A stretch of 64,000 nucleotides of DNA from Aquisalinus sp. (lineage in GTDB: Bacteria > Pseudomonadota > Alphaproteobacteria > Caulobacterales > Parvularculaceae), in the NCBI GenBank assembly GCA_022763115.1, contig JALEGJ010000047.1, positions 81,979 through 145,978 on the forward strand, read 5' to 3'. Shown in pieces: positions 1 to 64,000 of the stretch. Under the pieces are notes generated by a model that saw only the letters and a list, made by a program, of their open reading frames with translations, ran no database searches and was not told where the DNA came from. The first letter of the stretch is position 1. Every line of letters starts with the position of its first letter. Position numbers and translations under genes: made by a program.

Positions 1-1
1 A

Positions 2-628
2 GCCGCCAAGGGTCGGCATAATGATCGCAAGTGCATCGCTACGGGTGATGCTCTTGCCCCGGAAGCCGCCTCTATCAGGTTTGTTCGAGGTCCGGAGGGG
101 CAGATTGTGCCGGATCTTGCGGGCAAACTGCCCGGTCGAGGTGCATGGACCAAGGCGAGCGAAGAGATTGTGCGCAAGGCCATCCGGCATGGCGCCTTTG
201 CGCGCAGCTTCAGGGCGCCGGTCGAAGTTACAGGCGGGGCCGATGGTCTGGTTGCCGTGCTGCGCACTGAGTTGGAAAAACGTGCGCTGAATGCACTGGG
301 CCTGGAGCGGCGGTCCGGCAATCTGGTGCTCGGTTTTGAAAAGGTAAGGGAAGGACTTAAAAAACAGGATTTTATGGCTTATATCCACGCTACTGACAGT
401 GCTCTGGATGGTCGCGACAAGATCCTGAAACTAATCGCGGCAATGCCTGGGAAATGCAAAGTCATTGGCATTTTCTCGGGCGCACAGCTGGATCAGGCAT
501 TGGGCACCACTAATGCTGTCCACATTGGCCTCAAGCGGAAGAAAGCGCTGAGTACCTTCCTCAAGGAAGTTGATCGACTTGCCGGCTTTTCGTCGGCGCA
601 TGAAGAACATGGGGGCGACCCCGAATAA
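2..628 (+). CDS. YlxR/DUF448-family RNA-binding protein, 5' end truncated by the window edge
   Basis: The frame is open from the window edge (AAKGRHNDRKCIATGDALAPEAASIRFVRGPEGQIVPDLAGKLPGRGAW) and matches the DUF448 pattern. It lies directly upstream of infB, the usual nusA-ylxR-infB order. Confidence 0.8.
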   Translation, partial: AAKGRHNDRKCIATGDALAPEAASIRFVRGPEGQIVPDLAGKLPGRGAWTKASEEIVRKAIRHGAFARSFRAPVEVTGGADGLVAVLRTELEKRALNALGLERRSGNLVLGFEKVREGLKKQDFMAYIHATDSALDGRDKILKLIAAMPGKCKVIGIFSGAQLDQALGTTNAVHIGLKRKKALSTFLKEVDRLAGFSSAHEEHGGDPE

Positions 629-724
629 AACGGTGTTGTACTGTAGACCCTGCATGGCAGGGGCGCTATGTCCTTCACCTCTAATCTGGAAAGCCTGCTC
701 CTGAACGTGCAGGTTGGAGACTTG

Positions 725-3316
725 ATGAGCGAAGAAACTAAAGACGAAACGTCCAAGCCGAAGCGTAAGCCATTAACTCTGCGCAAAACGGAAACCGGTT
801 CCGTAAAGCAGAGCTTTTCACATGGGCGCTCCAAAACGGTTGTTGTTGAGACCAAGAAAAGGCGCACAATCGCGCCTAAAGTTGGGGCTGCGCCATCTCC
901 TAAAGAGGTCAAACCGGTTGCTGAAAAGCCGGCAGAAAAACCTGCGGCTCCCGAGCCGGAGGCAAAGAAAGACGGCAAAGTCCTGCGCACGCTTTCTGAT
1001 ACGGAGAAGAAGCGTATCGAAGTCGCTTTGAAGGCTGCAAAAGTTCAGGAACAAGAGAAGAAACAGCGCGAAGAAGCCGAGCGTGCAGCGCGCGAAAAGC
1101 GGGAAGCTGAAGAGCGGGAGAAGCTTGAGGCGGAGCGCAAACGCGTCGCGGAGGAAGAGGAAAAACGCAGCCGGGAAGCCGAAGCCAGAGCCAAGGCCGA
1201 AGAAGAGGCGCGTCAAGAACTGGAGCGAGAAGAAGAGGAGCGCAAGAAACGTAATGCTGCCAAGGCCGATGCACGCACTAAAGGGCGTGAAGAGTCTGGC
1301 GAAAAAGAAGGTCGCAGCTTTGAGAAGGACGCAGATAATCCGCTTGCCGAACTCGGTGGACGTATCAAGACCAAGCGCAATTTCGATAATGAAAGCCGTA
1401 ACCAGTCCAAGCCGAAAGAAAATCGTCGTCGTACTGGCAAACTGACCATTGCTAATGCTCTGGATGATGAGGAGCGGCAACGCTCTCTGGCGTCTGTGCG
1501 CCGCGCCCGCGAGCGGGAGAAGCAGGCACGTCAGGCACGTGGCTCGGATTCCTCAAAGCAGGCCCGTGAAGTTGTCGTGCCAGAAACGATCACAGTGCAG
1601 GACCTTGCACAGCGTATGGCGATGAGAGCTGTAGATTTGGTCAAGGAATTGATGAAACAGGGTCAGATGGTCACTGCAAACGCAATCCTTGATGCGGATA
1701 CTGCACAGTTGATCGTTGAGGATTTGGGGCACACCGTTAAGCGCGTTTCAGAGGCTGATGTAGAAGAGGGCCTTGAGGGGGATGAAGATCGAGATGAGGA
1801 TCTTCAACCACGACCTCCTGTAGTCACGATCATGGGCCATGTCGACCACGGTAAAACGTCGTTGCTTGATGCGTTGCGTCAGACGGATGTTGTTGCCGGT
1901 GAAGCTGGCGGGATTACCCAGCATATTGGTGCCTATCAGATTGCCGTTGATAGCGGTCAGAAGATCACCTTCCTTGATACGCCTGGCCACGCAGCGTTCA
2001 CTCAGATGCGGGCGCGGGGTGCGAAAGTGACGGATATTGTTATCATCGTCGTTGCTGCTGATGACTCCGTTATGCCTCAAACGGTCGAGGCAATCAGTCA
2101 CGCTAAAGCTGCTGAAGTGCCGATCATCGTCGCAATTAACAAGATTGACCGCCCGCAGGCGGATGCCAACAAGGTGCGTACAGATCTTCTGCAGTATGAA
2201 CTTCAGGTTGAAGGCATGGGCGGTGAAATCCAGGATGTAGAAGTGTCTGCCCTTGAGAAGCTGAACCTCGACGGACTTCAGGAAGCAATCCTTTTGCAAT
2301 CAGAGTTGCTTGAGCTGAAAGCCAATCCGAACCGTCCTGCTGACGGTGCCGTCGTCGAGGCGCAACTGGATAAAGGTCGCGGCCCTGTTGCAACCCTGCT
2401 TGTGCGGCGCGGTACCTTGAAGCGTGGCGACATTCTTGTTTGTGGTGCTGAATGGGGCAAGGTTCGTGCCCTGATTAACGATAAGGGTCAGCAGATAAAG
2501 GCAGCCGAGCCTGCCATGCCGGTAGAAATTCTCGGCCTTAATGGCGTGCCGGAGCCAGGTGACCAGTTCGTTGTGGTTGAGTCGGAAGCGCGCGCCCGCG
2601 AAGTGGCAGAGTTCCGCCAGCGCCAGCGCCGTGAAAAGATGAATGCCAAGTCATCCGGGACATCTCTTGAATTGATGATGTCACAGTTGAAAGACGCAGA
2701 AATCAAGGAGTTGCCTGTTGTCATTAAGGCAGATGTTCAGGGGTCTGTTGAGGCAATTGTCAGTTCACTCGAGAAGATGTCGACAGATGAAGTGCGCGTC
2801 AAAGTCTTGCACACAGGCGTAGGTGGTATCTCTGAGAGTGATGTTATCCTGGCTGAGGCATCCAATGCGCCCGTCATAGGATTTAACGTAAGGGCCAACA
2901 AGCAGGCACGTGAAGAAGCAGAGAAGTCAAACGTCGAGATTCGGTATTACTCGATCATTTATGATCTGCTGGATGATCTTAAAGGTGCTCTGTCAGGTAT
3001 GCTCGACCCTGAGATTTCCGAAACCTTCATCGGTAACGCAGAAATTCTTGAAGTCTTCAACATTTCCAAGTTTGGCAAGGTTGCCGGGTGTCGCGTCGTT
3101 GAGGGCATGGTGCGCCGAGGCGCGAAAGTGCGCTTGATCCGCGATGATGTTGTGATCCACGAAGGTGAATTGTCACAATTGAAGCGCTTTAAGGACGATG
3201 TTCAGGAAGTGCCAATGGGACAGGAATGCGGCATGAGCTTTGCCAATTATGATGACCTGAAATCAGGCGACATTATTGAGTGCTTCGCGGTCGAGAAAAA
3301 AGAACGCACGCTTTAG
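725..3316 (+). CDS. infB: Translation initiation factor IF-2
   Basis: [29 protein letters not shown]-terminus, charged linker, and G-domain motifs [20 protein letters not shown] and NKID. The start at 725 (MSEETKDET) is preferred over 668. Confidence 0.97.
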
Positions 3317-3319
3317 TCT

Positions 3320-3568
3320 TTAGAAGTCGATCACCCGACCATCCCGCTCCCAGTCACCATAGCGGGTTGGCTCGACACCTTTAGGTCCGTTCAGTTCGGC
3401 GGGTAGGTTTGCGTTTGTTGTCTTCGCCTCGTTCTTGCGATCACGTGCTTCCCGCAGGGCCTGAATGGCTGTGTCACTCAGGCGCTGACCGTTGACGACC
3501 ATCGGAATGCCGTCCTGTGTATGGGGAATAGCCGCTTCAATGTCATTTTCGTTATTCGTCATGGCCAA
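3320..3568 (-). CDS. DUF1674 / SDHAF4-like succinate dehydrogenase assembly factor family protein
   Basis: C-terminal signature NGPKGVEPTRYGDWERDGRVIDF. Confidence 0.8.
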   Translation of the reverse strand: MAMTNNENDIEAAIPHTQDGIPMVVNGQRLSDTAIQALREARDRKNEAKTTNANLPAELNGPKGVEPTRYGDWERDGRVIDF

Positions 3569-3632
3569 TATTGAAAATCGCTCTGCTCAAAATTATCTCA
3601 TCCTCAGATAACTCTTACGGAGCAGAAAACAA

Positions 3633-4535
3633 ATGAGTTCTGTTATCAAAACAGGCATTTTGATGGCCGCCCTGACGGCCTTATTCGGATTTATCGGTGC
3701 CATGATCGCCGGAAAAGGCGGCATGATGCTGGCCTTGCTTTTTGCTGGCGGCATGAACCTGTTCAGTTACTGGAATGCAGACAAAATCGTCTTGCGCATG
3801 TACAAGGCCAAAGAGGTGGACCCCGGAACCTCTACCGGGTCGATCCGTCGCTACGCAGCACTCACTTCTGCACTGGCTGAGCGCGCCAATATGCCGCAGC
3901 CGAAAATTTATGTGATCGAGAACGATCAACCCAACGCTTTTGCCACTGGGCGCAATCCGCAAAACGCAGCTGTCGCAGCGACAACGGGGCTGTTGCGCAT
4001 TTTGAGCGAGGAAGAGATCGCCGGCGTCATGGCGCACGAACTGGCGCACGTGAAAAATCGCGACACGCTTACCATGACCATAACTGCGACAATCGCCGGT
4101 GCCATCACGGCACTTGCGAACTTTGCCATTTTCTTTGGCGGGAACCGTGACAATGGTGGTCTGATTGGCGCAATAGCCATTATGCTGCTGGCGCCTTTGG
4201 CAGCCAGTCTGGTGCAAATGGCGATCAGCCGTACACGTGAGTATGAAGCAGACAAGATGGGCGCAGAGATCTGTGGCCAACCCCTCTGGCTTGCGTCTGC
4301 GCTGGCAAAAATTTCCAACGTGGCTGCGAAGATCGTAAATGACACAGCCGAACGCCACCCGGCGACCGGGCAGATGATGATTATCAATCCGCTGCATGGC
4401 CAGCGTGCCGATAATCTGTTTTCGACACACCCGAGTACCCAGAACCGAATAGATCGGTTGAAGGAAATGGCCAGTCAGATGGGACAGACAGGTTACCAGC
4501 CGCAAGGTAGTCAACCACGTGGTCCGTGGGGGTAA
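3633..4535 (+). CDS. htpX: M48 family zinc metalloprotease HtpX
   Basis: [25 protein letters not shown]-terminal TM segments, and C-terminal [14 protein letters not shown]. Confidence 0.95.
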
Positions 4536-4582
4536 GCCGCTTTTAGCTGCACGGCGCGTCTGATTGTTCTAAGGTCAGACGC

Positions 4583-5482
4583 ATGTCGCAGTTTCGTTAT
4601 ACCCCCTATGACGGCAGTACCCGGCCATTCACAATGGGCCTGCATCGCTGTGACGTCGGAGAGTGGATCGAAATTGATGGCAATTTTGCAGACCAGTTGG
4701 CGCAAAAAAGCCGTTTGCTTATAGATGACCCAGACGCTGTTTATCAACGCATCCCCAGCGCTTTTGATGCTGAGCAAGAAGTCTTGGACATGTTGCGTCG
4801 GTATTTGCTGCAAAGATTTCCAGAAATTTATACGTATAAAAACGACTCAATATCCATAAAGCCGCAGGGTACAAGTTTTTCTGTTGCCGATTTTGAAAAG
4901 GTACCATTAAAACTTGCAGGACAACTCGTTCAGGAAGACCTTTGTATTATTCAACCTTTTGAGAAAGGCTATAGATTAGCCTCTGCTTGCTTGTGTTTTC
5001 CGTCCTCATGGAGATTGGCCGACAAGATCGGCAAACCACTCGAGCACATACACGCGCCAGTGCCAGGTTATGGGCAGACTCTTGCGAAAAAGGTCAATCG
5101 TGTTTTTGATCGCCTGTTACCGGATAAAATACTCTGGCGCCTGAACTGGTCACTGGATGAAGGCGAGCAACTCCACAGGCCGGAGCCACATAGTCATGAT
5201 GAGTGGCTTCAGACAAATGATAGCCCATTCGACCATCTTTTCATCCGTGTAGAACGACAAACGCTTCGGCGCTTGCCTCTGAGTGGAGACATATTATTCA
5301 CAATCCGTATCTATACCGATAGCCTTGCGAACTTATGGGATCACCCAAGAGCGAGACGAATGGCCGCCGGGCTATCTACTCAGTTGGCGGCTATGACGGC
5401 GGATGAACTGGCTTATAAAGGACTAGTCAAAGCGATCAGGCCGATACGTGAAGCGCTAAATGATATTGTTTCAGGTGGTTGA
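4583..5482 (+). CDS. DUF3445 / heme-dependent oxidative N-demethylase (HODM) alpha-like protein
   Basis: PFTMGLHRCDVGEWIEIDGNFADQL..K..L N-terminus and R.ERQTLRRLPLSGDILFTIRIY motif typical of DUF3445. Confidence 0.75.
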   Translation: MSQFRYTPYDGSTRPFTMGLHRCDVGEWIEIDGNFADQLAQKSRLLIDDPDAVYQRIPSAFDAEQEVLDMLRRYLLQRFPEIYTYKNDSISIKPQGTSFSVADFEKVPLKLAGQLVQEDLCIIQPFEKGYRLASACLCFPSSWRLADKIGKPLEHIHAPVPGYGQTLAKKVNRVFDRLLPDKILWRLNWSLDEGEQLHRPEPHSHDEWLQTNDSPFDHLFIRVERQTLRRLPLSGDILFTIRIYTDSLANLWDHPRARRMAAGLSTQLAAMTADELAYKGLVKAIRPIREALNDIVSGG

Positions 5483-5514
5483 TTTTTACCTGACTCTCTG
5501 TCACCAGCCGACTA

Positions 5515-6435
5515 ATGGATTGGCAAAAAGTACTTGATGAAATAGCGCAAGAAATTCAGCCAGAGCTGGGTGTTGGGAAGGTTGCTGACTATATCCCGGC
5601 GTTATCCGCGGCTGACCCGAAAGCATTCGGTATGGCTGTTACGACGGTCAAGGGGGAATGCTACAGGACGGGTGATGCTGGCGTACCATTTTCCATTCAG
5701 TCAATCTCGAAAGTGTTGACTCTGACGATCGCACTTGGCTTTGAAAATGAGGATCTGTTTGACCGGGTTGGGCGAGAACCATCCGGCAGTGCGTTCAATT
5801 CCATCGTCCAACTCGAACAGGAGCAGGGGATACCACGTAACCCCTTTATAAATGCGGGGGCGATTATTGTAACTGACACCATCATAACCCATTGCCGTCA
5901 AAAAGCTGGCGCAGACCTGATCCTTGATCTTGCGCGCAAATTGTCCTGCTCACCTCGAGTTCGTATTGATGATGAGGTCGCAAGGTCAGAGGCTCTGTGG
6001 GGCAATCGCAATCGCAGTCTGGCTTATTTCATGAAGAGCTTTGGCGTGCTGCAGAATGATCCCGAAGAGGTTCTGCAGGCTTACTTTTGTCAATGTGCCT
6101 TGGAGATGACTTGTCAAGAGCTTGCACGTGCAGGCCTATACCTCGCCAATGACGGTGTCGACCCGGTCACGAACCAGCAGATTGCAACACATGCGCATGT
6201 CAATCGTATCAATGCATTGATGATGACATGCGGACACTACGATATGAGTGGCGACTTTGCCTTCCATGTCGGGCTTCCCGGTAAATCTGGCGTTGGCGGG
6301 GGTATTCTGGCTGTTGTGCCGGGCATTTGCTCGGTCGCGGTGTGGTCCCCAGCTCTGAACAAGGCGGGGAATTCGCATGCCGGCACGATGGCCCTTGAAT
6401 TATTCAGTGAAAAGACGAGCCTGAACCTTTTCTGA
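5515..6435 (+). CDS. glsA: Glutaminase
   Basis: GKVADYIPAL, FSIQSISKVLTL, GREPSGSAFNS, NPFINAGAI and GLPGKSGVGGGILAVVPG motifs. Confidence 0.95.
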   Translation: MDWQKVLDEIAQEIQPELGVGKVADYIPALSAADPKAFGMAVTTVKGECYRTGDAGVPFSIQSISKVLTLTIALGFENEDLFDRVGREPSGSAFNSIVQLEQEQGIPRNPFINAGAIIVTDTIITHCRQKAGADLILDLARKLSCSPRVRIDDEVARSEALWGNRNRSLAYFMKSFGVLQNDPEEVLQAYFCQCALEMTCQELARAGLYLANDGVDPVTNQQIATHAHVNRINALMMTCGHYDMSGDFAFHVGLPGKSGVGGGILAVVPGICSVAVWSPALNKAGNSHAGTMALELFSEKTSLNLF

Positions 6436-6440
6436 CGAGT

Positions 6441-9233
6441 TTAATGCGCTTCATCCCAATTTTGCCCAACGCCTGTCTCGACGACAAGCGGCACATCAAT
6501 CTGCGCGGCAGGCGAAGCCGCCGCTTCCATAATCTCCTTGATAAGCGTACATGCCTTTTTAGCTTCCCCCTTGGGGCATTCAAAGATCAGCTCATCATGA
6601 ACCTGCAAAAGCATTTTCGCTTTCAGGCCAGATTCGAGTAATGCTTGCGGCATACGGATCATGGCACGGCGTATCACATCAGCTGCGGAGCCTTGAATAG
6701 GGGCGTTGATCGCCTGGCGCTCGGCATATCCTCGCTGTGCCGGGATTTTGAAATTCGGGATATGTGTGCGGCGTCCAAAGACTGTCTCCACAAAGCCATG
6801 TTCTTTGGCAAAGGAAATTGTTTCATCCATATACTGCCGGATGCCCGGAAACTTCTCAAAATAGCTGTCGATATAATCCTTTGCTTCGCCGCGCGAGATG
6901 CCTAACTGATTGGCCAGGCCGAAGGCCGAGATGCCATAGATAATACCAAAGTTGATCGCCTTGGCGCGACGCCGAACCATCGGGTCCATCCCTTCGATTG
7001 GAACACCGAACATCTCCGATGCTGTCATGGCGTGGATATCCGTGCCATCCGCAAACGCTTGCTTAAGCGTGTCAAGATTGGCAATATGTGCCAGCAGGCG
7101 CAACTCGATCTGGCTATAGTCGGCGGATATTAAAACGTTACCTTTTTCAGGAATGAAGGCCGTGCGTATCTTCCGCCCATCTTCCGTACGTATAGGGATG
7201 TTTTGCAAATTTGGATCATTTGAAGACAGGCGCCCGGTAGGGGTGGCTGCCAGCGAATAAGAAGTATGGACGCGGCCTGTCTCGCGATTGATCGCTTCTG
7301 GCAATGTGTCTGTGTAAGTGCCTTTCAACTTGGAAAGCTGTCGCCAGTGATGAATTTCCTGTGCAATCTCAATCCCTTGTGCCGCAAGTGCGTCCAGCAC
7401 ATCGGCGCTGGTGGACCACGCGCCGGTTTTGGTTTTTTTCCCGCCTTCAAGGCCGAGTTTGCCGAACAGAATTTCTGATATCTGTTTCGGGCTGCCAAGA
7501 TTAAATTTCTCCTCGGCCAGGTCATGCGCGCTTGCTTCATGCTGCGCCATGCGCTGCGCAAACTCACCGGACAGGCGTGACAGTACATCACGATCAACTT
7601 TCACGCCCTCACGCTCCATGCCGGCAATAATATGCACCATGGGTCGCTCCAGGGTTTCGTACATTGTCTTTTTTTGTGTAGATATCACCATAGGTGCCAG
7701 AATATGATGCAGGCGGAGCGTCACATCTGCATCCTCTGCAGCATATTTTGCTGCATCAGCGATTGGGATCTGATCAAAGGTTTTCTGCTTTTTGCCTGTG
7801 CCAGCGAGAGAGGTGAAGCTGATGCACTCGTGTCCAAGGTGTTTCTTGGACAACTCATCCATGCCATGCTTGTTCAGGCCACATTCCACCGCATAAGACA
7901 TCAGCATGGTATCATCGACAGGTGCTACATTGATGCCGTGGCGCTGGAAAATCAGCAGGTCATATTTGAAGTTCTGTCCAACCTTCAGGACAGATGGATC
8001 TTCCAGCATGGGACGCAGAATGTTCAGAACATCGTCTGTATTCAGTTGTTTTGCTGCATCGGGATCACTCAGGCTCAAGTCACCTGCGCCATGAGTTAGC
8101 GGGATATAGCAGGCATCGCCCGGAGCGGTTGCGAGGCAGATACCAACAAGACGAACAGACATGGCATCAAGGCCGGTTGTTTCCGTATCAACAGCGATCA
8201 GGCCGCGCGCGTGCGCCTTGGCAACCCATGCTTTAACTTCCTGTAAGGAGTAGACAGTCTGATATGTATCAGTTTTGATCTCGCCAGCGTCACGTGTTGG
8301 CGCTACCGCCGTTGAAGGTGATGTGTCACCACTTGCGGCTCGAACACGTTTTGTCAGTGTGGTGAATTCCATCAACTCAAGAAATGAAATGAGCTGACCG
8401 TGCGGCAGTGGGGTCACGACAAACCCGCTCTCGGGGTCCACATCCGGGACGTCGGTTTTTAGCGTCACCAGTTCCTTGGATAGCCGCGCATCTTCTGCAA
8501 ACTCAATGAGATTTTCCCGGCGTTTTTTCTGTTTGATGCCATCCGCCTGCTCAAGAAGATTTTCCAGCGTCTCATACTCATCGAGCAACTGGGCCGCCGT
8601 CTTGGGGCCGATGCCGGGAACACCCGGAATATTATCGACAGAGTCACCCGTCAGCGCCTGCAGGTCAATCATCTTCTCTGGCCCAACGCCGAACTTCTCC
8701 ATCACTTCAGCACGGCCAATTCTGCGCGACTTCATGGTGTCATACATGGTCGTATTGTCAGTGATCAGCTGCATCAGGTCCTTGTCAGACGAGATGATGA
8801 CGGTTTCAGCGCCTGCTTTGTCTGCTAAGTGAGCATATGTTGCAATCAGGTCGTCTGCCTCATAGCCCTCCATCTCTATGCAGGGCAATCCGAAGGCGCG
8901 GACAGCATCGCGGATCAGGCTGAATTGTGGGCGCAGGTCTTCTGGCGGTTCGTCACGGTTTGCTTTATACTCACTATAAAGATCATTTCGGAAAGAATAA
9001 GAGGAATGGTCAAAGATCACTGCGAAGTGGGTGGGTGTGCCCATCTCCTTTACGGCATCATCATTCACATCCGCCAGCAGCTTCCAGAGCATGTTACAGA
9101 AGCCGGAAACTGCCCCGACGGGCATACCATCGGATTTGCGCGTCAGAGGTGGCAGAGCGTGATAAGCGCGGAAAATGTAGGAAGAGCCGTCCACCAGATA
9201 GAGGCGGTCGCCTTTTTTGAGTTTCTTGGACAT
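6441..9233 (-). CDS. polA: DNA polymerase I
   Basis: N-terminal 5' nuclease domain (YLVDGSSYIFRAYHALP), 3'-5' exonuclease domain, and family A motifs (SADYSQIELRLLAHI, RRRAKAINFGIIYG, LLQVHDELIFE). Confidence 0.98.
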   Translation of the reverse strand: MSKKLKKGDRLYLVDGSSYIFRAYHALPPLTRKSDGMPVGAVSGFCNMLWKLLADVNDDAVKEMGTPTHFAVIFDHSSYSFRNDLYSEYKANRDEPPEDLRPQFSLIRDAVRAFGLPCIEMEGYEADDLIATYAHLADKAGAETVIISSDKDLMQLITDNTTMYDTMKSRRIGRAEVMEKFGVGPEKMIDLQALTGDSVDNIPGVPGIGPKTAAQLLDEYETLENLLEQADGIKQKKRRENLIEFAEDARLSKELVTLKTDVPDVDPESGFVVTPLPHGQLISFLELMEFTTLTKRVRAASGDTSPSTAVAPTRDAGEIKTDTYQTVYSLQEVKAWVAKAHARGLIAVDTETTGLDAMSVRLVGICLATAPGDACYIPLTHGAGDLSLSDPDAAKQLNTDDVLNILRPMLEDPSVLKVGQNFKYDLLIFQRHGINVAPVDDTMLMSYAVECGLNKHGMDELSKKHLGHECISFTSLAGTGKKQKTFDQIPIADAAKYAAEDADVTLRLHHILAPMVISTQKKTMYETLERPMVHIIAGMEREGVKVDRDVLSRLSGEFAQRMAQHEASAHDLAEEKFNLGSPKQISEILFGKLGLEGGKKTKTGAWSTSADVLDALAAQGIEIAQEIHHWRQLSKLKGTYTDTLPEAINRETGRVHTSYSLAATPTGRLSSNDPNLQNIPIRTEDGRKIRTAFIPEKGNVLISADYSQIELRLLAHIANLDTLKQAFADGTDIHAMTASEMFGVPIEGMDPMVRRRAKAINFGIIYGISAFGLANQLGISRGEAKDYIDSYFEKFPGIRQYMDETISFAKEHGFVETVFGRRTHIPNFKIPAQRGYAERQAINAPIQGSAADVIRRAMIRMPQALLESGLKAKMLLQVHDELIFECPKGEAKKACTLIKEIMEAAASPAAQIDVPLVVETGVGQNWDEAH

Positions 9234-9288
9234 GTAAGACCCCGGGCAGGTTTTTTCCTACCCTAGGGCCAGCCGACGAAAGGGGCAA

Positions 9289-10605
9289 TCAGTCGCTTTT
9301 GACGAGTTTCAGATGGCTCGCGGTTTGCTCTGACTGCACCTTCTTCTCATTTGCTGCGTTATGATGCTGCATGATGAAAGTGCGCAAGCGTGGCTGAATT
9401 TCCGTGCGCCAACGCGAGCCATTGAAAACACCATAATGCCCGACGCCTGGCTGGATGTAATCCAGTTTCATGTCGTCAGGAATGCCAGAGCAGATGGTGT
9501 GCGCTGCCTGTGTCTGGCCAATACCGGAAATATCATCCAGTTCACCTTCAACAGTCATCAGGCCAACTTTGGTGATGTTGCCGGGCTCCACCAGATTGCC
9601 GTGATGGCGGAAATTGCCTTGCGCCAGCGTGTATTCCTGAAAAACCTCGCGGATAGTCTGAAGGTAGAACTCGGCTGTCATGTCGCAGACAGACAGGTAT
9701 TCATCATAAAACTTCCGGTGTTTCTCGGCACTGTCCCCGTCACCTTCAACCAGATGGTTGAAATAGTCATGATGCGCCTGCATATGGCGCTCGGAATTCA
9801 TCGACATAAAGCTGAACAATTGCAGAAAGCCGGGATAAACGCGGCGGAAAATCCCTGCATAGGGCGCCGGTACGGTTTGAATCATGTTGCTTTCAAACCA
9901 TTCGAAAGAACGTTGTTCCGCAAGCTGGTTGGTCACTGTAGGGGACTTGCGTGCATCAATCGGACTACCCATGAAAGTCATGGTCGCAGGCAGATCAGGA
10001 TGGTCTTGCTCGCTCATCACAGCGATGGCTGCAAGCAATGCAGGTCCTGGCTGGCAGACAGCCATGGTGTGCGCGCCTGAGCCTATCTCGCTCAGGAAAT
10101 CGATCAGATAATCGACGTAATTGTTGAGGTCGAATGTACCAGAAGTGATCGGTACGTTCCGCGCATCAGCCCAATCAGTGATATAAACTTCGTGCTCTGG
10201 CAGCATGGCTTCAACCGTGCCGCGTAGCAGCGTGGCAAAATGGCCAGACATGGGAGCAACGATAAGAACACGCGGATCCGGTGCCGCTCTGGCCCCCTTG
10301 GCTTTTTTGAGCGCTGCCGGCTCACGGCGGAAATGAAGCAAGGAGCCGAAATCCTTGGTGAGTACGGTTTCTACGGAAACAGGTACGCTTTTGCCTTTGA
10401 TCTCCGTGAAATCGAGCCGCCAATCGGGCTTAGTATAGTGTCTGGTGATACTGTCAAAGACAGCGAGCGAGGCCGAGGCATTACGCCCTAGCCAGCTGTC
10501 TTTTGCCAGATTGTAGGGTGATTGCCAGAAATCTGCTCCGGCTTGTGCCGCTGCGCGCCAGGGGCGCAGTGCGTTTCGGCTCATTTCATAAGCTGTGTAT
10601 AACAT
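9289..10605 (-). CDS. phaZ: Intracellular polyhydroxyalkanoate depolymerase
   Basis: MLYTAYEMSRNALRPWRAAAQAG N-terminus, VLIVAPMSGHFATLLRGTV, and C-terminal PGVGHYGVFNGSRWRTEIQP. Start at 10605 chosen by family length. Confidence 0.9.
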   Translation of the reverse strand: MLYTAYEMSRNALRPWRAAAQAGADFWQSPYNLAKDSWLGRNASASLAVFDSITRHYTKPDWRLDFTEIKGKSVPVSVETVLTKDFGSLLHFRREPAALKKAKGARAAPDPRVLIVAPMSGHFATLLRGTVEAMLPEHEVYITDWADARNVPITSGTFDLNNYVDYLIDFLSEIGSGAHTMAVCQPGPALLAAIAVMSEQDHPDLPATMTFMGSPIDARKSPTVTNQLAEQRSFEWFESNMIQTVPAPYAGIFRRVYPGFLQLFSFMSMNSERHMQAHHDYFNHLVEGDGDSAEKHRKFYDEYLSVCDMTAEFYLQTIREVFQEYTLAQGNFRHHGNLVEPGNITKVGLMTVEGELDDISGIGQTQAAHTICSGIPDDMKLDYIQPGVGHYGVFNGSRWRTEIQPRLRTFIMQHHNAANEKKVQSEQTASHLKLVKSD

Positions 10606-10841
10606 GGAACTCCGATAAGGCAGGTGACCTTGCCTCGATAACGCTACTACAAAGCTCAACTTATACTTTTATTCCTAAGGAAAACCTAGTGTGCAGTGCA
10701 AAAAAGTCGGCACCTAGTGCGTCCGGCAACTTTGAGTTGCGTTTTGCCCCAAAATCACCTTATCGCGAAAATGTCGCGTTAGTGAAAGCCACCATCCAGC
10801 TTCCCCCACCCCACCCACCCAGCGGATGGTCGGCACGGTAA

Positions 10842-10879
10842 AACCCGCGAAGCAACTACACTTAATCGCTTCGCGGGTT
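10842..10879. terminator. Perfect 12 bp inverted repeat, weak terminator candidate downstream of the peroxiredoxin-like gene
   Basis: AACCCGCGAAGC-(14 nt)-GCTTCGCGGGTT. On the minus strand it is followed by only a short T run (GGGTTTTACC). Confidence 0.5.
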
Positions 10880-10908
10880 CACATTAAGACAGGTTCCAAA
10901 GCAAATCG

Positions 10909-11556
10909 TCAGCCAGCAAGCAGTGCGCTATCTGCTTTCTCCAGAATAATGTCCAGTGCTGGCCTGTTCTTGTAGCTGCGATTGTTATCCAGATAATCTT
11001 CTTCATAGAGCTTGGCTTTGATGGTCCCATCCGGGTGCACGAAAAAAACTGCCGGATGCGGTGCGCCATGCGCGAAGTGTTCTTCATCGTAATCCAGATT
11101 TCTCAAACCAAAGGCATCGATAATCCTGGATTGGGGGTCAGAGACAAAGTTGCCACGCAGGCCCCTGCTTTCCTTGAACTTGAGTTGCTCCTCGGCCGCA
11201 TCGTAACTCACATAGATCAGGGACAAGCCGCGCTCTTCGAAGGCCTCCGCGTTTGAAGAGATATTGATAATCTGATTTTTGCAATATGGGCACCAGCTGA
11301 TAGAGCGCACAAAGAAAATGACCGCGCCATTATCGCCAGCAAGATCAGCGTAAGGGACTTGCCCGTTCACAGTCAGGTTGTGTGGCAAGGCTGTGCCAAC
11401 AGCAGGTCCGAGATCAGTAATCTCTTCGGCTGAAACAGCTAAAGCGCTGAAGAGCATAAAAGAGCTGGCGACAATTGAAAGGGCGAATTTTAGCGGCATG
11501 ATGGACTCCAACAAATATTTTGCAGTCGTATATGCCAGCAGCCTGTCCCTTCCCAC
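10909..11556 (-). CDS. Exported peroxiredoxin-like (AhpC/TSA-type thioredoxin fold) protein
   Basis: Signal-like N-terminus, then FFVRSISWCPYCKNQI and DGTIKAKLYEEDY. Confidence 0.7.
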   Translation of the reverse strand: MGRDRLLAYTTAKYLLESIMPLKFALSIVASSFMLFSALAVSAEEITDLGPAVGTALPHNLTVNGQVPYADLAGDNGAVIFFVRSISWCPYCKNQIINISSNAEAFEERGLSLIYVSYDAAEEQLKFKESRGLRGNFVSDPQSRIIDAFGLRNLDYDEEHFAHGAPHPAVFFVHPDGTIKAKLYEEDYLDNNRSYKNRPALDIILEKADSALLAG

Positions 11557-11595
11557 TCACAAACCCACAAGCCCGATCACAAAGTGATGAGAATG

Positions 11596-11629
11596 AAAAA
11601 GCCCCGGATTATTCAACCCAGGGCTTTTT
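11596..11629 (-). terminator. Rho-independent terminator (apparently bidirectional) downstream of mdh
   Basis: AAAAAGCCCCGG-attattcaa-CCCAGGGCTTTTT hairpin flanked by A and T runs. Confidence 0.8.
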
Positions 11630-11661
11630 CTTGAAATGTGCTGTGTGCTTGAGAAAGGGCC

Positions 11662-12699
<1,038 letters not shown>

Positions 12700-12788
12700 C
12701 TAGCCCGCGATGGCTAGCGGGGCAATCTCGTCTTTCAGGTGTGCCACATCTGTGCGATTATGTGGCCGAGATTCTGATGAGGGGCGTG

Positions 12789-13835
12789 ATGTCAGAAACT
12801 GATGTACTTGAAGATGGTGCTGTTGCCGAAACAGTGCTGGACCGCAAAAAAGGGCGAGACAGCAGCTTACCACCAAGCTGCTTTGCCTGTGGCGCAGAGG
12901 TTGTTGGCCCATTTTGCTATAATTGTGGCCAGAAAAATGACGACTGCCGCCGTAACATTCTGTCTCTCGCGGGCGAAACGCTGACCGGTGTTTTCTCGAT
13001 TGACTCAAAGTTTTTTAGAACCCTGGGGACCATGCTGACGAAACCCGGTCGTTATGTTCGGGAATATGGAGATGGCAAGCGCTCTGTCTTTACGCCACCG
13101 ATCCGGTTTTTTCTTGTCATCAGCTTTGTCTTCTTCTCGATCATGGCGCTGACCGATACCTATTTTCTGACTCTGAAACCACGTCTTGCCGAGGCTAATG
13201 AAGAAACCGGGCAGGTTGCAGCCATGTTTGAACTGCAATCCGGCGAGGTCCAGACTGTTACTTTTGATTTTCTCTTCCTGGCAAAAGCGTCAGAGGCAGA
13301 ATACACCGAGGACGAGGCAGCGGCTTTCAAGCAATTCGTAAGTGAGCGTGTCCTATATGATATTGATGAAACGGATGAGGAAGACGTACTTGCCGCGCAG
13401 GAGTTTTCATCCGTGGCCGACAGGATCAATCAGGTTGCCCTGAACCCGCGGCCATTTAATACCGCGCTCAACAGCTGGCTGCCGCGATTGATGTTCATCA
13501 TGGCCCCCTTGATGGCCTTTCTGGGGCTCTTCTTCGTTCGGGGAAAGGACGCGCTTGTTTATGACCATCTCATATTATCTCTGAATGTGCATGCCTTCAT
13601 GTTCCTGGCACTGATTGCGGCTGTCTTTGCTGCCTCACTTGTGCCGGGTGGCGTGGCCACTTCCATCTTTCTGGTTACGCTCTTTGTCTATTATCTGCTC
13701 GCCTTGAAGGGCGCTTTCAGACGCGGCTGGATCAAGTCATTCTTTGCAACCTTGTTTGTGTTTTTCTTCTATTCGCTTTTCATGTTTTCATCTCTGTTGA
13801 TCGTTTCCATCATCGCGATCAGGGATTCAACATGA
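12789..13835 (+). CDS. DUF3667-type zinc-ribbon membrane protein
   Basis: CFACGAEVVGPFCYNCGQKN double zinc ribbon, FRTLGTMLTKPGRYVREYGDGKRSVFTPPIRFFLVIS, several TM helices. The stop overlaps the next ATG (ATGA at 13832..13835). Confidence 0.75.
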   Translation: MSETDVLEDGAVAETVLDRKKGRDSSLPPSCFACGAEVVGPFCYNCGQKNDDCRRNILSLAGETLTGVFSIDSKFFRTLGTMLTKPGRYVREYGDGKRSVFTPPIRFFLVISFVFFSIMALTDTYFLTLKPRLAEANEETGQVAAMFELQSGEVQTVTFDFLFLAKASEAEYTEDEAAAFKQFVSERVLYDIDETDEEDVLAAQEFSSVADRINQVALNPRPFNTALNSWLPRLMFIMAPLMAFLGLFFVRGKDALVYDHLILSLNVHAFMFLALIAAVFAASLVPGGVATSIFLVTLFVYYLLALKGAFRRGWIKSFFATLFVFFFYSLFMFSSLLIVSIIAIRDST

Positions 13836-13947
13836 CGAAATATCACCTCGCCCAGATCAATATCGCCAGGCCAATGTTTTCCATGGAAGACGAGCGCATG
13901 GCAGGCTTCAGCAACGCGATAGAAGCTGTCAACGCTTTCGCCGAAGC
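13832..13947 (+). pseudogene. 5' part of a DUF3291-type gene interrupted by a transposable element
   Basis: MTKYHLAQINIARPMFSMEDERMAGFSNAIEAVNAFAEA continues in frame with the fragment at 17412 once the element is removed. As it stands it runs into the element and stops at 13975. Confidence 0.9.
13940..13947. repeat. Left target-site duplication GCCGAAGC
   Basis: Identical to 17412..17419. A 9 bp reading, CGCCGAAGC, is also possible. Confidence 0.93.
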
Positions 13948-13967
13948 GGTAGTGGGTCAGTTTGAAA
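13948..13967 (+). repeat. Left terminal inverted repeat GGTAGTGGGTCAGTTTGAAA
   Basis: Exact reverse complement of 17392..17411. Confidence 0.95.
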
Positions 13968-14853
13968 TTTGCTGACCCTTCTTTTTGTATGGTCCCCGTT
14001 TTTTGGGCTTATTGAACATATCATCTACCAGTTTCACGATGTCCTCAACTTCCCATGTTCTGTCAGTGATGCCAGCGGCCATTGCCGGGGTCAGCTTGTT
14101 GAGTGATTTATGGCTGCGGATGAAATTGTAATACATGAAGTGCAGGGCAACAGCGTTTGCATGGTTTTCGATTTTCTTGCTGAAGCCGTTTGTCAGTCTG
14201 GTGAAGCGGCGCATGTGCATACGCATGGTCAGATTTTGGCGCTCAACATAGGAAGTTGAAACATGCTCTTTGTCGGGATCGCCTTCGATCCGGCGCTTTT
14301 TGATGCCCGTGCATTCCGCTGGTGAATATTTCCGCTCTGCTGTTTTCCCGGCTGGCTCGCCATACATTTTGACCAGTTGTGCATAATCAACATCACCACC
14401 AAAAGCGCCTTCTACAGCTTCGAGATAGGCCTTGTGACCGTCAGTAGTAAGTTGGACCCGATTGGCCAAACGTGAGCGCAGATCATCCATGAAGGCGATG
14501 GCGTATTCACCGTCCCGGCCACCGACGAGATAGGAGATTGCCAGCTTGCTATCCGCATCAATGGCGGTCCAAGTCCATGTATCGCCAGCCTCAGCCGGTG
14601 CAGCTTTAGCTGTCTTCACGTTCTTCTGTTTTGCGTAGGTGAATGACCAGATTTCATCACACTGGACGCGGGACGCCTGCACGTTGCGAACATTTTCTTC
14701 ATGGAAGGCATAACAGGCCGCACCAGCCTGATTGGCCAGCTTGGAAACTGTGTTTTTGGATACGTCAGCAATCTCCGCTGTTCCGCGAATAGACGTGCCT
14801 TGCAGGAGGCATTTCAGGATCGTGACGCGGGTATGCAGGGGCAGCTTGTTCAT
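13957..14853 (-). CDS. IS1-type DDE transposase
   Basis: MNKLPLHTRVTILKCLLQGTSIRGTAEIADVSKNTVSKL HTH N-terminus. Catalytic-type motifs QCDEIWSF, TTDGHKAYLEA and SYVERQNLTMRMHMRRFTRLTN. Start at ATG 14853 (track start 14859 is a GTG). Confidence 0.88.
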   Translation of the reverse strand: MNKLPLHTRVTILKCLLQGTSIRGTAEIADVSKNTVSKLANQAGAACYAFHEENVRNVQASRVQCDEIWSFTYAKQKNVKTAKAAPAEAGDTWTWTAIDADSKLAISYLVGGRDGEYAIAFMDDLRSRLANRVQLTTDGHKAYLEAVEGAFGGDVDYAQLVKMYGEPAGKTAERKYSPAECTGIKKRRIEGDPDKEHVSTSYVERQNLTMRMHMRRFTRLTNGFSKKIENHANAVALHFMYYNFIRSHKSLNKLTPAMAAGITDRTWEVEDIVKLVDDMFNKPKKRGPYKKKGQQISN

Positions 14854-14859
14854 GCTCAC

Positions 14860-14887
14860 AACATAGCACTTCCGGCACTTTTGTCAA
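14860..14887 (-). promoter_or_regulatory. Putative sigma70-type promoter for the transposase
   Basis: Minus strand: TTGACA - 16 bp - TATGTT, with the ATG 7 nt after the -10 hexamer. Confidence 0.55.
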
Positions 14888-14893
14888 GCATTT

Positions 14894-14903
14894 GGGTCAG
14901 TTT
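14894..14903 (+). repeat. Internal copy of the terminal-repeat core GGGTCAGTTT
   Basis: Identical to 13954..13963 and to the reverse complement of 17396..17405. Confidence 0.75.
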
Positions 14904-14925
14904 AACAAATTATGTAAAATGGTAT

Positions 14926-14955
14926 TTGACACACTCCCCGGCAAGCGGCTATAAA
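14926..14955 (+). promoter_or_regulatory. Putative sigma70-type promoter for the toxin operon
   Basis: TTGACA (14926..14931) - 18 bp - TATAAA (14950..14955), ending 5 bp before the ATG at 14961. Confidence 0.65.
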
Positions 14956-14960
14956 TAATT

Positions 14961-15257
14961 ATGGAGGTCGAGTTTGCTGATTCTGAGCTTGCAAAGATCG
15001 AAACGGACAATGCGGGAGACACCCGGTTGCCCGTTGCAGTGATTCGAGGAGCAAGGCGAAAGCTGACCGTCTTGCGGGCGGCACCAGATGACCGAACCCT
15101 CCGGAATTGGAAAAGTCTGCATTACGAAAAGATGAAAGGAGATCGCAAAGGGCAGCGCTCAATTCGTATTAACAGCAAATATCGAATTGTGTTCACGCTG
15201 GACAGCGAGGCCGAACCACAAAAAGCAACAATACTGGCCATTGAGGATTATCACTGA
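14961..15257 (+). CDS. RelE/ParE-superfamily (HigB-like) toxin
   Basis: 98 aa with HigB/RelE pattern SLHYEKMKGDRKGQRSIRINSKYRIVFTLD...ILAIEDYH. TGATG overlap with the following HTH gene. Confidence 0.87.
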   Translation: MEVEFADSELAKIETDNAGDTRLPVAVIRGARRKLTVLRAAPDDRTLRNWKSLHYEKMKGDRKGQRSIRINSKYRIVFTLDSEAEPQKATILAIEDYH

Positions 15258-16414
15258 TGTCAAACGAAGCGACAATTACTGTTGAGCACCCTGGCGTGTT
15301 TATCCAAGATGAATTGGACGCACGCGGATGGGAGCAGTCTGACCTTGCTTACATCCTTGGCATGAGCGTGTCACAACTAAATCAGATCATTCACGGCAAA
15401 AGGTCTATATCTGTCGATCTTGCCGTAGCCCTCGGTGATGCGTTTGACGTTACCCCTGAGTTCTTTGCCAACCTTCAACGCATGTACGACTTGGCGTTGG
15501 CAAAAAAGCCAGACCCCGGCGTTAAAACTCGCGCTAATTGGGTTGGCTCATTTCCTGTTAGAGAAATGATCCGGCGTGGCTGGATTGAAGACACACAGGC
15601 CGATCTGTTGGATCTACAAATGATGAGATTTTTTGATACCAATAGTGTGTCAAATATCCCATATGTAGGTAGTGCACATATTGCTCCGCATGCAGCAAAA
15701 AAATCCAATTACGACGAGATCACGCCTGTGCAGTTAGTTTGGCTTCATCGCGTTAGGTCAATCGCCAAAACAATGGACTGCCCAGATTACGATAAGGGAA
15801 AGCTAATTGATATGCTGCCGGAGATTCGCGCTCACATGCATGATCGTGATGACTTTTGCAGAATACCATATCTTTTATGGGAATGCGGTGTCCGGACCGC
15901 TATTGTGGAGTCCCTTGCTGGCGGGAAAATGGACGGTGTGTGTACTTGGCTAGGGGATAATCCAGTTATCGGATTATCATTACGGCAAAACAGGCCGGAT
16001 AATCTTTGCTTCGTAATAAGGCATGAGATTGAACACATTATCAATGAAGACGGAAAAGATGTTGCGTATTCACACGTAGATGTTTTTGATCCGGATCGGG
16101 ACAGTAACTCACTGCCATTAGAAGAACAGCGTGCAGATGATGAGGCGGCAGAATTTTTGTTACCTCAAGACAAACTTCTCTCTTTCATGTCTCGCAAAGG
16201 GAAGTTTATTTCTGAGCGTGATGTGCTGGCCTTTTCTGCGCGGCATCACATTCATCCCAGCGTGGTCGTCGGGCAAATTCAGTTTCGCCGACATCAAGCG
16301 GGTGTACCAAATGCCTATGCCTTTTTGAGAAAGTACCAAAAAAGCATTGAAGACTGTTTTATGGATTGGGAATTTCGTGACGGCTGGGGACGTGTAGCTC
16401 CAGTTGGTCTGTAG
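15257..16414 (+). CDS. HigA-type HTH antitoxin fused to an ImmA/IrrE-like metallopeptidase domain
   Basis: N-terminal HPGVFIQDELDARGWEQSDLAYILGMSVSQLNQIIHGKRSISVDLAVALGDAFDVTPEFF (HigA-type XRE). C-terminal VIRHEIEHIINED (HExxH) and EEQRADDEAAEFLLP. Confidence 0.87.
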   Translation: MSNEATITVEHPGVFIQDELDARGWEQSDLAYILGMSVSQLNQIIHGKRSISVDLAVALGDAFDVTPEFFANLQRMYDLALAKKPDPGVKTRANWVGSFPVREMIRRGWIEDTQADLLDLQMMRFFDTNSVSNIPYVGSAHIAPHAAKKSNYDEITPVQLVWLHRVRSIAKTMDCPDYDKGKLIDMLPEIRAHMHDRDDFCRIPYLLWECGVRTAIVESLAGGKMDGVCTWLGDNPVIGLSLRQNRPDNLCFVIRHEIEHIINEDGKDVAYSHVDVFDPDRDSNSLPLEEQRADDEAAEFLLPQDKLLSFMSRKGKFISERDVLAFSARHHIHPSVVVGQIQFRRHQAGVPNAYAFLRKYQKSIEDCFMDWEFRDGWGRVAPVGL

Positions 16415-16424
16415 GAGAATTATA

Positions 16425-16916
16425 ATGGCTAATTATAACGAGCAACTACTCAACGCTTGGGAGGAGTGGGAACTCACAACAGGTGAGGACGCGAACGACC
16501 CAAACGATTTTATTGACTGGGCTGTTGAGAACGGAAAGCTGCGTCCTCGCCCGGAGGATATTCGCAAAATCTATCGCCGGGACGTTTCGAAGGTGCTTCG
16601 CCAAGCAATGCGAATTGATGAGAATGGAACGATGTATCGCGCCAAACAATGCGTGACTAAAATCGAAAATGGCCACCAGATGAATCTATGGTTTGACGTG
16701 GATTTCGGTGGCACACCACGCCTCAGGCAGAAGGCAGTGAAACAGCGACGGGATGCGATTTCCAATGATATTTACAAAGCCATGTCAGATGTTGAGCACA
16801 TGAACCATGCCTATCCTCATGATGATCGCATTCAGTTTGAGTTAGATTTCACAGAAGATTATGAGGAAAGAAAAGCCCTTGAAGCGCTTGAACGAGAGAA
16901 GCAGAAAGCGGCCTAG
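16425..16916 (+). CDS. Hypothetical third gene of the toxin-antitoxin operon
   Basis: MANYNEQLLNAWEEWELTTGED...; starts 10 bp after the preceding stop with a GGAG ribosome-binding motif. No family recognised. Confidence 0.7.
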   Translation: MANYNEQLLNAWEEWELTTGEDANDPNDFIDWAVENGKLRPRPEDIRKIYRRDVSKVLRQAMRIDENGTMYRAKQCVTKIENGHQMNLWFDVDFGGTPRLRQKAVKQRRDAISNDIYKAMSDVEHMNHAYPHDDRIQFELDFTEDYEERKALEALEREKQKAA

Positions 16917-17125
16917 GACTTTTTCCATCGCGCTGCTGCTGCTGCGCTAGCAATCTCTGATCTTTCCTCTGGTGTCAGGGCGCGCAAGCGTGATTTTGCG
17001 CCCTTTTTACCAGCCTTGCTCCGCGCCTCATTTACTTCTTCTTCCTGCTTTTCGCCGGTAGCCAGATCGACTATGCGCTTTGCAAGTTGGTTGGTGTCGC
17101 GGGGTCGTTTAGGTTTACTCATCAT
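16913..17125 (-). CDS. Small basic KGG-like protein, unknown function
   Basis: MMSKPKRPRDTNQLAKRIVDLATGEKQEEEVNEARSKAGKKGAKSRLRALTPEERSEIASAAAAARWKKS. Convergent with the 16425 ORF and overlapping its end. Confidence 0.6.
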   Translation of the reverse strand: MMSKPKRPRDTNQLAKRIVDLATGEKQEEEVNEARSKAGKKGAKSRLRALTPEERSEIASAAAAARWKKS

Positions 17126-17325
17126 GATTTTGTGGGGCAGGTCCCAATCAACTTGAACGCTGGATAGCTTGTGGCGTTCCACTTGGCCATGACCTCATTG
17201 CAACATACACATTTTTCGCAATCTTCATCGCGCGCAGGAGTGGTTCCTCCATGGGAGACCTCATAATGCGCTCCGCAATTCGGACATTTATGGCTGCCGT
17301 CTGCCTCTGATGGTTTAAATCTCAT
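17122..17325 (-). CDS. Small zinc-ribbon protein
   Basis: SHKCPNCGAHYEVSHGG...CEKCVCCNEVMAKWNATSYPAFKLI with paired CxxC motifs. Its stop overlaps the start of the next ORF. Confidence 0.6.
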   Translation of the reverse strand: MRFKPSEADGSHKCPNCGAHYEVSHGGTTPARDEDCEKCVCCNEVMAKWNATSYPAFKLIGTCPTKS

Positions 17326-17391
17326 GTATTAAATATGGCATGTTAACACGGCGATTCCAAGGCGGGGAGAAATCGTGTCATTTGGGCGGAT

Positions 17392-17411
17392 TTTCAAACT
17401 GACCCACTACC
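17392..17411 (-). repeat. Right terminal inverted repeat
   Basis: TTTCAAACTGACCCACTACC, exact reverse complement of 13948..13967. Confidence 0.95.
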
Positions 17412-17419
17412 GCCGAAGC
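17412..17419. repeat. Right target-site duplication GCCGAAGC
   Basis: Identical to 13940..13947. Confidence 0.93.
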
Positions 17420-17756
17420 AAGTCCGGGGTTCGTCTGGCGCCTGAAGGATGAAGACGGTCCTGGCGCCGTCGGCTATGATCCTTATGGTGATGGTACGCT
17501 TATCAACATGAGCGTCTGGGAAGACATTGAGAGTTTGAAAAGTTTTGTCTATCGTACCGGCCATGCCACATTTGTCCGGCGCAAAGCGGAGTGGTTTCCA
17601 AGGCCCGAAAAAGCACACATGGCACTCTGGTGGGTGCCGCAGGGGCATCAGCCATCAGTTGAGGAAGGTATGCTGAAGCTGGATCTGATTGACCGAACAG
17701 GCACCGGAACAGAGGCATTCACATTCGCCAGTATCTTCCCTGCACCGTCAACCTGA
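17412..17756 (+). pseudogene. 3' part of the interrupted DUF3291-type gene
   Basis: AEASPGFVWRLKDEDGPGAVGYDPYGDGTLINMSVWEDIESLKSFVYRTGHATFVRRKAEWFPRP, in frame with the 5' part at the target duplication. Confidence 0.9.
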
Positions 17757-17766
17757 ACGAGATTGC

Positions 17767-18720
17767 CTATTCCATGTTGCCAAAGGCACCAGCTACAGGC
17801 GTCTGCGTATTACTGGTTATTCCGCGGACCATACCTTCAGAAGAAAATGGCATGGCAAAATTGCCTTCTGCATCAATCGCAATCAGTCCGCCGCGGCCAT
17901 CACCATCGCTTCCCGCAGCAGCCATCTCGTCAATGGCTGCCTGAGCTGCATCTCCAACTGATAGTCCGCCATATTCCATCCGTGCCGCAATGGACCTGGT
18001 TGCCGTAAACCGGATGAAGAACTCGCCATGGCCGGTTGCGGACGCAGCCATGACGCCATTTTTGGCGTAGGTGCCAGCGCCAATCACCGGGCTGTCGCCG
18101 ACCCGGCCGGGAATCTTTGCATCATAGCCACCAGTGGACGTGCCCGCCGCCAGATTGCCGCAGCGATCCAGAACAGCGGCACCAACAGTGCCGTGTTTTT
18201 CCGGCTCATCATGGTGCTTGTTATTGACAAAATACTCAGCCTCCACAGTTTCTGCACCCAGGCTCGTGACAGCAGTTTCGCCACGATCACCAACCATCAT
18301 CACATGACGCGTCTCATCCATCACAAGACGCGCAGCTTTAATCGGATTACGCACCAGTTTCATGGAAGCAACTGAACCGGCTTCCATCGTCTTGCCATCC
18401 ATGATGGAGGCGTCCGTTTCGACAAAGCCGCCTGCATTGTTGATCGCGGCCTTTCCGGCATTGAACAGGCCGGAATCTTCCATATTCGCGACCAGCATTT
18501 CCACGACATCCAGTGCCTCTGCGCCGCGATCAAGGTCAGCGCGCGCATCGGTCAAAATCTCGCGCATGAAAGAAAGACGTTCTTCAGGTACGTTACCGGC
18601 TCTTGCGGTACCGCCATGGATGATAACCCCGAAAGTTTCCTGGGTAGTGCAGGTTTCCGCGCTGGCTATCGTGGGCGCAATAATGGTCAGTGCTACGAGA
18701 GCAGTAGTCAGTACTTTCAT
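17767..18720 (-). CDS. Exported isoaspartyl peptidase/L-asparaginase (Ntn hydrolase family)
   Basis: FGVIIHGGTA N-terminus, HGTVGAAVLDRCGNLAAGTSTGG (catalytic Thr context) and RVGDSPVIGAGTYA. Confidence 0.9.
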   Translation of the reverse strand: MKVLTTALVALTIIAPTIASAETCTTQETFGVIIHGGTARAGNVPEERLSFMREILTDARADLDRGAEALDVVEMLVANMEDSGLFNAGKAAINNAGGFVETDASIMDGKTMEAGSVASMKLVRNPIKAARLVMDETRHVMMVGDRGETAVTSLGAETVEAEYFVNNKHHDEPEKHGTVGAAVLDRCGNLAAGTSTGGYDAKIPGRVGDSPVIGAGTYAKNGVMAASATGHGEFFIRFTATRSIAARMEYGGLSVGDAAQAAIDEMAAAGSDGDGRGGLIAIDAEGNFAMPFSSEGMVRGITSNTQTPVAGAFGNME

Positions 18721-18727
18721 GATGTCC

Positions 18728-19324
18728 TCAGGATTTTGGCCCGGTCGTGCCGCTGCGAAGTGGTTTCAGATTTGGGCGTGGTATGGCACAGCCATGCTCT
18801 GCCGCCCAGCCCTTGAGATAGGCGCGACGCAACTGGCCCTTGAAATAGGCCTGGGCGATTTTCTTCTCGTGACTGTTGGCCCCGGATATGTGGCGGATGA
18901 TATCCTGAAACGGAATGAAGGAGGTGACAGCAGACTCAATAGCGCCACTGGGGTCCAGCGTAAGGATGTTCTCTTCTTCGCCGTCTTCATTGATGATTGT
19001 GTCAGGTCCCAGCACGGCAGAAAGCAGTGCTACCTCCGCCTTCATGTTAAGGCAGGCTGGCTCCGCCGGAGGACTGTAGACATTCTCAATGCTTGCAAGC
19101 GGCTTGGGAATTTCATCACGCTTAATGTTGAAATCATAGAGAGGGGCTTCCGCTGCCCGGCGCATATCCCGCCGGTCCATGGAAACCTTGACCTTGTCCG
19201 GTGTCAGTTCCTTCACCCGCTCACGGCTTTTGTCCATCGAACCGGACCCCGGCATAGAGCTGCACCCGGCACTGGTCAGCATGACCAGCCCAATCCCGCC
19301 CAGGAATAAAGACCGCAGTTTCAT
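18728..19324 (-). CDS. Putative lipoprotein, unknown function
   Basis: MKLRSLFLGGIGLVMLTSAGCSSMPG resembles a lipobox. It precedes the asparaginase gene on the same strand. Confidence 0.6.
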   Translation of the reverse strand: MKLRSLFLGGIGLVMLTSAGCSSMPGSGSMDKSRERVKELTPDKVKVSMDRRDMRRAAEAPLYDFNIKRDEIPKPLASIENVYSPPAEPACLNMKAEVALLSAVLGPDTIINEDGEEENILTLDPSGAIESAVTSFIPFQDIIRHISGANSHEKKIAQAYFKGQLRRAYLKGWAAEHGCAIPRPNLKPLRSGTTGPKS

Positions 19325-19435
19325 AACAGCCTAACCCGGTATGAACATACCGGTTGCATGACTTCTCATTATTTCGAATCTACCAGTGAAGTCAGGCCGA
19401 AAACAGCCCCTAAATGAGGCTGTTTCGTGGCGTTA

Positions 19436-20860
19436 CTATTTCTGTTTCTCGAAATATTCCTTGGTCAGGCGGAACACCAGCGGTGAGAGCAGGAGAAGCG
19501 CAATCAGGTTTGGCGCTGCCATCAGGCCCGTCAGCGTGTCTGCGGCCAACCAGGCTAGGTTCACGATATTTGTCACCTCGCCTTCCAGCATCAGTACGGC
19601 GGAGCCCAGCATTACCATGATGATCCAGCTCAGCTTGAACGGGAAGATGATCTTTTCGCCAAACAGATAAGCTGCACAGCGCTCACCGTAATAACTCCAG
19701 CCGAGAATTGTCGTGAAGGCAAAAACCACCAAACCGATAGAGACAATATGTGCGCCGATGCCCGTAAGCACGGCATCAAAAGCTGCTGCTGTTAGAGGCG
19801 CGCTGGTGTCGCAGCCTGCAGCCTGCGTGCCGGCCAGCAACTGTTCGACCGTTTCCGGTGTTGGGAGGCATTGCGGCGCGACGGCGCCGGAGGTGAGGAT
19901 TACAAGCGCAGTAATCGTACAGACAATCAACGTATCGATCACCGTGCCGAGCATTGCCACGATGCCCTGGTTTACCGGGTCCTTGTTCTTGGCTGCCGCA
20001 TGGGCGATGGGGGCAGAGCCCTGCCCGGCCTCGTTAGAGAAAATCCCGCGTGCTACACCTTTCTGCATCGCCAGCATCAAAAGGCCGATGGAGATGCCGG
20101 TGGTTGCCTCCGTCATGCCGAACGCACCGGAAAAAATCATGCCGAAAGCGGCGGGGATCGCGTCAACTTTCAGTACCAGAACAACAAGTCCCGCAGAAAT
20201 ATAGGCCAGGGCCATGAATGGCACGAGCTTGGAGGCAACACTGGCAATGCGTTTGATGCCACCGAGAATAACAGCCGCTGCCCCTGCAGCCAGAACAAAG
20301 CCGGTCAAAAGATGTGGCACATTGTAGGTGCTGTTCAACGTATCGGCCACGGCATTTGACTGGATATAGGCACCAGTGCCCCATGACGCGAGCACACCAA
20401 ATGTCGCAAACACGCCGCCAAGCCAGACCCATTTCGACCCAAGGCCATTCTTTATGTAATACATTGGCCCGCCAACGTGATTGCCATTGGCATCCGTTTC
20501 GCGAAACTTCACCGCCAGTACGCCTTCGGAATATTTGGTCGCGGTGCCCAGCACAGCCGTCATCCACATCCAGAAGACAGCGCCTGGGCCGCCAATAGCA
20601 ATCGCGGCAGCGACACCGCCGATATTACCGGTGCCGATCGTAGAAGAGAGGGCCGTCATCAGGGCGCCAAAGGGGGACACATCGCCTTCTGCAGAGCCGG
20701 AGCGTTTGCGGAATAGCTGCCCAAATGCATAAGGAATCCGAATGATGGACATGAAGCGCAGGCCAATGGTGAGATAGAGGCCAGTCAACAGAAGCAGGCT
20801 GAGCATCGGAATGCCCCAGACTTGTGCATTCACCCAGCCAATAAAAGCTTCAATATCCAT
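19436..20860 (-). CDS. Alanine/glycine:cation symporter family protein (AGCS)
   Basis: SSTIGTGNIGGVAAAIAIGGPGAVFWMW and GIFSNEAGQGSAPIAHAAAKNKDPVNQGIV motifs. Confidence 0.93.
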   Translation of the reverse strand: MDIEAFIGWVNAQVWGIPMLSLLLLTGLYLTIGLRFMSIIRIPYAFGQLFRKRSGSAEGDVSPFGALMTALSSTIGTGNIGGVAAAIAIGGPGAVFWMWMTAVLGTATKYSEGVLAVKFRETDANGNHVGGPMYYIKNGLGSKWVWLGGVFATFGVLASWGTGAYIQSNAVADTLNSTYNVPHLLTGFVLAAGAAAVILGGIKRIASVASKLVPFMALAYISAGLVVLVLKVDAIPAAFGMIFSGAFGMTEATTGISIGLLMLAMQKGVARGIFSNEAGQGSAPIAHAAAKNKDPVNQGIVAMLGTVIDTLIVCTITALVILTSGAVAPQCLPTPETVEQLLAGTQAAGCDTSAPLTAAAFDAVLTGIGAHIVSIGLVVFAFTTILGWSYYGERCAAYLFGEKIIFPFKLSWIIMVMLGSAVLMLEGEVTNIVNLAWLAADTLTGLMAAPNLIALLLLSPLVFRLTKEYFEKQK

Positions 20861-21056
20861 GATGTCGCCCTCGTATTTGCAAACAAGTGAACGACTCTAT
20901 GCGGGGCAGAGGCACGTGTCCAGTTTGAAGCGGTTGCATAGCGCGCAGGTGCGCTCAAAAAAATCGATGATGTTGTTTCTCGACCCGATAAAAATCTATC
21001 TGCCCCCCTTGGCCATGGCGTATAGTGATCAGCGAAAATGAATAACAGGAACACCC

Positions 21057-24000
21057 ATGGCCGAACCGCACCCGACTTTCACCGCTGACTACGCCCCGGA
21101 TGAAACGCAATTGGTAGAAGCGCTGCTGGAGCGTAATCAGTTCAGCGAAGAGCTGGAAGCGCGCATCAAGAAGCGCGCTGAGCGATTTGTGGCGGGCATT
21201 CGCGACAAGTCAGTTGCTGGCGGCGGCGGTGGCCTTGAGGAGTTCATGCAGGAGTATTCTCTCTCCACCAAAGAGGGTCTCGCTCTTATGGTTCTGGCTG
21301 AGGCGCTGCTGCGTGTGCCGGATGCGGGCACCCAGAACCGTCTTATCGAAGAAAAACTCTCGGACGGTGACTGGGATGAACTGGATGGCGATGAAAGTTG
21401 GCTCATTCAGGCGGCCAGCTGGGGCATTGGCATGTCGTCCTGGGTCATGCAGCCAGGGGAGACGCCCGCGGCAATTCTGAAAAAGATGACCAAGCGGCTT
21501 GGTATGCCGGTCATCCGCACCGGGACGCGTCAGGCGATGCAGTTTCTGGGGCATCATTTTGTTCTGGGTCAGACCATCGGTGAGGGCTTGCGCCGGGCAC
21601 ATAAAGAACGGGCCAAGGGCTTTCGCTTCTCTTTCGATATGCTGGGGGAGGGCGCCCGCACCAGCGCCGACGCCGACAAATATTACAAAGCGTATGAAGA
21701 GGCGCTGGCCGCGATCGGGGAAGATGCGCGTTCTCGCAACACTTCCCTGCCGGACCGTCCCGGCCTCTCGGTCAAGCTATCCGCGATCCATCCGCGCTAT
21801 GAATTGCGCAAGCAGGAGCGGGTCATGGCAGAGTTGGTGCCGAAGCTCCTGAAGCTGGCGCGACAGGCTAAAGAATATGACCTCAATTTTACGGTAGATG
21901 CGGAGGAAGCAGACCGGCTCGAACTATCCCTTCTGGTGTTTGAGGCTGTCTCCAGCGATAAATCCCTCGCAGGCTGGGACGGTTTCGGCCTGGCTATTCA
22001 GGCCTATCAGAAGCGGGCCCCTCAGGTGATTGAATGGGTTGATGCCCTGTCCCAGAAACTGCGCCGGCGCTTCATGGTCCGCCTGGTGAAGGGCGCTTAC
22101 TGGGATACCGAGATAAAAAGAGCCCAGGAGCGCGGCCTGGAAGGCTTCCCGGTCTTCACCAAAAAAGCGGCGACGGACCTTTGCTATCTGGATTGTGCCC
22201 GCAAGCTGCTGGATGCACGCCCCCGACTTTTCCCGCAATTTGCCACCCACAATGCCCATACGCTGGCCAGTATTCTGGAAATGGCAGGTGACACAGAAGG
22301 CTACGAGTTCCAGCGCCTGCATGGCATGGGCGAGGCACTCTATAATCTTGAAATGACGATTGAGGGCGTACCCGCCCGAATTTATGCCCCTGTCGGGGGG
22401 TACAAGGATTTGCTGGCCTACCTCGTGCGGCGCTTGCTGGAGAACTCGGCCAACTCTTCTTTTGTTGCGCAGGTGGCAGACGAAAAAGTGTCCATGGATG
22501 AGTTGTTGCGCTCCCCACAGGATGAATTGAGTGAGTTGATCTATCGCGAAGGCACCGCCCGGCAAAAACTGATCCGATTACCAGCTGAAATGTTTGATGA
22601 CAGGGCAAACTCCCAGGGCGCAGAGTTTGGGTATACGCCACATCTTGAAGCACTCTCCTCTGCAGCCGGCCAGTCTGTTGCTGGCCTGTCCGTTGCCTCA
22701 ATCGTCAAAGGCACGCCGCTTTTCAGTGCTGATGCTGAAAGCCATGAGATCAGCAATCCGGCAACCGGGATGAGTCTTGGTTCGGCGGCAAGTCTTGGTG
22801 CGGAGCAGGTGGACAAGGTGTTTGAGGCAGCGCGTACTGAGTTTCCGGGCTGGGCTGCTACATCTGTGCAGGAGCGTGCCGACATTTTACGGCGCCTGGC
22901 TGATTTGCTAGAGCAAAACCGGGACAGGTTTTTGTCATTGCTTGCAGCAGAAGCAGGCAAGACCATGGATGATGGCCTCGCGGAAATACGCGAAGCGGTT
23001 GATTTTTGTCATTACTATGCAGTCGAGGCAGAAAAACTTTTCAACTCCAATCCTGTCCTGCCTGGCCCGGTGGGGGAAGCAAACAGGCGCTATGTGACGC
23101 CGCGCGGCCCGTTCGTTTGTATCTCGCCGTGGAATTTTCCATTAGCGATTTTTCTGGGGCAGATCACGGCGGCACTTGCCTGCGGCAATACAGTGGTCGC
23201 CAAGCCCGCAGAGCAAACCCCGCTTGTTGCCCATGCGGCCATCAGCCTGCTGAAAGAAGCGGGCCTGCCCGATGGTGTCTGCAATCTCGCTATCGGTGAC
23301 GGTGCTGTGGGGCGCAAACTTGTTGAACACCCCTCGGTCGCTGGAGTGGTGTTCACGGGTTCAACAGCAACCGCGCGTCACATCAACCGATCACTGGCGG
23401 AAAAGAATGGCCCCATTGTACCGCTCATCGCCGAGACTGGTGGCATCAACGCCATGATTGTCGATTCAACGGCCCTGCCGGAACAGGTGGCAGATGATGT
23501 TGTCATGTCCGCATTCCGCTCAGCCGGACAGCGCTGTTCGGCCTTGCGTCTTCTGTTCCTGCAAGAGGATGTGGCCGATCATATGCTTGAGATGATCATC
23601 GGCGCAGCGAAGGAGCTGCGTCTGGGTGATCCAGCCTTCATGGGTACAGATGTTGGCCCTGTGATAGATGCAGAAGCGCAGGCAAATTTGAATACACATA
23701 TTGCAGAGATGAAAGACAGGGCACGTCTCGTATGGTCAGGCGAAGTGCCAGCTGGTGCAGCAGGGTCATTCGTACCACCACATATTTTTGAACTCTCCTC
23801 CTTCACTGACCTGCGAACGGAGGCGTTCGGACCGATACTGCATGTCTGCCGTTGGCGGGCGGGCGACCTGGATAAGGTGATAAGCGCAATTAATAGTACA
23901 GGCTATGGATTGACATTCGGCCTGCATTCCAGACTTGAGACGCTGGCAGATTATATTGTGCCGCGTATTCAAGCAGGCAATATCTATATCAACCGTAATA

Positions 24001-24170
24001 CGATTGGCGCCATTGTCGGCGTGCAACCCTTTGGCGGTATGGGTCTCTCTGGCACAGGCCCCAAGGCTGGTGGTCCTTTATATCTGACTCGCTTTGTGGA
24101 AGAAAAAACTGTTTCAAATAACACAACCGCAGCAGGCGGAAACGCCAGCCTTATCGCCATGGCAGATTAG
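21057..24170 (+). CDS. putA: Bifunctional proline dehydrogenase / L-glutamate gamma-semialdehyde dehydrogenase
   Basis: Proline dehydrogenase domain (RLVKGAYWDTEIKRAQERGLEGFPVFTKK; YAPVGGYKDLLAYLVRRLLENSANSSFV) and ALDH domain (ISPWNFPLAIFLGQITAAL, AETGGINAMIVDSTALPEQV). N-terminus lacks an obvious RHH domain. Confidence 0.95.
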   Translation: MAEPHPTFTADYAPDETQLVEALLERNQFSEELEARIKKRAERFVAGIRDKSVAGGGGGLEEFMQEYSLSTKEGLALMVLAEALLRVPDAGTQNRLIEEKLSDGDWDELDGDESWLIQAASWGIGMSSWVMQPGETPAAILKKMTKRLGMPVIRTGTRQAMQFLGHHFVLGQTIGEGLRRAHKERAKGFRFSFDMLGEGARTSADADKYYKAYEEALAAIGEDARSRNTSLPDRPGLSVKLSAIHPRYELRKQERVMAELVPKLLKLARQAKEYDLNFTVDAEEADRLELSLLVFEAVSSDKSLAGWDGFGLAIQAYQKRAPQVIEWVDALSQKLRRRFMVRLVKGAYWDTEIKRAQERGLEGFPVFTKKAATDLCYLDCARKLLDARPRLFPQFATHNAHTLASILEMAGDTEGYEFQRLHGMGEALYNLEMTIEGVPARIYAPVGGYKDLLAYLVRRLLENSANSSFVAQVADEKVSMDELLRSPQDELSELIYREGTARQKLIRLPAEMFDDRANSQGAEFGYTPHLEALSSAAGQSVAGLSVASIVKGTPLFSADAESHEISNPATGMSLGSAASLGAEQVDKVFEAARTEFPGWAATSVQERADILRRLADLLEQNRDRFLSLLAAEAGKTMDDGLAEIREAVDFCHYYAVEAEKLFNSNPVLPGPVGEANRRYVTPRGPFVCISPWNFPLAIFLGQITAALACGNTVVAKPAEQTPLVAHAAISLLKEAGLPDGVCNLAIGDGAVGRKLVEHPSVAGVVFTGSTATARHINRSLAEKNGPIVPLIAETGGINAMIVDSTALPEQVADDVVMSAFRSAGQRCSALRLLFLQEDVADHMLEMIIGAAKELRLGDPAFMGTDVGPVIDAEAQANLNTHIAEMKDRARLVWSGEVPAGAAGSFVPPHIFELSSFTDLRTEAFGPILHVCRWRAGDLDKVISAINSTGYGLTFGLHSRLETLADYIVPRIQAGNIYINRNTIGAIVGVQPFGGMGLSGTGPKAGGPLYLTRFVEEKTVSNNTTAAGGNASLIAMAD

Positions 24171-24179
24171 GGAGAATTT

Positions 24180-25682
24180 TTACGGGGTATCCATGGCCAG
24201 AATAATCTGGCTGTAGCCTTTGACCAATTGGCCCATGTTCTCGACAGAGATGCGTTCATTGGTGCCATGAAAGCCAGCGAGATCTTCGGCTTTCATCACC
24301 ATCGGGGCAAACCGATAGACATTATCGGTGATGGCAGTGGCATAACGGGCATCCGTTGCACCGAGCACAAGAAAGGGTGCCACAGGTGCGCCATCGGAGA
24401 TGTCACTGGCGACGCTGGCAAGTACGGCATACTGCCGATTATCAGTAGGGGATACTTTTGGCGCGCTGGCGCTATCAATCCCATCTGTCAATGGCCTGAT
24501 TTCGATGCCGGGGATGTCCCTCGTAACAGACTCGATATGGGCGAGGACGCTTTCTGCGGTATCATTCGGGTGGATACGGAAATTGACAACCGCCGTCGCG
24601 CGTTGAGCAAGCACATTCTCCTTGGCGGAGCCTTGCAGCATTGTCGGAGCCGTTGTGGTGCGGATCATGGCATTGGCGCTGGGCGAGGATGCCATCTGCT
24701 TTTCAACCTGCCCGCCAAAGAGCCATAGATTAGCCAGTGCCATGCGTGTCTGGAAAGGCAGGTCCGGCGCAGCCGTTTGAAAAAGGTCAGACACAGGTGG
24801 CTTGGAAAAATCTGTAGGTAACTGGTTCTCGTCCAGCGCGACGACGGCCCTGGAAAGACGAACTGCCGCACTGTCACGCGGCGGGGTTGAGGAATGCCCA
24901 CCGAGGCCGAGAGCGGTCACCTCGACACTCATATATCCCTTCTCGGCAATACCGATAAATGCCATCGGTTTACTCGTGAGGGGTGATTTGTCGATAATCA
25001 AGGCACCTTCATCAAGGGCCATGACCGGGCGAACGCCTCGCGATGCCAGGAGTGCGACTGCTGCTTCGGCACCACTGCCGGACACTTCTTCGTCGTGCCC
25101 GAACAGAAGATGGATTGTTCGTTGAGGTGTGAAATCATTCCTGGCTAACGCTTCAAGGGCTTCCATGATGGCGACGAGTGAACCCTTGTCATCAATCGCA
25201 CCGCGCCCATAAATATAGCCATCAATAATCTCGCCACTGAAAGGTTTTCCGGTCCAGTCTTTTTCGGTGCCGATATTAACCGGCACAACATCCTGATGTG
25301 CCATGAGCAATAATGGATCGAGGTCAGGGTCGCTGCCCTGCCACGTATATAGCAATGTCAGCCCACCCGGTACGACTTCACGGGTCATCACTTCATGTGC
25401 TGCCGGATATGTCTGCACAAGCCAGTCATGCAAGTCCAGCCAGGGCCCCTCCTGTCCCGGCCTCGGGTCACCGGCCAGGAGCGTGATTGTCTTGAATTGC
25501 ATGGCTTCAGCCAGGTGTTGCGCGGCTCGGTCAACATCAATGGCGGGTGCTTCAGGCAGCGGAACCTTTGCGATATTGTCACTACCATCGGGACCGTACG
25601 TGAACGTACGCACAAGAATGACACTGATGATGAGGAGTGCAAAGACTAAGAGAGCGCCAGCTCCAATTAAAAAATTCCGCAT
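24180..25682 (-). CDS. M20 family peptidase (PM20D1/carboxypeptidase S-like), membrane-anchored or exported
   Basis: LLLMAHQDVVPVN, GRGAIDDKGSLVAIMEALEAL and LLFGHDEEVSGSGAE motifs, N-terminal TM helix. Confidence 0.87.
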   Translation of the reverse strand: MRNFLIGAGALLVFALLIISVILVRTFTYGPDGSDNIAKVPLPEAPAIDVDRAAQHLAEAMQFKTITLLAGDPRPGQEGPWLDLHDWLVQTYPAAHEVMTREVVPGGLTLLYTWQGSDPDLDPLLLMAHQDVVPVNIGTEKDWTGKPFSGEIIDGYIYGRGAIDDKGSLVAIMEALEALARNDFTPQRTIHLLFGHDEEVSGSGAEAAVALLASRGVRPVMALDEGALIIDKSPLTSKPMAFIGIAEKGYMSVEVTALGLGGHSSTPPRDSAAVRLSRAVVALDENQLPTDFSKPPVSDLFQTAAPDLPFQTRMALANLWLFGGQVEKQMASSPSANAMIRTTTAPTMLQGSAKENVLAQRATAVVNFRIHPNDTAESVLAHIESVTRDIPGIEIRPLTDGIDSASAPKVSPTDNRQYAVLASVASDISDGAPVAPFLVLGATDARYATAITDNVYRFAPMVMKAEDLAGFHGTNERISVENMGQLVKGYSQIILAMDTP

Positions 25683-25704
25683 AACGCCCTTTATTTTCTG
25701 TAGT

Positions 25705-26274
25705 CTATCTAAGTTTAGGCTTTAATTCATCGCAGGCCAGTTGATAGTTCTGCTCGCAAGCCTGAATGAAATAATCGAGTGCGATGCCTTCATCTTTAGC
25801 GGTGCCCTCGCCAATACGGTGTAGATACCCCGTCAGGAAACAGCCTTCTGCGTCCCCAAGTGTGCAGGCGCGCCCAAGGTAATAAACGGCAAGTTCGGGA
25901 TCTTTCGGATCGTTCTCTCGCAGGCGTGCGCCAAGATATCTGCACCCGGACGGAATCTCGCCGTCACAGGCCAGCCGATAGAATGTGCGGGCGCGCAAGG
26001 AATCTGGGCTTGTTGCGATGCCATAGTCAACCATCAAGCCAAAATTGAAACACCCCCCTGGTTGGCCACCATTGCAGGCTTCTTCGAACAGGCGATGCGC
26101 TTCAGGGTACCGCTCTTCATCAAATGCCTTTCGCCCTGCAGCGAATGCCGCAGCAGGATAGTCGCTACTGTTTTGCGCCAGAGCAGGGTGTGCAAAGGTT
26201 TGGGTCATCAAAACCATCAGTGCAGAGACAGATAAAATATTCCGAATTGTAAGCATCGCTGATGTTCCAGACAT
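25705..26274 (-). CDS. Sel1-like repeat protein
   Basis: Repeated A..LFE.AC..G...GCFN.G pattern after a signal-like N-terminus. Confidence 0.7.
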   Translation of the reverse strand: MSGTSAMLTIRNILSVSALMVLMTQTFAHPALAQNSSDYPAAAFAAGRKAFDEERYPEAHRLFEEACNGGQPGGCFNFGLMVDYGIATSPDSLRARTFYRLACDGEIPSGCRYLGARLRENDPKDPELAVYYLGRACTLGDAEGCFLTGYLHRIGEGTAKDEGIALDYFIQACEQNYQLACDELKPKLR

Positions 26275-26285
26275 AAATGACTTGG

Positions 26286-26753
26286 CTATTCATTTTCAGT
26301 TTTGGGCCGGAGCGCTTCGAAAGCGAGGCCGCCTAACCCGCCAGCGAATACCTGAAAGAGAAAACCCAGATCAGAGCGCGCGCCGCCAATTGGCACAGTA
26401 CCAAACTGCGCTTCCATGAGACTCAGAGCGGTATAAATAGCTGCCGCGCCAGCAACAGGATAAGCAATGCGCGCCAAAAACGGAATGACCGCCTTAACCA
26501 GTGAGGCAACGAAAAACGCTAAAGCGAATGCGGCCGATATAACAATCCCGTACTGCCATGTGCCCAGAATATCAGCCCAACTTGTCGAAACACGTTGTTC
26601 GAGGGTGATTGGTGCGCCAAGGGCAGCCAGATCCTGCAACACGAAATGGGTCGAAAAGGTGCTGGCGAAGATGTACCCTAGCAGTGCAGCCATCAGCCAG
26701 GCAAAAACGTTTCCAAAAAATCTCATGACATTACACCCATCCACATACGACAA
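26286..26753 (-). CDS. Hypothetical multi-pass membrane protein
   Basis: Several hydrophobic segments. Confidence 0.5.
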   Translation of the reverse strand: MSYVDGCNVMRFFGNVFAWLMAALLGYIFASTFSTHFVLQDLAALGAPITLEQRVSTSWADILGTWQYGIVISAAFALAFFVASLVKAVIPFLARIAYPVAGAAAIYTALSLMEAQFGTVPIGGARSDLGFLFQVFAGGLGGLAFEALRPKTENE

Positions 26754-26841
26754 CTAATATCGCTTTTCCCATTAGGCATGCTAAGTCAACAACAGTGTCA
26801 AACCAATAGTGTAATGCAAATGACCACAAAGGCAGGACGTC

Positions 26842-28014
26842 ATGATCAAATTCCGTAACACCGCATCTCTCGCAGTTGTAGCCAGTTTGGCTGCGTTTTC
26901 AGCCGGTTCCGCAGCTCTTGCTGATGCCGAGCGACTGAGTACTGAAATTGGTGATGCGCCTGCTGCGCCCGTCACTTATGAGATTACAGAAATTGCCACT
27001 GGTCTCGAGACCGCCGCTTCTATTGCTTTTCTGCCTTCGGGAGACATGCTGGTGGCTGAAAAGGCCGGCCGGTTGCGCGTGATCCGGGATGGCGAACTGC
27101 TCTCTGACCCAGTTGCAGGCGTTCCGGAAGTGCACTTCCGGAGTCAAGCGGGTCTTTTTGATGTGGTTTTGCACCCTGAATTTGAGGAAAACAGCATCGT
27201 TTATCTCTCTTATGCGCACCCGGAAGGGCGCCGCAATACGCTAAGGCTCGCCAGGGCGCGGTTTGAGCCAACTTATGGCAGCGGGTCATTACAGGACCTT
27301 GAGGTAATTTTTACAGGTGAGTCATGGCGTACCACTTCTGCTCACTACGGTGGTCGGATCGCTTTTCTTAGTGACGGTACTCTTTTGCTGACGACGGGCG
27401 ATGGCTATCGCCATCGAGAGGAAGCGCAAAAGCTGGATAACCACTTTGGCAAGATTATTCGACTGAACGATGACGGCACTGTGCCTGCAGATAATCCTTT
27501 CGTCGATACGCAAGACGCCCTGCCGGAAATCTGGTCCTATGGCCATCGTAATCCGCAAGGGATTGTTTTTGATGATAAAAATAGCATCGTTTACGCGCAC
27601 GAGCATGGGCCCCGCGGTGGTGATGAGGTCAACATTATCGAGAAGGGCAATAATTACGGCTGGCCGGTCATCTGCTACTGCATCGATTATTCTGGCGCGC
27701 AGATTACACCATTCTCACAGATGGATGGCATGGAGCAGTCCATAGTCCATTATGAACCATCTATCGCCCCGTCCGGCTTTGCCATTTATGATGGAGATCA
27801 GTTCCCTGACTGGCAGGGTGATCTTTTTATTGGTGCGTTGGCCCACGAGCATGTGCGCCATCTCGAGCTCGAAAGCGGCCAGTTCGGAGCCCAGCAGGAA
27901 CACTTTGGTGATCTTGGTTCAAGGATCAGGGACGTAAGAGTCGGGCCAGACGGCTTCATGTATGTCTTGACCGATAAATCTGATGCCAGTGTGTTTCGGG
28001 TTTCCCCAAGATAA
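26842..28014 (+). CDS. PQQ-dependent (soluble aldose) sugar dehydrogenase family protein
   Basis: SIAFLPSGDMLVAEKAGRLRVIRDG; SYGHRNPQGIVFDDKNSIVYAHEHGPRGGDEVNIIEKGNNYGWPVICYCIDYSG. Confidence 0.87.
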   Translation: MIKFRNTASLAVVASLAAFSAGSAALADAERLSTEIGDAPAAPVTYEITEIATGLETAASIAFLPSGDMLVAEKAGRLRVIRDGELLSDPVAGVPEVHFRSQAGLFDVVLHPEFEENSIVYLSYAHPEGRRNTLRLARARFEPTYGSGSLQDLEVIFTGESWRTTSAHYGGRIAFLSDGTLLLTTGDGYRHREEAQKLDNHFGKIIRLNDDGTVPADNPFVDTQDALPEIWSYGHRNPQGIVFDDKNSIVYAHEHGPRGGDEVNIIEKGNNYGWPVICYCIDYSGAQITPFSQMDGMEQSIVHYEPSIAPSGFAIYDGDQFPDWQGDLFIGALAHEHVRHLELESGQFGAQQEHFGDLGSRIRDVRVGPDGFMYVLTDKSDASVFRVSPR

Positions 28015-28253
28015 GCTGCGTTAACCAGGCCTTATAGTTCGGTAAGGTGGAATTTAACCCACCGTTAACCACTTGCAAAGTCAGGCTTTCTGGGCGAGAC
28101 AGTCCAGACGCGAATTTGCGGTGTATTGATGGTGGGGTTTGAAGGGGCTCGAGTGCGAGGCTCGTCACGCTGACTGGCTCTGCCAGCGGCATCTCCAGAG
28201 CATAACGGGAGTATCTGATGGCTAAAGTTTGTCACCAGTCAGCAGGCAATAAC

Positions 28254-31200
28254 ATGAAAAAAAATTACACAGGCCGGGCTTTTCGTATGGCTCTTTTACT
28301 CGGTGCCAGCTTTGCCGCTCCGGGTCTGTTCACGGCGGCCCATGCGCAGGTGACAGAAAGTGGTGACATAACGACCCCTATCAATACCTCAACGGCTGAT
28401 AATGGCAGTGCCGCAGACGTCATCCTTGACGGCACTATAACGGTAGAAGAGGGCACAGCCGTATCTGTCGACTCCGACAACACGTTCACGAACAATGGAA
28501 CGATCACCGTTAATGCATCCGATGATAGTGTTGGTGTGCTGCTAGGCGCTGGTTTTACAGGTGGGTTCACAAATTCAGGAACAATCACGATGGAGCAAAG
28601 TGACGCTCAGCGTGACGAGGATGCAGAAGGTGACTCGCCCCCGGATTATAACGATAATCGCGCTGCCATTCTTGTAGGCTCAGGCGGAACCTTTACGGGA
28701 GATATTCTGCTTGATGCTTCAAGCCGTGTTAGTGTTTTCGGCGACTTGTCGGCGGGTTTCCGCGTTTCTGGCGATCTTGTCGGTGATACACAAATTGACG
28801 GTGATTTCAGTATTACCGGCGCAAATTCCCAAGCTGTTGATATTTCAGGTAATATATTGGGAGATGTTATATTTGGTGCTGGTAGTTCCATAGCGGTCGG
28901 GGGAGCTGGTAGTACAGGAGTCCTCGTTGACGGTAACATTGATGGCGCTTTTGTGTTTGGTGGCGTTATGCAAGTTACTGGCTATACGGACCTTTCTCCC
29001 GACGATGAAGGTGATGAAGAGCAGTTGGCATTGCAAGGAGGTGCCGGTGTTGAGGTTAATGGCGATGTGACAGGCGGTGTTTTGATTAACGGTGCCGTCC
29101 CGAACGGGCAGTTGCCAGAGGCCGAAGAGGGCGAGGATCCGATGCTCAATCCTGCAAATGCGTCTATCACTTCTCTTGGAGGGGCTCCGGCGATAAAAAT
29201 TTCTGGCTCAACGATTGGCCTTGTTGATAATTCTGGCCTTGCAGATCCAGATACATACGGCGATTTTGGGTTCATAAATCGTGGCGTAATTTCCTCTCAA
29301 GGTATCTACGAAGGAATCGATACATTTGGTATACTCTTTGATAATGCAACCGTAGAAGGTGGAATAAGAAATGACGGGACTTTGCGAAGCTTGTCAGTTA
29401 TTGCTGACGCAACGTCTGTTTTAATAAACAATACAATATCGCCTACGGTTTTTACTGGCGGTGTGATTGAAACTCAAGCATTTGGCACGGCAGAGGTGCC
29501 GATTTCAGCTGTCGGCGTCCTTATACAAGGCTCGTCACAAGTAAACGAGTTTACTAATTCTGGCATTATTAACACCATTTTAACGAGTGATTTAGGGGAG
29601 TCTGTCGGTGTAAGAGATGAATCCGGTAGCATAGCAGCGGTAACCAATTCTGGTGTTATAGCCGCCAGATCGTTAGATGATCTCGGAACAGATAATGTGT
29701 TGGATGATCCAGAGACAGATGATAATGAGGCGACACCTCGTGTCGCCAATATAGCAATGGATTTCTCTGCTAACACATCCGGCATTACTATTACCAACAC
29801 TGTATCTGATACTTTCAGTGGTAATCTTGCTGACCGGGCAAACTTTGGTAACGTTATTGGCGATGTGCTTACGGGCTCAGGTGATGATTCGTACATTGCC
29901 GATGCGGGTTCAACAGTTGGAAACATCTCGCTGGGGCTCGGTAATGATCTAATGGACCTGTCAATGACGGCTTCGATTGAAGGTAGCGTGGAATTCGGAG
30001 ACGGTGATGACACCTTCAATCTCTCAAATGCTTCCATTTTAGGCGATGTTTTCTTCGGCGTTGGTAATGACGTTTTGAACCTCAGTGATGAGTCCACGTT
30101 CGATGGCGCGCTCAATGACTCCGATGGTTTACTCAGCATCAGTCTTGCAACTGACTCAGTGATGAATATCCGAAATGCGGACACAATTGGGTTGTCTTCA
30201 CTTTCAGTCGATGGCACATCAACTCTCGGGATTGCGATCGCGGACCAAGGGGCGGGTTCGACAATGCTGGATATCTCCGGGCTGGCAAGTTTTGATGCAG
30301 GCGCAACAATCAAGCCAATCTTCTTGGGCGGCGTGCCTTCGGCTAATGTAAACACGTTTGATATCATTTCTGCCGGAACGCTGAATGCTGATATTGCCGA
30401 TCTGAATGCTAATCTGCAAAATAGTTCCGATACGCCGTTCTTGTTTAACTTCAGTCTGGACAATCCCGACGGAACAAATGATATCGTTCTTTCGGTTAAT
30501 CGAAAGACTACAGAAGAGCTTGGCATTGCAGCTGCTTTGGCGCCTGCGCTTGATCCTACGATTGAAGCCCTTAATCGTGACCTGGATCTTGGTGTACTGA
30601 TCTTTAATCTTTCAAGTCAGGAAGAATTTCAGGAAGCATTTGGCCAGTTGGTTGCTGGCCCTCTTGATGCGCCATTAGCTTATGCGCGTGCTCAGACTAA
30701 CTCTGTTACCAGTATCATTACCCAACGCTTGGATATGGCCCGCAATAGCGGTGACTACGGACGGACTTTCTGGCTTCAGGAAGAAACTTACTTCGTGAAC
30801 CGTGATGAAGATGAGGCATCAAACGGTTTTGATGGTGGTGGCTTTGCTGTTGCTGCCGGTGTTGACATGAGTGTGAACGACACGATTGATGCAATCGGCC
30901 TTAGTGCGTCTTTCTCATCAGCCAGATATGACGAGCAGACAGGTGAGGATTTCCCTTTCAACCGGGTGACTTATGGTCTTGGGGCTTATGGCGCGGCATC
31001 TATGGGTAAAGTGCAGATAGATGCGCGTGCAGAGTATTCTTGGGCAGACAGTGATTCGGAGCGGAACGTAATTATTGGCGGACAGCGTCGCAGAGCCGAT
31101 GGTGAATGGGAAGGTACGCAAGTTGCTGCCAGTGGTCGTGTATCATACGAGGCTGACGTGCGAGGTTACGCGGTAGAACCATTTGCCAGCCTGGACTACC

Positions 31201-31610
31201 TCTCCCTTGAGGAAGATGCTTACACTGAAACCGGCGGTCAGGGCATAAACCTGATCGTAGCTGACCGTGAGGCGGACAGTCTTCGGACGAATATAGGCGT
31301 CAAGGCAGGCAAAGTATTTGAGATTGAGCCAAATGCTTACGATACCGGTATTCCAGGTACGATCCACCCGCAATTTACGCTTGCATGGTCTCAAGAGCTA
31401 ATCGACGAGGATATCGAAGCTACCTATACTTATGAAAGCGGTGGTGAGAGCTTCACATTGTTCTCGGAGCCTGAGGATGGAGCGGCTATTATTGGTGCTG
31501 ACGTGGCTTATGAGAACGAATACGCAAAGGTTCACATTGGTGCTTCTGGAACGTTCGGCGACACGACAGATGTGTTCATTCTGCGCGCGGGCGTTGGGTT
31601 GAAGTGGTAA
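28254..31610 (+). CDS. Large autotransporter (type Va-like) with C-terminal beta-barrel
   Basis: Signal-like N-terminus, N.GTI.-type passenger repeats, and a C-terminal barrel-like region ending in RAGVGLKW. Confidence 0.8.
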   Translation: MKKNYTGRAFRMALLLGASFAAPGLFTAAHAQVTESGDITTPINTSTADNGSAADVILDGTITVEEGTAVSVDSDNTFTNNGTITVNASDDSVGVLLGAGFTGGFTNSGTITMEQSDAQRDEDAEGDSPPDYNDNRAAILVGSGGTFTGDILLDASSRVSVFGDLSAGFRVSGDLVGDTQIDGDFSITGANSQAVDISGNILGDVIFGAGSSIAVGGAGSTGVLVDGNIDGAFVFGGVMQVTGYTDLSPDDEGDEEQLALQGGAGVEVNGDVTGGVLINGAVPNGQLPEAEEGEDPMLNPANASITSLGGAPAIKISGSTIGLVDNSGLADPDTYGDFGFINRGVISSQGIYEGIDTFGILFDNATVEGGIRNDGTLRSLSVIADATSVLINNTISPTVFTGGVIETQAFGTAEVPISAVGVLIQGSSQVNEFTNSGIINTILTSDLGESVGVRDESGSIAAVTNSGVIAARSLDDLGTDNVLDDPETDDNEATPRVANIAMDFSANTSGITITNTVSDTFSGNLADRANFGNVIGDVLTGSGDDSYIADAGSTVGNISLGLGNDLMDLSMTASIEGSVEFGDGDDTFNLSNASILGDVFFGVGNDVLNLSDESTFDGALNDSDGLLSISLATDSVMNIRNADTIGLSSLSVDGTSTLGIAIADQGAGSTMLDISGLASFDAGATIKPIFLGGVPSANVNTFDIISAGTLNADIADLNANLQNSSDTPFLFNFSLDNPDGTNDIVLSVNRKTTEELGIAAALAPALDPTIEALNRDLDLGVLIFNLSSQEEFQEAFGQLVAGPLDAPLAYARAQTNSVTSIITQRLDMARNSGDYGRTFWLQEETYFVNRDEDEASNGFDGGGFAVAAGVDMSVNDTIDAIGLSASFSSARYDEQTGEDFPFNRVTYGLGAYGAASMGKVQIDARAEYSWADSDSERNVIIGGQRRRADGEWEGTQVAASGRVSYEADVRGYAVEPFASLDYLSLEEDAYTETGGQGINLIVADREADSLRTNIGVKAGKVFEIEPNAYDTGIPGTIHPQFTLAWSQELIDEDIEATYTYESGGESFTLFSEPEDGAAIIGADVAYENEYAKVHIGASGTFGDTTDVFILRAGVGLKW

Positions 31611-31678
31611 GCTGATTTTTTTCAGTTCTATAGCATGTCTGCACTATCGGTATGCAGATTTCTCAGGTGCGAATTTAT

Positions 31679-33790
31679 ATGAGTTCACATCAGTCTGCTG
31701 AAGTTCCTGAGGCAAAAAAAGTTGATACTGAGATAATTCAGCATGGGCAGAAGCGCTTGGACCCCTATAGCTGGATGAAAGACGAGAACTGGCAGCAGGT
31801 TTTGCGAGAACCTGATCATTTGCGTGAAGACATTCGACAACACCTTGAACGTGAGGCCAAATATTATGAGGCGCTGACAGCGGGGCTGGAGCCATTACGA
31901 CAAACTCTCGTTCGCGAAATGAGGGGAAGAATCCAGGAAGAGGATAGCACGGTTCCAGTTCCGGATGGGCCCTACGCATATTACTCCAGGTTTCGCGAAG
32001 GGGGTAATTACAGGGTTTTTTGCAGAATGCCGCGGGATGGCGGTGAAGAGACCATTCTCTATGATGGCGATGATGAGGCGGGGGATAGTGAGTTTTTTTC
32101 GGTAGGCTCCGTTGTCACTTCGCCCGACCATAATTTTCTAATATGCAGCACAGATCGCGTCGGCTCAGAGTATTACAATATACAAGTAAGAGACTTGACG
32201 ACCGGGAGTGACATCGGGACCCCGATCAAAAATACATCTGGTGAAGCTGTTTGGGCGTCAGACTCGAAAAGCTTCTTTTATATCGAACGTGATGCCAGTC
32301 AGCGCCCTAAAAGGGTCAGGCACCATGTTATTGGTGATAATCCAGATGCAGATCGTATCGTTTACGAAGAAGCAGACGATGGCATGTTTCTAAGTATTGG
32401 AAAAACCACTAGCGGTAAATTCATTATTATTCACATCGGAGATCAGGTTACAACGGAATCATGGTTCATCCCTGCTAACGAGCCCTTTTCTGATCCGGTG
32501 ATTTTCGCCCCCCGTATTATACAGCAAGAGTATTATGTCGATCACGTTGAGGACTGGTTTTTCATAAGAACAAATCAGGGCGGTGCAATAGATTTCAAGA
32601 TTGTGCGTGCATCCGTTGTTAACCCGTCGCGAGAAAACTGGCAGACAGTCATCCCTCACAGAGAGGGTACGCTTATTAGTGAATTCACTACATTCAAAGA
32701 GTATTTAGTGCGTGCTGAGCGTAAAGATGCGCGCCCGTGCATAGTTGTTAGTGACTATGAGGGAAATGAGAGTGAGATAGATTTTGAGGAAGCGGCCTAT
32801 AGCGTCTGGTATGAAGACGGCCGGGAATATGAAACAGATATTCTGCGTTTTCATTATGAGAGTATGTCGAGGTCGACCGAAATTATTGATTACAATATGC
32901 GCACGGGTCGGCGGGAGCTACGAAAACAGCGCAGCATACCTAGCGGGCACAACCCTGAGCTTTATATTGTTGAGCGTCTTGATGCTATTGCATCAGATGG
33001 CGCAAAAGTTCCAGTTGTTGTCTTGAGGCTAAAAGATACAGCCCTGGATGGCTCGGCACCGCTTCTGCTTTATGGATACGGATCTTATGGCGCCTACATT
33101 GATGATGGCTTTTCTTCAAACATCCTGTCTCTGGTGGATAGGGGAGTCGTCTATGCCCTTGCTCATATCCGTGGTGGCTCAGCAAAGGGACAGAGGTGGT
33201 ACCTTGATGGCAAGCTCGGCAAGAAAATGAACAGTTTCACTGATTTTATCGCCGCCGCGGAGTTGCTTATTGATAATGGGTACACGTCAAAGGGACGAAT
33301 TGTGAGTTATGGTGGTTCAGCTGGCGGTCTTTTGGTCGGTGCGTCAGTCAACTTGCGCCCGGACTTGTTCGGTGGTGTGCTGGCAGCGGTGCCTTTCGTT
33401 GATGTTCTGAATACGATCTCTGATGATACACTGCCTTTGACGCCGCCGGAATGGCCAGAATGGGGAGATCCAATTCACGATATTGAAGGGTACAACTGGA
33501 TTTCTCAGTACTCACCTTATGATAATATAAAGGCTGGCGAAGTTTACCCGCCCATATTAGCCACAGGAGGGCTGACAGATTACAGGGTTACCTATTGGGA
33601 AATGGCAAAATGGATTGCCCGGATGCGTGATGAAACAACGGGTGGCCCGTTCCTGTTACGGATGAACATGAAGGCAGGTCATGGTGGCTCTGCGGCACGA
33701 TTTGAACAGTTGGAAGAGCGAGCTCATCTTTTTGCGTTCGCTCTTGATCTGTGGGGGTTGCGCGACAAACAGCCTGTAAAGCATCACTAA
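31679..33790 (+). CDS. S9A prolyl oligopeptidase family protein (oligopeptidase B-like)
   Basis: DPYSWMKDENWQQVLREPDHLREDIRQHLERE N-terminus, HIRGGSAKGQRWYLDGK, YGGSAGGLLVGASVNLRPDLF, MKAGHGGSAARFEQLEE. Confidence 0.9.
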   Translation: MSSHQSAEVPEAKKVDTEIIQHGQKRLDPYSWMKDENWQQVLREPDHLREDIRQHLEREAKYYEALTAGLEPLRQTLVREMRGRIQEEDSTVPVPDGPYAYYSRFREGGNYRVFCRMPRDGGEETILYDGDDEAGDSEFFSVGSVVTSPDHNFLICSTDRVGSEYYNIQVRDLTTGSDIGTPIKNTSGEAVWASDSKSFFYIERDASQRPKRVRHHVIGDNPDADRIVYEEADDGMFLSIGKTTSGKFIIIHIGDQVTTESWFIPANEPFSDPVIFAPRIIQQEYYVDHVEDWFFIRTNQGGAIDFKIVRASVVNPSRENWQTVIPHREGTLISEFTTFKEYLVRAERKDARPCIVVSDYEGNESEIDFEEAAYSVWYEDGREYETDILRFHYESMSRSTEIIDYNMRTGRRELRKQRSIPSGHNPELYIVERLDAIASDGAKVPVVVLRLKDTALDGSAPLLLYGYGSYGAYIDDGFSSNILSLVDRGVVYALAHIRGGSAKGQRWYLDGKLGKKMNSFTDFIAAAELLIDNGYTSKGRIVSYGGSAGGLLVGASVNLRPDLFGGVLAAVPFVDVLNTISDDTLPLTPPEWPEWGDPIHDIEGYNWISQYSPYDNIKAGEVYPPILATGGLTDYRVTYWEMAKWIARMRDETTGGPFLLRMNMKAGHGGSAARFEQLEERAHLFAFALDLWGLRDKQPVKHH

Positions 33791-33793
33791 AAC

Positions 33794-35677
33794 TCAGGTG
33801 CATGCGAAGTCAGTTTCGCTGATGCGCTGACAGTGATCAACCCAGCCATAGGTATCCCAATAATCGACAAGACCGATATCTCTTGCAAAATTCTTAAAGG
33901 CAGGTTGTTGGCGTGCTTCTTTGCCATAAGGAGACCAGATGTTACCAAGGGATATTTCGTTCCAGGGAGAACTGATCTCCTTAAAAACTTCAAATGCTTT
34001 CTCGGGTTCGCCAAGCCTAACCAGAAAGTATGGAATCAACCCCTCTTTTAGAGGTTCACCATTATTGAGGTGCTGATCAATAATTGACAGTGCTTCATCA
34101 CGTTTGATCTGATCGTTGCTTAGTGATCCTGCTATGAGAACATCAATTTCTTCTCCTGAAAATTCGGTGATAACCCCCAATTTGAAGATAGGGCCAATTA
34201 GCCGCTGTGCGCGTTCAGGCTCGCCGCGCACAGCTGCAGCCTCGCCAAGCAGCCAGTTAGCCGGCAGGAACCCCAGCATCAGTGCCTGCCGTGCTAGACT
34301 TTCTCCCTTGTCGACATTGTCTTGCATGATATGAAAATAGGCAAGGCCATTTAATCCGTATGGAAACTTGGGGTCAAGTTCAACAACACGTTCGAAATAT
34401 GTTTGTCCCTCACGCAGGCGCCCAACCTGAAGCAGGGCAAGGCCATAGTAATGCAAGATTTCTACGTTACGTGGATCCAGCTCCAGAGCGCGGTCCAGTG
34501 ACTTCTGCATTTGTACATATTTGCGTTGCTGCATATAGGTTGCGCCAAGAATCGCATGGCCGTCTGCGAGATTAGGATCAATGCTGATTGAACGCAAAGC
34601 ATTCGTTTCGGCTTTTATCCAATGCTCTTCCAGATCAACATCAGCATAGGTTGGCATTTGCATGTAGGCTTCAGCAAGTGCTGCCCAGGCGCGGGCGAAC
34701 TTGGGGTCCTCTTCCAGAGCTGCTTCATAGAAGGCAATAGCTCTTGGCAGCGCATCGCCCACACGTGGGATGCTGGCTTCGTGTCCCTGAAGAAAAAAGG
34801 CATAAGCTTCAGGGCTGGTAGTAGCTTTCTCAACCAGACGTTCACCCTCATTGACGTTAAGGACGATCTCCAGTTCTTCAGATACCGCTCGTGCGATTTT
34901 TTCCTGAACGTCAAAAATATCTGCAACGGCGTCATTGTAGCTTTCGGACCAGATGACGTAGCCGTCAGCAATCTCGACAAGCTGAACGGATATTCGAAAA
35001 CGGCCGTCCTGTTCCCTGATGGAACCGGTGAGAACATGGTCAACATTTAAGGAGGCACCGATGAGTTCGAGATTCCCGGCGGACTGCTTCATGGCAAAAG
35101 ATGACGTTCGTCCGGCAACGCGCAAATCTTCAAGGCGGAATAAAGCGTTCAGCAACTCCTCAGCAATGCCATCAGCAAAATATCCTTGATCCTGATTAGC
35201 GCTGAGATCTGTAAAGGGCAGAACAGCAATGGAAATTTTTTCTTCGCCATGGAAGTGGTTCTCATCGGCAAGTCCCATGGGCGCTTGCCCGACTACTTCG
35301 ACCGGTGCTGTCTCTGCAGGCACGTCAGCTCGCTGGATACTTGGTTTGTCTGGCGTTATGAAGTCCGCCCCAATTAAAACGAGCACGATTGTTGCGGCAC
35401 CATAAATTGCATAGTCAAATTTGAAGCCGGATTTTGCCTGTGCGTTGTCGCCAGCTGCCTTGGCGGACCGTTTGGACCAGAAGCCCCAGTTGATAAGCAT
35501 GACGACCGGGAAAAGAATGATCAACAGCAGGACCATTGCTGAGTTTACCCAGTCCGGCAGATTCAATGCCGGTACCATAATTTCTGCGATTTGCATGATG
35601 ATCCAGCCGACCATCAGATAAATGACGACAACGCGGGTGATCGGTCGATCAGAAAGGGCAGCAAGTAATTTTTCCAT
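33794..35677 (-). CDS. TPR protein with an N-terminal membrane segment and TolB_N/FlgO-like domain
   Basis: SIAVLPFTDLSANQDQGYFADGIAEELLNALFRLEDLRVAGRTSSFAMK followed by TPR repeats. Confidence 0.75.
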   Translation of the reverse strand: MEKLLAALSDRPITRVVVIYLMVGWIIMQIAEIMVPALNLPDWVNSAMVLLLIILFPVVMLINWGFWSKRSAKAAGDNAQAKSGFKFDYAIYGAATIVLVLIGADFITPDKPSIQRADVPAETAPVEVVGQAPMGLADENHFHGEEKISIAVLPFTDLSANQDQGYFADGIAEELLNALFRLEDLRVAGRTSSFAMKQSAGNLELIGASLNVDHVLTGSIREQDGRFRISVQLVEIADGYVIWSESYNDAVADIFDVQEKIARAVSEELEIVLNVNEGERLVEKATTSPEAYAFFLQGHEASIPRVGDALPRAIAFYEAALEEDPKFARAWAALAEAYMQMPTYADVDLEEHWIKAETNALRSISIDPNLADGHAILGATYMQQRKYVQMQKSLDRALELDPRNVEILHYYGLALLQVGRLREGQTYFERVVELDPKFPYGLNGLAYFHIMQDNVDKGESLARQALMLGFLPANWLLGEAAAVRGEPERAQRLIGPIFKLGVITEFSGEEIDVLIAGSLSNDQIKRDEALSIIDQHLNNGEPLKEGLIPYFLVRLGEPEKAFEVFKEISSPWNEISLGNIWSPYGKEARQQPAFKNFARDIGLVDYWDTYGWVDHCQRISETDFACT

Positions 35678-35791
35678 GATGTTATGTTATCCCGTATGCT
35701 GGTCTGTGGGCAAGGCTTTGCTTGTCAGGGTTTGCTTTTTGCAGAAGGCCTGCTAGCCTTCATTGAGGGAAAACTGTCGTGAGGGAGTGAC

Positions 35792-37726
35792 ATGACCAGA
35801 ATTTATTCTGCTTTATTTGCAATTACTTCAATTTTCTTAGGTGGAGCATATGCGCTGCCACCGATAGAGGCATATGGCGAATTACCATTTATCAGTGATA
35901 TGTCGATCTCCCCGGATGGTGAAAAGCTTGCTTATCTTGCCAATATAGATGGTCGGGACGTGATGACGGTTTATCGACTTGGAGAAGGCCCAATAATGGC
36001 GGTAGGTACGGACGAGATCAACGCCCGTTATGTCCGCTTCGCGAACGATAAGTACGCCATACTTGGAGCCTCCGAGGCAACCAGAGTGGCGGGCTATACA
36101 GGGAGATTTGATTTCACTGCGGCCTTTTCCATAAATCTTGAAAACCGAGACTTTGTCCAATTGTTACGTCGAAACGACGATCTCTATCCGGCGCAATCCG
36201 GGCTTGGTAGAATTGTAGGGCATGTAGCTGGTGAGGATCGCGTTTTCATGCCGGCTTATATGGGAGGTGGCGGTGATCCCATTTATAGCCTTCTCAAAGT
36301 CGATCTGGATAATGGACGTGGCCGAAGCTTTGTTCGTGGGCGTGAGGCGACAATTGACTGGTTTGTGGATCAGAATGGCGATGTGCTGGCACGTGAAGAC
36401 TATAATAATCGCCGTAATGAGTATAAACTTTGGACACGTGAAGGCCGGGATTGGATTCTTTTTTACGAGGAAGAAAGTGATCTCATTCCCTTTTCAGTAG
36501 TTGGCGTCAAGCAGGATAAAACAGCTCTTATTGTCATTGATCAAAGTCGAAGTGGCTATGAGGCTATCTATGAGCTCGATTTTGAGGGTAACTTTTCATC
36601 AGAGGTCTTCGCCAAGCCGGACGCAAGCGTTGAGCGTGTCCTGACTGATCCGAACCGTATTGTTTATGGTGTTCAGTATGGCGGTTTGCGCCCCTCTTAT
36701 GAGTTTTATGATGATGATCTTACGTTGGCTATGAGACGTATCCAGAGTACTTTCGCAGACAGTTCCGTCTTCTTCGAAGGTGCAGACAAGTCGTTTCAGG
36801 TTTTACTTGTTTTTGTCACGGGTGGTGGTTCATCCGGTGAATACTATATGTATGACCGACAAAAGGATGAGTTGAACCGTGCCTTGAGTGCGCGTCCCCA
36901 GATCGGATCGGAGTTTGTCGCTCCGGCGGATGTCATAGAGTATAAAGCGAGAGATGGATTGACTATCCCGTCAATTTTGACATGGCCGTTGAACCGTACG
37001 CCTGAAGAGCGTCAGAATATGCCATTGATAGTTATACCGCATGGCGGGCCTGAATCTTATGACGGGGTAGGTTTCGACTGGTTAGCCCAATATTTTGCCA
37101 GCCGGGGCTATCTGGTGTTGCAGCCCAATTTTCGGGGGTCGGATGGTTTTGGCCGTGAGTTTCTGCTGGCAGGTCGTGGCGAATGGGGCGGCAAAATGCA
37201 GGACGATGTCACCGATGGTGTGCAGGCTTTGATACGCGGCGGATATGTCGATCCGGAACGAGTTTGTATTATCGGAGCCAGCTATGGCGGGTACTCAGCG
37301 CTGGCTGGTGGCGCCTTTACGCCCGATCTCTATAAATGCGTAGCCGCTATCGCGCCCGTAAGCGACTTGCCACGTATGCTTGATGACGAGCGCCGCGACC
37401 GGGGGCGCGATCACTGGGTCTACTCTTACTGGCAGGCTGTCATCGGTGACAGGTCAGAAGAGCGCGCCAAGCTGGATCAGATTTCACCGGCCAATCACGC
37501 TGCATCGTTCCAGGCACCTGTGCTGCTTATCCATGGACGCGACGATACAGTTGTGCCGATCCGGCAAAGCGAGATCATGGAACGTGCATTGCGTCGGGCA
37601 GACAAACAGGTAGAGTTGGTGCGCTTGCGTGGCGAGGACCATTATCTCTCGTCAAGTGAAACGCGCCTTGAGGCATTGAAGCTGCTGGATGCTTTCGTAC
37701 GGGAGCATTTAGGCCCAGCTCTTTAG
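35792..37726 (+). CDS. Exported S9 family peptidase
   Basis: PLIVIPHGGPESYDGVGFDWLAQYFASRGYLVLQPNFRGSDGFG; IIGASYGGYSALAGG; LIHGRDDTVVPIRQSE. Confidence 0.9.
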   Translation: MTRIYSALFAITSIFLGGAYALPPIEAYGELPFISDMSISPDGEKLAYLANIDGRDVMTVYRLGEGPIMAVGTDEINARYVRFANDKYAILGASEATRVAGYTGRFDFTAAFSINLENRDFVQLLRRNDDLYPAQSGLGRIVGHVAGEDRVFMPAYMGGGGDPIYSLLKVDLDNGRGRSFVRGREATIDWFVDQNGDVLAREDYNNRRNEYKLWTREGRDWILFYEEESDLIPFSVVGVKQDKTALIVIDQSRSGYEAIYELDFEGNFSSEVFAKPDASVERVLTDPNRIVYGVQYGGLRPSYEFYDDDLTLAMRRIQSTFADSSVFFEGADKSFQVLLVFVTGGGSSGEYYMYDRQKDELNRALSARPQIGSEFVAPADVIEYKARDGLTIPSILTWPLNRTPEERQNMPLIVIPHGGPESYDGVGFDWLAQYFASRGYLVLQPNFRGSDGFGREFLLAGRGEWGGKMQDDVTDGVQALIRGGYVDPERVCIIGASYGGYSALAGGAFTPDLYKCVAAIAPVSDLPRMLDDERRDRGRDHWVYSYWQAVIGDRSEERAKLDQISPANHAASFQAPVLLIHGRDDTVVPIRQSEIMERALRRADKQVELVRLRGEDHYLSSSETRLEALKLLDAFVREHLGPAL

Positions 37727-37742
37727 TGATCTGTCCTCAAAA

Positions 37743-39638
37743 TCATGTGGTCAGGGCTGCTTCGGTTTCGCGGGCCTGGTCGAATTGGAGACGGGCGAGG
37801 CGCGCATAAAGTCCGTCCTGGGCGACGAGTTCTGTATGCGTCCCTTCCTCGACGATCCGGCCTTCGTCCATCACGATGATCCGGTCAGCAGAGAGAACTG
37901 TCGCCAATCGGTGCGCGATCACCAGTGTTGTGCGATCTCGGGAAATTTCGGCAAAGGCGCGCTGGACCGCCTGCTCGCTTTCTGCATCAAGGGCGCTGGT
38001 GGCCTCGTCCAGCAAAAGCACAGGCGCATCACGCAATATCGCCCGGGCAATGGCGATGCGCTGACGCTGGCCACCCGATAGTGTTGTGGCGCGCTCGCCA
38101 AGGTCAGTATCGTAGCCTTGTGGCAACCGTTTGATAAAATCATCTGCGTAAGCGGCTTTTGCTGCCGCAATGACTTCGTCATCGCTTGCATCAATCCGAC
38201 CATAGCGGATGTTGTCCATGGCTGAGCCGGAGAATAACGGGGTTGCTTGTTGAACAATTGCGAACTGACGTCTCAGATCTGAGGGGGACAAATCGAGATA
38301 GGGTTTAGTGTCGATACTGAGTGTGCCTGTCTGTGGATCATAAAAGCGTAACAGCAACTGGAATATCGTACTCTTTCCGGCACCCGAAGGGCCGACCAGC
38401 GCTACTGTCTCGCCCGGCGAGACCGTGAATGATACTTCTTTTAGAACCTGGTCCTGCAACCGGCTTGGGTACGCAAAACTGATACTATCAAAACGTACCT
38501 CGCCCAGCGCACGATCCAGGCGTTTTGCGCTGACAGGTGCCTTGATATCCGGCACTTCATCAAGCAATTCCATCAGGCGTTCGGTTGCACCGGCAGCGCG
38601 CAAGAACTCCGCCCAGGTCTCTGTCAGAAAACCTGCACCCGAGACGGCGAAAAAGGCGAGCATTGAAAATTGCAGGATCTCGCCGGCGCTGATATTGCCG
38701 CGCGTCACTTCGCTGGCCCCGTACCAGAAGATAAAGATCATTGCGACAAGACCACCAGAGAAAATAACTGCTGTCATGAAGCTGCGGGCGAGCAGACGGG
38801 AGCGGTTTGCTGAAAAAGTGTTTTCGGCTGTTGCACCGAAAGCAGCCCGCTCTTCTTCTTCGCGGGTGAACGCCTGAACTGTTTGAATGGCGCCAAGGCT
38901 TTCGCCAGCCCGTGCCGAGGCATCGGCCAAGCGGTCCTGACTGTCTCGCGAGAGCCGCTGGATTCGACGCCCCAGGAAGATTGCTGGCAGCACAACAAGC
39001 GGCCCGATGGCAATAACCATCAGCGTCAACTTCCAGCTGACCAGTAGCATCAGAATGAGGGCACCGATTGTGGTCGCAATGGAACGCAGCGCAAATGAGA
39101 TAGAGGACCCGATCACTGTTTCGATCAGCGTCGTATCTGTCGTGAGGCGCGACAGAACCTCGCCTGTACGGATGCGCTCATAGAATGTCGGGCTGAGCGA
39201 AAGCAGGTGGTCGTAGACGGCACGGCGCAGGTCCGTGATGACGCGCTGCCCGAGTACACTAACATGATAGAAACGCAGGGCGCTGGTAATCCCTACCAGT
39301 ACAGCAAGAATCACGGCCAGCCTGAAATAGGAACTGATAGATGCGGGATCACCGAGCGCAAAATTATCGCAATAGGCAAGGGCCGCAGCATTGTCGCCAA
39401 ACCCGCAATCAACCAGCAAGCGCGCTGCTGACGGGAGGGCTAGACTCAAAAAGGCAGCAACAACAAGAAAAAACAAAAATATGGCAATTCTGCCGGGATA
39501 ACGCGCAACAAAGGGCCATAACCGACTTAGTGGCTTGAGCGAGTTGGATTTGTCGCGATGCTCCTTGTCGCGGTTCAGCTCTGCCATGAAACCCTCACCA
39601 GCGCCGCGCGCGGATGTTACCTGTGCTGTATCTGTCAT
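37743..39638 (-). CDS. ABC transporter ATP-binding/permease (MsbA-like exporter)
   Basis: ABC TM domain, Walker A VALVGPSGAGKSTIFQLLLRFYDPQTG, signature TTLSGGQRQRIAIARAIL, Walker B APVLLLDEATSALDAESE. Confidence 0.93.
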   Translation of the reverse strand: MTDTAQVTSARGAGEGFMAELNRDKEHRDKSNSLKPLSRLWPFVARYPGRIAIFLFFLVVAAFLSLALPSAARLLVDCGFGDNAAALAYCDNFALGDPASISSYFRLAVILAVLVGITSALRFYHVSVLGQRVITDLRRAVYDHLLSLSPTFYERIRTGEVLSRLTTDTTLIETVIGSSISFALRSIATTIGALILMLLVSWKLTLMVIAIGPLVVLPAIFLGRRIQRLSRDSQDRLADASARAGESLGAIQTVQAFTREEEERAAFGATAENTFSANRSRLLARSFMTAVIFSGGLVAMIFIFWYGASEVTRGNISAGEILQFSMLAFFAVSGAGFLTETWAEFLRAAGATERLMELLDEVPDIKAPVSAKRLDRALGEVRFDSISFAYPSRLQDQVLKEVSFTVSPGETVALVGPSGAGKSTIFQLLLRFYDPQTGTLSIDTKPYLDLSPSDLRRQFAIVQQATPLFSGSAMDNIRYGRIDASDDEVIAAAKAAYADDFIKRLPQGYDTDLGERATTLSGGQRQRIAIARAILRDAPVLLLDEATSALDAESEQAVQRAFAEISRDRTTLVIAHRLATVLSADRIIVMDEGRIVEEGTHTELVAQDGLYARLARLQFDQARETEAALTT

Positions 39639-40108
39639 CTGTCACGTCTCCTCTTGCGCGCTTACACCGGAAACAGTGCGGAGGCATAGTCTGCATTGGC
39701 AGGTGGCCGATGGGACGTAGCAGGATCTGCTAGGTTTCGGATAAAGTTTCATCCCCCCTTCCCCGGGAAGATGAGAAATCATTGTCGTCATCTGTCAGCA
39801 GCGCCCAAGTTTTCAGAGGGTTATTCGCGCGCCATACAGAGAACAGGTACCAGAATGTCAAAGAGCCGTCATTTTGAACCAAAACGACAACCTGAAACCG
39901 GAAGGCTTCAGGCAAGACAAACATAGATCAAAAAATGAACAATGTCAATTGTAAATTTGCCTGTTTCCGCACTAAGCTCCGGTTTTTGAACTGTTTTAGC
40001 TAGCTGCCAGGTTCCTTACTAATCCGTCATGGGCACCAAATTTTCTTGCCACTTTTTGTCCGTGCCTGCATTGTCAGGCAATAATGGGTAAAAACCAGGG
40101 GTACTTAC

Positions 40109-42697
40109 ATGCGCATTTTACGCCTTGAGCAGCTTTCGCTGTCTTCTAACCATGCCTGGATGCTGGGCATTCTGGGATCATTCTCACTTCTTCTCGTGAC
40201 AACTGCGCCAGCTCTGGCGCAGGACGATGATGAGGAAGAGGATGATACTGAAACGATTGAGGAGTTTACGGAAGATTTCGACCGGATTGACGGTATTTTT
40301 CCGCTTTATCAGGACCCGGAAGACGGGGCCTTGTATATGGAAATTTCTGATGATCAGTTGGGTCAGGAGTTCATCGTCTATTCCCATACAGAGAATGGTG
40401 TTCTTTCGGCTGGCACCTTCAAGGGCGCCTATCGCGATCAACGCATCATCAGTTTTGAGAAGCACTACAATTCGATTGAAGTTGTAGAGCGGAACACGTC
40501 TTTCTATTTCGACCCTGAAAATGAATTGTCGCGGGCTGCAGATGCAAACATCTCGGACGCGATCCTGTCGGTCGTGGATGTTGATGCTGAAAATGAAGCG
40601 ACAGAAGGCGACGATGGCACAGAGGCTCGTTATCTGGTCAAGGCTGACGGTCTCTTCCTTTCTGAAGACCTGCATCAGGTAAAGCCTTCTCCAAACCCTG
40701 AAGCGCCGCCATTCAATTTCTCTTTGGGCAGCCTGGCCAGCGACAGGACAAAGTATGACGACATTCGCAACTATCCTGAAAATATGGATGTGGTTGTGGA
40801 CTACGTATACACAAATCCGGCGCCAATAGCCTTTGGCAGCGAGGCCGTCACAGATGCGCGCTCTGTTACAATCAAGGTGCAGCATTCAATTCTGGCAATG
40901 CCCGAAGAAGGCTTTGTGCCAAGATTTGATGATTATCGCGTCGGCTATTTCCTGGATCGTGTGACGGACCTGACAGATCCTTCGTCGACGCCTTATCGCG
41001 ACCTGATCAATCGCTGGCGTCTTGAAAAGCAGGATCCTGAAGCAGAGATTTCTGATCCGGTGAAGCCGATTACGTGGTGGATCGAGAATACGACGCCTGA
41101 GGAGTATCGTGATACGATCCGTGATGCGACTCTGGCCTGGAACGAGTCTTTTGAAAAAGCCGGTTTCTCGAATGCGATTGAGGTCAAGGTTCAGCCGGAT
41201 GATGCGGACTGGGACGCTGGCGACATTCGCTATAATGTCCTGCGCTGGACATCTTCCCCCATACCTCCTTTTGGCGGCTATGGACCGAGCTTCACCAATC
41301 CGCGTACAGGCGAAATTCTGGCGGCAGACATCATGCTGGAGTACGTGTTCCTGACAAATCGCATGTTCTTTACAGATTTGTTTGAAACAACTGCTTCTGC
41401 CTCCATGTTCCCATCTCATAGCCATGACCATGAGAACTGTGAGTTCGGTCACATGCTGCAGCAAAACCTCATGTTTGCCAGCATGGCGGCCATGCGCGGT
41501 GGTTTGACCGCGACGGAGCAGAGCGAACTGGTCGATCAGGGTATTTACTATCTGATCCTGCATGAGGTCGGTCATACGCTGGGCCTCAATCATAATATGA
41601 AGGCCAGCATCATGTACGGACCAAAGGAAGTGCACGATGCGTCCATCACGAATGGCATCGTTGCGGGCTCTGTCATGGACTACCCGTCACTTAATGTAGC
41701 GCCGCTCGGCATGGAGCAGGGTGACTATACGAACACCCGCCCGGGTCCTTATGATGACTGGGCTATCATCTTCGGCTATTCACCTGAGATGGATGACCCT
41801 GCTACACGCAAGGCGCATCTTGAAAGGTCTCTTGAGCCGGGCCTTGCGTTTGGTAACGATGCTGATGATATGCGGGCATCCGGCGGTTGGGGTATCGACC
41901 CTCGCGTCATGATCGGTGACATGTCGGATGACATGATCGTCTATGGTCGTGATCGTGCGGAACTGACCCGTGACCTGATGGGGCGTCTTCTCGACAAGTT
42001 TGATGAAGAAGGCAGCAGCTATCAGGATGTCGTTTCCGGCTATCTAGTGTTGACCGGGCAGCAGTCTGCCATGGCGCGTTCTGTGTCCCGTCTGATTGGC
42101 GGCATTTATGTGGAGCGGGCAGCACGAGGTCAGGAAGGTGCCACGCAAGCCTTTACACCTGTGCCGCGTTCACGTCAGGAGGCGGCTATGGCTTATCTGG
42201 CGGACGAAGTGTTTGCGCCAGAGGCTTTCGCTGTGCCGGAAGATCTCGCTGCCATGTTGCAAAGCCAGCGTCGCGGTTTTGACTTTTTCGGAGTTACAGA
42301 AGATCCGAAAATTCACGAGCGGGCATTGGGTATCCAGCGGGATATTCTAACGCATTTGACCAGTGCGTCTGTGCTTGACCGGATGACGAACTACCAGATC
42401 TATGGTGGCGAGTATTCTGCGGCTGAAATGCTTCTCGACCTGAATGAGGCGATTTTCGGGGGCGATCTGACGGGCAATCCGAATACTTTCCGTCAGAACC
42501 TGCAGGTGCTTTACACCGGGCAACTTCTGGCGGTGCTCGAGGCTGGCGAGCACAGCAATGTCTCTCGTTCGGCTGCATTGGGTGCGATCATGGACATTAA
42601 CAGTCGCCTCGGCCTGATTGCCTTCGGGCAAAGCGCTGATGCCAAAGCACACCGCGCGCATATCCGGGCATTGGTAAACAGCGTTCTGGAGGACTAA
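40109..42697 (+). CDS. Zinc-dependent metalloprotease, DUF5117/DUF4953-type
   Basis: ILHEVGHTLGLNHNMKAS (extended zinc site), KGAYRDQRIISFEKHYNSIEVVERNTSFYFDPEN and GSVMDYPSLNVAP. Confidence 0.83.
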   Translation: MRILRLEQLSLSSNHAWMLGILGSFSLLLVTTAPALAQDDDEEEDDTETIEEFTEDFDRIDGIFPLYQDPEDGALYMEISDDQLGQEFIVYSHTENGVLSAGTFKGAYRDQRIISFEKHYNSIEVVERNTSFYFDPENELSRAADANISDAILSVVDVDAENEATEGDDGTEARYLVKADGLFLSEDLHQVKPSPNPEAPPFNFSLGSLASDRTKYDDIRNYPENMDVVVDYVYTNPAPIAFGSEAVTDARSVTIKVQHSILAMPEEGFVPRFDDYRVGYFLDRVTDLTDPSSTPYRDLINRWRLEKQDPEAEISDPVKPITWWIENTTPEEYRDTIRDATLAWNESFEKAGFSNAIEVKVQPDDADWDAGDIRYNVLRWTSSPIPPFGGYGPSFTNPRTGEILAADIMLEYVFLTNRMFFTDLFETTASASMFPSHSHDHENCEFGHMLQQNLMFASMAAMRGGLTATEQSELVDQGIYYLILHEVGHTLGLNHNMKASIMYGPKEVHDASITNGIVAGSVMDYPSLNVAPLGMEQGDYTNTRPGPYDDWAIIFGYSPEMDDPATRKAHLERSLEPGLAFGNDADDMRASGGWGIDPRVMIGDMSDDMIVYGRDRAELTRDLMGRLLDKFDEEGSSYQDVVSGYLVLTGQQSAMARSVSRLIGGIYVERAARGQEGATQAFTPVPRSRQEAAMAYLADEVFAPEAFAVPEDLAAMLQSQRRGFDFFGVTEDPKIHERALGIQRDILTHLTSASVLDRMTNYQIYGGEYSAAEMLLDLNEAIFGGDLTGNPNTFRQNLQVLYTGQLLAVLEAGEHSNVSRSAALGAIMDINSRLGLIAFGQSADAKAHRAHIRALVNSVLED

Positions 42698-42745
42698 CAG
42701 GTAAGCCTGCCTTGTTGCAGCAGGGCAGGGTTCATTTCGCATTGA

Positions 42746-42774
42746 CGGCGTCATAATTTGTCATTATGACGCCG
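42746..42774. terminator. Perfect 12 bp stem hairpin, terminator or leader structure before rplU
   Basis: CGGCGTCATAAT-ttgtc-ATTATGACGCCG followed by cttctttt. Confidence 0.55.
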
Positions 42775-42858
42775 CTTCTTTTCAAAACCTGAGCAAAAGA
42801 CCCGGGAATAAAAAGGATCCGTTGAGGCGAACCAGCCTCGTAGAAAAGGAAGTCGAAT

Positions 42859-43497
42859 ATGTATGCAGTCGTGAAGACTGGCGGCAAGCAATATAAAGTT
42901 GCCGCTAATGATGTTATCAAAGTTGAAAAGCTGACAGGCGAGCCAGGCGACGTTGTCACACTTGAAGACGTTCTGATGGTTTCTGGGGACAGCGGTGTGA
43001 CCGTTGGCAGCCCGCGCGTGGATGGTGCTTCTGTTGCAGCAGAGATACTTGAGCAGGCACGTGCCAAGAAGATTGTTGTTTTCAAGAAACGCCGTCGCCA
43101 GACATATCGTCGCAAGGCCGGGCATCGCCAGCACCTGACCGTGCTGCGCGTCACTGACATTCTGACAGGCGGTGCCAAACCTGCTGCCAAGAAGAAAGCT
43201 GCGCCGAAAAAGGAGGCAGCCCCGGCTCCGGAAAAATCCGAGATCAAGGATGATGTCTCGTTGATCGGCGGCGTCGGGCCCAAGCTGAAAGAGAAGCTCG
43301 AAGGCTATGGTGTCACATCTCTCAAGCAGATTGCCGAGATGGATGCTGCCGCCATCACCAAGATGGATGAAGAGCTGGAATTGCGTGGTCGCGCCGAGCG
43401 CGAGGAATGGGTTGAGCAGGCCAAGGAATTGCTGGCTGGCAAACCGCCACGGGCAAAAGTAGATCAGGCCGCTGCGGCGAAATCTGAAGAGGAGTAA
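42859..43497 (+). CDS. rplU: 50S ribosomal protein L21 with a C-terminal helix-hairpin-helix-like extension
   Basis: [25 protein letters not shown]...[26 protein letters not shown] is L21. A KP-rich linker then [39 protein letters not shown] follows. Confidence 0.95.
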
Positions 43498-43502
43498 AGG
43501 CA

Positions 43503-43766
43503 ATGGCACACAAGAAAGCAGGCGGCTCGTCCCGTAACGGTCGCGATTCAGAAGGTCGGCGCCTGGGCGTCAAGAAATATGGTGGTGAGCTGGTTATCCC
43601 GGGCAACATTATCATTCGCCAGCGTGGCACGAAGTTCCATCCGGGTGATAATGTCGGGATGGGCAAGGACCACACGATCTTTTCCAAGGTTACCGGCAAT
43701 GTCTCATTCCGTCGCACACGCGATGACAAAAGCATTGTCAGCGTAGACCCGATTGAGGCGGAATAA
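43503..43766 (+). CDS. rpmA: 50S ribosomal protein L27
   Basis: [29 protein letters not shown]. Confidence 0.98.
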
Positions 43767-43793
43767 CCTCCGTACACTTCCTTAGAGGTATTC

Positions 43794-43819
43794 AAGGAGG
43801 GCTGCGGCCCTCCTTTTTT
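43794..43819 (+). terminator. Rho-independent terminator after rplU-rpmA
   Basis: AAGGAGGGC-tgcg-GCCCTCCTT followed by a T run. Confidence 0.92.
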
Positions 43820-43839
43820 GTGTCAGATATGAGCCGGCA

Positions 43840-45428
<1,589 letters not shown>

Positions 45429-45504
45429 GCAAGGTGTAATGCCTCGTATCATTATTCATCTTTCGCCAAGCTCGGGATGAAGCGCCTTAGAGGCAGCGTT
45501 TAGC

Positions 45505-46479
45505 TTACACAGTCTCCGGTGAGAACTGACCATACTTCCGGAAACGTACCAGATAGACCGGCAGGATGGATTCTAGCGTCTGTGGCGTAATGCCCAGATC
45601 TTCGATGGTCCCAATTTTATCCTCGCCGGAGATGCCAACGATATTGTCAGATTTCAGCAACTCAACCTGATCGGCCGTAAGCGGCGGTGATACGAATGGC
45701 AACTTACCGATAAGCCCGCCAACATTGCCCATACCGGTGGCGACGGGGAAGGGCACAGGCACCAGCAGACGGCGACGGCCAATCACTTTCAGCATATACT
45801 GCATCAGTTCCTTGAAGCTGTAGACGCCGGGACCGCCAAGCTCATAAGTGCGGCCGTCTGTTTTATTATCTCCGAGCGCGGCGCACACGCTATCTGCCAC
45901 ATCATCAACATAAACAGGCTGGAAGCGGGTCTTGCCACCACCAATCAGCGGCAGCGCCGGAGAAAGTCGGGCCATGTCTGCGAAACGGTTGAAGAAATCA
46001 TCACGCGGCCCGAAAATGATGGACGGGCGCAGGATCGTGGCGGAGGGAAGATGCTCGCGCATGGCGGCCTCGCCCTCTGCCTTGGTCCGGGCGTATTCGC
46101 TGTTGCTTGAGGCCAAGGCCCCGATGGCTGATACATGAACAACGTTGGTGATCCCTTGCGCGGCAGCAAGAGAGGCGATCGTGCGTGCGCCCTCTGCCTG
46201 TATGGCCGGAAAGTCCTGCTTGCCATCTTCGGCAAGGATTCCAACCAGATTGACGACAGCGTCCGCGCCTTGAAGCGCATCGGCAACGGATGATGCCGTG
46301 CGCACATTCGCCTGAAACAGCTGCACCTGGCCAACCGCGCCCATGGGCCGCAGGAATTGTGCCAGATGCGGGCGGCGTACAGCAGCGCGGACGCGCCAGC
46401 CACGACTTGCCAGTTCGCGCACGACATTACGGCCAACAAAGCCGGAACCGCCAAAAACAACTGCCAGTTTACCCGTCAC
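45505..46479 (-). CDS. Complex I NDUFA9-subunit-like NAD(P)-binding protein
   Basis: LAVVFGGSGFVGRNVVRELASRGWRVRAAVRRPHLAQFLRPMGAVGQVQLFQANVR is typical of this SDR-type family. Confidence 0.87.
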   Translation of the reverse strand: MTGKLAVVFGGSGFVGRNVVRELASRGWRVRAAVRRPHLAQFLRPMGAVGQVQLFQANVRTASSVADALQGADAVVNLVGILAEDGKQDFPAIQAEGARTIASLAAAQGITNVVHVSAIGALASSNSEYARTKAEGEAAMREHLPSATILRPSIIFGPRDDFFNRFADMARLSPALPLIGGGKTRFQPVYVDDVADSVCAALGDNKTDGRTYELGGPGVYSFKELMQYMLKVIGRRRLLVPVPFPVATGMGNVGGLIGKLPFVSPPLTADQVELLKSDNIVGISGEDKIGTIEDLGITPQTLESILPVYLVRFRKYGQFSPETV

Positions 46480-46746
46480 ATTGCATCTCCCTGAAAAACA
46501 CTATCGCCCTAGCTGAATTACCGGCCGGATTCAATCCGCTTGCTGCCCTGCGGCGTACAAATAGGCATGAGACTTGCAGGGCTTCCAGCAGATCTACATG
46601 ACAGACTCCAGGCTTCTTGCACGGCCATCCGGTCATTTCCAAAACCCTTCACTGCGTTGCCAGTGGAGGGTTTTCTTCTTCTGGGGCGTGTTTCCCGTTT
46701 GACAACCTCGCTGGCGCCGCCTAGATACGCGATCTTTCCGAAGCCT

Positions 46747-46833
46747 GCCCAGGTGGCGGAATTGGTAGACGCGCTAGCTTCAGGTGCTAGTGCCCGTATG
46801 GGCGTGGAAGTTCGAGTCTTCTCCTGGGCACCA
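46747..46833 (+). tRNA. tRNA-Leu (CAG anticodon)
   Basis: Acceptor GCCCAGG/CCTGGGC, anticodon loop TTCAGGT at 46779..46785, T-arm region with GTTCGAGTC, encoded ACCA. The variable arm fits a class II tRNA. Confidence 0.95.
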
Positions 46834-47068
46834 TCCGCTTTCGCTGATTTTGGCAAAGCCAAAATCTAGCTTCAGCGTGACAAGCTGAAGCGTTCGAAAC
46901 GGATGCAACGCCGTAACGAAGTGAAGGCGGGCGGTTTAACTTTTGTCTCTCTGGGGGCACTATCCGCTTACAAAAAATTTGTCCAGCGGACTGACTTTAG
47001 GAAATTGCTGCCCCGGCAGGGGCTATGGATCAATATCAAGATTGCTTTTCAATCTTTGGGACTGATTT

Positions 47069-47539
47069 TCACTCAGCGACTTTTCTGTAGATTTCTGTGC
47101 GGACTTCTTCTTCCGGTTTTGTTGTCGGGTCGTCCACATAAACTTCCCAGACGGGCATGGCGGCGGGAATGGCGTTGGCTTCCATATGTTGCCACAGGGC
47201 CTGATGGCTCTGGTTCATGGTGGCGTAAGAGCCGGTGTGTGTGGTTGTCATTGCGTCCCCGGCGGGCATTGTTGCGGCCTTGATATTTCCTGTGGCGCGT
47301 GCCGCATCTTCCGCGCAGACAAAGATTGCGGTACGGAAGGTCATTTTATCGCCTGCGGGCATATCCATATAGATCGCAGCAGGCATGGAAAGTCGCTCGA
47401 TACCGCTCTGCTCCGTAAACATGAATACTTCCCCGAAGCCTGAGCCCATCGCTTCAGCAATCTCGGCACCATCATAAGATGCTTGCCGCTCGACATAGAT
47501 ATAATGCTGTTCTGGCAGGGTGGTGCGCTGAATTGACAT
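47069..47539 (-). CDS. GyrI-like small-molecule-binding domain protein
   Basis: HTGSYATMNQSHQALWQHMEANAIPAAMPVWEVYVDDPTTKPEEEVRTEIYRKV. Confidence 0.75.
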   Translation of the reverse strand: MSIQRTTLPEQHYIYVERQASYDGAEIAEAMGSGFGEVFMFTEQSGIERLSMPAAIYMDMPAGDKMTFRTAIFVCAEDAARATGNIKAATMPAGDAMTTTHTGSYATMNQSHQALWQHMEANAIPAAMPVWEVYVDDPTTKPEEEVRTEIYRKVAE

Positions 47540-47642
47540 GAAGTTCCTCCTTATTGTTACGGAGAAGGATGCCACAAAAGGCAGCGAAATGCACGTCGCC
47601 AAGTTCTGCGCATTGCCAAGCTGAGATTAATGGGCCCTGACC

Positions 47643-48980
47643 CTAGCTGTTCTCGCGCAGTATTTCACCGGCAAGATAGAGCGAGCCACAGATGAGAAGC
47701 CTTGGGGCGCCCTCATTAGAGCGGAAAGAGGTTTCCAGTGCGGCACTGACCGCTTGTGAAACGGAGGCGGCGGTGCTGGCGGGCAGTCCGGCTTTTTGCG
47801 CTTTTGCGGCCAGCAGATCCGCATCTGTTGCAGCAGCATGGTCCGCCTGGACAGTCAGTACGGTAGAGACCAAGTCTGCGAAGCAAGTGAAATACCCCTC
47901 TGCGTCCTTATTGTTCTGCATACCGCAGATCATGATAAGGGGACGGGGTTGGCGCTCTTCAAGGTCTGCCATGCCACGCGCCAGCGCACGCGCTGCGTGG
48001 GGGTTGTGTCCCCCGTCCAGCCAGATTTCGACATCCTCATGGGCTCGCTCGCGCGCAAGCTCAACCAGAGGTCCAGCGGTGAGGCGTTGCAGGCGCGCTG
48101 GCCAGAAAACGTTCTCAAGGCCTTCGGAAATTTTCTCGTCCTCTGGTGCAAGGCCTGCAACTTTCAGAGTTGCTATGGCGAGTCCGGCGTTTTCAATCTG
48201 GTGCGCACCGAATAATCTGGGTAGGGACAGATCAGACAAACTGGTTTCGTCCTGAAAAATGAACCGCCCCTGCTCTACAAAAGCGTGCCATTCCTCACTG
48301 GCACTGTGTGTGTCCGCGCCAAGCAGCAGGGCACGATTGATGATTGCCTCATGAGCCTCGTTGCGCTGTGGGCCGATTATGACAGGTCGGTCCTTTTTGA
48401 TAATGCCTGCTTTCTCCCCGGCAATGTCGGCGAGTGTATCCCCGAGATATTCCTGATGGTCATAGCCAACAGGCGTGATGACGGTAGCAAGTGGTTCCTC
48501 GATTACGTTTGTTGCATCCAGACGCCCACCAAGCCCCACCTCGAGTAACAATACATCGCCTGATGTCTCGGCAAAGGCCAGAAATGCAGCACACGTCACG
48601 GCTTCAAAGTAGGTAAGTTCCAGATCGCCGGCCGCTGCTTCGCACTTGCCAAGTACGCGCGCGAGTTCCGTATCGCTGATCTCGTCGCCAGCAAGCACGA
48701 TGCGTTCGTTGAAACGGACAAGGTCAGGGGAGGTATAGACATGCACTTTCAACCCGGCAGCAGTCAGTATCGCCCGCATGAAAGCGATTGTCGAGCCTTT
48801 GCCATTCGTGCCGGCCACATGAAAGACCGGTGGCAGGCGCAAGTGCGGATTGCCCAATCGTTCCAGTGCTTTCAGTATACGTGTCAGCCCGAGATCTATC
48901 TTGCGGGGGCGTGTTTCTGCAAGGCGTGCCAGCAGGGCGCGCACATCAGCTGCCGCCACATCACGCAAATCAGGGCTCAT
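47643..48980 (-). CDS. folC: Bifunctional folylpolyglutamate synthase/dihydrofolate synthase
   Basis: FHVAGTNGKGSTIAFMRAILTAAGLKVHVYTSPDLVRFNERI; LLLEVGLGGRLDATNVIE. Confidence 0.95.
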   Translation of the reverse strand: MSPDLRDVAAADVRALLARLAETRPRKIDLGLTRILKALERLGNPHLRLPPVFHVAGTNGKGSTIAFMRAILTAAGLKVHVYTSPDLVRFNERIVLAGDEISDTELARVLGKCEAAAGDLELTYFEAVTCAAFLAFAETSGDVLLLEVGLGGRLDATNVIEEPLATVITPVGYDHQEYLGDTLADIAGEKAGIIKKDRPVIIGPQRNEAHEAIINRALLLGADTHSASEEWHAFVEQGRFIFQDETSLSDLSLPRLFGAHQIENAGLAIATLKVAGLAPEDEKISEGLENVFWPARLQRLTAGPLVELARERAHEDVEIWLDGGHNPHAARALARGMADLEERQPRPLIMICGMQNNKDAEGYFTCFADLVSTVLTVQADHAAATDADLLAAKAQKAGLPASTAASVSQAVSAALETSFRSNEGAPRLLICGSLYLAGEILRENS

Positions 48981-48983
48981 GAA

Positions 48984-49955
48984 TTATTCCGCTGCCTTGT
49001 CGAGCGCGTCCTTGTTGCTTGCCTCTTCAGCATCATCAGGCTTTGGTGTCGTCATGACAGGCAGGGGGGTCACATTATCCGGTGTTTCAGCAGCTTTAAC
49101 GCCATGGCGCATGAATACACGCAGCAGGCCGGACAACGTTTTCTTCATCTCGGGGCGCGGCACGACCATATCGACCATGCCCTTTTCGTTGAGATACTCA
49201 GCGCGCTGAAAACCTTCCGGCAGTTTCTCGCGGATCGTCTGTTCAATCACGCGGGGCCCCGCAAACCCGATAAGGGCGCCAGGCTCTGCCAGATGCACAT
49301 CCCCGAGCATGGCATAAGATGCGGTGACGCCGCCAGTTGTCGGGTGGGTCAGCACGACGATGTAAGGCAGCCCGGCTTCCTTCACCATTTGTACGGCAAT
49401 GGTTGTGCGCGGCATCTGCATCAGAGAGAGGATGCCTTCCTGCATTCGGGCCCCGCCCGAAGCTGTGAAGATGACCAATGGCGCCTTACGAGAAACAGCC
49501 TCTTGTGCCGCTTTGAGAATACCTTCGCCGAGCCCCATGCCCATTGAGCCGCCCATGAAAGCAAAGTTTTGCACGGCAATAATTGTGTTCACGCCATCAA
49601 CTTTGCCGGCACCAATAGTGAGAGCGTCTTTCTCGCCCGTTTTACGGCGATATTCTTTCAGGCGGTCAGTATATTTTTTTTCGTCGCGAAATTTCAGTGG
49701 GTCAGCGACCACATCCGGTAGCTCGATCTTATCCCACATGCCGTCGTCAAAAAGCGCTTCAAAGCGCTCGGCGGCACCGATGGCCATATGGTGATTGCAT
49801 GCTGGGCAGACATGCTGGCTTGCTTCCAGATCCTTGTGAAAAACCATCTCGCCGCAGTTCGGGCACTTGGTCCACAGCTTGTTATCATTGCCGTCGTCGA
49901 GCTGGCGTAGCATCTTCTTGATCCCCGGCGGTGTGATATTCGACAGCCAGTTCAT
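48984..49955 (-). CDS. accD: Acetyl-CoA carboxylase carboxyltransferase subunit beta
   Basis: C4 zinc motif [26 protein letters not shown] and [16 protein letters not shown]. Confidence 0.97.
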
Positions 49956-50025
49956 AGCAGAAGCTCCTTTATATCCTGTTAGTGGCAGCCAAACGACAGG
50001 GGGCTGTCGCGCCGCATATATCCGT

Positions 50026-50850
50026 TCAATCTCTCGCTGTATGCACGGCCTGCGCCAGAAGGCGCGTCTTTTCCCGGACAGCTAATGTTACTTTATCGCG
50101 GTTTTCCGGGTTATTATCCAGTGTTTTCGCTAATTCTTCGATAAGTGCAGAACCAACAACCACGGCATCTGCGGTTTGCGCAACTTCGCGCGCTTTTTCC
50201 GGTGTTTTCACGCCAAATCCCACTGCAACAGGCAGATTGGAGGCGGCCCGCAGCCGGGTTACAGCATCTGCAACGCTGGTTGCAGCGCCACTGGCACCAC
50301 CTGTGATGCCGGCAACAGAGACATAATAGACGAAACCTGACGTATTTTTAATCACCTGGGGCAGGCGCTCATCATCCGTGGTGGGGGTCGCGAGGCGGAT
50401 GAAATCTATACCTTTCTGGCGCGCTGGCAGGCAAAGTTCGCTGTCTTCTTCCGGGGGCAGATCCACAATAATTAACCCGTCCACGCCCGCTTTTACAGCT
50501 TCGGCGAGAAATGTTTCAACGCCCATCGCGTAAATGGGGTTGTAATAGCCCATGAGGATAATCGGGGTATCCTGATCGCCCTTCCTGAACTCTGTCACCA
50601 TCTCCAGGGTGCGGCTCAGTGTTTGCCCGGAAGCAAGGGCCCGCTGGCCCGCCACCTGAATGGTTGCACCGTCCGCCATTGGATCAGTAAAGCAAACGCC
50701 AAGTTCAATCAGATCTGCCCCCGCTGAAGGCAGTTCCTTCAACAGTTTCAGGGAAGAATCATAATCCGGATCACCCGCCATCAGGAAAGGAATGAAGGCG
50801 GCACGGTTCTCGGTTTTCAACTGGGCGAAACGGGTGGCGATACGACTCAT
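50026..50850 (-). CDS. trpA: Tryptophan synthase alpha subunit
   Basis: [48 protein letters not shown]. Confidence 0.96.
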
Positions 50851-50944
50851 TCAGCGGTGATAGGCGAGCAGGGAGGGTAGTGCAATGGGGCTGCGAAGGA
50901 CCCTGAAAGTTTACAGCTTTCAAGGTCGCGCGATTATCTTGTCG

Positions 50945-52591
50945 TCATGGTGTGTAATAGGTCGGGGAACCGGGGCCGACGGGCAGCCCCAGAACAAATG
51001 TCCAGAGCACGAAGAAACCAGACCATGTCAGTATGAAGAACATGGAGTAGGGTAGCATCATGGCGATGAGCGTGCCGACCCCGAGATTTTTATCATATCG
51101 GGTCGCCCAGGCGAGGATGAGGCCGAAATAGCTCATCATGGGGGTAATGATGTTGGTGCTGGAGTCACCAATCCGATAGGCGGCCTGGATCGCCTCCGGT
51201 GAGTAACCGATAAGCATCAGCATCGGCACAAAAATGGGTGCCGTTACGGCCCATTGTGCGGAAGCAGAGCCCAGGGACAGATTGATGATTGCGCACATGA
51301 TGATGAAAAAGAAGAAGACAGATGGGCCAGTCATGCCGGTGTCTTTCAGGAATTGTGCACCTGTAACCGCGCTGATCGCCCCGAGATTAGTCCAGCCAAA
51401 GAACGCAACGAACTGTGCCGCAAAAAAGACCAGCACAATATAAAGCCCGAGGGAGGAAAGCGCCGCTGCCATCGCGTCGATGATGTCGCGGTCGGTCTTC
51501 ATTGTGCCCACTGTGCGGCCGTAGGCGTAGCCAGTGACCAGGAAGAAAATCAGGATCCACACCACAAAACCGCTGAAGAACGGTGAGCGCATGACACTGC
51601 TCGTATCCGGATCGCGTAATACCCCCCATCCCGGCAGAATTTCAGCAATAGATGTGTCACCGATAAAGGGCAGCCACCCTGGCAGCGGGAACCCGGGTAA
51701 AAGGGTGTAGACCATGGTCGCCAGGATCGCGAGCAGAGCAAGGCCAGCCCGCACGAGACCCCTTTTCTCTTCGCCGGTCAGGTCGTTCATCATGTTCTCA
51801 TCGAGAATCGTCGGATCGGCGCCAGATGAGTCGTAAGGACCAAGTTTCGGCTCCACGATGAAGATTGTGACGAGTGATCCTATGAGCGTAATCAGGAAGG
51901 TTGATGCGACCATGAAGTACCAGTTCGCCGTGGCATTCACGACGTAGTCCGGATCAATCAACTGCGCGGCTTCTTCGGTAATCCCGGCCAGTAGCGGGTC
52001 AATGGTGCCAATGAGCAGATTGGCGCTATAGCCGCCTGAGACACCGGCGAAAGCTGCTGCCATGCCTGCGAGCGGATGACGCCCCAGAGCGTAGAAAATG
52101 GCACCAGCGAGCGGGATCAGGACAACATACCCGACTTCTGAAGCAGTGTTTGAGATGATCCCGGCGAACACGATCGCAACCGTGACGGCGTGGCGCGGTG
52201 CACCAAGGACCATCCCCCGAACAGCCGCAGACAACAAACCTGAACGCTCGGCGACGCCGACGCCCAGCATTGCGACGAGCACAACCCCAAGGGGGGCAAA
52301 ACTGGTGAAATTGGTTGTAAGGCTGGTAAAGATACGCCGAACACCATCCCCGTTAAAAAGGCTTACTGCGCGGATCATGCCGTCTTCCGCAACGCCGGGT
52401 GCCCCCGCAGGCCTCGGGTCAACGACCGCAAGACCGATCCAGCCGAAGAAACCTGACAGAAGGACGATACCAAAGGCGAGGATGGCAAACAGGGTCACCG
52501 GATGAGGCAAGAGATTACCTAGCCACTCCACCGCATCAAGGAACCGGGTGAATGCATTACGCTTTTGCGCCTGAGGTTGGGCCTTGGTCAT
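50945..52591 (-). CDS. AbgT family transporter (p-aminobenzoyl-glutamate transporter family)
   Basis: VEWLGNLLPHPVTLFAILAFGIV N-terminus, GVAERSGLLSAAVRGMVLGAP, many TM segments. Located between trpB and trpA. Confidence 0.9.
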   Translation of the reverse strand: MTKAQPQAQKRNAFTRFLDAVEWLGNLLPHPVTLFAILAFGIVLLSGFFGWIGLAVVDPRPAGAPGVAEDGMIRAVSLFNGDGVRRIFTSLTTNFTSFAPLGVVLVAMLGVGVAERSGLLSAAVRGMVLGAPRHAVTVAIVFAGIISNTASEVGYVVLIPLAGAIFYALGRHPLAGMAAAFAGVSGGYSANLLIGTIDPLLAGITEEAAQLIDPDYVVNATANWYFMVASTFLITLIGSLVTIFIVEPKLGPYDSSGADPTILDENMMNDLTGEEKRGLVRAGLALLAILATMVYTLLPGFPLPGWLPFIGDTSIAEILPGWGVLRDPDTSSVMRSPFFSGFVVWILIFFLVTGYAYGRTVGTMKTDRDIIDAMAAALSSLGLYIVLVFFAAQFVAFFGWTNLGAISAVTGAQFLKDTGMTGPSVFFFFIIMCAIINLSLGSASAQWAVTAPIFVPMLMLIGYSPEAIQAAYRIGDSSTNIITPMMSYFGLILAWATRYDKNLGVGTLIAMMLPYSMFFILTWSGFFVLWTFVLGLPVGPGSPTYYTP

Positions 52592-52620
52592 GGTACTCTG
52601 GTCCTGTGACTGATTAATTT

Positions 52621-53859
52621 TTATACGTCTGCGCCCAGCGCGTCAGCTACGGTGAAGATATCCTTGTCGCCACGACCGCACATGTTGAGCAGCAGGATTT
52701 GATCCTCCCGCATTTCAAGTGCTTTGTCGATGGCGCGGGCAAGCGCATGGGAAGGTTCCAGCGCCGGAATGATGCCTTCCTGAGCGCAGCAGAGTTGAAA
52801 GGCTTTCAGTGCTTCATCATCTGTGGCCGAGACGTATTTCACGCGGCCTGTCTCATGCAGCCAGGAATGTTCCGGTCCGATGCCGGGGTAATCAAGGCCT
52901 GCAGAAATGGAGTGCGCGTCGGCGATCTGCCCATGCGCATCCTGCAACAGATAGGTCCGGTTACCGTGCAGGACACCGGGTTTGCCGCCTGTCAGGGAGG
53001 CTGCGTGTTTGTCCGTCGTTACACCATGGCCAGCGGCTTCAACGCCGATGATTTCCACATCGCGATCATCAAGAAACGGATGAAACAGGCCAATGGCGTT
53101 TGAGCCGCCCCCAATGCAGGCCATGATGACATCCGGCAAGCGGCCTTCGGCCTCCTGCATTTGCGCTTTGGCTTCAGTGCCGATGACTGACTGAAAATCG
53201 CGCACCAGAGCGGGATAGGGATGCGGCCCCGCAGCGGTGCCAATAATATAGAATGTGTCCGCTACGTTTGTTACCCAGTCGCGCAGGGCATCATTCATGG
53301 CGTCCTTCAGTGTACCCGTGCCGGATGTGACAGGCACGATCTCCGCCCCCAGCAATTTCATGCGAAAGACATTCGGTTTCTGGCGCTCGACATCGGTCGC
53401 CCCCATGTAGACAACACACGGCAATCCGAAGCGCGCACAGACAGTAGCTGTGGCAACACCGTGTTGCCCGGCGCCTGTTTCGGCAATGATCCGCGTCTTG
53501 CCCATGCGCCGCGCCAACAGAATTTGGCCGACACAATTGTTGATTTTATGGGCGCCAGTATGATTCAACTCATCGCGCTTGAAATAGATTTTTGCACCAT
53601 GCCCGGCTGCGGCCTGCCGGCGAACATGGTCAGTCAGGCGTTCGGCGAAATAGAGTGGTGAGGGACGGCCGACATAATGCTTGAGGTAATAGTCCAGCTC
53701 GCGGGCAAATGCCGGATCTGATTTGGCGGCTTCATATTCTTTCTCAAGGTCGAGGATCAGCGGCATCAGGGTTTCAGCAACGAAGCGGCCTCCGAAGATA
53801 CCAAAACGACCCTCCGTGTCAGGACCTGTTCTGTAAGAGTTCTGCTGCAAGTCAGCCAT
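52621..53859 (-). CDS. trpB: Tryptophan synthase beta subunit
   Basis: [60 protein letters not shown]. Start reset to 53859. Confidence 0.97.
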
Positions 53860-54541
53860 GAATTTTTTCTTTCGCTTGAATGGCCGCGAAGGCGGCTCTG
53901 GCATTAGATATAAAGGCGCGGATCAATCCGGCATCCTTCTGGCCGCGTGAAGCCTCGACGCCTGAGGAAACATCAACACCGGCAAAACCCGGCAAGTGTT
54001 GCACGGCATCAATGGCGTCAGCAACATTATCCGGTGTGAGGCCACCAGCGAGCAACCATGGCAGTGCGCCGGAAACATTGTCCAGAACAGACCAGTCAAA
54101 TGGCACGCCATTACCGCCGGGTATAACACTGTCTGGAGAGGCTTTCGCATCAAACAGGATCATATCGGAAACTGCTATATAATTGCCTGCGACGCCCATA
54201 TCGGAAGAAGTATGTATACTGATGGCCTTTATGGCTTGCAAATTATGGTTCTGGCGTATTGCCAGAGTGCGTGCCGGGGTTTCGTCTCCGTGCAGTTGTA
54301 GATGCGTCAGGGGCACTGTGGACAGCGTTTGCGATAGGAGAGCATCGGTCGGGTTTACGAAAAGACCGACTATATCAGCGCTCCCGCGTGCCGCCAGAGC
54401 AACAGGGGCAGCATCTTCGAGCGCAATATGTCGCGGGCTTTTTTCGAAAAAGACAAGGCCAATCATGTTTGCCCCGGCGGCAATAGCAACTTCCGCCATG
54501 GCAGGCTCTTTCAGGCCGCAAATTTTTACGCGATAGCTCAT
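53852..54541 (-). CDS. trpF: Phosphoribosylanthranilate isomerase
   Basis: [64 protein letters not shown]. Confidence 0.96.
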
Positions 54542-54602
54542 AAAGCTTGGCTAGCGCACAGCTTGCGGTATGGCAATGTAAGGAGAGTCGAACTTAACGA
54601 AC

Positions 54603-54965
54603 TCAGGCTTGTTGCTGTACCGCGGGAAGTTGGCTATCGCCCTCTATTGGTGCTGGAGGGCGGGACTGTGCCTTGGCTGTTGCCGCAATTTCCCTTTTCA
54701 GGCGCTTGATTTCTTGCTTCCGCTCGGAGGCTTTCTTGCGCGTGTGTTTGCCGGAGAGCCACATGCCGACACCGCCAAAAACATAGCCGATAAAGAGCGT
54801 CATCACCAAAGCGGCCCATAATGGCAACGGTCCGAAGGCAAAGGCAGGATCTTCCGTTGAAAGCGGGTCAAGGCTGATCATCACGGGCTCACGGTTTGCT
54901 ACGAGAAACACCAGAAAAATCAGGCCAAACAACAACAGGAATGTGGAGAATAGGAACTTACTCAT
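54603..54965 (-). CDS. LapA/DUF1049 domain membrane protein
   Basis: Two TM helices (LLFGLIFLVFLVANREPVMISLDP; LPLWAALVMTLFIGYVFGGVGMWL), then a charged coiled tail. Confidence 0.75.
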   Translation of the reverse strand: MSKFLFSTFLLLFGLIFLVFLVANREPVMISLDPLSTEDPAFAFGPLPLWAALVMTLFIGYVFGGVGMWLSGKHTRKKASERKQEIKRLKREIAATAKAQSRPPAPIEGDSQLPAVQQQA

Positions 54966-55049
54966 AACCCGCATTTAAGATGCTTTGCGGCGGGATTCCA
55001 AGCCAGAAATCAGGATCGGTGAGTGGTGAAGGAGTTCAGAAAGATGGCT

Positions 55050-55349
55050 CTATGCTTCCGGCTCATTATACTTACGGTTCAGGCGTTCACGCATTTCCTT
55101 GCCAGCCTTGAAAAACGGTGTCCATTTTTCTTCGATGGCAACGGCTTCACCAGTGCGCGGGTTGCGACCAATGCGTGCTTCACGGTGCTTGACCGAGAAT
55201 GCGCCAAACCCACGCAACTCCACCCGGTCGCCATTCGCGAGTGCATCAGATATTTCGTTCAGCACAGTGTTAACGATCCGCTCGATGTCTCTGGTGAAGA
55301 GATGGGGGTTTTCGTCTGCGAGTTTCTGGACCAGTTCTGATTTAATCAT
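55050..55349 (-). CDS. ihfB: Integration host factor subunit beta
   Basis: [33 protein letters not shown]...[29 protein letters not shown]. Confidence 0.95.
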
Positions 55350-55570
55350 GGCAGGTGGGCATTGGTTCTGGCATCACACCATTTTGGGCGGTAGGAACGC
55401 CCAAAGCGCTCGCGTGGCAAAAATGATGCAACATCTTGATTTATTTTACTTTTTAAGCAAGGTGAACCTGCCAAAACGACACTCGGGCGTCAACGACAAA
55501 ACTGTGTTAAAAGTGAAAATATTAAGAGGGAAACCTCGCTAACAGGGGCAAAAGTCCCACATCACCTAGT

Positions 55571-56347
55571 ATGACAGAGATTCAGGAACAGACCGCTTCG
55601 TTCGGTTTTCAGGACGTACCAGCTGATCAGAAAGAGGGCCTTGTCAGGGCTGTCTTCGACTCAGTAGCCGAGAATTATGATCTCATGAATGATCTGATGT
55701 CGGGCGGCATACACCGGGTCTGGAAGTCTGTGCTGCTCGATCGGTTGAACCCCCAGCCTGGCCAGCGTTTGCTGGATGTAGCTGGCGGGACAGGTGATAT
55801 AGCAATCGGCTTCCTAAAACGTGCAGGGGAGCGGCCCGAGCGAGGGCGACTTCCCGCAGAAGCAACAATCTGTGACATCAATCACGCGATGCTGAAGGCT
55901 GGCAAAAGCCGGGAAGATGCGCAGGGTTTTCCAGGACAGATCAATCGTTCCTGCGGGGATGCGCAAAACCTTCCTTTCCTGGATCGACATTTTGATGCCT
56001 ACACAATCGGTTTTGGTATTCGTAATGTGACGGAGATGGACAAGGCGCTGAAAGAGGCGTTCCGTGTGCTAAAGCCGGGCGGCCGGTTTTTCTGTCTGGA
56101 ATTTTCACATCCGATCACAGACGGCTTTCAGAAGGTGTATGATACTTACTCGTTCAATGTGATCCCCTGGCTTGGTGAAAAAGTCGCCAATGATCGTGAA
56201 AGCTATCAATATCTGGTGGAGAGTATTCGCCGCTTTCCTTCGCAGGAGACATTCGCCGACAAGATCCGTCGTGCCGGTTTCTCGCGTGTTGGATACGAAA
56301 ATTTAAGCGGTGGCATCGCAGCCTTGCATACTGGCTGGCGATTATAG
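55571..56347 (+). CDS. ubiE: Demethylmenaquinone/ubiquinone methyltransferase
   Basis: [68 protein letters not shown]. Confidence 0.96.
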
Positions 56348-56355
56348 GAACGCCG

Positions 56356-57861
56356 ATGTTCGCAACGATCATAGACTTTTTCAGGCTGGGACGGGCAGCG
56401 TTCATCCTTGCGCGGTATGACGCGTTGTTGCCGAAAGAGTATGCGCACCTTTTGCCAATGCCGCTGCGTCTTCTCGGCACTGTATCAAGACTTGGTGCGC
56501 GTGACCGGGATTTGCGGCCGGGGCAGCGTCTTGCCCGTGCATTGGGTGGGCAGGGGCCTGCCTATGTGAAGTTCGGTCAACTGTTGGGCACACGCCCGGA
56601 TATGATCGGGTTCGAGATGGCCAATGATCTGGGCGAGTTGCAGGACCGGATGCCGCCGTTCTCACGAGACCTTGCCAAAGCCGAAGTGGCCAAATCGCTT
56701 GGAAAACCGGTGGAGGAGTTGTTTGCGGACTTTTCTGAACCGATCGCGGCGGCGTCAATTGCACAGGTTCACAAGGCGAGGCTGCATTCTGGGGAAACCA
56801 TAGCGATCAAGGTTTTGCGCCCTAAGATTGAGCGCAAGGCGAAACTGGAGTTCAGGGCTTTCATGCTGGGAGCGAGATTGGCAGAATTTTTCTCCCGGTC
56901 GGCACGCCGTATGGAGCCAGTGAAGTTCATCAATACACTTTCCGAAGCTGCCGAAATTGAACTTGATCTGAGGATGGAGGCAGGAGCAGCTTCAGAATTG
57001 AAAGAGAATCTCGTCGACGATACGCATGTCTATATTCCCGAGATTATCTGGGAGTATTCGTCGCGCCGCGTTCTGGCTGTTGAGTGGATCGACGGGTTGT
57101 CGGTCATGAACTTCGCTGCCCTCGATGCTGCTGGCATTGACCGGCAGGAGTTGGCGGTCACCATCATGCGCACTTTCCTGAAACAGGCACTGGAAGACGG
57201 GTTTTTCCATGCCGACATGCATCAGGGCAACATGATGATTGACGACCAGAAGCGCCTTGTGCTGATCGATTTTGGCATTATGGGCCGACTGGATGAAGAG
57301 GCCCGTCGTACTTATGCTGAAATTATCTTCGGTTTCATCCAGCGAGACTACTACCTGGCTGCGAAGGCGCATTTTGATGCTGGTTATGTGCCGTCTCATT
57401 ATTCCGTAGACGCCTTCGCGACTGCCTTGCGGGCAGTGGGTGAGCCGATCTTTGGCCGTGACTCTGATGCGGTGGATATGTCGCGTGTCTTGCAGCAGCT
57501 TTTTGACGTAACAGAAGTCTTCGACATGCATCTGCGCCCGGAACTGGTGATGTTGCAGCGCACAATGGTTGTCGTCGAAGGGGTTGCCAGGGCACTCGAT
57601 CCCCAGATTAATATGTGGGAGGCAGCGGACCCGGTTGTGCGCGGCTATATCACCGGGCGTCTGGGGCCACAGGCGCTGGCCAAGCAGGCACGACGGGGTG
57701 CCAGAGCAGCGTTCAGGCTGGCTGAAAAGTTTCCCGAGTTCGCGGCTGTGGCAGAGTCAATTATCGACAATGCTGATGAAGATGGCGGGATAAAACTATC
57801 CCGCCAGACTGTGGATGATCTGGCAGATGCGTTGAAGAAAAGAAAACGCAAGACTGCCTGA
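56356..57861 (+). CDS. ubiB: UbiB-family atypical kinase, ubiquinone biosynthesis
   Basis: GPAYVKFGQLLGTRPDMIG; AAASIAQVHKARL; DGFFHADMHQGNMMIDDQKRLVLIDFGIMGRLD. Confidence 0.96.
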   Translation: MFATIIDFFRLGRAAFILARYDALLPKEYAHLLPMPLRLLGTVSRLGARDRDLRPGQRLARALGGQGPAYVKFGQLLGTRPDMIGFEMANDLGELQDRMPPFSRDLAKAEVAKSLGKPVEELFADFSEPIAAASIAQVHKARLHSGETIAIKVLRPKIERKAKLEFRAFMLGARLAEFFSRSARRMEPVKFINTLSEAAEIELDLRMEAGAASELKENLVDDTHVYIPEIIWEYSSRRVLAVEWIDGLSVMNFAALDAAGIDRQELAVTIMRTFLKQALEDGFFHADMHQGNMMIDDQKRLVLIDFGIMGRLDEEARRTYAEIIFGFIQRDYYLAAKAHFDAGYVPSHYSVDAFATALRAVGEPIFGRDSDAVDMSRVLQQLFDVTEVFDMHLRPELVMLQRTMVVVEGVARALDPQINMWEAADPVVRGYITGRLGPQALAKQARRGARAAFRLAEKFPEFAAVAESIIDNADEDGGIKLSRQTVDDLADALKKRKRKTA

Positions 57862-57884
57862 AGCCATACCTTGCGCTTTTCCAA

Positions 57885-58082
57885 TCAACTCTCAGGTTTC
57901 AGAAATATCTCCTCGACGGGTAATCCAAACACGTCCGAGATTTTGTAGGCAAGGGAAATGCTGGGGTCGAATTTCTCTTTCTCCACCGCGATAATCGTCT
58001 GCCTTGTGACATCAACTTTCTCCGCAAGGTCAGCTTGCGTGAGATTATGCTCTGCCCGCAGAACTTTAAGTCTGTTTCGCAT
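57885..58082 (-). CDS. XRE-family HTH transcriptional regulator
   Basis: MRNRLKVLRAEHNLTQADLAEKVDVTRQTIIAVEKEKFDPSISLAYKISDVFGLPVEEIF. Start overlaps the upstream membrane-protein stop. Confidence 0.87.
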   Translation of the reverse strand: MRNRLKVLRAEHNLTQADLAEKVDVTRQTIIAVEKEKFDPSISLAYKISDVFGLPVEEIFLKPES

Positions 58083-58498
58083 TAGCGGCTCATCAGTGAG
58101 AGGCGGCCAAGTTGCAGTGTCCATGTCAGCCCGAACAGGCCGACAAAATACCATGCTGACAGGTTATCTGTTTTCAGGATGATTTCTGCCCAGCCGGACG
58201 CGAACAGGGCCAGGGCGGTCACGCACCCGGCTGTCGCGGTGGCTTTCAGATTGTTAATCGCCCCCAGTTCATCCGGCGTGCGGGTGACAAACCGGCCTGC
58301 CACGTAAAGCCAGATGGCAACGGGTATTGCGGGAAGCATCGCGACGGCAATGTGGGTGATCGCTGGCCAGCTGTCAAACGCCGGATTGTCTGTGACATTA
58401 GGCACGACCATGATGACCAGCACCGTATAGACCATCCAGAGAAAGATGTGGCCACCGATCCAGCGACGGCTGGCTGTTTTGAGAGATTGCTTTTCCAT
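58082..58498 (-). CDS. Small four-helix-type membrane protein coupled to the XRE regulator
   Basis: Hydrophobic protein MEKQSLKTASRRWIGGHIFLWMVYTVLVIM..., stop overlapping the regulator start. Confidence 0.6.
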   Translation of the reverse strand: MEKQSLKTASRRWIGGHIFLWMVYTVLVIMVVPNVTDNPAFDSWPAITHIAVAMLPAIPVAIWLYVAGRFVTRTPDELGAINNLKATATAGCVTALALFASGWAEIILKTDNLSAWYFVGLFGLTWTLQLGRLSLMSR

Positions 58499-58646
58499 GC
58501 CGAACTCCTGAGGTATATAAAACTTTACATTCAATATGTATATATAACTTTACATTATGTCAAGTTTACCATTCTTGCCGAGGCGAATTTCCTGTGTTCA
58601 CCGGTTTCGGCTAACAAAACGGACGAACTTGATCTAAAGGATGCGC

Positions 58647-59858
58647 ATGGCAACCAAATCTGTGCTTCTCATTATCGGAGGTGGCATCGCCGCCTATAAG
58701 TCACTGGAACTGATCCGCGAGTGCGCAAAGCGCGGGATCAGGACCCGTGCGATCCTGACCAGAGCCGGTGCGGAATTTGTCACACCGCTTTCCGTTGGCA
58801 GCCTGACAGGGGAAAAATGCTACACGGATCTGTTCGATCTGACCGACGAAGCCGAGATGGGCCATATCGAGTTATCACGCGCGGCTGATCTTGTGGTTGT
58901 GGCGCCTGCGACTGCGGACCTTTTGTCCAAACCCGCCAACGGTGTCGCTGGGGACCTCGCTTCGACAGCACTTCTAGCGACCGATAAGCCGGTCCTTTTC
59001 GCGCCGGCGATGAATGTGCGGATGTGGGCGCACCCGGGGGTGCAGCGAAATGTTGCGACCTTGAAGGAAGACGGTGCGCTTTTTGTTGGCCCCAATGAAG
59101 GTGACATGGCTTGCGGCGAGTATGGTGCCGGCAGGATGGCTGAACCATCTGAAATAGCCGATGCGGTTGAGGCATATTTTGCGGCGTCGTCTGACGGTCG
59201 TTTGAAAGGGCGTCACGTCGTGGTGACAGCTGGACCCACACATGAGCCGCTGGACCCTGTGCGGTATATTGCCAACCGCTCCTCCGGTAAGCAGGGCTAT
59301 GCGATTGCCGCAGCGCTAGCGAAGCTGGGTGCCCGTGTCACGCTTGTGTCAGGACCAACAGAACTGCCCGCTCCGGCCGGGGTGGACACAGTGCGCGTGC
59401 AAACCGCGCGTGAAATGATGGAAGCGACAATGAGTGCCCTGCCGGCAGATGCAGCAATTTGCTGTGCTGCCGTCGCTGACTACAGGCCTGAAATCGAAAC
59501 CAACCAGAAAATAAAAAAAGAGCGTGGCGGCCTTTCCTCGATTCCCCTGACGGAGAACCCGGATATTCTGCGCAGCATTTCCTCACTGGATGTGGGGCGC
59601 CCCGGTCTGGTCATAGGCTTTGCTGCAGAAACAGATGACGTTCTCTGCAATGCTGAAGCCAAGCGCAAACGCAAGGGGTGCGACTGGATAATTGCAAATG
59701 ATGTTTCATCAGGAACCGGCACCATGGGCGGGGAGAATAATTCTGTGACTGTCATCAGTGAGGCAGGTCAGGAGAGTTGGGAGAATATGCCTAAGGCCCG
59801 TGTTGCTGACAGGCTGGCTGCTTATATTGCGGATGCCTTGAGCAAGCGTGCGACCTGA
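58647..59858 (+). CDS. coaBC: Bifunctional phosphopantothenoylcysteine decarboxylase/phosphopantothenate-cysteine ligase
   Basis: LLIIGGGIAAYKSLELIRECAKRGI; APAMNVRMWAHPGVQRNV; TAGPTHEPLDPVRYIANRSSGKQGYAIA. Confidence 0.95.
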   Translation: MATKSVLLIIGGGIAAYKSLELIRECAKRGIRTRAILTRAGAEFVTPLSVGSLTGEKCYTDLFDLTDEAEMGHIELSRAADLVVVAPATADLLSKPANGVAGDLASTALLATDKPVLFAPAMNVRMWAHPGVQRNVATLKEDGALFVGPNEGDMACGEYGAGRMAEPSEIADAVEAYFAASSDGRLKGRHVVVTAGPTHEPLDPVRYIANRSSGKQGYAIAAALAKLGARVTLVSGPTELPAPAGVDTVRVQTAREMMEATMSALPADAAICCAAVADYRPEIETNQKIKKERGGLSSIPLTENPDILRSISSLDVGRPGLVIGFAAETDDVLCNAEAKRKRKGCDWIIANDVSSGTGTMGGENNSVTVISEAGQESWENMPKARVADRLAAYIADALSKRAT

Positions 59859-59995
59859 CGCAATAGTTTCAACTTTAGGTATTGCTCGCGTCCCGCATTA
59901 GCTGTTAGCCTCCGCTCTCTTGTGAATGAAACCGGTAAGCCGTCGTTACATAGCGATGGTTCGATTGCGTAAGAAGTCAAAGTGAGAGCACCAAG

Positions 59996-60949
59996 ATGGT
60001 TCTATATGCGCTAAAGCGCCTGCTCTCGGCTATTCCCACACTTTTGATTATTATCGCGGTTGCGTTTTTCATGATGCGGCTGGCTCCAGGTGGTCCGTTC
60101 ACTTCAGAACGAAATGTGCCGCCTGCTATCGAGGCTAATCTCAACGCCAAGTATAATCTTGACGATCCCTTGCCCATCCAGTTTTTCAAATATCTCGGCA
60201 ATGTCTTGCAGGGAGATTTTGGGCCATCCTTTGTCAATCGCGACTTTTCGGTGACCGAACTGGTGTTACAGGGGTTGCCGGTGAGTATCACAGTCGGCTT
60301 GTCTGCGTTGATGTTGGCCATATCTGTTGGCTCAATTCTGGGAGTTCTGGCTGCGTTGCGGCAGAATAAAGCAACAGATTACACTGTCATGACGATTGCC
60401 ATGGCAGGTATTACCATCCCGAATTTTGTGACTGCGCCTGTTATGACACTGATTTTTGCTGTCTGGAATGACTGGTTGCCAACATCCGGCTGGATTGGCT
60501 GGAGTGGGATTGAGGAACAGGGGCTGGATGCTTTTTTCAGGTCCCTTATCCTGCCGGTAATAACGCTTGCGCTGCCACAGATCGCCATTATCTCGCGCTT
60601 GATGCGTGGATCGATGATAGAAGTATTGCGCTCCAACTTCATCCGTACGGCACGTGCAAAAGGGCTATCGCCGATAAAGATCGTGACCCGTCATGCATTA
60701 CGCGCCGCTTCCTTGCCACTCATTAGCTATCTTGGGCCTGCGACCGCTGCGTTGCTTTCCGGCTCGCTTGTCATAGAGAAAATTTTCACGCTGCCGGGTA
60801 TTGGCCAGTATTTCGTTACCGGAGCCCTGAACCGGGATTATACTCTGGTGATGGGTGTTGTCATAATCTATGCCACCTTGATTGTGGTGCTCAATCTGCT
60901 GGCTGATCTTGTGTTGGCGGCACTTGATCCAAAGGTAAGGCTGACTTGA
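59996..60949 (+). CDS. oppB: Oligopeptide ABC transporter permease (OppB-type)
   Basis: ALKRLLSAIPTLLIIIAVAFFMMRLAPGGPF; RTARAKGLSPIKIVTRHALRAASLPLISYLGP. Confidence 0.92.
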   Translation: MVLYALKRLLSAIPTLLIIIAVAFFMMRLAPGGPFTSERNVPPAIEANLNAKYNLDDPLPIQFFKYLGNVLQGDFGPSFVNRDFSVTELVLQGLPVSITVGLSALMLAISVGSILGVLAALRQNKATDYTVMTIAMAGITIPNFVTAPVMTLIFAVWNDWLPTSGWIGWSGIEEQGLDAFFRSLILPVITLALPQIAIISRLMRGSMIEVLRSNFIRTARAKGLSPIKIVTRHALRAASLPLISYLGPATAALLSGSLVIEKIFTLPGIGQYFVTGALNRDYTLVMGVVIIYATLIVVLNLLADLVLAALDPKVRLT

Positions 60950-61860
60950 TGAACCGGATTTCCCGTCACGCCGATCAGCACCCGAATGTGCAATCCATGC
61001 AAGCGGCCCAGGCCGTTAAAGGGCGATCCCTGTGGGATGATGCCAGAGCGCGCCTTTTTGCCAACAAGGCAGCTGTAGCTTCGATGATTATTCTTTTTGT
61101 CATTGTCATGGCCGCCATTGTCTGGCCAGCGATCAGCCCTGTTAAGTATAACGATATCAACTATTCCGCTTACAGTGTGCCCCCATCTTCCGAATACTGG
61201 ATGGGGACAGATACGAATGGGCGGGACATTCTGGTACGCACCATGATGGGCGCGCGCGTCAGCCTGGCGGTAGGTCTTATCGCGACTATGGTCTCGCTTG
61301 TGATTGGTGTCTTGTGGGGCGCAACGGCAGGATTCTTTGGCGGCACCATCGACAATGTTATGATGCGCATTGTCGATATTTTGTATTCGCTGCCCTTTAT
61401 CTTTTTCGTTATTATCCTGACGGTGATTTTCGGGACATCACTCTGGATCATGTTTATCGCCATCGGTGCGATAGAGTGGCTGACCATGGCCCGGATTGTG
61501 CGCGGGCAAACGCTTTCTCTCAAAGAGAAAGAGTTTGTTGAAGCCGCCCGGGCGATCGGTGTTACCCCAATGACGATTGTCCGCAGGCATATTGTTCCCA
61601 ACCTGATTGGGCCGGTTGTAATATATGTGACCCTGACGATTCCCTATGCCATTCTGGCTGAGAGTTTCCTGAGTTTTCTCGGGCTTGGTGTGCAGGAACC
61701 GCTGACCAGTTGGGGTGTGCTGATTGCCGACGGTGCCAACGGTGTTGAAGCGGCACCTTGGGCCTTGTTATTTCCCGCAGGGGTAATGGCATTGACCCTG
61801 TTTTGCTTCAACTTCATAGGCGATGGTTTGCGAGACGCGCTTGATCCGAAAGACAGGTGA
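60946..61860 (+). CDS. oppC: Oligopeptide ABC transporter permease (OppC-type)
   Basis: GTDTNGRDILVRTMMGARVSLAVGLIATMVSLVIGVLWGATAGFFGG; EAARAIGVTPMTIVRRHIVPNLIGPV. Confidence 0.93.
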   Translation: MMNRISRHADQHPNVQSMQAAQAVKGRSLWDDARARLFANKAAVASMIILFVIVMAAIVWPAISPVKYNDINYSAYSVPPSSEYWMGTDTNGRDILVRTMMGARVSLAVGLIATMVSLVIGVLWGATAGFFGGTIDNVMMRIVDILYSLPFIFFVIILTVIFGTSLWIMFIAIGAIEWLTMARIVRGQTLSLKEKEFVEAARAIGVTPMTIVRRHIVPNLIGPVVIYVTLTIPYAILAESFLSFLGLGVQEPLTSWGVLIADGANGVEAAPWALLFPAGVMALTLFCFNFIGDGLRDALDPKDR

Positions 61861-61974
61861 GCCGCAAATTGTCAGCAGGCGCGCTAAGAGCTTATTTCAA
61901 ACAAAATATGCGCACCTTTACTTAAATCTGCGCGAAGTCGCGCTGTCAGGCGTGAACAAGCCTAAGATATCTGC

Positions 61975-62553
61975 TTACTTTAAGCGACGCACTTTGATAG
62001 TACGCCCCATAGGTTCAATCTTCATCCGGAAGCTACCCAAGGCGCCGCGTTCAATAAGAGCAGTATATTGAATGTTATCCTGTAAAGGACGAAGATGCCT
62101 GGTGTCGCTATCTAGCTGGCGCCATACTTGCCCATTATCAAGAACAATGCGACTCGCTATTTTATCCTGCGTAGGGTTCGTTTTGGAAAAAGTAATGCGG
62201 GTTACGCCCGCAGAAATCTCAGTTACTTCCCTTACGACAGGCTCGGGCGGCTGGCGAAGTCCATAATTTTCCTCTGTTTGGGGGCGCTGCGGCATCCTTA
62301 AGCCAAAAAGACGACGCTCTTTTTGAACCGGCGTCTCTTTTATCTGAGGAGGGGTGGTCGCTACTACAGGGGCGGGCTCTTTCGCCAACTCATCAAAACA
62401 GGCGAGGCGCTCATCATCGTCGGCGATTTGAACGCAGTCTGACATCGTTATAGGAGCTTCTGCCGCCAGAGTGTTGCCGCCGATCACGAGAAAGCCCGCA
62501 GAAGCCAGGCTGGACAGGATAATACGCATCTGAAACCTCATATTTTTAAGCAC
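61975..62553 (-). CDS. Exported protein with DDxxRLxCFD-type motif (VasI-like), unknown function
   Basis: Signal-like N-terminus, then APITMSDCVQIADDDERLACFDELAKE. Confidence 0.55.
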   Translation of the reverse strand: MLKNMRFQMRIILSSLASAGFLVIGGNTLAAEAPITMSDCVQIADDDERLACFDELAKEPAPVVATTPPQIKETPVQKERRLFGLRMPQRPQTEENYGLRQPPEPVVREVTEISAGVTRITFSKTNPTQDKIASRIVLDNGQVWRQLDSDTRHLRPLQDNIQYTALIERGALGSFRMKIEPMGRTIKVRRLK

Positions 62554-62687
62554 CCTACAATGAAGGAAAAGAGCCCGTCAAACGGCATTTTCCATAGCGT
62601 TAAACCTTATTGCGATCAGAACGAATGATTGCTTTTGGCTGCTTCAACTCTGGTCTATAAGAGTATGGAAGTTGATGGAGATAGAAT

Positions 62688-64000
62688 ATGAACCTGACAG
62701 GCATAGCCAGAAAAGCAGGTGCTGGTGCCGTATTGGCTGCAACGATTTTTCTAGCCTCGTGCGGCGGCGGTAGTGAAGAGGCAAGCAGCACGCCGAATTC
62801 CCCTGATGAGGGTGTCGTGATGAACCGCGGCAACGGTTATGAGCCAAATACGCTTGATCCGCATCAAGCAAACGGTACCTGGGAGAATAACATCATCGGT
62901 GATATGATGATCGGCCTATACACCGAAGATGCTGATGCCAAACCGATTTTAGGCTCTGCAGTGTCTCACGAGATCAGCGAAGATGGGCTCACGCATACAT
63001 TCAAAATCCGTGAGGATATGGTTTGGTCTGATGGCGAGCCAGTCACAGCCGAGGTATTTGTCAAATCCTGGCAGCGTATTCTCGATCCTGCGACAGCAGC
63101 GCCATATGCATCGCTGCTATATCCATTCAAGAACGCACGTGCGATCAGTAATGGGGAACTCCCGCCGTCAGAATTGGGCGCGCGTGCGATAGATGAGAAA
63201 ACGCTTGAACTGCAAGTGGAGCAGCCAACGCCCTTTCTTGCCACTCTGCTGACGCACTACACGGCTTTTCCGGTCCCGATCCATAAGATTGAAGAATTGG
63301 GCAATGCCTGGGTACGCCCTGGCAGCTACGTTTCCAACGGGCCATATGTCGTTGAGGAATGGCGTCCGAACAGTCAGATCAAGCTGGTCAAGAACGAGCG
63401 GTTCTACGATGCTGATAATGTCGCGATTGATACTGTTTATTACAAACCTATCGGGGATGTCTCGGCCGCATTCCGTGCATTCAGAGCAGGCGAAATTGAC
63501 TCAAATTCTTGCTCGCAGTGTTATCCTATTCAGCAGGTAAACCTGATTGATGAGATCATGCCCGGCGTTAAGCGCAATGAAGTCATTCTCTCCACAACAT
63601 ATCTGACATTTAATTCGAATGTGCCTCCGTTCGATGATGCAAGAGTGCGCCGCGCCCTGGGTTTGGCGATTGACCGGGATATCCTGACAGAGCAGGTTTT
63701 GCGTGCGGGTGAAGTACCAGCTTATGGCCTTACCCCTCCCGGCATTGATAACTATATCGCCAGCCCACCTCAGATGGCTGAGGCAGGTCTTACCCAGGAA
63801 GAGCGCCTGACAATCGCGAGAAACCTTTTGGCTGAGGCAGGGTTTGATGAAAACAATCCGTTGACCATCAATGTCAAATATCGCCTCGCCGGTGACCGTC
63901 GACAGATCATGGTTGCAATGCAGGATATGTGGAAGCGAATCGGTGTTACCGCCAAGCTGGAAGGCAAGGAGCCAAAAGTCGCCTATGCAGATTATCGTGC
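62688..64000 (+). CDS. oppA: Peptide ABC transporter substrate-binding lipoprotein (OppA-type), 3' end truncated by the window
   Basis: MNLTGIARKAGAGAVLAATIFLASCGGG lipobox, NRGNGYEPNTLDPHQANGTWENNIIGDMMIGLY, GLTHTFKIREDMVWSDGEPVTAEVFVKSWQRILDP. Frame open to the window end. Confidence 0.92.
   Translation, partial: MNLTGIARKAGAGAVLAATIFLASCGGGSEEASSTPNSPDEGVVMNRGNGYEPNTLDPHQANGTWENNIIGDMMIGLYTEDADAKPILGSAVSHEISEDGLTHTFKIREDMVWSDGEPVTAEVFVKSWQRILDPATAAPYASLLYPFKNARAISNGELPPSELGARAIDEKTLELQVEQPTPFLATLLTHYTAFPVPIHKIEELGNAWVRPGSYVSNGPYVVEEWRPNSQIKLVKNERFYDADNVAIDTVYYKPIGDVSAAFRAFRAGEIDSNSCSQCYPIQQVNLIDEIMPGVKRNEVILSTTYLTFNSNVPPFDDARVRRALGLAIDRDILTEQVLRAGEVPAYGLTPPGIDNYIASPPQMAEAGLTQEERLTIARNLLAEAGFDENNPLTINVKYRLAGDRRQIMVAMQDMWKRIGVTAKLEGKEPKVAYADYR

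Follow-up and report, generated by a model that had tools for sequence, protein, structure and literature searches.

The three-gene operon at positions 14961-16916 of the window (the whole analysed stretch of 64,000 bp from Aquisalinus sp.) was confirmed as real by sequence comparison and is, on the same kind of evidence, the cargo of a complete IS1-family transposon. It encodes a HigB-like toxin (ORF1), a protein in which a HigA antitoxin domain is joined to a metallopeptidase of the M78 (ImmA/IrrE) type (ORF2, hereafter HigA-M78) and, as its third product, a member of a new family (ORF3), and it is classified here as a sister module of PD-λ-2 with a different third gene. The explanation preferred for the whole, held with moderate confidence, is that of a transposon-borne HigB/HigA-M78/ORF3 module in which the toxin would be released by a protease-triggered switch.

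ORF1 (14961-15257, plus strand, 98 aa), ORF2 (15257-16414, plus strand, 385 aa) and ORF3 (16425-16916, plus strand, 163 aa) are closely packed, with ORF1 and ORF2 overlapping in TGATG and a gap of 10 bp between ORF2 and ORF3. The coordinates, the overlap, the gap, the length of 385 aa and the HEIEH motif had all been given correctly in the initial annotation, and its reading of the genes as a RelE/HigB toxin, a HigA-M78 fusion and a third gene was backed by protein families, folds and conservation of gene order; missed there were the kinship of the middle protein to PD-λ-2B and the enclosing IS1-family transposon, a larger mobile element of which the annotated interval is the cargo only. Purifying selection was found on all three genes (pN/pS of about 0.03-0.2 in close pairs). 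Relatives of ORF3 were sought in one genome per species and in viral contigs, and 60 were obtained at 22-75% identity, many of the compared loci coming from metagenome bins. A HigA-M78 gene lies directly upstream of the ORF3 relative at 58 of these 60 loci, the remaining two lying at the edge of a contig, so that adjacency holds at 58/58 loci where it could be judged; the operon is therefore not a chance arrangement, and the co-occurrence survey proposed in the initial annotation found the third gene conserved with the pair.

ORF1 was matched to Pfam HigB-like_toxin (PF05015, 8.6e-9), to phrog_3066 of PHROGs (3e-12) and to the GraT toxin chain 6f8s_B (1.3e-6), and with its HigB fold upstream of a HigA-type antitoxin the pair has the arrangement of the HigBA systems. 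The HigB residues conserved among relatives (R69, N71, R75, D96 and H98) are kept in this copy, and from these residues together with the strong purifying selection HigB is probably an active RNase.

ORF2 was matched to Pfam HTH_3 and Peptidase_M78 (PF06114, about 4.2e-6) and to NCBIfam antidote_HigA (8e-16). HEIEH occupies residues 256-260, and H256, E257, H260 and E290 are invariant among 49 HigA-M78 sequences, which places the protein among the M78 metallopeptidases with HExxH and a distal Glu. The N-terminus of the HigA-M78 model was superposed on solved HigA over about 73 residues at about 1 Å; taken as a whole, the model gave weak fold matches to CapP and PprI (E 0.01-0.02). The PADLOC profile PD-Lambda-2_B was also matched (7.4e-31, residues 11-346), as it was by 49/49 aligned HigA-M78 relatives, and ORF2 is thus assigned, as a full-length homologue, to the family of the PD-λ-2 B component.

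ORF3 gave no family match in Pfam, NCBIfam, PHROGs, PADLOC or PDB sequence, and its confident AlphaFold model (pLDDT 92) had neither a close structural match nor, in Foldseek, any relative of known function; the best match among viral models was a nameless one (A0A220NS53, E 0.01, TM 0.47). The initial annotation had recognised no family for the third protein, and by gene order, alignment and model ORF3 is described as a new family adjoining HigA-M78. Its invariant residues among 50 relatives are R72, R109, N127 and D145. A SecB-type chaperone, as in the TAC systems, was rejected for ORF3 on the ground that no SecB-type match was found. In the HigA-M78 tree the family occurs on one side only, and cyanobacterial and actinobacterial HigA-M78 relatives have a toxin gene and lack ORF3.

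The transposon (13948-17411, 3,464 bp) is intact. Exact inverted repeats outside the operon were found by a 5-kb repeat scan: the left terminal repeat GGTAGTGGGTCAGTTTGAAA (20 bp, 13948-13967, plus strand) is the exact complement of the right one (17392-17411, minus strand), and the same ends were identified by end comparison at 42 related loci. The element is flanked by identical 8-bp target-site duplications of GCCGAAGC (13940-13947 on the left and 17412-17419 on the right). An IS1-family DDE transposase of 300 aa (13957-14859, minus strand; the start conserved among relatives is 14853) was matched to Pfam DDE_Tnp_IS1 (7e-7) and is 66% identical to transposases at the same position on M. loti and Methylocapsa plasmids. 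The second backbone gene (16913-17122, minus strand) encodes a histone-H1-like basic protein of 69 aa, 61% identical to an M. loti 'histone H1', and is convergent with ORF3, the two stops overlapping by 4 bp. An ORF of 67 aa with CxxC motifs (17122-17325, minus strand), for which the gene evidence is weak, occurs in this copy only. The element is classed among IS1-family transposons with passenger genes ('transporter IS', a term from PMC3129680), the DDE_Tnp_IS1 match covering only part of the profile.

Bearing on mobility are the perfect ends, the duplication and the state of the host gene: the insertion splits a DUF3291 gene that three genomes of the same genus have intact, and joining of the flanks restores DUF3291 (2e-48). 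Transposon ends with fewer than two mismatches were found nowhere else in this genome. A chance inverted repeat was ruled out by the duplications at independent loci. The transposase belongs to the element and is not that of a merely neighbouring IS, since the right end lies past the H1-like gene. Elsewhere in the same genome (G000), positions 2330-3118 of contig C13 (L027, L146) contain another IS1-type transposase, of 43% identity, and after it a 271-aa protein without assignment; at 11141-11939 of contig C41 (L153), 799 bp between the related ends GGTAGTGTGTCAGCTTGAAATTACT and GGTAGTGTCTCAGTTTGAAATTACT contain an AHSA1-domain gene alone and no transposase, and no target duplication was found for this 799-bp stretch.

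The backbone of terminal repeats, divergent transposase and convergent H1-like gene was recognised at about 50 loci, the same plan being present in Mesorhizobium, Methylocapsa, Sphingomonas, Pelagibius, Chromatiales, Bryobacterales and other contigs. A close transposase was found in 29/385 genomes of the same class, and the H1-like gene at 48 of the 52 transposase loci (among which L043 and L118 are one locus counted twice). An exact 8-bp duplication was present in 32/42 end pairs, always at one boundary, and in 0/1,722 mismatched pairings across loci. One complete element with its 8-bp duplication (L086, IMG/VR) is on a contig classed as viral, which suggests that the transposons may enter phages or prophages.

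What varies is the cargo, which is exchanged among related transposons, often for other toxin-antitoxin, XRE-M78, Panacea or GNAT genes. In many backbones the slot was found to contain XRE-M78 fusions, Panacea antitoxin-like proteins, GNAT, BRO-N, P63C, STAND-like ATPase and unnamed proteins; at L119-L144, where all the named types are represented, GNAT is accompanied by a protein of 421 aa, and a pair of a 176-aa protein with an HTH protein and a family of about 265 aa without assignment both recur. Two elements in one genome, with transposases 95% identical, carry P63C and STAND-like ATPase cargo, respectively, and the cargo also differs between two elements of another genome with transposases 82% identical. 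The nearest relative of the window transposase (79%) carries a HigA-M78 just 45% identical. A single clade of HigA-carrying transposases was rejected on the transposase tree (AU p = 8.5e-7), and with it a single origin of the HigA cargo in one transposase lineage. The open-access literature searched yielded no account of IS1 elements that swap cargo in this way, by which novelty is not proven.

Between the divergent transposase and toxin genes, a conserved block (14882-14906) contains the transposase promoter -35 (TGTCAA, minus strand) together with the core of the terminal repeat in a further copy (TGGGTCAGTTTAAC). The palindrome TTTAACAAATTATGTAAAA (14901-14919), imperfect in the window with 6/7 pairs, is a candidate HigA operator about 60 bp 5' of the toxin start. 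A promoter-like TTGACA-18-TATAAA for the toxin operon (14926-14955, plus strand) was read from the sequence and is absent from the consensus-scan list. The relatives have a palindrome at the same position with a sequence varying by branch (TTTACACnnnGTGTAAA, ATTGACTnnnnnAGTCAAT, TTTAACGnnnnnCGTTAAA), and perfect palindromes were counted in 10/49 loci vs 1/49 in a control region, these loci being related and not independent. The distance of about 60 bp to the HigB start is the same at transposon and non-transposon loci. Since in the transposons the palindrome lies between the two divergent promoters and beside the terminal-repeat core copy, HigA-M78 probably represses the transposase too, and HigA-M78 and transposase presumably both act at this region.

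According to the preferred explanation, HigA-M78 would bind the candidate palindrome through its HigA domain, repress the operon and perhaps also, judging solely by the position of the palindrome, the transposase, and mask HigB. A trigger, for example single-stranded DNA produced by damage or by an attacking phage, would activate the M78 protease, as single-stranded DNA switches on CapP and PprI (PMC10904395); the protease would then destroy the repressor-antitoxin in cis or in trans, and the freed HigB would halt translation. ORF3 would be an accessory required for triggering, by analogy with PD-λ-2C, which is needed for λvir defence and not for neutralisation (PMC9519451). The transposon would gain stability, or a phage-resistant host. 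Loss of the repressor-antitoxin triggered by damage or infection is favoured by the invariant M78 residues, the HigA N-terminus and the weak matches to CapP and PprI, DNA-damage-sensing M78 proteins, with which a protease switch agrees. The weakness of these matches and the imperfection of the palindrome also count against this model.

So does the published behaviour of PD-λ-2, in which B, and not the HigB-like protein, is toxic by itself and is neutralised by A, the reverse of the expected assignment of toxicity (PMC9519451). If the roles were reversed here likewise, active HigA-M78 protease would be the harmful effector and HigB (or ORF3) its restraint, a reading which is considered a lesser possibility that still deserves weight. 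At least eight related transposons (L018, L019, L035, L040, L061, L117, L133 and L178) retain HigA-M78 and ORF3 without HigB, so HigB is not indispensable, which also counts against the preferred model, and the M78 residues are invariant; together with the published toxicity, the HigB-less transposons keep this reading alive. A divergent HigB hidden in these transposons was ruled out by a profile search, which found none at HigB-less transposon loci and found it in six phage loci only. The HigB-less loci would, however, require another restraint on HigA-M78, and the conserved residues and strong purifying selection of HigB speak for an active RNase where it is present. In place of HigB, locus L052 has a fused frame that begins like ParA and retains just the tail of HigB, with HigA-M78 and ORF3 intact downstream.

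An operon whose sole effect is to kill cells from which the transposon or its replicon has been lost, without a role against phage, is unlikely. Its position as cargo of a mobile element, the toxin-antitoxin types among the other cargo of these elements and the stabilising role proposed for such pairs in Tn3 transposons (PMC7157771) would suit pure addiction, but segregational loss of an inserted transposon is rare, the homologous system PD-λ-2 gives protection against λvir, and several relatives at non-transposon loci adjoin RM, Shedu or Abi genes. It is similarly improbable that HigA-M78 serves chiefly as a damage-responsive repressor acting on the divergent transposase, with HigB as a by-product, as might be read from the candidate operator and core copy between both promoters and from the HigB-less copies retaining HigA-M78 and ORF3, since the same palindrome at non-transposon loci without a transposase indicates that it serves the operon first, and backbones with other cargo manage without HigA.

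The operon brings a PD-λ-2-like system of unsolved mechanism into a compact element with a different third gene and with HigB sometimes absent, and by this natural variation the roles of toxin, antitoxin and sensor become testable. The IS1-type backbone of transposase and H1-like gene, in which cargo of toxin-antitoxin and defence-like kinds is swapped both within the alphaproteobacteria and outside them, is a simple possible route for such genes between genome sites and onto plasmids and phages. A bolder proposal, which is doubtful at present, is that in a whole class of IS1-type transposons the exchangeable slot is specialised to carry toxin-antitoxin and defence modules, and that the fusion of protease and repressor links both toxin release and transposase expression to infection or DNA damage, so that the element would jump as the host nears death.

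Among known systems, type II HigBA has the same toxin-first order, HigA domain and autoregulatory-type palindrome, whereas the antitoxin here has an extra middle domain and an M78 peptidase, and a third gene is added. CapP/CapH and PprI(IrrE)/DdrO share an M78 HExxH protease acting on an XRE-type repressor, with a weak fold match; protease and repressor are separate there and fused here, as in many XRE-M78 proteins. Like a transporter IS of the IS1 family, the element has one DDE_Tnp_IS1 transposase, short terminal repeats, an 8-bp duplication and passenger genes, and it differs in its constant second backbone gene (H1-like) and exchangeable cargo slot. In Tn3 transposons, toxin-antitoxin pairs are integral (PMC7157771) and, as here, recurrent and repeatedly acquired cargo, whereas the present element has a transposase of another family, no resolvase, and its cargo between the transposase and the H1-like gene. 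In gene order the module resembles PD-λ-2 of E. coli, which consists of a HigB-like protein, a fusion of HigA with a peptidase, and one further component (PMC9519451), with the middle proteins similar over their full length. The third genes, however, are unrelated (ORF3 has 163 aa against the 374 positions of the PD-Lambda-2_C profile), and the module here is carried by an IS1-type transposon. PD-Lambda-2_A was not matched at E 0.1 by this HigB or among 35 HigB relatives, and PD-Lambda-2_C was matched neither in 50 ORF3 relatives nor anywhere in this genome, for which reason PD-λ-2 was rejected as a label for the whole system. Loci with PD-Lambda-2_C beside HigA-M78 (L175, L185 and L187) branch separately in the HigA-M78 tree (long branches, supports of 69-91), which, with the unmatched A and C profiles, argues that the module is a sister of PD-λ-2, with a different third gene, and not PD-λ-2 itself.
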